This document shows positions 1-64,000 of a stretch of 64,000 nucleotides of DNA, in pieces. Made by a program: the position numbers and the translations under genes. Location: assembly GCF_008831285.2 (NCBI RefSeq), contig NC_045141.1:20952848-21016847 (forward strand), in the 5' to 3' direction. How positions within the stretch are numbered: the stretch's first letter is position 1; every line of letters begins with the position of its first letter. This DNA is from Nymphaea colorata (Eukaryota; Streptophyta; Magnoliopsida; Nymphaeales; Nymphaeaceae). The notes below the pieces were generated by a model. It was given only the letters and a program-made list of their open reading frames with translations, was not told the DNA's origin and searched no databases.

Positions 1-2073
1 TAAACTGCAAGGAAAAATAGGCAAAATATCCTAAAGAAGTAAAATCCGAGCCATGAAGAATCTTTTGATATTTACAAAATTGTTTTTTCTCGGTCTGTTG
101 TGTTAAGAATGTGAACGATATAAAACTAAAAGGGCGACGATATCAGATAACTGGCTTTTTGAAAAATATCATCTTTTCATCGACATCGTATTGGCCATCA
201 AACATTGCATGAGGAAATCATGACGGCTTCAGAAATATGCGAACTTCCTTGATGAGAAGAATTTGAAATTCTGTTGCCATGATCTTTCTTCCCATGCTTC
301 GATATAGCTTGCACCTGCAATATGGTAACAACCTGACTCAGGCTGGTTCGTCGTCGTCAAATTCCAAGAGGGTTTGCTAAAAATTGCCGAAATTTTTGCT
401 GCTTAAGTTTCTCCAAAGGTAATTAAGATCTAATTTAACATATAGGTAAAGTATATCTTGACTTTTCACTTGCTACAAAACGGGCCCAAAAAATCACGCT
501 ATTTTATCTGCCATGACAAATAAAGCCGACTTTCCAGAACATGCCGAAAGTTGGAACATATGGACTTCATTTACTCAATTAGAACACATCTTACCTTCCG
601 AAGCAAACATGACATCCTCCATTCTTCGGGTTACTTTTGTATTCAGGCAACCATTCTGGTAGACACTTACTGGATCAGATGCACTGACATCCTTCAAGCC
701 CGTTTAAGCCCTTGGCATTATAGGGTCAAATAAGGTTTTCTAAAATTGATCTCTCTGCTTTGGTGTAAAGGAGATTAGAGAAGAATGAAAAGGATGCCAA
801 AGTCCGGCGTTATCTATGAAAAGCTGAACTAATCAATGTTAAATCAAGTTAAGAAACTAGTAACCAACAATCACAAAAGTTAATGGAGTCTGAATTTTCA
901 AGGAATATAATTAAGAATCACAGGATACATTCTTTATTATGACAATGTGGCTCATCAAATTTTATTCTGTGAGTTGGCAATAATTTTTCTATATTAAAAA
1001 ATAAAGCCACAAAAAGTCGCCATTCAAACAATCGCATCGAGTTGTTTGAGAGCAGCAATATCTACTTTTGCAGGTCTTCTACTACAACCACAGGTCTATA
1101 TTTCCTTTTTACTGCATTAGACACAATAAATGTTTTGCGTAGTAGCATTTTTAACAAACGTACTTTTTCCACGTGAACTAAAAATAATAGTTTACTTGAG
1201 TGTTCTGGCTAAAGTATAGATATCAAAACTTCTATACAAGGAAAACTTAGTTTGACTAAAAATTATTGACCAAAAAACCATCTCCTCGATCAATTCCAGG
1301 ATTACTATATCTACGTGTGATCCGTTTGTATGACCACCCAAGCTTAGTGGCATCATGTCTATGCCAAAATGAACAGAGTCATATGAAACGATACCAATGC
1401 TGCCCATACCTGTTAAGAAGGGCAGCGAGTGAAAAAATACTGCCGTCTCAGCCAAGAGGAGCAGGTCAAGATGTGTAACGGTGGCGAAGAAATGATGCCA
1501 TATTTTGCAGTTTGCCCTTTTTAATGCACTGACGGCAGAACAAGGTACGTCGATGGAGGCGAAACCCCCTGGGCAAGAGGCCATGTAGCTAGTGCATACA
1601 CTTCCTTGCACCTTTTTCGTATAGTTTATATGCCGATATTCCAGAGAGTGAAAAATACCAAAACATTTAAATATCGCAAGTATGTTGCCCAGCAGACGAT
1701 TTCACAGTATGCCCTATTGCATTGAAATTGCTCACGTTCATCGACCTCGCCGTTGGCCCACGAAGGGAATAGCTGCTACTGCCTCTTTGTCAAATCTGAG
1801 TAGCAAAATATTTATGAGAGTTTGAGAGAGAGAGAGGAGAGAATTCTATCTCGATAATATACTACCCAACCAATCAAACACCTTTGTGCTCATTGCGCTT
1901 ATAAGAAAAAAGTTCAATTGTCGAGAGACTCTCAACAATGGGTGGCTGCTTGTCAAGATTTAATCTTCACCGACCTACCATCCATACCGGTCAAACAATC
2001 AAGTCTACATCTTTCTTCAACGAATGCTTACAATTAAACAGTTACAAAAAAAAAAGAGTGGGGGGGGGAGGGG

Positions 2074-2115
<42 letters not shown>

Positions 2116-2390
2116 CACTTATCGGGATTATCACAATAACGGGTGGTTAAGATCTAATCTCTTATATAGATAAGGAACTCATGATTCCACACTAGGATGA
2201 ATCTCCAACTCGAACAGGGGCACAAACACCACAATCTTTTATAAAAGCCCTATAAAGCAGGAAGTATACACATAAATACATGCACATTTATTTCCACAGG
2301 GGTCTACCTAGGCCCTGCCACCAACATTAAAAGTAATAAAGCAATATTTATAGTATAACAACATACCAACTGAACTTCATGCCCTTAGGG
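1..2390. other. Intergenic, no gene recognised; GA microsatellite
   Basis: I see no convincing gene. The longest open stretch is a minus-strand frame at 1192-1611, which has no recognisable domain and no clear splice context. A G-run followed by a GA dinucleotide microsatellite lies at about 2060-2110. The last part of the stretch is probably the 3' untranslated and downstream region of the kinase gene that ends at 2391. Confidence 0.5.
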
Positions 2391-5300
2391 TCATCCTGCG
2401 ACCTTCCTGGGATATGTCCTACCAACATGCGCAGGAATTCCATGAGCCCGACTGAATGAATCCGGTTGGCTATGCCATCCACCAGCCTTCATAGGAGGCC
2501 TTACTGCACTCCCATGATGCTTCTCAGCACGAATTGGTGGTTCGCTCTGCTTATTAGCTCCCCGTGTTGCAGCATCAGAGGCACGCGCAGTCCCATAGGT
2601 GCCAACGGAAGCTGCAAGGGAAAAGAAAGTGTCAACGACGATGCAGGCATTGAGGCCTATACAGGCATGCTGCTATAGCAAACCAGATAAATTTCTTTTT
2701 ATAGACTCGAAGCAACCATAAGGGCCCAATCAGCTTAATGTCACAGCAGTGTCAGTCTAATGCTCTTATTCTCATTCAAACAGCTAGATATGTAACCTGA
2801 AGGATTAAGTTCAACCAGCCAAAAAGATTCAAAAATTATCACCGTCCAGTCTCCAGCAGATAATGAACCTCATTTCTAAAGAGGACATTTTACCTTCAAG
2901 AAAGGCTCCTTATGAGCTATACACTGATTTGATGAAAATGGAAGTTGCTGGTCTGAAACCATATCACTCTACAAGTATGCATGTTAGCCACAGCCTATAA
3001 AAATAGGATACATAGGATCTCCAACCTCACATTCTTTGCACAGGCTTATATCAAATTAACTAGTAGTTCCATCATTGAACAAGACTTTTGCCAACAAGCA
3101 AAGAGCACCAATGAAACAATTTTGACTTTATTTCTCAGTGAACAACTTGGATTACAGCTATGCACAATCTGGTTGACTCCAATTTTGCCATCAGTCGCTT
3201 TTCATCTTGTGACTGGTTTCACTTTCAGACTCTTTTTATGATAGATGAATGCAAGTGACCAAGATCCAACCATATGAAGAGGTAAAGGAAAGTTCACTCG
3301 AACAAATAAATTACCCTAAATGGCACATAGAAGCCAGAATTTCCAACTTGGGAACATAAGATGTCACTTTATTTGCTGGTCAGGAAGCTGATTACGAGAA
3401 TAGCATGTTATTTCCAGCATGGTATTCCAGGTGTTCCATCTTTCACCGTGGAAAGCTTGGAATGAAACAGAATGCTCCAAAACAGAGCGTAAGCAAACAT
3501 AGCAAGATGAGAACCCGTACCCTTAACTGGGCTGTTTCTCACAGGAGGCCTGTATCTTGGCTGTCTAGGCACATTTTTGCTCTTCTCGATCTTATTATTA
3601 TCCTGAAAAACCAGAACTTAATGGCCAGTGATGGACTCAAAATTAAAATACAAAAGCAGAGGAACAAATTCCTCACCTGGTTATCTATTTCCAATTTTCG
3701 CTGGACTCCTGTAGAATTAGATAACAACAAAAAATTATTTTTCATAGGACATGGAAAAAAATCAAGCGACAAATTCTCAAGGTCAATTACCTGAATTCAA
3801 AGAGGCATGTGCCTTGGCAGGAGAAAAGTTGCTTCTAGACTTTGATCCAGACAGATTTTCAACCACTTTCCTGAAGTTCCTTTGCTCTAAGGTACCTCTT
3901 ACACCAACTATTGCACCATTTAATTGACTTTTAAAATCAATAACGTAAGAAACACATAGATTCCCACACAAAGACACCAACACACCCATGTAGCATGTAT
4001 TTGTGCTTGGATGTGTGTGTGTGTGTGTGTGCACATGCGTGTGACAGAGACAGAGATGCTCTCTTAATTTTCTTGCACAGAACAAAAGCAGAACATTTAC
4101 AAACCAGGAGGTGTTTTAGGCGCCGTTCCCTTTACCCGAAGTGAAGGAGGAATGTACACGCATGGCTGGGAAAAAATTGCTACAATCAGAACTACAAGCT
4201 TTATCATGCAATGACTTTCCAACTAGCTTAAGATGAAAGCATGATCAAAACCTGGAAGAAAGAATGCTCGAGCACCTCCACTGCTGTTGGCCGCTTCTTT
4301 GGGTCCCATGAACAAAGCAACTGAACAAAAAAGTCAATAACAAATTAGTGGAAATGCAATTAGCTTAGTCCATTTCTCATTTAAAATTTGACAACTACAA
4401 ATTCTACCTTGTATCAAGTGACTAAGGATCAACACAATTTTGAATTTTCTATCATGTACAGCAGTGTTGGATATATTGTATGATATGTATTATATCTTTT
4501 GATATGGTTGATATGTTTATAACTTTATACCCATATTGCACCGTACCATACAATGCAGTGCGATATAGCCCATATGGCACAATACATATTGATATGGTGG
4601 ATATGTTTGTACCCATATTGCACCATACCATAACATGCGGTGCAATATAGCCCATATCGCACAATACAAGTTCCGCAGAACAGGAAGGATAGCTGAGATG
4701 TGATTTCAGGTTTTCAGTTTTAAAAATCCCATCACACCAGTATTGTTAAAATATGGCTCAATTGGCCCAATGAATGGAATCAGCCCCTTCGTGATTCAAT
4801 GTAGGGGCTAAAAATTCTCAAGTGGCAACTTTGTGTTCGGACATGTAAAGGTTTTCCTTTTCTTTTTTTTATTTAAATTCTTTTCCAATTTCTCTCTCTC
4901 TCTCTCTCTCTCTTTAAGGCTAGTTCAAGAACAATCGGAAACAGAGAATCAATCGTGTTCTAATGGAAATGGAGAGAGAGAGAGAGATTCTTTTCAGCTG
5001 TTTCTTTTCCTTTTTTACAAAAAATGAAAAAACATATTTTATTGTTTGACAAAAGCTTTGCTCCAGCTTATGGGCAAAACCTGTAGATGTTAAGCAAGAC
5101 TGCAAGATTTGTAATATTTTTTCCGTTTTTTATTCAGATATTATTTCTAAGGTATTATTATTATATTAAATTACTGCTTTGACTATTTTAAACGACCATT
5201 ATTATAGTTATCTAAAGTTTTGTGTTTTAAAGTATTAACGACATTTTTTAATCGCTTTGATCCACAAAATGATTTTGATTCTGATTTGATTTAACCAATT

Positions 5301-8300
5301 CACTAAATCACAAGTTTTATGATTCAATTCAGCAAACAGTTTTGACAACAGTGTTTAATACCTGACTTGTAGACATTCTTAGGAGTTGAGTGGGAGAGAG
5401 ATCTTGTCACTTTTAGGGAGAAAATGTCAATTTGAAATTAGATTTGCATGCGGGACATCCAAGTTAAGAAAGAAGGTTTTCCAAGGTTTTAAAAGGTTTA
5501 CTGACATAGATTCAATATCATAATCTTTTTTACTTTAGCAGCAAAGAACACAATCAATTGACAATCTCAAAGAGAATATGTTTCACTGCACCATTGAAAT
5601 CCAACAGATCTTTAGGGGTCATTTGGTAATAATAACATTTTGTTACTGTTTTCATGAATCTATACTAAATATTAGGACCGAGTCATAGTACACTGTAACA
5701 TAGTGTTCTATGAACCCATTCCGATCTTTGAGGCAGATTCATGGAATAATAACAAGTTGTTCCCATCACCGAACAGTCCCTAAAGTGCTTGATGCCTAAA
5801 ATAAGTTTATTGCATCAACCTGGCGAGCGTTCAGCTATAACTTGTAAATGAAAACCCATATCCCAAACCGAGATGAGTGCAAGAATAAGAAGATAGATAA
5901 AGTCTTCCAAATGTCACTTACAGAAATTAGATTGATCGCTTCCTCACTTACTGAAGGTATTAGAGCAGAAAGATTAGCACTTGGAAACTGTTGCAAACCA
6001 GGAAGAAGAAAAACATCAACACACTGCATACATGATTGAAAATAAAATGGAAGAAAAGAAAATTATATGCTATAAACATAATCCAAATATAATAAAACAA
6101 AATGCAAAACAAAACAGTAAGAAAAATATCCATTAACATTACATCCTCATTATAACAGTAAAAAAAGCATATTGTACATAATGAAATATAAGCCAAATTA
6201 CATCACATGGTATGAAGATGTGCCACGCCAAAATGTTTTACCAGATGGTGGAAAAATGAGAGAATTTCCTCAACCACTCAACTACTTCAAATTTCTAGTA
6301 TTGGCAAAAACACCAAGCTAATACCAAACTTACCAAAAGAAAATTTATACATCACTCAGAATCTCATCGAACCTCCAAGATTGAGGAAAATCTAACTGTT
6401 TAAATGTGATACTGGAATTGGTAAACAAATCCATCCACTAAATTCCTAGACATCTGAACAAATGCATCCACCGTATCACAAGGACACACAAGTCTTTCAA
6501 AAGAAAATTTCTTTAGATGGGTGCACTGTGCAAAACCAAATAGGAAAGCAAGGAAAGATATATTAGCACAAGGAATAACAGAATTAGCAAACAGACAATT
6601 AACCAGATCTTACCTGTGGAAACTGATAGTTCATTGAATCAGCAAGTCTTAATCCATCAGCCCAGGTGTCCTGATCAGGACTGCCTATCACACTGCATAT
6701 CTTGCATATTTCATCCGCTTCACTGTCAGAATTCACAAACATGGCTACAAGTATCAGGATAATGTATCCAGTAAGATCAACATCGATAGAATGAAATTAC
6801 CAGGCAGTACAGGAAAAATCCGAATATATTAAAACATTTGAAGAATGTCAACTTTACATAAGCAGCTGTCCAGGTTCTCGAGAAAATAATGGGCATTGGC
6901 CACCGAGCATGGTTACCATTATAAAATAGAAGGGTAATTCAATTTAGTTGTGCACGCATGATTCTATAAGTCCAAGTTTCACATTCATAGTTTACTCTAA
7001 AGTCTAAACCACATACACATGGTCAGGAGAAAAGTCATAAAATGCTTGTTTTTTTTTGCATAAAAATTTAGCATGTTTAATTGAAAAAGAAAATACACAA
7101 AGCTGAACAGAAAGCCTTAAAAAAACTACTAACAAACCAAAAACTAAGCATCTGAGGGCACTGACAGCATCGAATGTCAAACACAGATATAGCTGACATG
7201 TAGACCTGTCCAACTAATATTGGAAGTAAATGTATGCAAATATGCCACTTCATAAGAAATCTTATCTACTTGTCATAATGAGGTCGACAAAAATGCCAAA
7301 ATGAAAGAAAGAAGGCTGCACTTATTCAGAAATATGAAGACAAGCTCATGTATGCTTGACAATCTACTGAACTGCTCAACTAACTATTACACCCTCTACA
7401 GTTTTCTCACTAGGCATACCTCGAACCAGGAAAAAGAGGATGAAGGGTAAATAGCTCCGCCATGATTGCCCCCATGGCCCACATATCTGGAAATGGGGGT
7501 ATAGGAAGATTCAAAGAATAGTCAGAGATACTATCGATTTATAAAAGCAACATCCTAATTTGATTAGACAGCAAACTCACCAACTGCAGCGTCATAAACA
7601 GGTGACTGAAGAAGAACCTCAGGAGCCCTATACCTGTAACAAGCTGTTAATGAGAACTAGAACAGACAAAATAATGACACCCTTGTTAAGGTAGATCTTA
7701 CCATCGAGTTGAAACATATTCTGTATATGGTGGCTTAGACAAGACTTCACGAGCAAGACCAAAATCTGCAATCTTGATTATATCTTTCGTAACCAAGAGA
7801 TTCTCTGCAAGCAAAATATGAAACGTTGAAACATCTTCTATTGAAACAAAAATGCAAGTCCACTTCCAGCCTTATAAATTTATCTGACAGTCCGATAGTA
7901 ACATCACTCTCACACATAATTCATTCGGATCATTATGCAAGCCTTTGCAACAGATGTTTAAGGCATTTCATGTGGATTTGTTGAAATAGAAAGATACAGC
8001 ACTGCTGAGAAACATCAGCAACTAGCTACATCACCATAACACATGCAGCCTACGTAGCCCAAATTTCTGGACAACACCTAGTTGGCACTGACAAGCTCAA
8101 AGAAAGATTGACTATCAAGATCACAAAATCAAAATGCAGGATGGCAAGTAATTTCCAAGATACCATATCTAAAAAACTAATGTTGTTGCTAAATTCTCCC
8201 TAAGTGGATATGTAGTATCCAAGCTTCAATGATAAGTGTAAAATAGATCATCCAAAGACCCGGAAAAATATGAGAAGGTCAAGAGGAGATGATGGTGTTA

Positions 8301-9233
8301 TTCCAGGCACTTCACCCAGATAGTGGACTGGACGGATCCAAATGTTAGCATTTACTGGAAAAATAAATTTGTACAATATAGTTGGACTTAACAACTATTA
8401 TTGCCACCTCAAATTAGAAGAAAAAAACATTCTGAAAGCAGATATTTAGCAATCAATCTGATTCACTTGTCACATTTAACAATCACGAAAAAAGTAATTC
8501 ACCTGGTTTCAGGTCTCTGTGAAAATACCCTTGTTGATGCATGTAAGCAAGAGCATGAAACACTTGGAAGCACCAATTTCGCACTTCGGCCTCTGAGAAA
8601 AGCTTGCCCCTATCTTTCATTAGCTGATACAGATTACAGTCCTAACAATAAAATTACAGTTACGTTACTGCATTTGAAGTTCTCCTCAATGACCGAGTGA
8701 AACTACAAAGCACAGAGCAATGACCACTACCATATACTCAAATACAAAGTAAAGAACATCCTTCTCCCTGATAACTTCCTTAAGCTTCACGATGTTGGGA
8801 TGGTTCATCTTTCTCAAGGACTGCCATTAGAAAAAACAAAAGAATATATATCTCAAGAAAAAAAGGATAAATAATTTATATGAAGACAAAAGCAACTTTA
8901 ATTACCTTAACTTCTCTAAGATTCATACACTCTTCCCACGAGTAATATTTCTTTTTCATTTTCTTGACTGCTACCTGTCACAGCCAATGCAAAACACTCA
9001 TATATATTGAACGGACAGATTATTAAAGAATCCATCAAACTTAAGGAACATACAATTTTGCCTGTTGGACGATGAATAGCTCTCCAAACAGTCCCAAAAG
9101 TTCCATCACCCACTTCCTTAATAAGTGTATACCTGCAGGATCAGCTACCAGAATGTGAATCTTCCATCACAAGAGTCAACCACAAAACGATTAAGTGCAA
9201 ACCAAAGTTCATTAAAATGACATACTTGTCCAT
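2391..9233 (-). CDS. MHK: MHK/MAK-type serine/threonine protein kinase, 16 exons
   Basis: Splicing by eye gives a 454-residue protein with every exon junction in phase. Exons on the minus strand: 9226-9233, 9054-9132, 8906-8974, 8731-8820, 8503-8641, 7702-7804, 7581-7633, 7420-7486, 6614-6722, 5922-5987, 4252-4320, 4105-4165, 3791-3907, 3677-3708, 3521-3602, 2391-2611. Visible kinase motifs are the glycine loop GDGTFGTVW (about residues 11-19), VAVKKMKKK with the catalytic lysine, HRDLKPEN, ADFGLAR, a TEY activation loop ([16 protein letters not shown]) and [13 protein letters not shown] near the end of the kinase domain. The tail after about residue 285 is basic and proline-rich. Order and motifs match the plant homologue of male-germ-cell-associated kinase (CMGC/RCK group), whose Arabidopsis member has a similar length. 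The start gives [16 protein letters not shown], as in the family. The role is presumably regulatory phosphorylation; substrates cannot be read from the sequence. Confidence 0.93.
4501..4670. repeat. Two diverged direct repeats inside an MHK intron
   Basis: Two adjacent copies, 4501-4590 and 4591-4670, begin with gatatggt(t/g)gatatgttt and carry the same blocks (ttgcaccgtaccata, atatagcccatat, gcacaatac). They lie in the large kinase intron between the exons at 4252-4320 and 5922-5987. They look like a local tandem duplication of about 80-90 bp. No function is apparent. Confidence 0.6.
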
Positions 9234-10373
9234 TGTGATATGTATGAAATACTGCAGACAGTAACCTCTACACCTCTGCCTTGCTTTTTTTTCAAGTGCT
9301 TCTGACTACCCTATAAATGACTTCAGCAACCCCAATGAATCTTCAAAGGAACTGATTTGACACAAAAGTCTTGTGGAGGAGCTTGTCAGAGGTGATGAAC
9401 ATCAACCATGATTTGCAACAAGGATCTTCAAGGTCTAAATAGCTTCCAAACGGTTAGATGATTGATTCACCAAAAGGACTCCAAGTCATTGCTAGAGGTT
9501 CAAAAAGAACGAATCTGATGTCCAAGCGCCTCTGACACACTTAGAAGTCTAATTTGGCAAATGAGACACCAAATCATTGTCGAAGGTTCAAAGAAATATG
9601 AACAAGCTTTCCAGGTGAATCCAGCTTCACTTTCAAGTATGACTTGCAAGAGGAAACCTACCAGAATCTAAATATTCTTTGATAAGCTTAAAAGCCTCAA
9701 CAAATGACAAGGCCTCCAACAAGGAAATCCCATTATGCAAATCTTTATTATGTATGTCCAGAAGTATTGAAAGGTGCAGCATCTTATGCCTTGCTTCCCA
9801 ACTGACCCAACAAGGAATTTTATGAACTAGGCTATGCCCAGCATGTATTCAACTGTGAGGAGGAGCACCAAATGTTAAGTGAACCTTCATCTAACCATGT
9901 CACGCTTAAGCAGCTCCTGTCATCCAACAATTCACTCCGGTCAAAAACAGACGAACATATATGTATTATATATATGAAATTTTGACTCAAAAAAAATAAT
10001 CACTACAATAGCATGCACCTATGATGTTTGCCACATAGGAACCACTGAGATCCTCCTTTGCTAATTTGCAGTCTTTAACCCTGGAAGTCAACGACAGCCA
10101 AGTTAAAGATCTAACTAGTCTATAAGCATACAATAAAATAAGACTAGGCTTTACCCCAGACAATCTGCTTGATGCACAACCCATCCAACTTCAGAATTGT
10201 ATGAGCAAGCAACTCATTGGCAGTACACTGTCAATACAAACAACAGGAACAGAAAAAAGAAAAAGGAAAGTCACAAATACCGTAAGAATCAATCTAAACA
10301 GGCCAACCACAAAACATGCATGTGTCCCGACCAACTTACTCAAAAAAAGAAAGAGGATATTCAACCAATAGTC
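9234..10373. other. Kinase 5' region; no gene seen
   Basis: This stretch lies between the kinase start codon and the stop of the small upstream gene. It should contain the kinase promoter and 5' leader (possibly with an untranslated exon) and the 3' end of the neighbour. I could not place a TATA box or leader intron with confidence. Confidence 0.4.
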
Positions 10374-11785
10374 TCAGATTGCATCAGGTCTTCCACTGTT
10401 CTCTTGCAGCTGCAGATGGCCTCTAAGTACAATTGACAAAAGCAAGTACAAGAAATCCAGCAAGGATGAGAAACCACCAACCAAGAACCTTGTTGAATGA
10501 TAAAAACCTATACTGGAAGTAGTTTGACCAAAAGCTACGTTGCTCCATATCTCGGTCAAATTAAGCAAAGTGCCAAGAAAAGAGGGTACAACCTGAAAAG
10601 GACCAGAATTAAAGCATTAAAAGAAATTATAAATCAGGAATACAAGATAAAAATGGAAACATGGCTATAAAGAGGACCAAATGAAAAAATTGTTTACCAA
10701 AAAAGGGGGAAATTAAAAAAATAAAAAAGAAGTCTCAAACTGAAAACCAATCTGCTAAGCTTAATATAATAAACTCAAATAGGATGAAGCAGCTGGTAAA
10801 AATATAAGTCTTTCCCCTGCGAATGGTGACACTTAAACTGGATTGACATTTCAAGTCTGGAATTCCAAAAACACAACTCTATATCTGGGATGTTGCAGAC
10901 TCTGTGAGGGTAGTAGAACTAAAAGAACTACCACGAGACAGAAATAAAGTTGACCTGGATCAATCAAAGATTAATCATTAATGCCTCAAAGACATAAAGT
11001 CCAGTCAATGTGGAAAAAATTCTTTTACGATTGCAAAGGTTGGCAATAACAGGCTGGTCGTGAAATTCCATCATCAAACAGGGACATTGAAGTTGTTCCA
11101 TCTACGGAATAGTCTAGACCTTCAATAAAGGCCAAGAAATTTGCCAATAACGATAAACCAATCGAAGTATCTGATTGAGGAAAAGGTTCCAAAACGATCA
11201 GAATATGCTGTGGCAACCAGTTATTTGATCAAATTGGATGCTCCTAAATGACGATCGGCGGGTCACTCTGAGACGATAAAAACACTCGAAAGGGAAAAAA
11301 AGGAATAGGACAGCTAGGAAATCAGAAGAGAAATTCCTAGTAAAAGGAAGCAAAAAATTATTCACAAGTAACGTTGCCGAACAATATCGAAACGCCGGGA
11401 AACTTCTTAAACCATGAAAAAGCACCTTTCATACAAAAGCAAAAGAGATTACTAGAAGCCTCAAGTTTAAAGAAAATAATAGAAATAAACGAACATTCTA
11501 GAGTAAAACTGCAGAAGAACATTCAGTTCCAAGTCGACAGTGGATCAACAATCAGTCTCACTACATAGGCAAGATCTACATTTCAGATCAACCACATTAA
11601 CTAGAAATTCCATGGATCAAGAAAAAACTCAAAATTTCCAGGGCAATTTAATAAATTACATCCTCCCTAGGGCTCCCCACGATCGAACAATCCCAATAAC
11701 ACTCGCTGTAAAAAATTAACCGATTCGGAAGAAGTAACCAGAGAGAGAGGGAGAGAGAGAGAAGGACCTCGAGGGCTTCGGGCAT
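10374..11785 (-). CDS. Putative small membrane protein, two exons
   Basis: Exon 2 (10374-10592) follows a good acceptor (ccttttcag) and reads in one frame: VVPSFLGTLLNLTEIWSNV, then FGQTTSSIGFYHSTRF, then the hydrophobic FSSLLDFLYLLLSIVLRG, ending ENSGRPDAI and a stop. Exon 1 (11768-11785) would encode MPEALE and joins in phase 0, giving a 78-residue protein. Upstream on the same strand are a GC-rich leader and an ATATAAATA box at about 11993-12004, correctly placed for transcription starting near 11960. The weak point is the donor (gtcctt). I do not recognise the family. One hydrophobic segment is clear and the first half is moderately apolar. The alternative is that these are untranslated leader exons of the kinase gene. 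Confidence 0.42.
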
Positions 11786-11992
11786 GAGCTACCTCGGCCC
11801 CTACGGAAGGCAAACGCCAGAGGGATTCCTCAAGATTCTCTTGCTTCAGACAGGAAACCTCCTTCTCCGCCTACACCTCCGTCTCTCCGCCAAGGCAAGC
11901 ATCGAATTCCCTCCTCGGTTCTCCCCCTTTCTCTTCCACTCCCGCCTCGTGATTCCCTCCCCGTTTTCCCAGGTGACCACCCAAACGGCTGT

Positions 11993-12004
11993 ACCTATTT
12001 ATAT
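11993..12004 (-). promoter_or_regulatory. Probable TATA box of the small membrane-protein gene
   Basis: The minus strand reads ATATAAATAG, followed about 30 bases downstream by a purine-rich leader of roughly 170 bases and then the proposed ATG at 11785. The spacing fits a plant core promoter. Confidence 0.45.
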
Positions 12005-12009
12005 TTCCC

Positions 12010-15000
12010 GTACGCCCCATTCTACCCCTTCCCTTTCCCGACAATGGCGCTCAACTCCCCTTCAACGGAATCTCTCGTGCCTTCGTCGAATCCTAAAGTC
12101 CTCGTTCATTCAGACTCGGATCTGGATATCCACGTCCCAATGGCATAGTATCTCGGATTCTCGGCTGTCAGAAACCCCTCTTTTATTTTTCTGTTGAAAC
12201 TCACAATGGCTTTCTCTAGTGCTTCATCATGTCCAATTTTACTAGATAATAATATGGATCTAAGTCTATTCAAAACTGTTGAACCCAATCCAGACCCGTT
12301 GGAAAGGACCAATTCAGAGTTCATCATCAGTCTCGGGTTGCTGATTGGAGGATCAAAAGAATTTCGGTTTTGGTAAGGGAACAAGACTTTAGATTTTAGA
12401 CACGGATCGGTCATGAATCTTACCATAGACTACTATTATCAAAACCAGCACGTATCAACCCAAATCAAGTTTAGTTTAATATCTTGCTCGTTGCTTTCCT
12501 TATTTTCATGTTTGGTAGTCCACACAGTTTCCTAGCTCTCGGTCCCAATATCTAAAACAATGTCCAAAAGGAGCCTTTGAAGTTCGGGTCCGCTGATATA
12601 TATATCCAGCCCGGGGATCCAGTTGTCGTTTAGGAGAGGAAGGACAATTTGAATTTGTTTGGAGGACATTACGGGCATTTAAGTACACTCAAGTTACACA
12701 GAGTTGACAGGTTGGATGAGGGAGAGGGGAGACATCACGTCGCCTGTCTGACGCGAATCAAAAGAAGGCCAAGGAAGGGTTAGGTCTCACCAGCTCTCTC
12801 CTCCTCACTCTCACCTTTCCTTAAACTTTAATCTTCCTTTCTGTTACACCTTTTCTCAATTGAAAAATCCAAATTTCAGATCAAGCTTCCTCCATAAATT
12901 AAACATGAAATCTTGAAATAACAATAGTTCATTTGTTTTTTTAATTACACCGATCTTCCAAGATTACATTAAATAGTTCATTTGTGTTAAAATCTCAATC
13001 ATTTAGTATATCCTACATGGACAACCAAATGAATGGTAACAAAAGTGGACTCAAAAACTAAAACTAAAACATGGTCCAAGCTCTTCACCTTAATGTAACT
13101 TTTTTAATTTGAATGACAATTAGGGAGTATGTCAAACTAATTAAAAAAATGAAAATTTCATTATATTTTTCGAACTGGATCGACTGGCCAAGTGTATAAT
13201 ACATGTTAATGACAACAAAAGACGAAGCCAAACATGGGTTAGTCGATCCGATCGAGCTTGGGAACAGGGGCAGAGGGAGGGGGGGGCCGCCCGGGCCATG
13301 GCCAGGTGAGCTCAAGAAAAAAAAAATTTACATTGAAAAAATCAAACTTTTTTAGTTTGGCTCGACCATAAAAAAAATCCTAGCTCTGCCCATGCTTGGA
13401 AAAGAAGTAGATCCAACTCTTTAGAGGGTCACAATTATTGTGCATCCGGTGGCTGGCTAGTGAGTGAGGCATTTTAGTATTCAAATCCCACAATTATTAT
13501 CATCAAGGTCTGTACCAACTGCATATGTCGGCGTTATGAGTTTTTATTCTTTTTTCCACCCCTTTTTATCCACTGTACTGCTGTTCAGATCTTATGCGAG
13601 ATAATTATATATTGTATGAAATGAATATTTCAAACCATTCGTCACTATAGATCAATTTTGCGTTATATGATTTGAGTGTATTAAATCTAAACGTGTTGTA
13701 GGAGATTAATTTTAAGCCTTTATTAGTTCAGATTATAATCCGTAAGTTTCAAATAGAACTTTATGGAAGCCATGCCTAAACTCACCCGTATCAATGGTTT
13801 AAGTGACAATGCTTAATTAGGAGCATTTGCTTTTGGTTCACCAACTCTAATGCATATTTGGGAACCTAAAAAGACTTGCTAGCTATTGGCATCATCGAGG
13901 CAACGTGAAATTGTGAAAACATAAAAGGAAATGGGAAGAATTGTTTCAAAAGCAATTAAAAAGTGAGTATAACGTAAGCATAAGTTTACTAAAGCCAAAA
14001 TAATATGTGAGAATGAAGAAAAAGGAATTATGCATGTTCTGGTTTCTCTATATAGGGGTTTGGTTGGGCAAGTTTGGTTCCATTTTCATGGGCATCAATT
14101 ACCTCATATATAAGGCAAAGCAGACATAAGCGAGGAGGTTTAGCGATCCCTTATGTATCCATGGTATACATGAACCATTGTCATAAATATCACTATTGGT
14201 GTTTTAAATGAAAAGGTTTTATCGGGTAATTTTCCATAAAGTTACTTTTCTTGAGAAAATCTTGTTAATTTTAAAAACATATATAAAAATTTAAAAAAAA
14301 TTCAAATCAAATGAGAAACTAACAAGAAAACATAAAAGTTAGCTAGATAAATGATAAAAACAGTTTTTTAATAATAACGAAAATGAAGATAAATAATTTA
14401 ACTTAACTTTTAACCCTTGAAACAAAAATAGCGCCAAAAAATGAAAAAACGTGATAAATTAAGCACCAAAAAGACGTGTGAAATCATTTTAACATTTCTG
14501 TCCAAAAGCACATCCTTTCGAGTTTCATTTGTTTCAATCGGTTTTAACATAAATATCAGGTTTTTTTTTTTCAAAAACAAGCAATATTTGTGACGATGAT
14601 TGGAACTATAAACAGATTATATGTAGTAGCACAAATCCTCTAATAGGTGATTATTAATTGTCAATCATACACATGGGACCAGTCCAGCACTCATCGTTTG
14701 CTCTTATCAACATACAACTCATATGGTCAAAAGGATTCAAAACATTTATGACCAATATCATGTTTGCATCAAAATCATGTTATAATATTCAATATATCTC
14801 AAGAAATTTTCTCAAACGTCCACACGATCAGCCTACCAGTACTCAACCAAGCCGCATAGCAGATGGGCAGTTTGTTTGCGATCTGCAATTTGGGTTCTCA
14901 TCCCAAATTCGTAAAGAAAGGAGTTGCTTGCTTCAATACGTGCAGGAAGTTAAGTCTAAGAATATACAAAGATTATCCAAGATATACAAAGATTATCCAA

Positions 15001-15150
15001 GATAGTCTGCATGCACATCCAAAAGACCAAAGGTGCTTCTTCGACCTCCCATTTTGAGTGGACGGCAGTGCCGAGCTACATATAGGCTTGGGTGGGCAGT
15101 TGCTGCACATCGGCTCTAAAGTTTCTCTTTATTTTTACATAGATGCCTTG

Positions 15151-15216
<66 letters not shown>

Positions 15217-15682
15217 CACATTGTCAGTATTCCAACTGCCCAACAATCCTAAGGAATGAGATTTCTAAAATAGTGCCCCCCAAAATTTCGTAGGTCTGCC
15301 GCTAGTGGACAACAAGAAATTACAGAGTTGATGAGATGTCCGTGTCTACTTTATTCAATAAGATCAAAATGAACATAAAATACGTTTAGTTTACTTGAAA
15401 GCACATGATTGATTATTGCACTTATAAGAACATATGGTTGGACACCTGTTGCACCGTGTATAATGCTACCAATAATGAACATCTACTGTGATGTTGTTAT
15501 CTTAGAGTGGCGAAAGTGGAAATTCCAAATAAGACGAACCAAGCATGTAGAAAGGAAAAGCTGAAGATGGAAACCATTGCTCCCCTACATAAAACGCAGT
15601 CCATATGCAAAGCCAAAGTGTTAAAAGCGAGAGCTTGTTTTCATTGCTGGCCAAAACCTAATCCTCTAGGATCCAACAAGAG
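12010..15682. other. Intergenic; degenerate repeats, no gene
   Basis: No gene is supported. At about 13250-13400 there is a G/C-rich remnant (ggggggccgcccgggccatgg, followed by ctagctctgcccatgc) of a kind that recurs in plant intergenic DNA. A second remnant surrounds an AT microsatellite at 15153-15213, with gcagtgccgagctacatata on one side and gtaggtctgccgctagtgg on the other. The rest is AT-rich and featureless to my reading. Confidence 0.4.
15153..15213. repeat. (AT)n microsatellite
   Basis: Uninterrupted AT dinucleotide tract of about 60 bases within a degenerate repeat. Confidence 0.9.
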
Positions 15683-16066
15683 TTAAGGGTGAACAAGGAG
15701 CTGGAGAGCTTGACTTGTTAAAGCTCGGCTCTGAATCATTTGCTTAACGAGTCGAACTTGAGCCTTAATTGAGTTTGTCGATCTTTAATCAAGTCGATGT
15801 ATTCAAACGAATTTACGAGTTTGTTGATCCTTAATAGAGTCGAGCTCGAGCTCAACACGTAATGATGAATATCAATTTTATTCAAATGAGTTTATCGAGC
15901 CTTAATCAAGCTTGAGCTCGATCTCAACACGTAAGTGCCGAGCCCAGCTCGAGCTGCTTCCGTCGAGCTATTCTTGAACTCGAACCGAGTCGAGCTCGAG
16001 GTTTCATTAGTTGAGCAGAGCTCAAGCTGACTGAACTCGGGTTCGACACTGCTCATGTTCACCCCT
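15683..16066. mobile_element. hAT-like MITE (384 bp) with 8-bp target duplication
   Basis: The element is flanked by identical 8-bp direct repeats, aacaagag at 15675-15682 and 16067-16074, the target duplication length typical of hAT transposons. Its ends are imperfect inverted repeats: the left end reads ttaagggtgaacaaggagc and the reverse complement of the right end reads aggggtgaacatgagcagt. The interior is built of gagtcgagctcgagc-type motifs and has no coding capacity. It is a non-autonomous element. The family assignment rests on the terminal motif and target duplication only. Confidence 0.72.
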
Positions 16067-16074
16067 AACAAGAG

Positions 16075-18698
16075 CATGAACAGCATCTCCATTTGAGAAA
16101 TGAACATACCGTCAAAGATAAAGGGAAAAAATGAATTAAGGAATCTTTGGGAGGCTCTGACAAGCTGATATACATATGCACATATATCGTATTTGCCTTG
16201 GCAAGAAGTTCACTGGCCCTGTTGCGAACAAGTTTTCTTGGGATATTACGATTCAACACTGCTGGGAGGTAGGCTTCCATCCGTATTATACATTATACAA
16301 AACATTACAAAATTGAACCACAAACCCCATGAACACAGTTATACAAACTGGAAGTGGTTCCATTCCTTGCCAGATTCAAATCGGAAATTTCAGATCTTGA
16401 ACCGTTGCTATCTCAGCATATATTACTATCTTTTTATTTTCACACGCACGCAAGGTGTTTGTGAATTTGAATTTGAACTGAAAAGATGATGCATCCATTG
16501 CCATGCATAGACGTGTTTTGCGATTCGATCATGAACATTTTCATATGCAAGTGATTGGCTGATGGCTTGATGCACTAAGTCACAATGGTACGTGAGGGAG
16601 CCCATATACCCGTACCGGCATACCTGTATGGGGACTAGGTACATTTGGATCAGTTTCAGGTCAGAACCGATTTAAACCATAAAAAAAACATTGTCTTGGT
16701 TTGTTTATGTTTTCTTTATGAGATTATATGTAGGAATTATGAATGGAACTTTGTCTTATGATGTGATGATATTAATTTTTTTTTAGAATTAAAAATATAT
16801 AAAATTGGCAAAAATGATGTACTCGTACCCATTTTTCCGTACCCATACTAGCACCTTTACCCTTACCCTTACCTATGTGACATAGTTGATGCATCTTTTT
16901 TATGCCCTTGTATTATTAACGAGCTCAGATCCTCCAGCAATCCATCACTAGCTTACTTGTTCGTGGGTTATGTGTGTGAGAAGTTGGAGCATCCAAAAGG
17001 TGGGAGAAATACATGTTGTGTTCATGTTTATAAACCTTTCATGACGTAATATTTATGCTAAAATGTGAAATACATGTTGTGTTCATGTTTATAAAACTTT
17101 ATAAACCAATTGCTTTAGACCATGCCATGCATACTAATTATTTTGGGCCATTATTTATTGAAGTATTCATCCGTAACTCACGGCTTTCAACCCATTCGCT
17201 TCCACTTTTTACTTTGACATTCCAAATCGCTTATTGAGATTTGCTACCACATGGAGTGAGAAGGTGAATGTGAATGTGCTCGATGTCCGGAACGAGGCCA
17301 CCGTTTTGTCTTTCTATTTCCTGACCATTCTTTGCTGTTGTCCTCATGTCGCTTGGTGGTGGGTGCTCTCCATAATTTAAAAAGAAAAAAAAATATTTGC
17401 ATGGTAGTTAGGTGAGTTAGAGGACTATTTTATTCTGTCGCCCAACAAAAGGCGGAAGCTTCGACCTTTCCTCTCATCCCCATCCTATACACTTCAACTT
17501 ATACATTGGTGACGCCTTGTATAGCTCAAGGGATTGACTTGACTACTTACTATCTACCAGGTCTAATTCCCCTTAAATGAATTGGTGAAAAAAATCTAAA
17601 ATAGTTTGTACTTTTGCTATTATTTGGTATGGTTAATCATTCTTTCAAATGGTAGAGGGCTTTTTGTTTCTAACTATATATTTGTATTTTCAAGTTGTTG
17701 AGAAAACTTTGATCAACTGTTGCGCTTTTGGCGAAATTTATGGTGGTTGGGAATGATATCTTCTTAATTAATTAGAGTTGATGCAACAGAAGAAGTGATT
17801 CACTTTAATCAAGCACTGGACCGGATTCACCTTCTAGATCTTCCTCCAAATAGAATTGGGGAATATTAGAGCCTCTCTAGCATAGCTCCAATACCTTGGA
17901 ACTCAATTTGGAGGGGGCAGACCAATATAGCAATGTAGGGGCGGAGTCAGAAATTTTTTCAGAGACAAGCCAAACGGTTCATCGAATTTATCTGGGTAAA
18001 GCCAAACTAAATCTGAATATAAAAAGTACATTACCCAACCAAAAATTTTCAATTTTTGTAATGTTTTTTTTTTTCAATTAGTTGGGGTGGAGCCACAACC
18101 TAGCCCGTGCCCCACCCCCTTGTACCAATGTATCGTCTTCAAAGGGATTGAACTTGACGCAATGGACAAGGTGGAGGTTGGTAGGTAGTTAGTCTCTGTT
18201 TTAAATTATCAAGCTGGCAACTTTTGATGCTACAAAAAGGTAACCATCAATATGTAAATTGAAGCACGGTGAAGGCGGCACCCTGAAGTACCGAAAGCAG
18301 ACATTGTATCCTGGGAGACGAAGAGTTGCACGAGGGTTTCAGCCTTCACCTGGGCGGGTGGTCTCCCCCACTCTCCCGAAATATATGAATGTATTTGGAA
18401 TCTTTTGTTTTTTTTTTTGGCAATTATATTGCACCAACCCATAAAAATTCTTTCTTTTTCTCGAAATTACAAATATTAAGCAGAAGAGTAAAATAAATCA
18501 GTCAAATAAACCTGAACCACCCACAGCGTTGGAGATGATACTTGGAAACAACACAATGCATGCAGCAATGGGCACCTTCAGCAGCTCTATATGCAATAGC
18601 ATAATGGCGTATTGAATCCAGAACCAGCTAAATTGAGCAAAAGTTGAATTTGGTAGTGGACTAACACCAGATCCAAACTTTTATCCGGCCAGATCTAG
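16075..18698. other. Intergenic; repeat remnants, no gene
   Basis: No gene is supported. At 16590-16870 a repeat remnant carries opposed gtaccc/gggtac motifs (cccgtaccggcata and ctcgtacccatttttccgtaccc). At about 17937-18120 another begins tgtaggggcggagtcagaaa and ends gtgccccacccccttg, a pair of motifs common in degenerate plant repeats. A short tandem similarity (aatacatgttgtgttcatgttta) occurs at about 17008 and 17069. Confidence 0.4.
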
Positions 18699-18706
18699 AT
18701 TCAACT

Positions 18707-19145
18707 AGGTCTGGGCGTCGGGCCGAGCCGCTGACGGATACCCGGTACCCGGCCCGATCGGGCCCAGATCCGGGCCGGGAAAACCGGGTCCCGGGCCCGA
18801 TGGCACGTGCCCGGTGGCGGCCCAACCCGGTCCGTCCTCCATCCTCCTTCTCCTCGGCTCCTCCCCCGCCCATCTGTCCTCCTCCCTCTTCCTTCTTCCC
18901 CCTTTCCCCCATCCGCCTCCACCTCCTCCCCCTCTAGCCCTCTCCTTCTTCCCCCCCACCCCCCCCCCCCCCCCCCCCCCCCTCTACCTCCTCCCCCTCT
19001 GGCCCTCTCCTTCTTCCCCCCATCGGGCCAGGCTGTTTCGGGCCCGATGGTCTGACCTGGGTCGGGACCCAGGATATCAGGCCGGGCTGGGCCCGGGTTT
19101 CAGGCCCGACAGGCAGACCAAGCCCAGCCCGATGCCCACCCCTAG
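18707..19145. mobile_element. hAT-like GC-rich MITE with 8-bp target duplication
   Basis: The direct repeat attcaact lies at 18699-18706 and 19146-19153; the match extends to 12 bp (ctagattcaact) because the element itself ends in ctag. The left end reads aggtctgggcgtcgggccg and the reverse complement of the right end reads ctaggggtgggcatcgg, an imperfect terminal inverted repeat. The two GC-rich arms flank a pyrimidine core with a run of about 24 C at 18959-18982, itself bordered by two copies of a ctcctccccctct-type segment. There is no transposase. Several overlapping open frames here are by-products of base composition. Confidence 0.72.
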
Positions 19146-19153
19146 ATTCAACT

Positions 19154-22100
19154 ACGAAAACTCAGGTTAAGTATTAAAACAAAATTGATTGCTAAGTAGT
19201 CCTTTCTTCTTTTGCAAGATGTTGCTGTGGGATAATATATGAAGCATCTTAGGCTCGTCGCGCGATTACATCCACATAAATGAACAAGTGTCAAAAGAAT
19301 GTCAAGGTCGTTCAATAGCTAATAACACCATGATTTGTCAGCCTGAATAAATGAATCTTATAACAACAACAACAAATATCAGAGAGGAATAAATGCATGA
19401 TTGGCATCTTGAATATTTTTAGGTAGGGCCTCACTAGAAAAGGTAAGGTATTTAATAAGGAAAAAGTCGCCGTGTTCTAGTAGAATGACTTAAATGAATT
19501 GCACATTTCTAAATGAGCTTGAAGAATTTGTGAGGCAGTTTCCACATCACTTTCTTCAAAGTTGTTGTGGCGGAAGTTGTGCCAAACTTGTTCCCTTATA
19601 CATTTAATAAATTAGTATTGAGAGGATTTCTTTCACTTTCATGGCAAAGGGCTACTGACTAACTTAGGTTCTGCGGGTTGAAAAGGAAGCCAAGCATTGT
19701 TTTTTGTCTAAGTTTGATCAAATTAATTAGTATAATGGTGGTTGCTTGGAAGAACGACCTTCCTTTTTCACTAGCTCGATCGGACGTAGTTCATCTGGTG
19801 GACCTACTTCTTTTCGGTAGGGCAGTCATGGACATCTAATATGTGGACATTAAATTCAAATCCGGCCGGAATTATCGCTGATAGGTTAACACCAAACTTT
19901 GCAAATTCAATTTTATATTGATAAAATGTTTAGCTTAATCAGATACAAGGAATCTAAAGCAAGATTAGATCTTATTAAAAAAGGTTGGATGTTAATAGGT
20001 TTTGGTGAAAAATGAGAAGCCAAGGCTCTCTTTCTTACCTCTTGCTCCAAAGGTCTAGGGCCGCACCGGCTTGCACAAGGAGTTGACTCTCTCCAGTCAG
20101 ACTGGCTACGCTAAACCCCTTGTGGCGATATTCATTATGGTAGTTGAGCTTGCAGACCCTTTTTATCAGATTGTGCCGGCAAATGCGTAAAAAATATTGA
20201 ACTCTTCATCTTCTTTAAATCTAAAGTCCTAATTACTCTAACCCCCAACCTGACTGGAGGTCTAGAGTTCTTTTTTTCCTTCAAACTAGTTGAAGGAAAT
20301 TTGGACTTGAACCCATGTTAGAGCAGCAGTAAACCAGTGGCGGAGGCATAAATTTGTAGCTAAGGAGTACTAATAGTTTAAATTTTAAACTTTAAAGGAT
20401 ACCTATGCCCAAAAGTTTATGGAGAAATCTATATAAAGAATATTGATAGTTTAATTTTAAACTTTAAAGGATAACTATATAAAAGTTTCTGGAGGAATCC
20501 ATATTTAAACATAGTAATTTATTTGGGCTGGTGCGCGCAATTGCCTATGTCAGCCCACACCTGCCTCTACTACTGGTAAAAACCCCTAGACAAACATCCC
20601 CTACTGCAAAAGATGCACTTGGTTTTGGCCTGTGTAAGGAGGTGACACCCATGGGAATCGAAACATGAATGCCCGGCCGATGGGCTTAGCCGGCTCCACC
20701 CTACAAACCCTTCCTTTTGATCAGGTTGAGAGTGCATTTGTAGGCACGACAATGAGAAAACAATTAAGTTGCAAACACGAGGCCAACTTTGTTGTCTACT
20801 CCCAGTTAAAATTTTGTTTGGTAACAACCGAGTTTTATTAGCTACCAGCCTCAAGACTAACTTTCACTTCCCACAAATCCCAGACATTTGCCCCAACAAA
20901 GGCTGCACCTTAACAGCACTCAGTAGGTGCACCAACCCACTGCTGTTTTTGAGATTCTCCCGTCGCCCAATTAATCAATGGACACAGCCTCTCAACAAGC
21001 AGGATCATCATTCAATAAATATTGGGATAAGGGCATCGTTCTGGTTGGCAAATAACCACTGCAAAGGCAGCAATATTCATCAAATAAAACTGTAAAAAAA
21101 GAAAGGAAAGGAAGATGATAAAGTTGTAAACTTGCGCTGTATTTCATTCTTTAGTACTTGAAACTTCTAATGTTTCCTGGAAGTTCAAACATGTCGGAAT
21201 CAATTTTATAGCACTGTAGAGCTGTTCCTCGTTCATTTTCTTGGATTCCTTTCAAGTGAGCATTTCATCCTACTACCGAGCTGCTCCCGTCCTTCATTCT
21301 CATTTTGACAACAATAACACAATATCATTGTCTCATGAATCTACCTCAAACAATAGGGTGGACTCATGGAACACTTGTTACAACATTCTATAAATTTACT
21401 CCATGCGCTTATCGATGAGCAACAATATGCTACTGTTTCCAAACAGCACCATAATATACACATATCATCTCATTAAACATTAGTATTCCTTTGACATGAG
21501 GTCAAAGGAGACCCCGAAGGTCCGCCGGTTTTTTCATTTAAATCAACGGAAGTTAGGGCTACACTTGAAGGCAATCAAAAGCTTAAAGCTCTACTTTAGA
21601 ATTATGGCCAGCTTCTCTTGACAATCTCCCCCAAGAACTTACTTTTAAGAACGCGCCAAGATAGAGCCGACGCTAATATGTCAGTTTTGGAAAGAGACGC
21701 AAATGACAAGCAAGTGAAAACAAGTGGATAAGAAAATGTCCATATCGGAAGAAAATGGACATCTTAATCACCAAAATTCTTGTGTTTGTTCCCCTGTCAA
21801 AGAAAAGAACCATCTAAAAAGCAGAGCCACATATAGTTGAGAAGTGGGCACATGCCGACCCACTTCTAATAATATCAACTTGAAATATATATACATCCGT
21901 CGCTTAACTGAAAATCTACGTACAAGTTTCGAACTGCTTCTTCATATATGATAAACAATTTACTTGTTTAAAAAATATTTACTTGCTCGTCAATCCGGTA
22001 GAATAGTTTTTTATATTTGTGAGAAAAAATAAAGAAATAAGTAAAGTCCCATCTTCTTTAAAACACAGAACAAAAACAGTAACAGGACAAGCAGGAGCAC

Positions 22101-22277
22101 GGGAGCTGGATGACGAATGAGGGTTGGTCAGCATGCCTCGTGAATGATGAGCGGAGAGCAGACGGCGTGGAAGAAGGCAGTCGTCACTCTGCGTCTGCCT
22201 CGACATTCCCTGCCACATGACTCCCTACTCGCCGTGGGCATTTTCGCCAATTCCTCCGCCTTCTCGCCGACAGCCGG
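19154..22277. other. Intergenic; repeat remnants, no gene
   Basis: No gene is supported. At about 20333-20570 a degenerate repeat begins ccagtggcggaggcataaat and contains two diverged copies of a tagtttaaattttaaactttaaagga motif. At about 21823-21880 another short remnant reads agagccacatatagttgag. The last 150 bases rise in GC content into the promoter of the glycosyltransferase gene. Confidence 0.4.
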
Positions 22278-22285
22278 ATATAAAG
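22278..22285 (+). promoter_or_regulatory. TATA box of the GT77-type gene
   Basis: An atataaag motif sits in GC-rich promoter-like DNA, followed about 30 bases later by a pyrimidine-rich initiator region (ctcgctctctctgtctcttcc). The start codon is about 940 bases downstream, so the leader is either long or spliced. A possible leader intron runs from a gt at 22455 to an ag ending at 23207. Confidence 0.5.
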
Positions 22286-23219
22286 GACACCAGCTCCCTG
22301 ACTTTCCTCGCTCTCTCTGTCTCTTCCCCCGATGTCCAATGGGTGATTGATTGAGGAATTACGAAGCTAGCCTCCGTTGCAGAGCGAGGAAGAGAGTGGG
22401 AGTCTGTGGCCTGCCTGTGTCGTTTCCCGTCCTTCTCTTCCGCTTTTCCGTGAGGTACTCTTCTCGACTTCTTGTCTGCACCTCTCTCTCTCTCTCTCTC
22501 TTTCTGTGTGGCTCCTCCTTACTATCTGTCCACGCCGCGAACTCGCTGCTTCATTGGCGGATTCGGATTTCGGAAGCAATTACGTAAATGCCCTCTTTTG
22601 TCTGTCCGGCAGCCTTGCCTCGTGATCCTTCCCACCGAGAGATCATTGGTAGACGGCCGGCCGGTTGCCAATGCATCTCTGCTGCGAGCTTTGTCTGCGA
22701 TTACTTTCGTAGATGCCTTTTTCTTTTTAAATTCCGTTTCTGGTTTCCGAGCAATTTTGGTCGTGCCGTAGCCTGAACTTCCACGAGAGCAGAAAATTTT
22801 GCTGAGATACGAACTTCTCAATTTCGGTTTTTTAGACAATATCCTGCATTTCTGGCAAGTGGAATGTAGTTTTTTGAAGTCGTAAAAATGGTGAATCCTA
22901 TTTATACGAACTTTTTGCAAGTTATATGGATGAACAGATGAGATCTCTTTCTGGATTCATGGAAGGTAACAAGTTTGATCGCATTTACCTCCATTTTAGG
23001 AGTCCACTTTTCCGCTTGAACCATATATTCTTTGCTTCTGATACATTCTATCAAGGACATGCCATAGTGAGAAAAAAAGATGGTGGGTTCCTATTTGGCC
23101 CATTTACTAACTTTCCAGTTTTTCAAGTGATTTTGGTCTATCACAAAGGACTTATGCCCTGTCAGCTGGATGTAGATTCCTTACTGCTGCTGCATATAAT
23201 TCCATAGAGGCAAATCAGC

Positions 23220-25330
23220 ATGAAGGTTCCTGGTATGGGGCAGAAGTACGTAATCAAAGAGACCCATATTGTCTTGCTGTGGGTAGCGGTTGTGCTTCTG
23301 GCTTTCGCCTCCGTTATGGGAAGAGACGTGTATGGGCTGAGCAAGTTGTCTTCAATGTCCGCCAAATTATTTTCTCTGCCTAATGCAAAGTCCCATCTTG
23401 TTGCTCAATCAAACGTTACTGCCGTTGGCATTCCTGCTTCTTTGACAGAGGACCCTCAATCAAAGAGCTCGCTTCTAGATGAACATCATAATGCTTCTGT
23501 GAAAAATCCAATCGAACGGATTCCGACTCCTCAAAGTCCATCGGCAGAATTGCCGATGAACGCATCAGAAGAAGATGAATTTGAAGAGTCGTTCAGTGAT
23601 AATGACGTTACTGCTGCAAATGGGTCAGCCTCTTCACCTCAGTCTCCTGCAACTGAATCTGCGAAAGCTCCTCAAAATTTTGAGAAATCCTTCTTAATCG
23701 GCACTAATATTTCAGCAAATTCGAATATTTTATCCACTCCAGAGCAGAAGCCTCGAATCATGAACAATGACACAGAGCCGCTACATGATTCTCCTCCACA
23801 AGAGGCAGAAAGATCCTCCGTGACTACCACCAATTTGAGGGATTCTGCAATTTCTCCAACCAATAGAACAAAAGAAGTATGAAATGAAAAATTGGTTCTA
23901 CTCTCCTTATTTCTCTGTTTTTCTTTCCTCTTGTTTACCGTGCTTTGTGTTAACCTATTCCTTTTCCTTACGAAGGGAACGCCTGCCCTAGACGAGCTGG
24001 ACTATGTACTGGCAGAAACTGCAGATGAGAATAAGACTGTCATTGTCATTACACTCAACAGCGCATGGGCACAAAACAGGTCCATGATTGATCTGTTCTT
24101 GGAGAGTTTCCGCGTAGGGGAAGGCACAAAGAAGTTGTTAGATCATCTCCTCATTGTCGCGGTGGACGCAAAGGCGTACGATCGTTGTGTGAAAGTCCAT
24201 CCGCACTGTTATATTCTCAGGACACAAGGGGTTGATTTCTCTGCTGAGAAGAAGTACATGACGCAGGATTATTTGAAAATGATGTGGAGAAGACTCGGTT
24301 TTCTAGGCGACATACTAAATAAGGGATATAACTTTCTCTTCAGTGTAAGTTCACTCCTTCGAATCAGACCGAAATTTGCGTTAGTCACCTACTGAAAAGA
24401 AAAGGAATTTTAAATATCCAAAACTTGATATCCGTTGCTTTTGAAAGCCTTGATCAGAGATTTCTCTAAGAAACCATCTCTTCTTAAACTTAAGGTACTT
24501 CTCTGGAACTGTTCTAGTTGATGTAGACATGGCGCATCCTTTTCTTCTGTGATGAATACATTTTCTCTATTCTTAAGGTATGAAACAGGGGCGTCTTTGT
24601 TACCAGAAGATGGTGTGTCTGTAGGAATTCACACAAACATTTGTTAAGTAGTCAGTTGATTATTCATCCGTATTAATATTCCATTAGCATCTGCACTGAA
24701 GTATTCTTTGCCTTCTGCCACACTTCTTGGCGTCGCCTTCTGTCTCTGTCCAGCCGTAGCCTCCATTGTCAGGCTCTGCATTGCTCTGTTCACTTCTTAC
24801 TCGAAGGCTTCACTTTGCAGGACACAGACATAATGTGGCTCAGGAATCCTTTCCAGATCCTTTCACAAGATGCAGACATCCAGATCGCTTCTGACCGGTT
24901 CAATGGAAATGCAACAGATATAAGGAACCGCCCAAATTGCGGGTTCAAATTCGTCCGTTCCAACAAGAAAACTGTCAGTTTCTACCAGTACTGGTATAGA
25001 TCAAGGTGGTTGTTTCCGGGCAAAAACGAGCAAGAGGTGATCAACATACTGAAGTACAGAAGCAGCTTCAAGAAGTGGAACATGAAGTTTCTTTTCCTGA
25101 ATTCAAAATATTTTGGTGGGTTCTGCCAGAGGAGCCAGTACATAGACGAAACCTTCACCATGCATGCCACCTGCTGCAAGGGACTGAAGGCGAAGCTTGC
25201 CGATCTTAGAACTACTTTGGACGAGTTCATTGCAGCCAAGCAAAATGTAACTGTGCAACAGAACAGCAGAATCCGAAGGCCAAAATGGTCGGCTCCAAAG
25301 GCATGCCCCCTTTCATGGTCGACAAATTAG
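23220..25330 (+). CDS. GT77-family (DUF271) Golgi glycosyltransferase, three exons
   Basis: Exons 23220-23876, 23976-24344 and 24821-25330 join in phase 0 to give 511 residues. Residues about 17-35 form a single hydrophobic signal anchor (HIVLLWVAVVLLAFASVMG), so the protein should be a type II Golgi membrane protein. Residues about 36-219 are a Ser/Pro/Asn-rich stem with several N-x-S/T sites. The catalytic part starts LDELDYVLAETADENKTV and carries HPHCYIL, then the DxD motif DTDIMWLRNP at 343-345 (nucleotide-sugar and metal binding), NCGFKFVRSN and the Cys-rich IDETFTMHATCC near the end. This is the nucleotide-diphospho-sugar transferase family of At4g15970-like proteins, related to the GT77 arabinosyl/galactosyl transferases that act on wall glycoproteins or pectin. 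Donor and acceptor cannot be deduced. The stem is longer than in many relatives. Confidence 0.9.
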
Positions 25331-28246
25331 CCTGCAACATGAAAGTAACTTCCGTCCACATACAATTGATTCCCTTGCTTCCCTGCAATTGCCATACATG
25401 GTCAGCACTTTTTGGCCGATGGGTGAGCGTGGGGACGTCGTGCAGGAACTGAGAGGCTTTGCTTAGTAGATTGAACAATGTCCCTGCCCATAGGCCATAG
25501 CTTATGGTTCATAAGGTTGATTGTGGCCAATTACCATGTCTAACGTATTATATCATAGCATATAACGACGTTCAGACTGGTTTTTATTTGGGGAGATCAG
25601 GCATAGGTTCGACCACAATGTAGCTTCATTTGGAGAGCTCTGTAATTCCAATAAGCAGAAGAAACATGGTGCATAATAATCTTCAAGGCTTTTCTATCGC
25701 CTTTTTTGTTTGTTTCCTCTTTTTGGAGAAAGGGAGAGAAATGTATATTAAACATTAGAGGGCCTCATTACTTTGCAGTAGTTAGAAGGAATTCATTTAT
25801 ATATGTCTAAAATATTCGTTCATTTGTGTGCAGTAGTTTGTGGTAGTTCAGTTATATATGTCTAAAATCTTTGTCGTGTTACTAGTACAGCTAAGCCCTG
25901 CCACCTAAAGCGCATCTTGTTGATACTTGAACCCGTAACTTGTCTGAGTACATGTAGAAGTTTTGCCCATGCGAGGACCTCCTTCAAAGTGGATCAGATA
26001 TGGATCTTGATCCAATTCAAAAACTGTTCTAATAAGGAGACCTAAACCGATCCATATACTCCCCCTCCCCCTATTCCCCATTGCCTACACTTACTAGGCC
26101 CCTTTCCCGTACCAAAGATGGCGTACAATAAGGAGAAACTATTATAACTGGGTCCATATCCGCGTCTATCAAATGGATATTAAGACAACCGGAGAATCCA
26201 AACTTTTATATAATACGATCTGATCTGTCCCCTGGTAGTGGTAGGTGAGTGAGTGATGGTTACGGGCTTAACTGACTGGGTCCGGTCGTGAATCACTATC
26301 TCAGTGGGCTGACTTTAGATCTGCTTAAATTTGGATCATAGTCTCAAATGATCTGCAGAAAGGGATATTAAGGTACCGAGTTGTTGGCGTTTGGATCTGA
26401 AATGAAATCCAGATTAAGAAAAGGAAGACGCATGAACCAGGTTGAAGTTGTATCGAAACAATAAAAATAAATCAGTTCATGTCTCCTTTTCATATAATGC
26501 AACAGGAGACGGTTGTTCTCAATTTCCAAATCGTGGGAGCTGCACATGAAACAAACGTCTACTCTAGTGTTCGAATTGGGCAAGTTGTTAGGAACTGGCA
26601 AATTATTGGCTTGCGGTCTGTACCACAAATTTCTTATAATTCTTGAGCCGCACAATATTACGTTGGTATATTACTGGTTTTGAATGTGGATAAATTGGAG
26701 CAATAAGCAATACAAAATTCTTTGCTCTCAATAAGAAATGGAAACTTTAATAGTCTTAGGTGAAGTGATCTGAGAAGCTTTAGTGAAAGCTTGTCAAGAA
26801 TGTGCCCATGTCAAATATCATAAGAAACTTCAGCAGTTGTATTTACAGAGGTTGAGAACAAGGACAATGGATGTATCATTGTAAAACAGTTCTCATTTGA
26901 TGTGCTAATGGACTTTCAAGTGAACTTATAACTAGTTTTGTATGAACTTGTGTTGAACTAATTTTAAAAAGATCATGTATAACTAATTTCAGGTAACCAA
27001 CCAAAGTATACATGATGTACCCCGGACAAACGACTTTTGGATGCTTGTAGCCTAGAATCAGCTATGCAATCAAACTTAACCTAGACTTATGGTTTCTCCT
27101 GTGAATTTGTGTGAACATGTATTGAAGTCTTTGAAACGACCTGACCCACTCTCACACCGGGCTGGACCGTTAGCGAATCTCAACCAGCCTCCTAACAATT
27201 TCTATTTCAACTAAAAAAAAAAAGTTAGGAACTAAGACAACCAACTAGTGAACAACTCCCTTTATAAGCTCTTAAAGATTTCTCTCCATCTTCAATACAT
27301 AGCTAAACTTCTCGAAATGGGGCATTACAATCTTCCTTTTTTTACTTGAAGATCAAATGGGGCATTACAATCTTCCTTTTTTTACTTGAAGATCAAATGG
27401 GGCATTACGATCTTCCTTGTTTTACTTGAAGATCACAAGGCCAAACCTCTAAGCGGCTGTATGCAGACAGGTTGTTTATGGCGCAAAGATTGCTTTATTG
27501 CAAGAAGTAGAAGTATGATTTCTCGATCCAGCTTAAGAAAGGAGGTGGCGATCACCAAAATGGCAAGCCATGCCCAAAAGGTCACAAGGTTGGCATCTAC
27601 CAATTTTCAGGTAAGCCGAAACCCGATTTCATGCGACCCTGCTTTGAGATGCAATGAATTCAACAAACTCATTGAGCTCGCCTGAGAACGGCTTAATCCG
27701 ACCAACTCAGGTAATATCAAGCCCGTCAGAATCAGTTGCATATTCGGTCCCACTTTCAACTTTGAACCGGTTGGGCGCCAGTGAAACATTACTCAAGCAT
27801 CCACTTGGACGCATAATACAAAAATATCCATAAACAACAGAGACATAAACGACTACACGTGTATCAAAAAGTGTAAATACAGAAATAGAAATATTATTAC
27901 TGGATTGGAAAATAATCGAGTATCACATACATATCTGCCGACTCACTTTTAACAATTACAGCGAAAAAATCAATTTTGATTTGAATAGTTCTGCTTCTTC
28001 CTGGACGCCTCAAAGAATCGCATGAAAAATAGGGATATAAAGAATTAAATTGCCTGAGAATACATTTGTGAAAGATAATGACGGACATCACGTATTTCAT
28101 TCTAGTCTACGTGTAGGGGAACTCCTGAAGCTCAGCAGAAACTTTGCATCCTACCAAGCATTCATAAGTCGTTGAACCCTCTCCCTCTCTCTCATTACTT
28201 GCTTCCTTTATCTTGTAATTACGATGAAGAAATCAAGACTCCTATA
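25331..28246. other. Intergenic; 3' regions, repeat remnants, no gene
   Basis: The left part is the 3' untranslated region of the glycosyltransferase gene; the right edge is that of the methyltransferase gene. Between them, 25980-26240 holds a degenerate repeat with gatcagatatggatcttgat-type motifs. A 40-bp tandem array lies at 27315-27434. No gene is supported. Confidence 0.45.
27315..27434. repeat. 40-bp tandem repeat, three copies
   Basis: The unit starts aaatggggcattacaatctt at 27315, 27355 and 27395. The first two copies are identical and the third differs at two sites, so the array is recent. Confidence 0.9.
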
Positions 28247-31200
28247 CTACTCTGTCGTCTTCTTGCCTGAGGAATACCAAAGCTTCTTTTGGCAGATAAG
28301 AACCTTTTCCTGCTCCACACTGTACTCCGTATCATGCTTCTGGCAGCTCCATTTCATTCCCTTGGCAACATTCTGTATTGCTTCCACGAAATGGCTGGAC
28401 TCGCGCATGATCACATAGCCATCTGGTCTTAGGATACGGTCCATTTCAAGCAGCACATACTTCATCTCGCACCTGGAAAGACACACTCGAAACATAAGAA
28501 AGAAAGCACATGCAAAGCCCTTTACTGAATACAACTGCACACAAAATCTGACTTCACCTGTGGCTTTCAGCAGTGAAGAGGCCATCAAGATGCAAGAGAT
28601 CATATGTTCGAGGATATGTAGAGAATGCCTCACACCTGAAATGATCGACAAGCATAATAAATAACATGTCCGCATGCATTTTGAAAACATGGCCATGTTT
28701 CTGTATATAGAAGAGCTCACCAATCATGGTTCGTGCCAATCAAGCCTCGGTCAAACACAACACTGAGAGTATTGATACTATATGAAGACACAACATTCAT
28801 CACCCACAATGGAGAATCAATTAGAGCAGCAGCAAAGCCTCCATACACAGTATTCATGTCCATGACATTGCGAATCTTATCAGTCCCAAGAGCGGGAAGA
28901 AGAGTCTTGTAATGCTTGACCCTGACTTTCCACTTAGAGTCATCATGGTTAAATGCACCAGCACTGCCCCCATGAATGATACTGACCCTCTCGGGAGCAG
29001 CATGAAGACGTTCAGGCCATTTTGGTAGTGATTTTAATGATGTTTTCTTCAAGTTGGGGTCCGGAGCCACCACACAGGGCCTGAGAGGAACATACCAAGC
29101 AGCATCCGGCTCAAAACTATCATCACATTTTGGTGGATACGAGTCTGCCTTAGCCAGTTTATCATAACAGCTATTGTCTGTGGACTTTTGCCACACAGCA
29201 ATGTCATCTTTCTTGCTATACTGCTTAAAGCACATTTTCGTAAGCAGAGTCTGCAAACTGTTGTAGTCGGCTTTCTGTTCTTCAATTGTGGTATTCCATC
29301 CACGCCAACGGTTTTGATAGTTAACAGGGGGCCCAGATAGGACCCAGAAACCCCCAGGCCTAAGTATCCGGTGTATCTCCAGAAGATAAACTCCACCTGA
29401 AAATAGACTTGCTTATTAAAGTACTGCATTTCAAATGACTTAGATATGATGTGAAACACAAATAAGATGTACTGGACAAAAGAAAGAATTCATATAATGA
29501 ATCACTTTAATATGGAGAAGAACGCGATATGAAAAATTTGAGAACATTTAGGTACCATATTTCGGATAATAAAACAAAGGTTGTTATGATACATATTTTT
29601 GAAGTTCCCTAACACGTTTCATATTGATCTATTGACATTCTTCAACCCGAATGTCTGAAGAACAACCCTGAGCCTGGTAGACAGAGCCTTGTTGGCAGGG
29701 AGCTAACCTTCCCATTACCAATCTTCGAGTTCCAAAAAGTCAAGCAGAAGGTAGACATTGACAATAGATTCCGGAAATTTACAAATTTCTTCCATAAACA
29801 CCTTTCTTCACTACCAACTTAACCTAGTGACCTTTGTAAAATGGCAGTGACCGTTCAAGCTGTACTGAGCATATACCAGACAACATAAAAATTGTCATCA
29901 GTGATCAGACAGATATATCAAGTCTCAATGTATGGTTTCAATCGTTGAACAGAAATTTTAACTTATCATTTCACCATCTAAAGCAACTCATGATATTGGC
30001 ATTACCGTGTAGCTTTTCAAAAAATACAAGCATACAGGTAACTGTTTGCCAAAGTGCTTTCTTTCTCTCCACTTACAAGAAACGGTTTGATTCTGAGAGC
30101 AACATGGCAAGTAACCATGGGTTATGCAAATGTAATATCTTTATTTTTTCGCGACTCCCCAACTGCTATACTATAGGTGGAAAACCCTTCAACAATTTGC
30201 GCACTTAGGATAAATGAACATATACAGGGAACACTTCTTATGAGATTTTGGGATTGTGAAATTTGAAATACCAAGTTCACAAGAAAAATGGTCACCCAGA
30301 TAACTGACTTGCCAATGTTATCTTAATTTGTTTGTACAGACTAAAGCTGAGGACAGACTTCCTTCTGTAAACCATGTAAAACAAAATTTTGCAGGTGAAG
30401 TAAGTACCAAATTCAGTCCATGGAATCAAGCATCTGCTGCAATGGGCCATATCAAATGAGTTTGACGGAAAAGGCAGGCGTTGAGTAGACAGAATTCCCA
30501 ATATTGCAGGAATGCCACGTTCCAAAGCAAACTGCACTTGGGCTTCATGATTGTCTCTTGGTGCAAGGGACATTGTTAGGATTCCACGATCTAGTAAATC
30601 ACCTCCCCAGCTAGCAACCTGAACAGAAGGATGGCTTCAATAAGGTAACACCGAACCAAGGATAGAAGATCAGCACATGCACAGTAGTATACATGCTCTC
30701 ATGCACGAACTTATATAAAGATAATATAATTTGAGTGATTATATTAACATGTTATTATGCATAAACATATCTCAGAAAGCAGACAAGATGCATACCCCAC
30801 AACCAGTATCAAGAGCTGTCCTTATGCTCTTGTCCTTCATCCCTGGGATCAAAGCTTGCATCAAGTCCACATAATGACCAACACCTTTGGGGAACATGGT
30901 TCCACCTCCTGGAAACAGGAACTTCTCCCCTTGTTTTCTTAACCAATTTTGATTTGATTTCTGATTGTTAATCCAGTCATAAGGAACATTCCTACAAAAG
31001 AAAACAAAGAAAAAAAAAACATCAGCCCCACTCACAATGTTCTGCAAAAACCAACTTTGCCACTGAATGTGAAAAATAAATCATAACATGATCCAGTAGA
31101 AATACCTGTACCAACATTCGTCTTTGCTCTTTGGCCATCTGATGGGTATCTTGTACCCATTTGGTGGGGGAACTAAGCATTCTTTTCTCTCAAAGAGTGG

Positions 31201-33112
31201 AGGGCAGTGACGCTCCATGAATGAAAGTCGATTATAACTGTATTTTCGCCATCTCTGAGAAAGGGAAGAGGAGACATAATCAGCACTCTCTAATACAAAG
31301 ATCTGCCGATATAACTTCTTTAACGTTCTTCATCCTAGGGAAACTTCAACCATGTTCTTAGGTAGCTACAGGTCATAAAAGATAAGATGATGGAAAAAAA
31401 ATATATATTAGGAGTTCTGATAGAGTTGATGCATGCCAAGGTTGGCCTCCTTGGGCCTGCTGGACTAGGCTGCCTTGTTAACAGAGCAAAGTATCTCAGA
31501 TCATTATTAAACTAGACACGTTGTAAATTGTAATAACAGAGCCAATATAAAGGAAGAAAAATGCATGCTAGTAATGAGGAAAACTGATTGATACCTTCGG
31601 ATCTGTGCATGGGGTGTAATCCTGATGGTCAATGCCACACTCAGGAAAAACAACCGACTTAAGTTGAGGAGAAGTAACTGCAACCTTTTTAGGGGTTTGG
31701 GGGGCTACAACTACTGGCCTTTCAAGCAGCTTATGCTTGTCAGAGCAAAATACACCACCAAGATAAAATGAAAGTGCGCAGAGTAATAGAACCACTACAG
31801 TTATTGGAAGAGCTCTGAATTTTCTATCAGGATAAGACCCTTGCTTGTATTCTTTACCCTTCACCTTTTCAGATACAAAGTACCTGCACCCGAGATTACA
31901 GACTGTGTAAGAAGAATTGCAAACAGAAGCTTAACTTTGACATCCATAAATCATTACACACCGAATTGCACCGGTCATTTGCTTAATACATAGCATTTTC
32001 AGCACGTGAAATACCAATTAAGTTTAGAGATGCAAGAGTAACAAAAAATTGATTTAGAAGCAGTGATCTTATGAAAATAACCTAATAAAACATCAAACCA
32101 AATATCGACATCCAAGATCAGCACACCCTAAATATACCCTTACATGTCTATGGCCATAGGAGCAAATCCTTACATACTGACAACAGTAATACAAAGTTGT
32201 GTACATATCAGCAAGTGCACATGCTTGTGCACATATGCAAACAGTACAAATAAAATTAGGTTCATGTTGGGACATAAAATTTAGCTGAAATTGCTGCTGA
32301 CACAGATCTGTCATGAAAAAATATGTTGTTCATTTTCTGTAGGCAAGTGGGGTTGTTAGGCAGACGAACGTCTTAACACGAACGTCTTAAATCTAACCCA
32401 GTAGCCAGGTGAATGAATCTCTTGTTTGGCACAACGACTAGAATTTAGATAGAATTTGCACAGTTAATCACGGACAAGTGATACATTCTGTGGAATAAAT
32501 TGCACTAAAGCTAGAAATCCAATCGTAAGAATTCTTTGCCGCATTAAAAGCTTCCAACATCTCAGAAATCCAGGAAACCAAATAACTCAGTCCATAGACA
32601 TTAATTACAAACAAGATCTTCTGGGATTTTCAGAAAAAGCAACCAAATTCTGTCTGGCCAGAGCGAGAATCGCTCAGTAAAATTTGAAAATTGATCAAGA
32701 TGAGTGAACAATAGCCAGCCGCCCACCCACGTCCGAATCATCGAACTTTCACCATACGTGGCAACACAAAAAGCCGCGATTAGTGGAACATAAACATGGA
32801 GACCATGAAAAACTGTAATGTTATATACAGCTCAATACAAGTGGAATGAAGTAGACCAGAAACAATGATCCAGATCTACATCAAACTACGTCAACAAAAG
32901 CGCCTAAGAGAAACGACCGTCTCCTTTTTCCATTGGAAAACGATTTTCAAGCGTAAGACTAGAGTAGAAAACCAGACGAATTCATAAAGTCCAACCATTG
33001 GTGGCCAAAAAGTTCCAAACTTTTCCATGGCTGCCATGTTAGAGCAACTTTAATTAGAGAACGCTACAAGAACAGAAGAAAGAACATACCCCGATATGGA
33101 TAGCTTCGACAT
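28247..33112 (-). CDS. PMT21: Putative methyltransferase, PMT21/ERD3 type, eight exons
   Basis: Minus-strand exons 33090-33112, 31595-31883, 31106-31254, 30796-30991, 30408-30618, 28721-29396, 28558-28635 and 28247-28472 join in phase to give 615 residues. The true start is in the small first exon (MSKLSISG); a GTG within exon 2 is not the start. A short cytosolic tail is followed by a membrane anchor at about 33-53 ([20 protein letters not shown]). The lumenal part carries the plant PMT signature: FPECG...[23 protein letters not shown], the SAM-binding motif DTGCGVASWGG (about 215-225), [27 protein letters not shown], and in the second half [17 protein letters not shown] and [15 protein letters not shown]. 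It agrees almost residue for residue with Arabidopsis ERD3/PMT21 as I remember it. Proteins of this QUA2-related family sit in the Golgi and are thought to methylate pectin or other wall polysaccharides. Confidence 0.95.
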
Positions 33113-36100
33113 CTTCCAAACACAACGCTTCACATGAACACCCGATATAAGCAATAGATCTGCTGAATAGAAGAGATCTTTAGAATTAAACTCTGCACCA
33201 CTTTAATCTCTCGAGAGAAAATAAGGGGAACAGGGAAGAACTCTCTCCTCACCTCAACTTAATTCATTTTCCATAAGAACCATATAGAGATGAGAAAGAG
33301 AGAAACGAAGTAAGGAGGAAGAAAGGTGCAGGAGATAAGAGGACTCAGAAATGCTAAGGAGGAAAGTTAAGATTAGAAGCGGTGAGCAACAGAGGGAGGA
33401 CCTGTACTATGAAAAAGAAGTAGGAGGTTTAAATGTAGAAGCAACGATGAATGACTGACCTCACCAGATCTCCTTTCCGTATTATTCCTCAGAGGAGGAG
33501 CGACTGAAAGCAGAGAGACAGATGGGGAATAGGCAGAGAGCACAACCGAACGTGCACTGCCTTTTTATCAGCAATCTCATTTACTCTGTCGGCGACCTCT
33601 CCTCCTCCTCCCCGCGTTTCACAGTTTACTCTAACCCCAACTCCCTCCCTCGTTTCTCTCACTTTTACAGCGGGATCCTCGTTCTTGCATTAAAAACCGT
33701 CTCTCTTCGTGACGTACACACAATCACCACACAGAAACTGAAGATCTGTCTATCATACACAGGAGAGATAGAGAGAGAGGACAGAAAAGGAAGGAAAAAG
33801 AGCAGACTCGTAGTAAAGACTAAAGCGTCGGTGATACGCAGCTCTTTCCCCAGTTTTCTACCAAATCATTCGGCTCGCCAGCGGGCCTGAAGAACGCCCA
33901 CCTTCCTGCTTTGCGCCCACCATCTCTAATTAGCGTCCACTGTTGGAGCTGAAACGAGCCACTCTGATCTTCAGTCCGGTTTTCCCTTTTGAGCTTGTGA
34001 CGGAGAGAATTGAGAAACTATTTTCCACATCCAGATTACTGAGAACCAAATCTTTCACTTCCTTCCAAATGAACGGAAAGAGAAAGAAGGATTTAGATAC
34101 ACCTCCCTAGATTTCGCCAAGCAAGTTTTGTGAAGACCTTACTGTCGAAAACTAGGATATTATAAGTCTACAGTTTCAAGCCCAACAGACCAGCCCATAT
34201 CCAGGTCGAAGTATTATAAACCCAACATAAGACCGGATTTGACTCTGAAACACCATTGGATTCTATATCTAATCCAGCAGCAGTTGATCGGTTAGGTTCA
34301 GTTGGGTGGATCGACATGAGACTGTTTTTCCAGGTGGGTCAGGTTCTTTAGGGTGGCGAGCTAGGCAGGACCGAGCCCACATATGAATGAATGTGATGTT
34401 AAGATCGCGGACCAGGCATTAATTGATTAGACCTACCAACCCTCTAGATCTCGGCACGTTGTGTTGGACCCAAAGGTGTGATTGATTAATTGACTGCCCA
34501 TTTCAAGACTTGGACAGCTGGGTTGGACCCAAACCCACGAAAGCGAACTTAAAAAATAGCAGATGCAGTGAACCAATATCAAGTTACCTCATTCTTGAGC
34601 TTAAGTTTATATTCTTCAAGATATAAAAAGGAAGGAGATGATGATGATAACAATGGCATTAAGTCTAGTCCCAAGTCTCGAGGAGTACAGAGGAACAGAA
34701 ACCGATAACAGAGCTAATCCGGTGCAGACTTAATGATAACGCGGTTCCGAACCAGGAGGGGAGGTGAGGGCACGGCACGGCGGTGATCCCTCAAGAGAGG
34801 GACGTCGGCGAGGAAAAAGGTCGGGCAAATGGCCGACTCTGGCAGTCAACCGTCAACCTGCCATGCCTAGACTCTAGAGAAGTAAGTAGTCTTGAACAAA
34901 ATTCGAATAACATAGTTTTATTCATTACCATTTCTTACCATACATCTCTTTCCTCCGGTGGTGTTGGAAATCGAAAGGTTGAATGAATTTAAACTGCTCC
35001 AAGGCAATTTCTTCGTCCATTGCTATTTATTTTGTGATTTGAATGATTTTATAGCATGTCATTGTTTACAGTCCAGAAAAATAACACCAGTTGAATCGAA
35101 TCATATCGAACTGAGGATGCATCATGCTCGGCCCTCAAATCTAAGGCCGGGTATTTTAAAATAGTCGGACCGCCAAAAACGCGTGAGAGAGTTCGCGGTG
35201 GAGCCCTGACCTTTAGCTCTTGACGTTAACCTAGGTTCGTCCTCACGTGGGGCATGTGCTGAGTGGGGGGCACATGCACATGCATATGCAATCCCCACTC
35301 CAAAACTTGCTAATTATTTATATTAGCGGCCCACCTTTCCTTCTAATCCTTCTCCACTCGACGACAATATGCCTACCAAATTTGCATTAGTTGTTTTAAA
35401 TTCAAAAAAAAGGAGTCCGGCAGACCTTCATGCATGCATACAGAATCGGACTCATCATTTAGAGTCCAAGGTGTTCGTTCCCCACTAAATGAAAAGCATT
35501 ATAGCTTTGCGAAGGTGGAGAGTCGTGGCTCCCATATCTAATAATTAGAGAAACCCAGGCCATTAATCGACTCAAGAATTTTGAGTCAGATTTTTCTTTT
35601 TGACCTGTAGTAAGTTCAACCTTCGAATATTTTAATCATCATCCCAAGACAGGCTCAGCATTTTCATACTCCAATGTAATATATATATTCATCAGCACTG
35701 AACGGAGGACAATGGGGGCAGGGGCTACTTTTTTCTTAATGTGCGTGCCAACCAGAACGAGTGGTGATTTGGGCTCCACTTTTTTTCTCTACGAGGAGGC
35801 AAAAACGAAGCAAAGGTGTGAACTCTGAAATAGAAAAGATACTGTGTATGTACTTGCAATGAAGGAAGGAAGGAAGGAAGGAACGAACGAAAGAATCTAC
35901 CTGCACACAGATATCAATCAAGTACACAAGTAACTTTCAGTACAGCGAAAATTCGTTGAATGACCTCCCGGAAACGCCGCTTTCTCTTTCCGACGACTGC
36001 CGGACGGCCACCCTCATAAGCCGAGCATGTTTGCCGCCGGTCAAAAAATGAAAGGCGTTCAATTGAAGGGTTCAATTTCATTCATAATATTGACTGGAAT

Positions 36101-36332
36101 TCTGGTGTTATTAGTAAACAAATTCATATTTCTTTACCAAATCGGACTCGAGGGATGAAAGTGAAACATCAAATCAACATCAAACATGTGGAATCCATTT
36201 CAGACGCGAAATGCTAAATTAACAAAGCTCAAAATGGTACTGCACGTTACGTTACGGTGGAGAAGGCAAAAGGAGACGGACAACATGCCGACATTGACGA
36301 GCCGACCACTACAACAACCAGTTCCCCATAGA

Positions 36333-36416
<84 letters not shown>

Positions 36417-39052
36417 AAAATAAATTATCACCTCATAATAGAAAATTGTTATTTGTGAGTAATTAGGTCAAATCAATCATGGGTGGCATATTGTCCCAAG
36501 TCAATGGAAAAATGAAAGATAAATTTGTTCATGTAGTCTTTTTCAATATATTTGAAAATTAAACTTTTCTTTGCTTGACTTCTCATTCTCCACCCCTGAT
36601 TTGTGCCTATAATTTAGCTTTCTCTCTCTCTCTCCATGTGTATATTAAAACGCTTATTTGACCAACAAGAATCCGTGGTTGAAGTTTGGAGCCAATTGTT
36701 CGATGACGTCACTAGGTAGAATCTAATTGAAGGCCTTGAATGCGATTTTGGATCTGGATCTTAAACTTTGGAGTCTGCTTAGATGTGAAAGTAGAGGTGA
36801 TTCGAGCTGGATGTGGGTTTGGTCCCAATCGACGAGTCGTCACATCTGGATCAGAACCGAGGCCCACCAACTTGTAGGCAAACTTTTTGTGTTGGATCCA
36901 AAGCGCGTCATTCCCCTTTGTTCTTTTCGCTGGCATTTCCCTTTAAATAGAAAAGAAAAGGAGTCAGAGTGACAGGGAGATCCGGATCCATCATGTGAAG
37001 TCTCAACATAAAAAAAAAAAAGATAATTAATTAAATAAAAGTATAATATTTCAGTTACGGACCCATCTATTGGCCATGTGTTAAGAACATGCCTCGTATT
37101 TTTTTCCTTTTCCAAATTTTTAGTGACTAAAAATTTATACGAGCAGAAAATTTCCTTCTTGGGAACCAACACACGACATATCTTTCCGGCACCAGTAATT
37201 TTTTTGGGGAATCTACACATTATCATTTTATTTATTTATTTATTTATTTGTTGCTGGCGGAAGCTTGCGTTTCGATGTTGGCTTCATCAATGCAGAGAAC
37301 ATGCCATTGCTTTCACTGACGTTACCGATGCGCAATTATTGAATCCATGTCTTTTTCACAGGATTTTAATAAGTTAGAAGCCTCAAGCCTTCTTCACTGA
37401 ATTCTGAAGCACTTTCCTTTAGATGAAAAAGTGATTGGATAATTTATTTCTGTCACATTTATCTCAAACCCAAAGAAAAATGTTTGCTTCTAACTTTCTT
37501 GCTTCCCATCAAATGCCTGAAAGGCACACCTCATGGCATGTCATTAACAATCCATCAATCAAGCAGTTATATCTTGGAACTGTTGAGTGACCTTTCTCTT
37601 CATCTCCATCTGTTGCTTGTTCTCTCATTTGTTTTTCACTACTTTAAAGTTGCGTTTGATAGCCACAAGATTTAAACAGTGTGTTTTGAGAGATCAAGAT
37701 CTCATTTGGATGGATTTTAAAACCATGCTACATGTTAAAAACCATGAATTTAAAATCCGATAAAAAAGAGAAGAGTCCGACCTTAAATCAAAGATCACAA
37801 ATCGCCGCGGATCTCAGAACACAACCAAGTTATGAAAATTTAGTATCATTTTAAACCTTGTCTTACTCTTTTTTTCTTTTTCATATACATATGAAAAATA
37901 CATAGAGGTGCTTTATTAAGAAGACAGCGAAGGAATTGCATGACAGCACGTCATCAAGAAAAAGCTTTTATTGTTATGGCGACGCGCCAATGAGTATATG
38001 TCTTTCAAAAAGCAAAACCGATAACCAGACATCGTGCTTAGAATGAATGGAGGAGAGAAAAGGAGAGGGATAAAAGAAAATACAGTTCACAAAGTGTGAT
38101 CCTCAATAGGATATGTTGTGTCTAGCCAACTGCCAGTCAACTTTTGAATGAAGTGCGTGGGGAACCTGTATTACAATGAGTACAAAGTCCGATCTTAGTC
38201 TGTCGATGTAATTTAAAACCTAAAGCCTGAGCTTAGATTTTAGTGATACAAGTCTCGTTGACCGATTCTTTGTTCCATTTGTATCATTTTCAGAAGCTTC
38301 AACGGGCATAGTATAGCTGGTCCAATTAACTGCTTGTAAACAAGTAAGTTTATAGTTTGATTTTCGTGAGTGCAGAGTCTTACGTGGTAAGGCGCTCGAG
38401 CTAGCTCGAAAAGAGGCAAACCTCTAGTGTGATTCTCGGGGGCATTGTGCCTCTGCATCTTAAGTGGTAGAACACAATACTTAAGTTAAGGGGGCATAAT
38501 GCCTTGGACATACTTTTGGTGTGAGGTTCAACATTTATGGTTTCTAACGCTACCCATATGTAAAGAGTGTCACCTTTGAGAGCCGAAGCATCAATATCAC
38601 CAGTACAGTGACTACAGTCCAGACACAGGCCGCCCGATTGGGCCTCCCTTCTTGGTCATGTCTTCCCCATGTTTCCGGATTGCCTGATAAAGGAAGCTCT
38701 TCAAAAATGTAACAAAACACAGGACTTTCTTGTGTGAATAGGATTTTTGCAACCCAGTAAATTTCAGGAAATTTTAAATCAGGAAAGTTTATGGGTTTAA
38801 CTGAACCATGGAAATCCATTCATATATACAAATTATATACGCTTTTAAATTTATTTGGTATTAGATTTTTCCCCTATTCATAGCTACCATTTGATTGGTA
38901 GATCCCTGTGCTGCATACTCTCTCTCTCTCTCTCTGCTGCAATGGATGGTGTTTAATTATATTGTTCTTATCTCCTTAGTATGAGCTTCATACACGAACT
39001 ATATTTCATTATACAATTTTGTTCACCGACTGTTTATCAGCAACACAGAAGT
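33113..39052. other. Methyltransferase promoter, then repeat-rich intergenic DNA
   Basis: The first 800 bases should hold the 5' leader and promoter of the methyltransferase gene. Beyond that I see no gene. A repeat remnant at about 34180-34560 has ggttaggttcagttgggtgg-type motifs; 35863-35885 is a GGAA microsatellite; 36335-36414 is a CT tract running into an AT tract; and 38350-38520 is another degenerate repeat. A minus-strand open frame at 38550-38819 ends in a hydrophobic CVWTVVTVLVILMLRL segment and resembles a membrane-tail exon, but no partner exons were found. Confidence 0.4.
36335..36414. repeat. Compound (CT)n(AT)n microsatellite
   Basis: About 17 CT units pass directly into about 23 AT units. 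Confidence 0.9.
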
Positions 39053-40868
39053 CCGTTCTTTTGGATTCTAATGCATTAGAAGCTACATTCGAGTCTGAGA
39101 TTGAGCAGGAACTCAAGAATTTAGATGTGGATCAAGAGTCTGAGAGAAACTTCTTGGAGAAATGTCCATTTCAGGCCCTACAGAGCTCCGGTAATAAACA
39201 GTTCGCGTCATTGCAGAAAAAGGGGTAGACTCGTAGTCTGGTAAGGCCGTGAGAAATCGAAAACATTGAAAAACCATTGTCAAAGGCTGCCGCAGATAGG
39301 AAGCAGATTATAAGAGGAGAATTATGAAAGATGCTGAGACGAAGACCCCGGATCAAGTCCGGATTGCACTTATCTGTCGCTTTATAAACGTATGCACATG
39401 GTTTTGCATATAGGCCAAAGCAACATTTTCAACTGAGGGCTGCCCCAGGTTTGGTGGGTACAGTCCTAAACCATGTATGACTATAGAATGCATATTCCTT
39501 TTCCATTTGAGGTCATATTGGCCCCGCCTTGAAATAATGCAAGGCCAGTACTTAGGAATGTCAACAGGGCGGCGTCCTAAATTCAGATGCTGGGTCTGAC
39601 CTAATTTACATGTAAGTAACGGGCCTTATGTTCATGGGAAGAAATCCAAGTCCGAGTTTCAATCTGAATCCGACTAAATGGAGACCTGATGAGGACTGAA
39701 CCGACAAATAGTGGATCTGAGCCAGATTGAAGCCATTCATATCTATAATGCCTCTTGATTGGCACCATCTTGTTCAATTGGCTGAAAGCCAAAAAAAAAA
39801 AAAAAATTAAAAAGTCCATGTTGTAGAAGATAATTGCATGTGGACAATACAGGTTGATTTTCTGTGTCCTTTTGTGAAATTCTTCTTCTCTGTATCAACG
39901 TTGACAAGATGGAAGGCTACCATGTATCGGTACTGTAAGTCGATGTTGACAAAATTGGTTGGTGAATCTTTTTCACGGAATGGTGCAGGGAGAAGATTCA
40001 TTTTAGTCTGTATCGGTTGATTCGGTTCAATGCAGGCCAATACTGTCACCTGATCAAGGAGAACAGCAGTATGCAGAAGGATAAACAGATCATAGACCAG
40101 TCTCCGTTGCAAGGCAAGATCTGGCAACCATATTGATGATTCTCTAACAAATTGCAGGACAATCTCTGGAAATCTTAGCACCATGATTCTCCCTTTGTCA
40201 GTGAGAAACCTTCGGTGAAACCAGTTAAGAAAAACCAAAAACCATATCCGACCAATTTCCGGTCACCTTTTTTGGATGCCTCTTCTTTTAGTCTGCCGCC
40301 GATAGCTGCCGACATTAGTCACCATCCTAGTTTATAAATTTCTGGCTCCACCACCGTTGCATGATTAACAAGTGAAAGGCACGGGAAGGGGTGTGTGATG
40401 TGTTTTCTCCATCTTAATTGTTTGGCTTGTGCATGTATCTACTGATATTCGTTAGGCAGGAAGTCAGATTTTTCTCACTTCGAAAACCAAAGTTTTTTCT
40501 GGTGCTTACTTGTCAGGGAGTCGTTCGATAGCATCGGATTTGAAATCCTTAGAATTTGAGAACAGATTGGACCCTCTCTCCTCCGATCCTAAATCCAACC
40601 TTTTCTTTTTTCTTTTTTCAGTTCTTTAAGTGTAAATCTTAAGCTCAAGTTTGTATCTTGAACGTAAATCTCTTTTACAGTCGATTACGAAAGCCTAAAG
40701 AGCCAGCCTGGAGGTGCGGCGGATGTCGAGGAAGAAGCTGCCAAAGTGGTTTCCTTTTCAGAAAACACATCGTATACTATTCAAGCAAGTGGGAAAGATC
40801 TGCTTGCCTCCCACTGGCTGCAGGACAAGCACAGAAAAAGACTAAAAAGAAAGAAGGGACCTCCGTAA
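39053..40868 (+). pseudogene. Two coding-like exons of an unrecognised gene or gene remnant
   Basis: Exon A (39053 to about 39193) follows an acceptor (cagcaacacag) and reads KSVLLDSNALEATFESEIEQ then ELKNLDVDQESERNFLEKC, ending at a donor (cg|gtaata). Exon B starts at 40681 after a strong acceptor (tcttttacag), reads DYESLKSQPGGAADVEEEAA, then KDLLASHWLQDKHRKRLKRK, and meets a stop at about 40866-40868. The two exons are phase-compatible (G|TC gives Val). The peptide is charged and coiled-coil-like with a basic end. No start exon was found upstream, and a further coding-like stretch (KHAMQVAMEDQKHEIEAAG) lies at about 40935-41095 in another frame. I do not recognise the family. It could be a decayed gene copy or the 3' part of a real gene. 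Confidence 0.3.
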
Positions 40869-43800
40869 TCAAAGCGGAAAAAGATCAAACTAATTAGAAA
40901 GAAAACGACCACCGGGCACTTGGAAGGGAAGCTCGGAAGCATGCAATGCAAGTCGCCATGGAAGATCAAAAACATGAAATCGAAGCTGCAGGAAGACGAA
41001 CCAAAACAGCAGAGATGATTAATCTCGTGTTAACTAATTTTATGTCTGCCCAGAAAGAAAACTGCAAGGGATCAAGGAAAATCAGGCATTTTGTTTAAAA
41101 ATCCGAAGATGCCTCTGGTGTGAAGGCTTTCTAGTTTCCTCCGGCGATAAGGAGAAAAGAAATAGTGAATAGTCCAAAACTGTAGTTGCAAAGGAAGCCT
41201 CAATAATTTCACATGGCCGGCACATCATGCATGGTAGCCCCCCCCCCCACCCCACCGGAAGAAAATCGTAAAGTTCCGATCCCTTCACCCACTCCACATC
41301 ATTCCAACATGCAGGAGCAATGAATAATTGGCTGCTAAGTTAAGGCAAGGAGCCAAATATAAAAGTTGGATAATGTTCCGCTGTGATTGGGAAGATGCAG
41401 GGTTTTCTCCAAGAACAAGTACAAGCAATTTTCTTCTAACTGCGTGGAACACTTGTGTATTTTCTTATTCTTCTTCTTCTGTGGTGTCCGAGGGACTTGG
41501 CCTAGATGGGGTTGGGGTGTCTGGAACAAGCGCCCTTATGTCCCGTACTAAAAGCTGCGTAGAGATAATAAGAAGTCCATTTAAAACGGGACATCCAGCA
41601 TAAACAAACACGAAACTTAAATGAAAAATTGTAAAAAACCTTAGATATAATTATGTATTAGTTTTTAAGATCAATAAATTGCTCCTAAAATTTTCGCCTA
41701 ATTTTGGCTTCATCCAATAACAAGCTTCACACTTCTGAAATTTCCGATAAAGTGTCATTCTTTGACCGTCGAGTGCCAAACAAAAAGAACTAAGCTGAAG
41801 TCTGTGACTTAAAAATGTACTGAATTTTCGTATCTTTCCACGATGTTCTCCTTCATTCTCTAAAAACAAGGAGGATTACAATCACTTCACTAGCAGACCC
41901 TCTAGCTCTGCGTGTTTGATAGTGGGGACAGGTTGTTCTAGGCTAAAGCCGTTCGTCACATTCGTCCCTGCCCCAAGCATTCTTGTTCTACTTTTGTCCT
42001 TTGTTTGGCATGCTTGTGCAGGAACAGGATTCTGACTCGTCAAAAATTCACATAATTTAGAGTGGAACACTTTCGTTCCAATATATGGTCTCAGATAGAA
42101 GGGGATGACTCGTGGTTCAGATTCAGTTGTAAATTTAAAAGTGGGATTTGAATCACATTTAGATTGTGAATTTAGATTCAGATTTGGATATGATATAGAC
42201 TTTTCTTTCTCAGATTCAAATCCAGATTCAAATCCGAACATTTGAACATCACATATAATTAATCAGATATGAAAAAAAGTACATCCCATTTGAATCTGAT
42301 CCATTAATATTCCTACTTCCATCATGCCTTGTGGGAACAGTCTGATTAAAAAGGAAGGTGAAGAAAAGAGTCGTCTAACATTTAGAAGCATGAGAAGGCA
42401 AAAATCTAAAGGTTAAGTGACAAGACCACTATTTAAGACGAATAGTTGTTTGGCAAGTTTCAAAACATCTTCTTCGAGTCCATCAAAGCTCGGACAAAAG
42501 AAACTCACGCAAACAGTACCGGATATTGATGGATCGGCTGAAATGTCTCATACTCTTTTAGACAAATTGGTTGTTTGGAAAATTATCCAGCCAAAAGCAA
42601 GCTAGTGGATGACCATACCGTTAACAAGCATATGAACTCTTCCTAAGAATCAAACACGTTTTGTTACTTAAATCATAAGGCTTGACGCACTTTTAAGAAA
42701 GAACTACTGCAAAGTGCAAACCCCTCAAAGAAAAAAAAAAAATCTGATTAAGATATCGGATTTAAGAAATGACATCTGATGGGATTAAGATTTGACTACA
42801 AATTCAGATGTTTGTTTTGAAATAAATATCCTATATTTAATGCTCTTACAACTTAAAAATTGGCTAAATTTAGTTTAAAATTCAAATTCGGATTCATATA
42901 TGAATGCAAAAAATCATATTCAGACTGTAAAATCAGATTTTGGATTTAAATTTGGATATGACTTTTCTTTGTTGGTATTTGAATATAAAAAAAACGGGCA
43001 CAATTAAGTGTATATCCGATTTAAGTTCAATCCATTGGCATCTCTACTGGGTTATTTTGCAATACATGGTGTCTCATTATCAATTAAGAACACCTTGAGG
43101 TGACAACTTTAAACATTGTTTTGTGAGCGAAATGTTGAGTTGCATCCGAAATTGCATTTAAGGCGTGTTTGAATGATGGTCAAAAGCAAGTTTGTAAAAA
43201 ATGTAAAAACTTCTTATTGTGTTTTTATTTTCTAACAGGAATAAGATGTTCTCATTTAGCCAGGAGCAACTCCCATTTAGCCGATTCACTGAATCTTCCT
43301 CTTACATGATTCTGTTCAAGAACTGGTTTTTGGTACCGTCGGTATCTTGAGATCTCGAGCAAACTTCTCTCAAATCGAGTTCTAGCGATTATTCGCAGTT
43401 TCATGATATTAATTTCTCTGACGAAGCTTTCAACTAGAGGGGGGAAGAAGTTTTTCTCAGGCTGCCAGTAAAAAATAAGGGCCATGCAGCAGATTCTATA
43501 GACCATCTTTGCAATCAAAATAAAGTGCTCAGAGCCCTGCGGATCCAACTTGGCTTATCGAAATTACATCTATGTATTTGAATTCAGATTCGAATTGGAC
43601 TTTGAACTCTGCTTCTTCAAACCAATTTCAAATCCGACTTAGAATTCAACACTTCTATGTAGTGAGTCAGATCCTTATCATGTTCCATTGAATATCAAAC
43701 TCGAATTCAAATTCACTTGGAAAAACTAAGGAGCTGCTTTTTATCAGTATATGGTCCTACTCTTTTTGGTGTCTGGACATGTTCTTGTCATATGCTTACT

Positions 43801-44150
43801 TGCGCTTATACATATTACTACAAAATTGATTCTAACTATTAACAGATTCAATTCTAAGTGCATGCCTAAACAAGGAGATGAACAAATATGTCAATGGGAA
43901 TAAAGCATGAATGAATTAATCAATTGCTTATAACAGACAATAAATAAAAATAACTTATTTTTGTTTAAAGGGATGACATGAGTCCCTTTCTTAAAAATTG
44001 AGCAAGTCGAAGGCAAACTTGTCAATCGGATATAGAGACTGGACGACGATTGAAAAATTTCAGTGCTCCCGTACGGAGGAGCATTCGATGTGCGATGGAC
44101 GGCCGCTTGCCAGCCCCTCGAATTTCAAATGGACGGTCTTAGATGAGACC
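40869..44150. other. Intergenic; dispersed TCGGATTC-type repeats
   Basis: No gene is supported. Related degenerate repeats with alternating gattcaaatccg / cggatttgaatc motifs occur at about 42110-42310, 42770-43040 and 43560-43720, each ending near a phrase like ccatt(a/g)atattcctact. A C-run lies at about 41239-41255. Confidence 0.4.
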
Positions 44151-44159
44151 TCACAGCAG

Positions 44160-45444
44160 TTACACGAGTGTCGCCCTCATGGGATAACTTATTCACCCCG
44201 TTTCCTCCTCAACTCCTGTCGCGGGAATCCAAAATTTCGTCCAAGAGGCGGTTCCCTTTTCCCTCCATCACCTCCGCCAGCCACCTCTCTCTCTATCCCT
44301 GTCTGCCTTAGGGTTTCTCATTTTCCGAAGCCCCGCCATTTTGACTCTCCTCTGTCCTTCATCTTCTTTCTGTCGGTTCGAATCTCCCGTCGTCGGTCGG
44401 TCCGAATCTCCCGTCGTCGGTCGGTCCGAAAAGAAGAGATCGATCGCGTGCATTAATGAGTAAGACCTTGTTGTTTTTCTTTTCCTTCTTTAGATTTGTT
44501 TTTCCTCTTCGTTTCTTGATTTGTTGATTTCTGCTTGATTTTCAAGTGGAGAAACCATGATTTAGATGTGCGTATTTTATACAAGCGTTGTGAGGGATCT
44601 TGAAGTGTTGGTTGGCTTTCCCTTTTGTCATCAGTTTTTGGGGATGACGAAGGAGAGTTTCGTTGTTTTATCCACTAGGGGTTTTGTAGACGGTCATGAT
44701 TCGTCACGTAGTCAATCGGTACAAAACCCTCATAGTTAGCGTGGGAGCGATAGAGGGTTATTGTAGTCGACGTAGATGTCTTATTCCTGAACTTCTCCTT
44801 TTAGAGAAGCGAACGGATGGCGTCTGGTTCGGTCATCCGTGTTGATGATCAAAATAAAAGTGGAAACTGGGGGGAGATGATGTGTGATGTTAGCATGGAG
44901 ATGGGGTAGCTGTCGAAAAGAAAATTCTCTTGATTTTTGCATCGAGAGAGTTCATTAGGGCACTATCGCCTTCTTTTCGACAACGCATAAATGGTTAAAG
45001 GAGGGAAATGACCAATTTTAAAAGCTAAGGCACTGCCCTCGTCCTGTATTCTGTGTTGTCGACAAGGAATGTCTTATTTGGCACGTTAAACGGACGGTTC
45101 TCAATAGTACACTATGTCTTCTTTAGCATTTGACGTTTCTTACCCTCTGGATGTCTGGAGAGTGTCTTTCGATCTGTAAGGTGGTTCTTCTTGCCACCAC
45201 TTAAACAGTGATTTGTGTGCAATGTTTGTTTAATATATGCAGTCCTTTTTGACACGGTCCAATTACTGCCTAGGCGGATCATCGGGGACAACCACACGCT
45301 ATCTAGATCCACTTGCTTGGTTATTCTACTTGCATTTCATAAGCTCATCTACAAACGTACTTGTAGATGGAGTACTCTGCATGCTTGTGTTTTGGTAGTT
45401 CATTTTTTATTTCTTATGACTCATCTCTTTCGTGCAGTAGAGAG
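44160..45444 (+). promoter_or_regulatory. RPA1 5' leader with intron
   Basis: A GC- and pyrimidine-rich leader exon appears to end at 44459 before gtaagacc. The intron runs to cgtgcag at 45437, leaving only seven leader bases before the ATG at 45445. The leader exon contains a perfect 24-bp tandem duplication (cgaatctcccgtcgtcggtc plus four bases) at about 44380-44428. A leader intron of about 1 kb is common in constitutively expressed plant genes. Confidence 0.6.
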
Positions 45445-48400
45445 ATGTCTGTGAATTTGACAAGAGATGCTATCGCTATGGTGAGCGAAGGGAAGCAGGA
45501 CATAAAGCCTGTTCTTCAGGTTTACGACATTAAATTGGTTATGTCGCAGGCTGCAAATGACAGATACAGATTGCTTCTCTCAGATGGCACCCACATGCAG
45601 CAATCTATGCTTGCTTCTCAATTGAATCATTATGTTAAGTCGGGACAGCTGCAGAAGGGCTCTATAGTTCAAATGATCGAGTATATTTGCAATACTATAC
45701 AAAATCGCAAGTAAGTTGGTGACTCCATTTATTCTACGTACTTTTCTTGTTAATATTGAAGTTTACATGTTGATTAGAAATTTATGTTTCAGCATTCCAT
45801 TTTTATATAGGGATTTTGCTGGTATTCTTATCTCAATTAAATTATATCTCCTTCCTGCTTAAAAATTAAGCAGAGAAAAATGGGTGTTTGCTATTAGGCT
45901 TTTAAGATAGCCCGTTGATCTTCCTAGCATAATGGCCTTCCTCTTGTTCCCTATTGTTCTGGCGGTGTTCCTGGGGAAGCATATATGACATTACTTATCT
46001 GGCTTTCAAGTGGGATTGCCTTGCCAGTCAAATATTTAGGATCTTCCCAAGCTGGTGCTCGCAACTAGGAACTACTCAATTTTCTTGAATTGCTTATGTC
46101 AATGTATTCCAAAAGTAGATTCATATTGTTGGGATTGTTATATAGACATTGTCCTCTATGTAAATTGTTGGTGACCTGCATCTTTGAGTTTGAGGGAACA
46201 GGAGGATGGTGGAGGGAGAGGAATTAAAAGTTGTATTGATCTCTTAGCGTCACATATATATGTTTGTGTGAGTTGTTGAACAAGTTTGGTATTTATTATT
46301 GTTTTATACCTTACTTTTATTGTCATTGGTTAGTTTCATCTTTTGTTGCAGCTGACCATTGTTTTCCCTGAATTAGGATCATTATTGTGATCAACCTGGA
46401 AGTAGTGCTCGATAAGTTTGATATAATTGGTGAGCCAAAACTCTATGTGGGTGCTTCTGCAAATGGTCCAGCTGCACCGCAGGTTGAGTCTGTTCCAGCA
46501 AAATCTTCTCCTGTTCTGTCCCGACCAGCAACTGGAAATGCTCAGCCTTATGGTGTTCCCTATGCTGCTGGCCATCTTGGGGAAGGGCCAAATCCTGGGG
46601 GATCTTCTCTGCATCCCAAAGCTGAAACTGGGGCTAGTGTTACTAACATTGCCAATGGCAAAAATTATGGTATTTCATCACATAGTAATATGGCCAACCA
46701 GAATCAGACTTCAAATATGCATGGGCGAGCAACTCCACAATCAATATATCAGCCAACTCCATCATATGTCAATAGGGGGCCTATTGCTAAAAATGAAGCT
46801 CCTGCTCGAATTATTCCAATTGCTGCGTTAAACCCATATCAGGGAAGATGGACAATTAAAGCAAGAGTCACGTCAAAAAGTGAGCTTAGGCGGTACAACA
46901 ATCCCAGAGGAGAGGGCAAAGTTTTTTCTTTTGATCTGTTAGACTCTGATGGTGGGGAAATTCGTGTTACTTGCTTCAATTTGGTGGCAGATCAGTTTTA
47001 TGATAGGATCAATGTAGGTAATGTATACTTGATATCCAAGGGAAGTCTAAAGCCTGCGCAGAAGAACTTCAATCACCTTAATAATGAATGGGAAATACTT
47101 TTGGAGTCAACTTCAACAATAGAGCCATGCTTGGAGGAAGATAGCTCTATCCCTAGGCAGCAGTTTAATTTTAGGCCTATCAGTGAAATTGAGAGCATGG
47201 AGAACAACTCAATGGTTGATATAATTGGGGTAGTTGTCTCAGTGCATCCTTCTTCTACCATAATGAGAAAAAATGGTACAGAAACGCAGAAAAGAACTCT
47301 TCAGTTGAAGGACATGTCAGGGCGAAGTGTTGAATTAACCATTTGGGGTAACTTTTGCAACGTGGAAGGACAAAGGCTGCAAGAAATGTGTGACTCCGGA
47401 ATGCGTCCCGTTTTGGCTGTGAAGGCTGGTAGAGTAAGTGATTTCAGTGGAAAATCAGTTGGGACGATTTCTACGAGCCAGCTATTCATTGATCCTGAGT
47501 TTCCAGAGGCTCAACGATTAAGGGAGTGGTTCAATAGGGAGGGAAAAAATGTGGCTACTCCATCCATTTCAAGGGACAACTCAATGTCGGGAAAAACAGA
47601 TGTTCGGAAGACTGTGTCACAGATTAAGGATGAAGGTCTTGGTAGAGCAGAGAAGCCAGATTGGATCACTGTGAAAGCAGTTGTTGCATTTGTAAAGGTA
47701 GATAACTTTTGCTATACTGCATGCCCCTTGATGGTTGGTGATCGGCAGTGCAACAAGAAAGTTACTAATAATGGTGATGGGAGGTGGCACTGCGACAGGT
47801 GCGACCAAGATATACCTGAATGTGACTACAGATATCTTCTCCAGTTCCAGATACAAGATCACACTGGCATCACATGGGTAACCGCATTTCAGGAGGCTGG
47901 GGAGGAAATAATGGGAGTCTCAGCTAAAGCCTTGTATATGTTGAAACATGAAGAACAAGATGATGTGGAGTTTGGTAAGGTTATAAAAACTGTTCTCTTC
48001 AATCAATACCTGTTCAAGCTTAAAGTGAAGGAGGAGATTTACAGTGATGAGCAACGGGTCAAGTCCACTGTCGTGAAGGCAGAAAGACTGAATTTTGCAG
48101 CTGAATGCAATTGCCTTTTTGGTTTGATTGGAAGGCTCTCAAGGGATGAGCTGCAAACTAATCCTGCAACAATCTCACATGGAGGAAACAGTTATGAGAT
48201 GAACAGTGCAAGTGGCTACCGAAGTGCTGTGAGTGGCTATGGTGGAAATTCTCTTGGTGGCAACACAGGTAGCAACACTGATGGATACAATGCTTCATTG
48301 GCATACCAATCTGGTTTTATGGGTAGTGGACAAGGTGGTGGTAGGCCTCTCAACTCCTTTTGTAACAAATGTGGTGGCACAGATCACAATCCTATGAACT

Positions 48401-48627
48401 GTCCAGGGCTAAGAGTAGCCGGCGCACATACAGTGGGAAGTTTTGGAAACAGGCTGCCTGGTGCTGGTGTAGATGTTGGTGCTACTGGGGAGAACCGATG
48501 CTACAAGTGCAATCAAAGTGGACACTGGGCAAGAGATTGTCCTGGACCCAACGCTACTCCTATCTATGGAGTCCCTGGTGGTGGTGGATACGGGGTGAGA
48601 AGCAATAACTATGGCGGCCGGTATTAG
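45445..48627 (+). CDS. RPA1: Replication protein A 70-kDa subunit (RPA1) with CCHC zinc knuckles
   Basis: Exons 45445-45710 and 46377-48627 (phase 2 junction, AA|G Lys) give 838 residues. RPA1 is the large subunit of the heterotrimeric single-strand DNA-binding complex used in nuclear replication, repair and recombination. An N-terminal OB fold (about 1-110) is followed by a Gly/Pro/Ser linker. DBD-A (about 234-340) starts IIPIAALNPYQGRWTIKARV and DBD-B spans about 350-465. DBD-C (about 515-680) contains the zinc ribbon, with Cys 538, 547, 561 and 564 (CPLMVGDRQC and WHCDRC). A Gly/Ser/Tyr-rich tail carries two CCHC knuckles: Cys751-Cys754-His759-Cys764 and Cys797-Cys800-His805-Cys810 (CYKCNQSGHWARDC). 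The knuckles mark the RPA1C/RPA1E-type paralogues, which Arabidopsis work links to DNA repair more than bulk replication. The one-intron structure is complete. Its last 560 coding bases and 3' flank are partly duplicated at 56.18 kb. Confidence 0.95.
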
Positions 48628-49680
48628 ATATTGTATAATGGGGAAGTGATCTCTACAAGTGGCTGACAAGCCAATTATGAAATTTGAGATTCTCTAATGG
48701 GTCTTGCTGCCCCACTTTGGTCTTACGTGGCAAACCTGTAAACGCTGCGGCTGTCAATTTCCAGTTAGTTTTAAATAGAAACTGGATGGAGAGAAAAGTG
48801 CGTAAACCACTGAGCTTTTTGTAGCCAGACTTGCGGCCAATGCACCAAGCCAGTCTTATCGAGTGCTGGTCGTTGTTACCTTGTTTTTTGTAATATATTT
48901 ACTATGCGTTCCTTTCCTAGTCACATTGAATTTTATATCGCTTTAAACTGTAGGACGGCGCAGTCCTGACCGTTCTTGCGCTCTATTTGCTACAGGAGAT
49001 GACTAACTGAAGATGAGCTTAACTGGCTTTTTAGCTACATTGGTCTCACAATGGTTGAACTTATTCACCTTGGTCATCTCTTCCACACGATCTCGCAAAA
49101 TGTCCAAGCTTGTCCACAATAAACGTTTATGATTGTTTCAATACATGAAAGGGGTTTGGTATTTGATAAAAACAAGGGGTTTGGTATTTGATAAAAACAA
49201 GGGGTTTGGTATTTGATAAAAACCGTTCATCTTTACGGCGAGCAGGGTGAAATGTTGCTTCTTTGGTACCTTTTTTTTTGTCCTCGCCAAGGAACACGAG
49301 GCTTTGTAAAATTGCAGGCGGCACATATTAGACACTTAAGGGTCGGTTCTCTTACATCACTACATCCTTTTTTCCTCATTCTGTACTTGAAACAAGATAT
49401 GTACAAGAACTTTCTCGCCATAAAGTATAAGGCTTCTTCAACAGGATCACCCCTGTGCATGTCGAAGAGATGAAGATGTCTGACACATGCATCAACAACA
49501 AAGACGAGCGAACGCCGATAGTTGTTCACAGGTAAAGGACAGATGCAATCTTTTAACGAACTCCTTTTTACTTGTAGCATTTCCAATGGAATATGTATCA
49601 TTCACTCATTTCAGCATCACGGTAGATAAAATACAATGATGACTGCCGTCATGATCATCCGTGTCATGATCCTTGAGGCA
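48628..49680. other. RPA1 3' untranslated region and duplicated flank
   Basis: This stretch holds the RPA1 3' end and then DNA shared with 56400-57600 in the second duplication unit. Shared phrases include gagctttttgtagccagact, ctacaggagatgactaactg and gatgcaatcttttaacgaac. A 25-bp minisatellite lies at 49151-49223. Confidence 0.7.
49151..49223. repeat. 25-bp minisatellite, three copies
   Basis: The unit starts ggggtttggtatttgataaa at 49151, 49176 and 49201. The corresponding site in the second duplication unit (about 56800) has a single copy, so the array expanded after the duplication or contracted in unit 2. Confidence 0.85.
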
Positions 49681-50542
49681 TCACTCATGTTTCTTATCAC
49701 GGCCATTGTCTTTACGTTGCTTCTCGCCGTGGTTATCATGCATATGATCTTTGTGGGACTTATGGCAGTGGTCATCATGTACCTTATGATGTTTATTGTC
49801 ATGGCCATGATCCTTAGGATGCTTGTGATGCTTGTCATGATCGTCATGTTCCTTGTCATCCTTCTTGTGTTTGTCATCATCATGCTTCTTCTGATCCTTC
49901 TTGTGCTTATCATCATCATGCTCTTTGTGATCCTTCCTATGTTTATCGTCATCATGTTCCTTGTGATCTTTGTTGTGTTTGTCATCCTCGTGCTTCTTAT
50001 TATCCTTCTTGTGCTTGTCATCATCATGCTCATTATGATCCTTCTTGTGTTTGTCATTGTCATACAATTTGCGATTCTTCTTGTGTTTTTTGTCGTCATG
50101 CTCCTTGCGATCCTTGTGTTTTTCGTCATCATGTTCCTTTTGGTCCTTGTTATGTTTGTCATGGTGAAGCTCTTTGTGACCTTTTTTGTGCTTGTCATCA
50201 TCATGCTCATTATGACCCTTCTTGTGTTTGTTATGGTCATGCTCTTTATGATCCTTCTTGTGTTTGTCATCACAATGCTCCTTGTGATTCTTCTTCTGTT
50301 TGTCATCGACATGCTCCTTGTGTTTCTTCTTCTGTTTGTCATCGACATGCTCCTTGTGATGCTTGTGATCATGCTCTTCATGATCTTCATGGTGTGGATC
50401 ATGCAGATTGTGGTGAGCTGTATCATCCTGCTTGTGATGATGGTCTAAATGTGTCTCATCGTGGTGGCCAACCTCGGGCCTGTCATGATGTCCTTTGGGC
50501 AATGGCTACGACTAGAAGGAGGAGGAGTACAATGCTCCGCAT
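49681..50542 (-). pseudogene. His/Lys/Asp-repeat protein gene, copy A, damaged signal peptide
   Basis: The repeat frame is open from an ATG at 50502 to a stop at 49681 (273 residues). It consists of 12-residue units such as KEHDDDKHKKDH, with His at every second to fourth position. Compared with copy B, about 35 bp are missing inside the signal-peptide coding region. Translation from the conserved start at 50542 (MRSIVLLLLLVVAIAQRTS) therefore stops at once and is out of frame with the repeats. Unless the internal ATG is used, which would give a cytosolic protein, the copy is non-functional. The repeat region itself has stayed open, so the loss is probably recent. The TATA box at 50640-50647 is retained. 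Confidence 0.62.
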
Positions 50543-50639
50543 TTTGGCAGAGAGGGAGGTAGTGAAGTGGGTAAGGAGAGGCAATGGTAGAGAATAAGAG
50601 GTTAGAAGTCGATGGATAATGAAAGGACATAACAACCCC

Positions 50640-50647
50640 TTTATATA
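50640..50647 (-). promoter_or_regulatory. TATA box of copy A
   Basis: The minus strand reads TATATAAA about 100 bases before the ancestral start codon. The same position and context are conserved in copy B at 58592-58599. Confidence 0.6.
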
Positions 50648-52534
50648 CGAAGGTAGCCATGCGCTAACGATTTGAACGAGCTCACACTTCCAAAGAAATG
50701 ATGAACGTGCATGCACGCACTTTACCTACTCATACACCTTCATTGAGCCCTTCGACGGCAGATATATTCTTCTTCATGTTCAATTTTGAATTCTTAATCC
50801 GTGATTGACTTGTTGATATTGTGAATTTTTTTGGTGGTTGACCTTTCCTTGATGGTATATATGGCCTTTATCACCTCTTGCCATTTCTCATCATCACATA
50901 TCCGTTTATTTTCGATACTAAGAACAACGAAATATTTGTCCTTCACTCCGACCTGTTATTCAGTTGTAGACGTTGACCTTTTGCTTGCCCATAGAAAAGA
51001 GAAATTGCTATTTTGGGATGAAAGTACAGATTTTTTGTTAAAATGAATGCAAGAAACATACCAAAAAGACGCCTGATTTTGTTTCTGAAATATAATTTTT
51101 TAAAATATTTATACAAGATAAAGAACATTTAATTAAAGTTTACATATAAATTAAAAAAAAAAACCTTTTTTGAGAGCGCCGAGACCCTGCCAGCCACCTT
51201 GCGTCCGCCCTTAATAGGGACGTGCCCCCACACCAGAATGAGAAGTGATTAATAGTGTGATCATCGTCAAATTATAAGATGCTACTGAAATTCACAAGCC
51301 CCAGCTTGGCCATCCGTTCGGGAAATTCCTGTGAGAAATGGAGTGCCATGAAAGTACTGCTACCGCATAATGCGATGACATGAAGCTGGAGTGGGCTCTG
51401 TATTGATTTAGTAGATAATATATTCCAGAGGAGCCATTAATTTGCTGCTACAACTGAAAAGATGCTTGAGTTGTACGTGATGAGCATGACAGGATCGAGT
51501 GAAAGGATGATGTTTGGTGGCCGACCGATCGAGTTGGATATAAGAGAGTCAACTGTTCAAGACCCAGATTTTAGTGTGCATGCGAAATGTTGGTCCGATT
51601 CCAACTCTCTCGGTATCTGTGGAAGTGGATGAGATGAGATGACCTCCATGAGAAGCCACCCATAACTAAATCTAGGTGTTTTTGATGAATCTGTGGTTCG
51701 AAACTGGATCCTGGTACGGTCGACCATGACTTCGCATGAAAATTTATGACCCCGACGGAACGACGGGACGACCGGCATTAAGACAACCAAGCTAAAAGCC
51801 GCTCTCTAATGACAGGAGTAGCGCCATTTTCGAAACAAGGGAGCTCATGCTTTCAACTTCCACTTTCATGTACAACTAGTCCACACATTCTGATGATGAA
51901 AAACACAGAAACAAAAACACAAAAATAGGAATTATGGGCCTATGGCCGTTGATAATTATGGAGCCGGTAATTCTTACAGAAAGTCAAAGGGCTCTACACA
52001 TGTTGGTCATATTTTTGTTAGGCGGTCTACTGTCTTGGGCATCAGCCGGCCTGGCCTGACACCCAAAACACAAGTCCGAGTGCGTCCTGACACTTAAAAC
52101 TTGAGCTCAAAATAGAAAAATATATTTTTAATATAAAAAAATATATAAATATAATTAATCGTGGTAAAATATAATAATTATATTTAAAAATAATAAAGTT
52201 AATATTAAAAAATTCTTATCTGGTAGAACAGGCTTAGTTGAGCCCACCCGAGCTGGCCCGATAAGTTATTGGGGCAAGTCTGGTACTTTTTTTTCGAGCC
52301 TGAGTCCAAGTTCGAGTCGAGTTGGAGGGGTAGGGTCTTTTGAGAATCATTACTTCACTACGATAGTGTTTGATGGCCAGAAACATATTTCTGGAAACAA
52401 GTTTTCAAAACATGTTTCTGGAATTGGTTTTCTAGAAATAAAATTTTAGATTTTCAAATGTATGTTGTGTTTGGTAACCATGAATTATTTTTCTGGAAAT
52501 TCCCATTCTGCGTTTGATTGCAAGAGATGAAGAA

Positions 52535-52870
52535 TCGCCCCTTTCTTCCTCCGCCTCTACCCCTTTCTTCTTCCTCCTCCTTCCGCCTCCGCCTCCTTCC
52601 CTTTCTTCCTCCTCCCTCCTTCCCCCTTCCTTCTCCCCTCTTGCTCCTCCCTCCTTCCCCTTTCCTCCTCCCTCCTTCCTCCTTCAGTTCTTCCCCTTTC
52701 CTCCTCCCCTCTTTGGCCTCCCTCCTTCCCCTCTCCTCCTTCCATTCTTCCCCTTTCCTCCTCCCTCCTTCCGCTTTCCTCCTCCCTCCTTCCGCTTTCC
52801 CCCTCCCCTCTTCCTCGTCCCTCCTTCCTGGCTTCGCCTCAGCCTCCTTCCCTCCCCCCTTCCTTCCACG
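52535..52870. repeat. Pyrimidine-rich minisatellite (CTCCTCCCTCCTTCC)n
   Basis: About 330 bases of nearly pure C/T on the plus strand, made of variable units like ctcctccctccttcc. The strand asymmetry makes long open frames in several phases, which are not genes. Confidence 0.85.
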
Positions 52871-53038
52871 ATCGAGCCTAACGGCTCCAAAAATAATTCT
52901 GAAACATATTTTTGGAAATATGTTTCCGATTTTCATGTTAACGGTAAAAAAAAAAAAAAAAGTTCTGCATTTGGTAAACAAGAAATATTTTAAAAATTTA
53001 AAATATTATTCTGCTGCTACAATAAAATACCTGACCAT

Positions 53039-53039
<1 letters not shown>

Positions 53040-53089
<50 letters not shown>
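53040..53089. repeat. (AT)n microsatellite
   Basis: An uninterrupted AT tract of about 50 bases. Confidence 0.9.
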
Positions 53090-53091
<2 letters not shown>

Positions 53092-53920
53092 TAATTAGCA
53101 AATAACAGGCCTAACAGATAAAATCAGTCTTTTTAAAAGTGTATTAAAAATTGCTTTAAACATATATAATATAAACCTCTTAATGTGTTTATAAATTCAA
53201 AATTTATATAAATCATGTTTTTAGTTCAAGTCACTTTTGAAAAAAAAAAATCTTTTTTACTATCAAAATTTTGATGTTATGTGAGGCTTTATTTTATGAT
53301 TATGATAAACATTATTAAAATCAGAAAATGACCAACTTAATGTACGTGTCTCACCAAAAAACTCTTTAAGTTACACTGCAGAAAAATACTTTAATAATGA
53401 ATTTTAATAGGTCCAATTTTTATATATGAAAAGAGAGAAAAAAAAGAAAACTAAAATCGGCAGACATCCCAGACAATTATACAAAGTTTTTTGCGTTTAT
53501 TTTAAAAGAATATATATATTTAGGTATGATCACCTGCTTAATTAAATTGGCAATTTAAGCTTCTTAGGTGTACCATTTTGGTGCCCAAGAAAAGGATTAA
53601 AACCTTCAAAAACAACTTAATAACTTGTCCGATTAAAAGGAAAAAGCTTCTTAATTAGTTCTGATACAATGTCCCACAAATGAAGATGTTGTTGTTGGAA
53701 ATTGGGAAAAGCCAAATATGCCAACAAGGTCAAGTAGACCACTAAAAGAATTCAAAACTTCAACCAAGTCAACCTCTGGTCAACATCTCAAAAGTGAACT
53801 TCTAGAAGTACGACGTGGGAAGCAATGTGATTAGACTCGTGTCGCACCTACTTGCACGTCTTCATTTCTTTAACATATGTCAATCAAATTACTAGTACAT
53901 GCATACATGGCAACTTGTCT

Positions 53921-53928
53921 ATATAAAT
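53921..53928 (+). promoter_or_regulatory. TATA box of copy C
   Basis: Tatataaa lies 108 bases before the start codon, followed by the block cattctttgttatccatagcc, which recurs in copies D and E. Three TTGAC-type (W-box core) sites on the minus strand lie at 53729-53733, 53768-53772 and 53779-53783. Confidence 0.65.
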
Positions 53929-54035
53929 GGGTCAAATCATTCTTTGTTATCCATAGCCTTGCAAACTCCCCTTCTTCTTCGCGATCGGCTGCTTCCTTTC
54001 CTCACCCTCCCAAGCTCCTGTGATCTTGTGCAAAA

Positions 54036-54479
54036 ATGAAGAGCACAACATTCCTCCTCATCCTCATCGTAGCTATTGCCCTCTTCATATGCATAGCAGG
54101 TGCTAGAGACCTATCAGAAAACCATCGTAAGGAGCACGAGCATGACCATCGTGAGACGCATTTAGACCATCACCATGAGAAGGATAACAAAGATGGCCAC
54201 CATCCGCATAACCCACATGAGGAGCATCATGAAGTGCATGATCATAGGGATCACAAGGACGATGAGAAGCATGAACATGACAAACGGGAGAAGGATCATA
54301 ACGAGCACGAGCACGACAAACGCAAGAAGGAATATCGTAATGAGCATGACCATGACGAACACGAACACAAGAAGGATCATAAAGAGCACGACGATGACAA
54401 ACATAAGCAGCATCACAAGAGGCACGATGATGACCATTATAAGAGGGATCATAAGGAGCATGATGGCCCTCATTATTGA
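54036..54479 (+). CDS. Secreted His/Asp/Glu/Lys-rich protein, copy C
   Basis: Single-exon gene of 147 residues. Residues 1 to about 23 are a clear signal peptide (FLLILIVAIALFICIAGA), so the protein should enter the secretory pathway. The mature part is almost entirely His, Asp, Glu, Lys and Arg: ENHRKEHEHDHRETHLDHHH, then blocks like HDKREKDHNEHEHDK, DHKEHDDDKHKQHH and the end DHYKRDHKEHDGPHY. There are no cysteines, no further hydrophobic segment and no recognised domain. Regular His-x-x/His-x spacing suggests binding of zinc, copper or nickel, or of polyanions such as pectin; this is inference. TATA box, leader and 3' flank are shared with copies D and E. Copy D is the partner in the second duplication unit. 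Confidence 0.8.
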   Translation: MKSTTFLLILIVAIALFICIAGARDLSENHRKEHEHDHRETHLDHHHEKDNKDGHHPHNPHEEHHEVHDHRDHKDDEKHEHDKREKDHNEHEHDKRKKEYRNEHDHDEHEHKKDHKEHDDDKHKQHHKRHDDDHYKRDHKEHDGPHY

Positions 54480-54964
54480 TCATGCTTTGCATGAGAGTAG
54501 TGCGTCTCTGTTGTGTTGAGCTGCATGCTTTTGTTGTCTGATTGGCTTTTGCTATTTAGTTTCTGCCAATGATTATGTTAAATAAGTGAATGCTACACAA
54601 TTGCAGTGAGGCTGTTACATATGATGGAGTTCAATGAAAGAAGCCTTTGCCTTCCATCCATGGAATGACTATTTTATTGTCGCTGGTCCTTGTTGTTGAT
54701 GCATATCGGCATATATCTTTTATTCCTAGATCGACTCTATTGAAAGGCTACCTTTACCATCGACTCACTCTCTCCCTCTCTCTCTCTTGAAACTTTGTTT
54801 TTTGGCAACCATCAGGAATTTGTTCCCACTCTCGAAACACTTGGGGGCCATTTGACATTAGGAGCAATATGAATAGACTCATGCGTGCTTGCACGTTCTC
54901 ATAGTTACTTTGAGAAAATGATATGTCTATCAAACTACTAGTACATGCATACGTGGCTACTTCT

Positions 54965-54973
54965 TTATATAAA
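54965..54973 (+). promoter_or_regulatory. TATA box retained upstream of pseudogene E
   Basis: Tatataaag followed by gtcactctttgttatccata, matching the core promoters of copies C and D. Confidence 0.5.
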
Positions 54974-55049
54974 GGGGTCCAAGTCACTCTTTGTTATCCA
55001 TAGCCTCTCAAATACCCCTTCTTCTTCTTTTTCTTCTTCTTGATCGGCT

Positions 55050-55565
55050 GCGTTCCTCCTCATCCTCATCGTAGCTACTGCCCTCTCCATATGCCTAGCG
55101 GCAGAGAGACCTACCACAAGATCATCGCGAGAAGCACGAGCATGGCCACAGTGAGACACATTTAGACCATCACCACCAAACGGATCACAAAGATGACCAC
55201 CATCTGCATCACCCACATCTGGAGCATCATGAAGTGCATGATCATAGGTATCACAGCATGAACATGACAAATGCAAGAACGATCACAAAGAAAATGACGA
55301 TGACAAACATAAGAAGAATCATCAGGTGCATGACGATGAGAAACACAAGAAGGATCCTAAGATGCATGAGGACGGCAAACACAAAAAGGATCATAAAGAG
55401 TATGATGTTGGCAAACACAAGAAAGATCACAAGGATCATTATGATGAGAAACACGAGAAGGATCATCATGAGAGTCATGATGGCAAACATGAGAAAGGTT
55501 ACAAGAGGCATGATGAGGACAAACATAAGAAGGATCATAAGGCGCATGATGGCCAACATTATTGA
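55050..55565 (+). pseudogene. His-rich repeat protein, copy E (start lost)
   Basis: Similarity to copies C and D starts inside the signal-peptide region (gcgttcctcctcatcctcat); the start codon and first residues are missing. Small deletions after the signal region (gcggcagagagacc against gcgggtgccagagacc in copy D) shift the frame. The 3' half is still open: from 55326 it reads 12-residue units such as KHKKDHKEYDVG and ends AHDGQHY like its relatives (DGPHY, DGRHY). The 3' flank matches that of copy C. It is a decayed tandem duplicate about 1 kb downstream of copy C. Confidence 0.7.
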
Positions 55566-55852
55566 TCGTGCTTTGCACGAGAGAATTGCATCCCTATTTT
55601 GTTAAGTTGCATGTGTTTGTCGTCTGACTTGCTTTGGCTATTTGGTTTTTGTCAATGATTATGTTAAATAAGTGGATGCTACACATTGCATTGAGACTGC
55701 TACGTATAATATGAAGGAGTTCAATACAAGATGTCTTTGCCTTCTACCTATGAAATGCGTATTTTGTTCTCGCTGGTCCTTGTTGTTGATGCATATTGGC
55801 ATATATCTTGGTATTCCTAGATCGACTGTATGGAAGTACCATCTTTACCATC

Positions 55853-55854
<2 letters not shown>

Positions 55855-55888
<34 letters not shown>
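55855..55888. repeat. (CT)n microsatellite
   Basis: A CT tract of about 34 bases in the 3' flank of copy E; a shorter CT tract is at the matching place after copy C. Confidence 0.85.
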
Positions 55889-55890
<2 letters not shown>

Positions 55891-56184
55891 CTCGCTTTTG
55901 AAGTCTTCGTATTTGGCAACTGTTGCGGATTTTGTCAATGAATTCCCATGTTGTCGGTTCTCTCTCTCTTTTCATACCTTTATTTTTGGCAACTGATGAG
56001 GATTTGATCTTGCTCTTGAAACACTTAAGGGCCATTCAGCATTAGGAACAACGTGAAGGTGTTCTTTGAATTTAGTCCAAATGGGAGTACATTGGACACT
56101 TATGCAACTTATTCCATGAATCTGCAAACATTTTGGCATAGATTCATGAAACATTCATCTTGTTCCCAATGCCAACTGGTGAAG

Positions 56185-57060
56185 TGGCTGTTGTGAAGGC
56201 AGAAAGATGAATTTTGCAGCTGAATGCAAGTGCCTTTTTTGGTTTGATCGGAAGCCTCTCAAGGGATGAGCCGCAAACTAATCCTGCAACAATCTCACAT
56301 GGAGGAAACAGTTATGAGATGAATAGTGCAAGTTTCTGCCGTAGTTCTGTGAGTGGCTATCATGGAAATTCTCTTGGTGGCAGTCTAACTGGTAAATAAG
56401 AAGGAAGAGAAACTGGAAGGATAGAAAAGTCCATAAACTTCTGAGCTTTTTGTAGCCAGACTTGCGGCCTACGGGTCAAGCCAGTCTTCTGGAGAGCTGG
56501 CCGCTGTTATCTTGTCGTTTGTAATATATTTACGCGTTTCTTTCCTAGGCACATTGTTTGTGACTGAGGACATTGAATTTTATATCGCTTTAAACCGTAG
56601 GACGGGGCAGTCCTGACCATTCTTGCGCTCTATTTGCTACAGGAGATGACTAACTGAAGATGAGCTTATCTGGCTTTTTAGCTACATTGGTCTCACAAAG
56701 TTTGACCTTATGTTCCCCATGGTCATCTCTTCCACCACGATCTCGCAAACCGTCGAAGCTTGATCAAAGTAAACGTTTATGATTGCTTCAATACATGAAA
56801 GGACTTGGTATTTGATAAAAACCGTCCATCTTTACGGCGAGCAGGGTGAAATGTCGCTTATTCGATACTTTTTTTTCCTGTTCGAGGACACAAGGGCTTG
56901 ATCTCCTAAACGGTTGTGGTTGTTTCAATAGTTGAGGTGTTGATAAAAATTTACACATCTTTATGGCCAGCAGTGTGGAATATTGCTTCAATTATACCTT
57001 TTTTCCTGACCTATATAGCAGACAAGGCGTCTCATCTTCGTCGGCACAAAATGAAATGTT
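56185..57060 (+). pseudogene. Duplicated RPA1 3'-end fragment
   Basis: From gttgtgaaggcagaaaga at about 56188 the sequence follows the last RPA1 exon (48070-48265). It encodes recognisable pieces such as GLIGSLSRDEPQTNPA and SHGGNSYEMNSAS, with a one-base loss early on. It then jumps to the RPA1 3' untranslated region (matching about 48776 onward), so about 500 bp coding for both CCHC knuckles is absent. It continues with the RPA1 downstream flank. It has no promoter and cannot make RPA1; it is passenger DNA of the segmental duplication. Confidence 0.82.
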
Positions 57061-57609
57061 TCATGCACTCTTTCTTCCATTTTCAGTAGCTTAAACTAAA
57101 CAACAACTTTGCAAATTATGTTCAAGTAAAATTCTAGGTGCTATTCTGGGCGCATATTAGGCGCTTAAGAGTCGGTTCTCTTAACAAGCATCAATACATC
57201 CACCTATCCTCATTCTGTTCTTGAAACAAGACATATACAAGAACTTTGACGTCAGAAATTATAAGGCCTCTTGAACAGGATCAAGGCAACCCCTATCCAT
57301 TGTCGAAGAGGTAAGAAGAACTCTGATACATGCATCAACAACAAAGACGAGCTAGCGCCGATAGTTGTTCGCAGGTAAAAGACAGATGCAATCTTTTAAC
57401 GAACTCTTATTACTTGTAGCATTCCCAGTGGAATTACGCATCATTCACTTATTTCAACATCACGGTAGACAGAAGACCATAGAAGGGACATAAATCACAC
57501 AGAAAGAACAACTCAACATGCTAGTCAGGGACACACTGTTCTTACTCAAAGGGTGCTATGATCAATGATGACTGCCGTCATGGTCATCCGTGTCATGATC
57601 CTTGAGGCA
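57061..57609. other. Duplicated flank 3' of copy B
   Basis: Corresponds to about 49310-49680 in unit 1 (cttaagagtcggttctctta, gatgcaatcttttaacgaac), with an additional 270 bases around 56880-57150 that unit 1 lacks. No gene was found. Confidence 0.6.
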
Positions 57610-58494
57610 TCACTCGTGTTTCCTATGGTGGCCATTGTCTTCATGTTGTTTCCCGCCGTGGTTATCATGCTTATGATCTTTGCAGGACTTATGGCGATGG
57701 CCGTCATATACCTTATGATGTTTATTGTCATGGCCTTCATGATGTTTTTTGTCATGGCCATGATCCTTAGGATGCTTGCGATGCTTGTCATGATCGTCAT
57801 GTTCCTTATGATCCTTCTTGTGTTTGTCATCATCATGCTTCTTATGATCCTTCTTGTGCTCATCATCACCATGCTCTTTGTGATCCTTCCGATATTTGTC
57901 GTCATCATGTTCCTTGTGATCTTTGTTGTGTCTGTCATCCTCGTGCTTCTTATTATCCTTCTTGTGCTTGTCATCGTCATGCTCCTTATGATCCTTCTTG
58001 TGTTTGTCATTGTCATACAATTTTCGATTATTCTTGTGTTTCCGATCGTCATGCTCCTCGCGATCCTTGTGTTTTTGGTCATCATGTTCCTTTTGATCCT
58101 TCCTGTGTTTGTCATGGTCATGCTCTTTGTGACCTTTTTTGTGTTTGCCATGATCATGCTCCTCATGATCCTTCTTGTGTTTGTCATGGTCATGCTCTTT
58201 ATGATCCTTCTTGTGCTTGTCATCACAGTGCTCCTTGTGATTCTTCTTGTGTTTGTCATCGCCAAGCTCCTTGTGATGCTTGTGGTCATGCTCTTCATGA
58301 TCTTCATGATGTGGATCATGCAGATTGTGGTGATCGATATCATCCTTCTTGTGAGGATGGTCTAAATGTGTCTCATTGTGGTGGTCAACCTCGGGCCTCT
58401 CATGATGGCCCCTGGGTATATCCCTGGCTCCTGCTAGGCATATGCATAGGGAAATGGCTACGACTAGAAGGAGGAGGAGTGCAGTGCTCCGCAT
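57610..58494 (-). CDS. Secreted His/Lys/Asp 12-residue-repeat protein, copy B
   Basis: Single-exon gene of 294 residues. I start it at the ATG at 58494 because the next residues form a signal peptide (LLLLVVAISLCICLAGA, about 6-22); an upstream in-frame ATG would bury it. After HHERPEVDHHNETHLDHPHK the protein is a tandem array of roughly fifteen 12-residue units with the consensus KDHKEHDDDKHK (36 bp each). It ends in a degenerate HDKKHHEGHDNKHHK segment. Each unit has about three His and equal numbers of acidic and lysine residues, so the chain is near neutral and certainly disordered. A single Cys occurs in the repeats (EHCDDKHK) and one more near the C-terminus. A secreted or vacuolar metal-ion or polyanion binder is the likeliest role, by composition only. 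Copy A is the partner in unit 1; copies C and D are shorter relatives on the other strand. Confidence 0.8.
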   Translation of the reverse strand: MRSTALLLLLVVAISLCICLAGARDIPRGHHERPEVDHHNETHLDHPHKKDDIDHHNLHDPHHEDHEEHDHKHHKELGDDKHKKNHKEHCDDKHKKDHKEHDHDKHKKDHEEHDHGKHKKGHKEHDHDKHRKDQKEHDDQKHKDREEHDDRKHKNNRKLYDNDKHKKDHKEHDDDKHKKDNKKHEDDRHNKDHKEHDDDKYRKDHKEHGDDEHKKDHKKHDDDKHKKDHKEHDDHDKHRKHPKDHGHDKKHHEGHDNKHHKVYDGHRHKSCKDHKHDNHGGKQHEDNGHHRKHE

Positions 58495-58591
58495 TTTGGC
58501 AGAGAGGGAGGCAGTGAAGTGGGTAAGGAGAGGCAATGGTAGAGAATAAGAGCATAGAAGTCGATGGATAATGAAAAGACATTACAACCCA

Positions 58592-58599
58592 TTTATATA
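58592..58599 (-). promoter_or_regulatory. TATA box of copy B
   Basis: The minus strand reads TATATAAA about 100 bases before the start codon, in the same context as in copy A. Confidence 0.65.
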
Positions 58600-58609
58600 C
58601 AGAGTAGCC

Positions 58610-60241
58610 ATGTGCTAACAATTTGAACGAGCTGCTACATTCCCAAAGACATGATGAACGTGCATGCACGCACAATACCTACTCATACGGCTTCGTTGAG
58701 GCCCTCGACAGCAGATATATTCTTCTTCAAGTTCTATTTTGAATTATTAATCCGTGATTGGCTTGTTGATATTTTGATTTTTTTTGGTGGTTGACCATTC
58801 CTGGATGGCATATATGGCCATTATCACTTCTTGCAATTTCTCATCAACATATATGGGTTTGTTTTCGATGCTGAGAATAACGAAATATTTGTCCTTCACT
58901 CCGACCTGTTATTAAGTTGTTGTACACGCTGACGTTTTGCTTGCCCATAGAAAAGCGGCATGTTATTAGAAGACAAATTGCTATTTTGGGATGAGATCAA
59001 TCCTAAAAGTACAGATTTTTGTTAAAATGAATGCATGAAACATACAAAAAAGCTGCCTGATTTGTTTCTGATATCCAACGAGTTTTTTTCCTTACATGTA
59101 TAAATATTATATCGTTGTGTTATTTCCTTAAGTAATTCTTTTGTGCTTTTTTATGATCATCTTCGCGTGTGGGTGAACTAGCTACTTATGGAACTTAAAG
59201 CATGCGTACGTCCGTGATCGTTTCAAAACCTTTCCCATATTGAAAATGATATACTGCTCCTACTATCACATCATGTCCTTTGGTTTCTTGTCTTAGATGG
59301 TTCTTGCGGTCATGGTAAACGTGCATGTCCACCCATGGTAGACGACTATACCCATTGGCATTCAATTTCTTGGCAGCAGCACGCATCTTACTTCTATATA
59401 AAATCTCCAAATCCGTAACAGTCTCTGTCTATCAGTTCAACTTCTGGCTGCCTCTCCTACAACCAAGCGGTAGCTAGGTGTCAGTGATCCATCTAGGAAA
59501 TTCCACAAACTGAAATTGACTGCAATGAAAGTACTGGGCTACAGGCCTCCAGCACACAATATGATGAAGAAGACGCTGGAGTGGACTTTGTATTTGTTTA
59601 ATAGATCAGATACTGACGCGTTGTGTTCACGAGGAGCCACTAATTTGCCAAGCTGAAAAGATACTTGAGTTGAACGTGATGAGCATAACAAGACAAGATG
59701 GAGTAAAAGGAAGAGGTTTGGCAGCCGACCGCTCGAGTTGAATATATGGGAATCAACTACTGAGGGCCCAGAATATTTTAGTGTGCATATCTAAAAGCGA
59801 AATGCAGATCCACTTCGAACTCGCTGGGTAAATGCGTGGACAATATCAGCCGATCGCTATGAGAAGCCACCCATAACTAAATCTAGGTGTTTTCATGGAC
59901 CTGTGGTTCAAAACTGCATCAAGATGAGAAAAAGTTGCATGTACCGTTGCGCATGGTGCACAGTAAAAGAGCAATGAGCATTTTGTAATTTTTAAAAAAG
60001 AAATATATTTTTGTAGATTTTTTTTCTTTTTTCTATTTCCATTTTTATGTTAAGAAAAAGTTTTTTTTTTTTAAGTTTGAACTGACGATATTTTAGTCAT
60101 TAATTACACTGGTGCATAAAAATTCATGCACGAGTATGACACATATGACCTAATAACAAAAGTGGTGCCACTTCATTTCCAAGACGGGGAAGATTGAAAG
60201 AAGGAACAAATGCTTTCAAAACTTTCATACTCCTTGACCAT

Positions 60242-60292
<51 letters not shown>

Positions 60293-60690
60293 TATATAGA
60301 GAGAGAGAGATAGATATGATTGCTTGCCCAAATTGCCAATTTACTCTTCTTTACCATTTTGGCGCTCAAGAAAAGGGTCAAACGTTAAAATGGACTGGCC
60401 GATACAAGCAAAAGGAAAAAGTTTCTTAATTAGTTTGGATCAATGTCCCTCAAGTGAAGATGTTGAAAAATGGGAAAGGCCATACATGCTAACAAGGAAA
60501 GGTCAAACACTAAAAGAATTCGAACTTTCAACAAGTCAATCTCCGGACAACAACTCAAAAGTTTACTTCTACGAGTGCGTCGTGGGAACCTCATGGAATC
60601 AATATGATTTAGCCTCATGCGTGTGTGCACGTCTTCATTTCTTTGAGAATATGATATGTCAATCAAATTACTAGTACTGACATCGCTACT
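58610..60690. other. Region between divergent copies B and D
   Basis: Divergent upstream DNA of copies B (minus) and D (plus), partly shared with unit 1 (58770-58930, 59510-59910 and, from 60311 on, the copy C upstream region at 53521). An AT/GA microsatellite lies at 60244-60310. No gene was found. Confidence 0.55.
60244..60310. repeat. Compound (AT)n(GA)n microsatellite
   Basis: An AT tract with one interruption, then a short GA tract, at the left border of the copy D upstream homology. Confidence 0.85.
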
Positions 60691-60694
60691 TCTC

Positions 60695-60702
60695 TATATA
60701 AA
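60695..60702 (+). promoter_or_regulatory. TATA box of copy D
   Basis: Tatataaa lies 99 bases before the start codon, followed by catcactctttgttatccat, as in copies C and E. W-box cores (GTCAA on plus) lie at 60502-60506 and 60535-60539. Confidence 0.65.
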
Positions 60703-60800
60703 GGAGTCCGCATCACTCTTTGTTATCCATTCGCAAATACCCCTTCTTCTCATCTGCTTCCTTTCCTCACCCACCCAAGCTCCTCTGATCTTGTGCAAAA

Positions 60801-61097
60801 ATGAAGAGCGTAACATTCCTCCTCATCCTCATCGTAGCTATTGCCCTCTCCATGTGCTTGGCGGGTGCCAGAGACCTATCCGAAGACCATCGTAAGGAGC
60901 ACGAGCATGACCACCGTGAGACGCATTTAGACCATCACCATGAGAAGGATCACAAAGATGGCCACCATCCGCATGGCCCACATGAGGAGCATCATGAAGT
61001 GCATGATCATAGGGATCACAAGGACAATGAGAAGCATGAACATGACAAACGCGAGAAGGATCATAATGAGCATGAGCATGAGCACGAGCACGAGCAT

Positions 61098-61135
<38 letters not shown>

Positions 61136-61304
61136 ACATGACAAACGCAAGAAGGAATATCGTAATGAGCATGACCATGACGAACACGAACACAAGAAGG
61201 ATCATAAAGAGCACGACGTCGACGAACATAAGCAGCATCACAAGAGGCACGATGATGACCATTATAAGAGGGATCATAAGGAGCATGATGGCCGTCATTA
61301 TTGA
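60801..61304 (+). CDS. Secreted His-rich protein, copy D, with expanded HE tract
   Basis: Single-exon gene of 167 residues, close to copy C. The signal peptide is at 1 to about 23 (FLLILIVAIALSMCLAGA), then DHRKEHEHDHRETHLDHHH, DHKEHDVDEHKQHH and the end DHYKRDHKEHDGRHY. The only length difference from copy C is 20 extra residues: a run of about twelve Glu-His dipeptides at about residues 91-114, encoded by a gagcac/gagcat hexamer array at about 61066-61137, where copy C has two. The frame is intact, so both copies C and D look functional and secreted. The function is unknown; composition suggests metal or polyanion binding. Confidence 0.8.
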
Positions 61305-61959
61305 TCGTGCTTTGCAAGAGAGTAGTGCATCTCTATTGTGTTGAGCTGCATGCTTTTGTTGTCTGATTTGCTTTTGCTATTCAGTTTTGTCGATGATTAT
61401 GTTAAATAAGTGAATGCTACACAATTGCAGTGAGACGGCTACATATAATATGAAGGAGTTCAATAAAACAAGCCGTTGCCTTGTATCTAGGAAATGACTA
61501 TTTTATTCCCACTCATCTTTGTTGTGGATGCATATCGGCATAGGTCTTTTACTCGTAGGTTGACTACATAGTAAGACTCTCTTCATATTGACTCTCTCTC
61601 CAGAAACCTTCCTTTGTGGCAACCGTAAGGATTTTTTCTCCGCTCTTAAAACACTTAGGGGCCACTGGACATAATTAGGAGCAAGATAAGAATGTGATAG
61701 CATATATTGACTGGTTGATATGTGAATTCTTTTGGTTTACCATTCCTTGATAGCATATATGCCCATTATCACTTCTTGCCACTTCTCATCAATGTATATG
61801 CGTTTATTATCGATACTGAGAACAACGAAATATTTGTCCTTCATGATGGCCCCTGGGTATATCCCTGGCTCCTGCTAGGCATATGCATAGGGAAATGGCT
61901 ACGACTAGAAGGAGGAGGATTGCAGTGCTCCGCATTTTGGCAGAGAGGGAGGCAGTGAA
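61305..61959. pseudogene. Flank of copy D and rearranged His-rich fragment F
   Basis: The first half is the 3' flank of copy D. From about 61705 the sequence matches the upstream region of copies A and B (ttgatagcatatatgcccat, gagaacaacgaaatatttgt). At about 61842 it switches directly to the inverse end of the gene: on the minus strand, codons for LLLLVVAISLCICLAGARD, then the start codon and leader up to 61959. In A and B those two blocks are in the opposite order, so F is a shuffled remnant, as left by a deletion between tandem copies. An LTR element has inserted directly after its leader piece. Confidence 0.65.
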
Positions 61960-62608
61960 TGTTTGGATAAAATGCGGATAAACACGAATCTACTAAAAAA
62001 GATTCAACAACGAAGTATAGCCCAAACCGATCATGCAAGAAGCAACAAGCCAACGACCAAACAATCACAAATGCACGAGAAGATTTTTACGTGGAAAACC
62101 CCTCTAAACAATGAGGGTAAAAACCACGGGGTACTACGACCCAAAACTCAATCCACTATAATCAATGATATAAGTTGTCCCACGAAGAGCTACACAAAGC
62201 CAACCCTCCAACAATAATATCTCACCAAAGCTATATGAGAAAACAAGGGAAAAATATCACGGATTGAATGCCCAAAACGTGGATTGGGAGGAGATGCGTT
62301 CCGCCTCCTCGTTGGAATCGAATCTTGCTTTAGCCAAATGCTCGCAACCTTCTCTTCCTCTTCTCATTCTCTCCTTTCTTCTTCTCCTTCTCTCCTCTTG
62401 CTATGCAGCCACCAAGAGAGAGCACGAGAGACCACACCTCTCCTTTCTCTTTTCCCCAAAAACGGAACCCTAGAAAGAGAGAGAGAGTGAGAGACGTAAG
62501 AGGGATTGAGAGAGAGAGGGGGCACATCGCGTGCCCCTCTTTTTCTTCCGCCCGTCACTTAAGTGACGGGCCGGATCGGGTCCACTTGAGGCTGGACCCG
62601 ACCCAACA
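61960..62608 (-). repeat. 3' long terminal repeat of the Copia element
   Basis: About 649 bp, starting TGTTGGGTCGG and ending CCAAACA on the minus strand (TG...CA ends with a short inverted repeat). It directly follows the polypurine tract. The bases next to its outer end (gtgaa, 61955-61959) are the expected target duplication; the other copy would lie outside the window. Confidence 0.75.
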
Positions 62609-64000
62609 AGCTCCCCCTCCAGCCTCAAGTGAGGGAACATTCCTGCAAAAAGAACAAAATTAATATACTGCCTTAAAGGCAGTCATCTCAACTAAGTCTC
62701 TACACATATCATGTTTCTCTTTAGGTAGAGACTTCGTCATCATATATGCTGGATTATCATCTGTATGGATCTTATCAAAAACAAACTGCTTCGACTCTAG
62801 AACATCACGTATCCAATGATACCTCACGTCTATATGCTTTGACCTTGCATGAAAAGTAGAATTCTTTCCAAGGTGAATAGCACTCTGACTGTCACAGTAA
62901 AGCACGTACTCGTCTTGACTGAACTGAAGTTCCTACATGAACCTCTTCATCCATAGGAGCTCCTTGCTCGCCTCTGTAGCTGCAATAAACTCTGCTTCAG
63001 TAGTAGATAATGCTACACATTTCTGAAGTCCGGATTGCCAAGAAACTGCACCACCTGCATATGTCAATAAAAAACCAGATATAGATCTTCTCCCGTCAAT
63101 GTCTCCTGCCATGTCTAAATCTGTATAACCAACGAGAATAGGTTTTTCTGCCCCAAAACAAAGTGAGAAACTGCTAGTCCCACGAAGGTATCTCAAAATC
63201 CATTTAACTGCTTCCCAGTGTTTCTTTCCTGGATTTGAGACAAACCGACTAACAACACCAACTGAATGAGCAATATCTGGTCTAGTACATACCATAGCAT
63301 ACATCAGACTACCTGTGACTGAGGCATAGGGAATCTTCTCCATATCTTCCTTTTCTGAATCTGTCCTTGGACTCTGCTTGGTGCTCAACTTGAAATGCGC
63401 TGCAAGAGGGGTGCTAACAGGCTTTTCCTTGTCCATGTGAAATCTTTGAAGTACCTTCTCAATGTATTTCTCTTGAGATAGCCATAGCTTCTTCGACTTC
63501 CTATCTCGTGTTATCTTCATACCCAAAATCTGACTAGCATGTCTCAAGTCTTTCATAGCAAACGACTTGCTCAACTCCTTTTTCAAGTTTGAAATTCTCG
63601 ATATATTGTTGCCAACAATAAGCATGTCATCAACATAAATCAACAAAATGATAAAATCATTACCTGAGAATTTCTTCACAAAGACGCAGTGATCTGAAGT
63701 AGTTTTGGTGTAGTCATACTCCCCCATAAATGACTCGAACTTCTTGTACCACTGCCTAGGTGCCTGCTTCAGACCATACAAGCTTTTCTTTAATCTGCAA
63801 ACATGGTTTTCTTTACCTTTCATAAGAAAACCTTCTGGCTGCATCATGTAAATTTCTTCATCAAGATCACCATGAAGAAAAGCTGTCTTCACATCCATCT
63901 GTTCGATCTCTAAATCAAGACTGGCTGCCAAACTAAGAACAACTCTGATAGATGACATCTTGACCACCGGTGAGAATATCTCGTCGAAGTCAACTCATTT
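61960..64000 (-). mobile_element. Ty1/Copia LTR element, Tnt1-like (Tork lineage), 3' part
   Basis: A fossil retroelement in minus orientation that continues beyond the window. From right to left: reverse transcriptase with AFLHGDLDEEIYMMQPEGF, KKSLYGLKQAPRQWYKKFE and the catalytic YVDDMLIVG; RNase H with ALSTTEAEFIAATE and YCDSQSAIHLGKN; then a purine tract (62609-62625) and the 3' LTR at about 61960-62608. Protein order and wording match tobacco Tnt1. The visible coding part is interrupted at least once, so it is broken. Good conservation suggests a fairly young insertion, but the 5' LTR is not visible, so it cannot be dated. Confidence 0.88.

Follow-up and report, generated by a model that had tools for sequence, protein, structure and literature searches.

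The stretch of Nymphaea colorata DNA analysed here (64,000 nucleotides, hereafter the window) raises the question of whether a dense cluster of open reading frames made of little more than histidine and charged residues constitutes a genuine gene family and, if so, what its products could do.

Cluster layout and encoded proteins

Three uninterrupted ORFs (147, 167 and 294 aa) and three damaged copies span positions 49634-61959; the initial annotation had placed the intact ORFs at the same coordinates. The intact short genes SA (54036-54479, + strand, 147 aa) and SB (60801-61304, + strand, 167 aa) end in HDGPHY and HDGRHY, respectively; in SB, the leader precedes a H/E/D/K chain with an (EH) array encoded by GAGCAC x 11.3 (61068-61135). 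The intact long gene LB (57610-58494, − strand, 294 aa) contains 12-residue units with the consensus KDHKEHDDDKHK. The damage is real in each remaining case: the long copy LA (49634-50542, − strand) carries a frameshifting deletion in its leader while its mature part is open in one frame; the short copy SP (55050-55564, + strand) has lost its start, changes frame and ends in HDGQHY, so that HDGxHY closes all three short copies; and LF (61841-61959, − strand; 99% identity to 58400-58518) is a leader-only stub of a long copy, fused directly to a long-type promoter piece (61706-61843, − strand; 84.5% to 58757-58898 and 85.2% to 50804-50945). Since long genes lie on the − strand and short genes on the + strand, each long/short pair is divergent, as the annotation had also noted. 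No additional family copy was found in the window by tblastn (E 1e-4). Across the whole window, His exceeds 15% in 7 of 303 stop-to-stop frames of at least 60 aa; five of these are the His frames of cluster copies and the other two look like an antisense frame of such repeats.

The composition and the 12-residue repeat proved to be as described: the mature chains of the intact ORFs comprise 83-88% His/Lys/Asp/Glu/Arg, with 27-33% His (36, 47 and 72 residues), and a 36-bp period was detected by TRF (13.7 copies at 57793-58281 and 14.7 copies at 49840-50364). Lys, Asp and Glu predominate over Gly (1.6%, 2.1% and 4.1%), Cys is absent from both mature short proteins and occurs twice in LB, and F/I/L/M/V/W are scarce (3, 4 and 8 residues). 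A signal peptide typically combines a Lys/Arg start, a hydrophobic stretch and a cleavage site; judged by eye, each intact ORF begins with such a leader, with cleavage between AGA and RD, and the signal peptides previously proposed are consistent with the single-sequence AlphaFold2 model of LB, in which a helix at residues 2-21 coincides with the leader. That helix is the only confident part of the model (mean pLDDT 55); disorder throughout LB is not established, because a low-confidence helix also appears at residues 129-161. Compared with shuffled sequences, the His spacing of the three proteins gives no sign of a single metal site: only SB has an excess of HxxxH (z 3.2), neighbouring His residues are under-represented in every protein (z −2.2, −4.0 and −3.4), and LB contains fewer HxH than the shuffles (z −3.0).

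The C-terminal signature takes a different form in the long genes. LB ends at a TGA common to LA, ahead of the signature, and HDGSHH, which resembles HDGxHY, then follows in frame. The post-stop stretch of LB (57563-57609, − strand; in-frame reading CLKDHDTDDHDGSHH) differs from LA at 1 of 47 bases; this conservation does not significantly exceed that of the CDS (p 0.17), and TGA readthrough was rejected on this ground. The signature could also be viewed as the core, with a C-terminal Tyr, of a cyclic plant peptide precursor of the split burpitide type. A leader, a repetitive charged precursor and the shared ending of the short copies would fit such a view, and candidate stand-alone precursors are reported from 66% of 700 plant transcriptome assemblies. 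Burpitide cyclases, however, are reported to be guided by a hydrophobic residue about 7 positions ahead of the core. No such residue is present in SA, where the F/I/L/M/V/W residues of the mature chain are L3, L20 and V44 of 124, far from HDGPHY; each protein would moreover offer just one possible core, and the long-gene signature is located past the stop. We rejected membership on the missing guide residue and regard this origin as scarcely credible.

Common descent and duplication beside RPA1

The initial annotation had recognised two subtypes. Long and short forms do exist, but their separateness does not hold: by their common promoter, leader, N-terminal ETHLDH stretch and 3' element, they are one homologous family, and the short genes also contain 12-mer-like stretches (KKDHKEHDDDKHK). 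With search patterns derived from these same copies, a TATA-type element was found in all five copies having an upstream region (SA, 53920-53932, SP, 54966-54978, and SB, 60695-60707, + strand; LB, 58587-58599, and LA, 50635-50647, − strand) and a 3' element in all five having a 3' end (SA, 54580-54594, SP, 55666-55680, and SB, 61404-61418, + strand; LB, 57440-57454, and LA, 49597-49611, − strand). In SA, the latter reads AAATAAGTGAATGCT, which we take to be poly(A)-signal-like.

The cluster adjoins RPA1 (replication protein A large subunit; 45367-48627, + strand), with a Rep-A_N domain at 45367-45711 and OB, C-terminal and zinc-knuckle domains in the ORF at 46690-48627. This gene is the source of one duplicated-block edge: a fragment of its 3' coding region has been copied into the cluster (56173-56382, + strand; 90.6% to 48052-48262). 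The alignment indicates that the cluster expanded through duplication of a block carrying this RPA1 piece, an event overlooked in the earlier description. As read from these shared segments, a single ancestral transcription unit (TATA element, leader, ETHLDH and 3' element) was duplicated beside RPA1 and has partly decayed. With half of its six copies broken, the family is dispensable in part.

Selective constraint on the coding sequences

Such decay could mean that the locus has no function and is just a low-complexity repeat array in decay that happens to stay open in one frame, and the short pair bears directly on this point. The CDS of SA and SB differ at 22 of 444 aligned sites (5.0%, with 60 gapped columns set aside) against 93 of 458 and 65 of 375 in the flanks (17-20%), i.e. 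they evolve about four times more slowly. Their pN of 0.036 is 0.19 of the pooled flank divergence (p 3e-14), whereas their pS (0.135) is no lower than flank divergence (p 0.42), which disfavours plain gene conversion of the CDS. Omega amounts to 0.39 (p 0.015) with a neutral expectation taken from the flank substitution spectrum, and to 0.25 uncorrected. On these substitution patterns, SA and SB are constrained at the protein level.

Of the 12 units detected in LB, 10 were compared with their consensus; 24 of the changes are synonymous and 24 nonsynonymous, where 18% synonymous would be expected. The synonymous excess is strong in the His frame (p 3e-7) and absent from the other two sense frames, a pattern of protein-level constraint on the 12-mer units as far as codon changes can tell. 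An antisense or alternative-frame protein was rejected, given the lack of excess in these two sense frames; one antisense frame does show an excess (p 1.4e-5), but it was discarded since its consensus unit contains a stop, and the sites at which it is degenerate are also those of the His frame.

The long pair is the less clear case for protein-level constraint. LB and LA differ at 71 of 826 coding sites, nearly as much as in their flanks (52 of 546 and 39 of 313), which together with the three broken copies speaks for a non-functional array. Their synonymous divergence (0.214) even exceeds flank divergence (0.106; p 0.002) and their pN is 0.64 of it, so that the pair is only weakly constrained and substitution rates in flanks and coding sequence cannot be compared directly. 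Nevertheless, the slow evolution of the short CDS, the synonymous excess in the His frame and the promoter and 3' elements common to the copies make a lack of function very unlikely, and these sequence features provide good support for a genuine gene family whose products carry a secretion leader.

Candidate functions and known His-rich proteins

No family reached the curated cut-off for any of the three proteins in Pfam or NCBIfam. Sub-cut-off matches in Pfam for SA (PFF1_TM, E 0.0005; DUF6056, E 0.097) and in NCBIfam for SA, SB and LB (9, 6 and 1 rows; best lipase_YSIRK_Sa, 1.2e-5) were taken for effects of low complexity or of the hydrophobic leader. PDB sequence searches with SA and LB returned nothing for SA and one insignificant row for LB (E 0.24). 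The 12-mer and six characteristic peptide strings were absent from the open-access literature searched, where no comparable plant His-rich family was apparent by title or abstract start among the matches listed.

Several known proteins nevertheless deserve comparison. TaHRC (wheat Fhb1), a 'histidine-rich calcium-binding protein', shares the His-rich annotation in a plant, by description rather than by sequence, but is presumably nuclear and not a secreted 12-mer repeat protein. Metallohistins are secreted; a signal peptide precedes a chain very rich in His and poor in Cys, and the present family resembles them in its His content, in its 0, 0 and 2 Cys and in its leader, as judged by eye. In nodules of Alnus glutinosa, this His-rich gene family is described as sequestering Zn, Ni, Co, Cu, Cd and Hg (PMC11534348, citing Gupta et al. 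2002 and Pawlowski et al. 1997). However, the 1997 title as quoted there calls metallohistins glycine- and histidine-rich, whereas Gly here is 1.6-4.1% and Lys/Asp/Glu dominate, a comparison made by description and not by sequence. DgGHRP1 of Datisca glomerata, another His-rich plant protein, is glycine-rich by name (PMC3756986) and is set apart by description only. Shepherins I and II of Capsella bursa-pastoris likewise combine a signal peptide and a His-rich chain, with Zn/Cu complexes described, but they are Gly/His-rich, 28 and 38 aa long and cut from a 120-aa precursor; membership was rejected on composition. Histidine-rich defensins of Solanaceae and Brassicaceae, defence-type proteins binding Ni and Zn, have an eight-Cys fold (PMC7557933), and were rejected for the near absence of Cys from our mature chains. 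The statement that no characterised plant family has this design was therefore too strong: metallohistins, shepherins and His-rich defensins are His-rich plant proteins already on record, each reported to bind metals. In these sources, none of the three is described with the H/K/D/E 12-mer composition.

Our best reading, by analogy, is that the function resembles that of the alder nodule metallohistins despite a different composition, and metal binding by these proteins is plausible. We give a probability of about 0.5 to the view that these tandem genes form a small family whose products, secreted or vacuolar and probably disordered, are rich in His and charged residues and act as a low-specificity metal buffer. 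The leader would be cleaved between AGA and RD to release the mature chain, which could bind Zn, Cu or Ni via its many His plus Asp/Glu and buffer these metals in the apoplast or vacuole. The same features might instead belong to a polyampholyte of the cell wall, seed or vacuole, serving as stress protectant or pectin/calcium-binding filler, with only incidental transition-metal binding. Its 83-88% H/K/D/E/R, high Asp/Glu and the mostly low-confidence, unfolded LB model agree with this role, but neither dehydrin nor any other Pfam family was matched at cut-off (the dehydrin profile was without match in all three proteins up to E 0.1, and this membership was rejected) and the leader makes a cytosolic LEA-type role unlikely; we consider such a filler rather doubtful. 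Pectin cross-linking, likewise suggested by the initial annotation, is conjectural.

Computed net charge is about −12 (SA), −21 (SB) and about −2 (LB) at pH 7, and +14, +13.5 and +50 at pH 5.5. Histatins exemplify His-rich antimicrobials, and tandem duplication with decay, by which this cluster arose, is common among defence genes. Secreted antimicrobials, acting whole or cleaved as pH- and metal-dependent polycations on fungal or bacterial surfaces like shepherins, would match this origin, the leader and the positive charge at pH 5.5; shepherin I is reported to form fibrils and to have strong anticandidal activity only with Zn. Yet SA and SB carry a net negative charge at neutral pH, F/I/L/M/V/W are very few and the changes in the short pair are conservative rather than diversifying, which renders this role unlikely.

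For the metal buffer, the swing in charge between pH 7 and 5.5 conferred by a quarter to a third of His suggests pH-gated metal holding. The resting apoplast is acid; there, the chain would release metal and be held on acidic wall polymers, and in an alkalinised compartment it would become metal-chelating. That these polyampholytes form a pH-gated trap, chelating Zn/Cu once attack or stress alkalinises the apoplast, is a speculative extension that we consider improbable; if true, it would be a plant counterpart of nutritional immunity, without cysteine or fold. These proteins, which fit no Pfam or NCBIfam model, are simple enough that a single recombinant one would suffice for testing. In plants, most handling of extracellular Zn, Cu and Ni falls to transporters, small chelators and Cys-rich proteins. 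Metal buffering or defence would gain a further class of protein from a secreted, Cys-poor family that is about one-third His and under constraint.

Six copies of one gene downstream of RPA1

Six copies of one gene sit downstream of RPA1, which is recognized by its Rep-A_N, OB, C-terminal and zinc-knuckle domains (family profiles, window ORFs). Two intact short genes, SA (54036-54479) and SB (60801-61304), and a damaged short copy, SP (55050-55564), lie on the (+) strand; the intact long gene LB (57610-58494), a damaged long copy, LA (49634-50542), and a leader-only stub of a long copy, LF (61841-61959), lie on the (-) strand. All three intact and three damaged copies announced by the initial annotation were located by ORF search, self-comparison and tblastn in the window, and the 111 tblastn matches obtained there by querying with SA, LB or the N-terminal part of each (E 1e-4, complexity filter off) all start at these copies. 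A 25-base unit is repeated in three perfect copies between RPA1 and LA (49149-49223), and a CCT/AGG-rich low-complexity tract with several overlapping tandem periods separates LA from SA (52535-52867). The profiles also revealed one Nucleotid_trans gene, one Methyltransf_29 gene and a reverse transcriptase of copia type (RVT_2), which together with RPA1 give the window the look of nuclear DNA from a plant. The reverse transcriptase domain is found to the right of LF (62936-63958, (-)), and, speculatively, the copia insertion may have severed the promoter of this stub. LF, with a promoter piece attached, is what remains of another long copy.

The TATA-type element TATATAAANGRGT is present in all five copies retaining an upstream region (five matches in the window versus 0.02 expected), and the 3' element AAATRAGTGRATGNT in all five with a 3' end (five matches, all exact in a scan tolerating up to one mismatch, versus 0.22 expected); both patterns were derived from the cluster copies themselves, where matching is unsurprising, and neither matched elsewhere in the window. 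The five upstream regions, together with the first coding bases, align with a mean column identity of 72%. These shared features indicate that the two subtypes initially distinguished are paralogues of one family. Elements common to duplicates partly reflect mere shared ancestry. A TGCACGT block that precedes the TATA element by ∼60 bases is invariant in the five promoters (58658-58664 (-), 60627-60633 (+) and the positions aligned with them in SA, SP and LA), which makes it a candidate regulatory site.

Self-comparison revealed a collinear block that pairs parts of 48052-51710 with parts of 56173-59920, and 53544-54870 with 60330-61687. The left edge of the duplicated block falls within the 3' coding part of RPA1, and therefore an RPA1 fragment lies inside the cluster (48052-48262 copied at 56173-56382, 90.6% over 212 aligned bases). 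Leaving gaps aside, the RPA1 piece and the long-gene flanks diverge by 8.1-12.5%, the surroundings of the short genes by 17-20%, and the piece 51335-51710 matches its counterpart at only 72%. This unevenness would result either from two duplication events or from subsequent conversion of the left part.

Encoded proteins

Leader peptides of SA, SB and LB were assigned by eye, with cleavage presumed at AGA|RD by a rule of thumb. The resulting mature chains count 124, 144 and 271 residues, including 36, 47 and 72 histidines, respectively, with H+K+D+E+R shares of 84.7%, 87.5% and 83.4%. SA and SB share 93% of their aligned residues and end with HDGPHY and HDGRHY. Their main difference is a GAGCAC hexamer expansion in SB (11.3 copies, 61068-61135), which encodes (EH)n, is mostly absent from SA and possibly varies in length between individuals. 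LB can be aligned with both short proteins across the leader and roughly the first 50 residues of the mature chain (ETHLDH onward), beyond which it is a run of 12-residue units. In LB (57563-57609) and LA (49634-49680), both (-), a common TGA is followed in frame by CLKDHDTDDHDGSHH, a near-match to the C-terminal signature of the family, where the two copies differ at 1 of 47 bases. A single-sequence AlphaFold2 model of LB (mean pLDDT 55, pTM 0.21) is confident for the leader helix alone, helix 129-161 being of low confidence; obtained without an alignment, it is weak evidence that LB may be disordered.

Tests of constraint on short and long genes

Protein-level constraint is clearest for the short genes. 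The SA and SB coding sequences differ at 22 of 444 sites (60 gapped columns excluded), versus 93/458 in the upstream flank (p 1e-12) and 65/375 in the downstream flank (p 1e-8). Synonymous divergence exceeds nonsynonymous divergence (pS 0.135, pN 0.036; p 0.001), and the synonymous fraction is 0.41 versus 0.22 expected under a neutral spectrum estimated from the flanks, where 2088 sites carry 290 substitutions (p 0.015, omega 0.39). Since pS is indistinguishable from flank divergence (p 0.42) and pN is reduced to 0.19 of it (p 3e-14), the low coding divergence looks like a protein-level effect and not like recent conversion of the whole coding sequence.

For the mature part of the long pair, with LA translated in its open frame, pS is 0.214 and pN 0.068 (p 2e-5), with a corrected omega of 0.52 (p 0.014). 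However, three observations run counter to constraint: pS exceeds flank divergence (p 0.002), pN reaches 0.64 of it (p 0.011), and the coding sequences taken whole differ (71/826) nearly as much as the flanks (52/546 and 39/313). Twelve units were detected in LB, of which ten (first and last excluded) depart from their consensus by 24 synonymous and 24 nonsynonymous changes, with p 3e-7 for the His frame. Pairwise, all 12 yield pS 0.91 and pN 0.18, and the 15 units of damaged LA yield 0.87 and 0.20. The unit pattern, seen in LA as well, therefore mostly predates the breakage of LA.

Known relatives and proposed function

The initial annotation knew of no characterized plant family of this design. 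Precedents do exist: the metallohistins found in Alnus nodules are credited with sequestering Zn, Ni, Co, Cu, Cd and Hg (PMC11534348), His-rich defensins bind Ni and Zn (PMC7557933), and shepherins arise from a precursor of 120 aa that carries a signal peptide (PMC4695807), shepherin I complexing Zn and Cu and displaying fibrils and strong anticandidal activity only with Zn (PMC10698721). Nevertheless, the descriptions cited attribute the H/K/D/E 12-mer composition to none of these proteins, and peptide-string and broad His-rich searches of the open-access literature returned no such family among the matches listed. Likened to metallohistins in mode of action, by description rather than by sequence comparison, the family lacks their Gly/His composition and is therefore not classed with them; by analogy, it may work like a metallohistin outside that class.

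The leader peptide, the extreme His/charged composition and the short-gene constraint are the observed part of our reading. Judging from composition, the apparently secreted His-rich chains would buffer metal. Between pH 7 and pH 5.5, computed charge shifts from -12 to +14 for SA, from -21 to +13.5 for SB and from -2 to +50 for LB, using model pKa values that ignore crowding. HxxxH is enriched in SB only (z 3.2), all three proteins are depleted in HH pairs, and their His spacing yields no single metal-site motif. Such spacing would suit a buffer of low specificity more than a defined site, but does not prove binding. Altogether, the cluster is a genuine gene family, in part decayed, whose His-rich polyampholyte products are apparently secreted and probably buffer metals.
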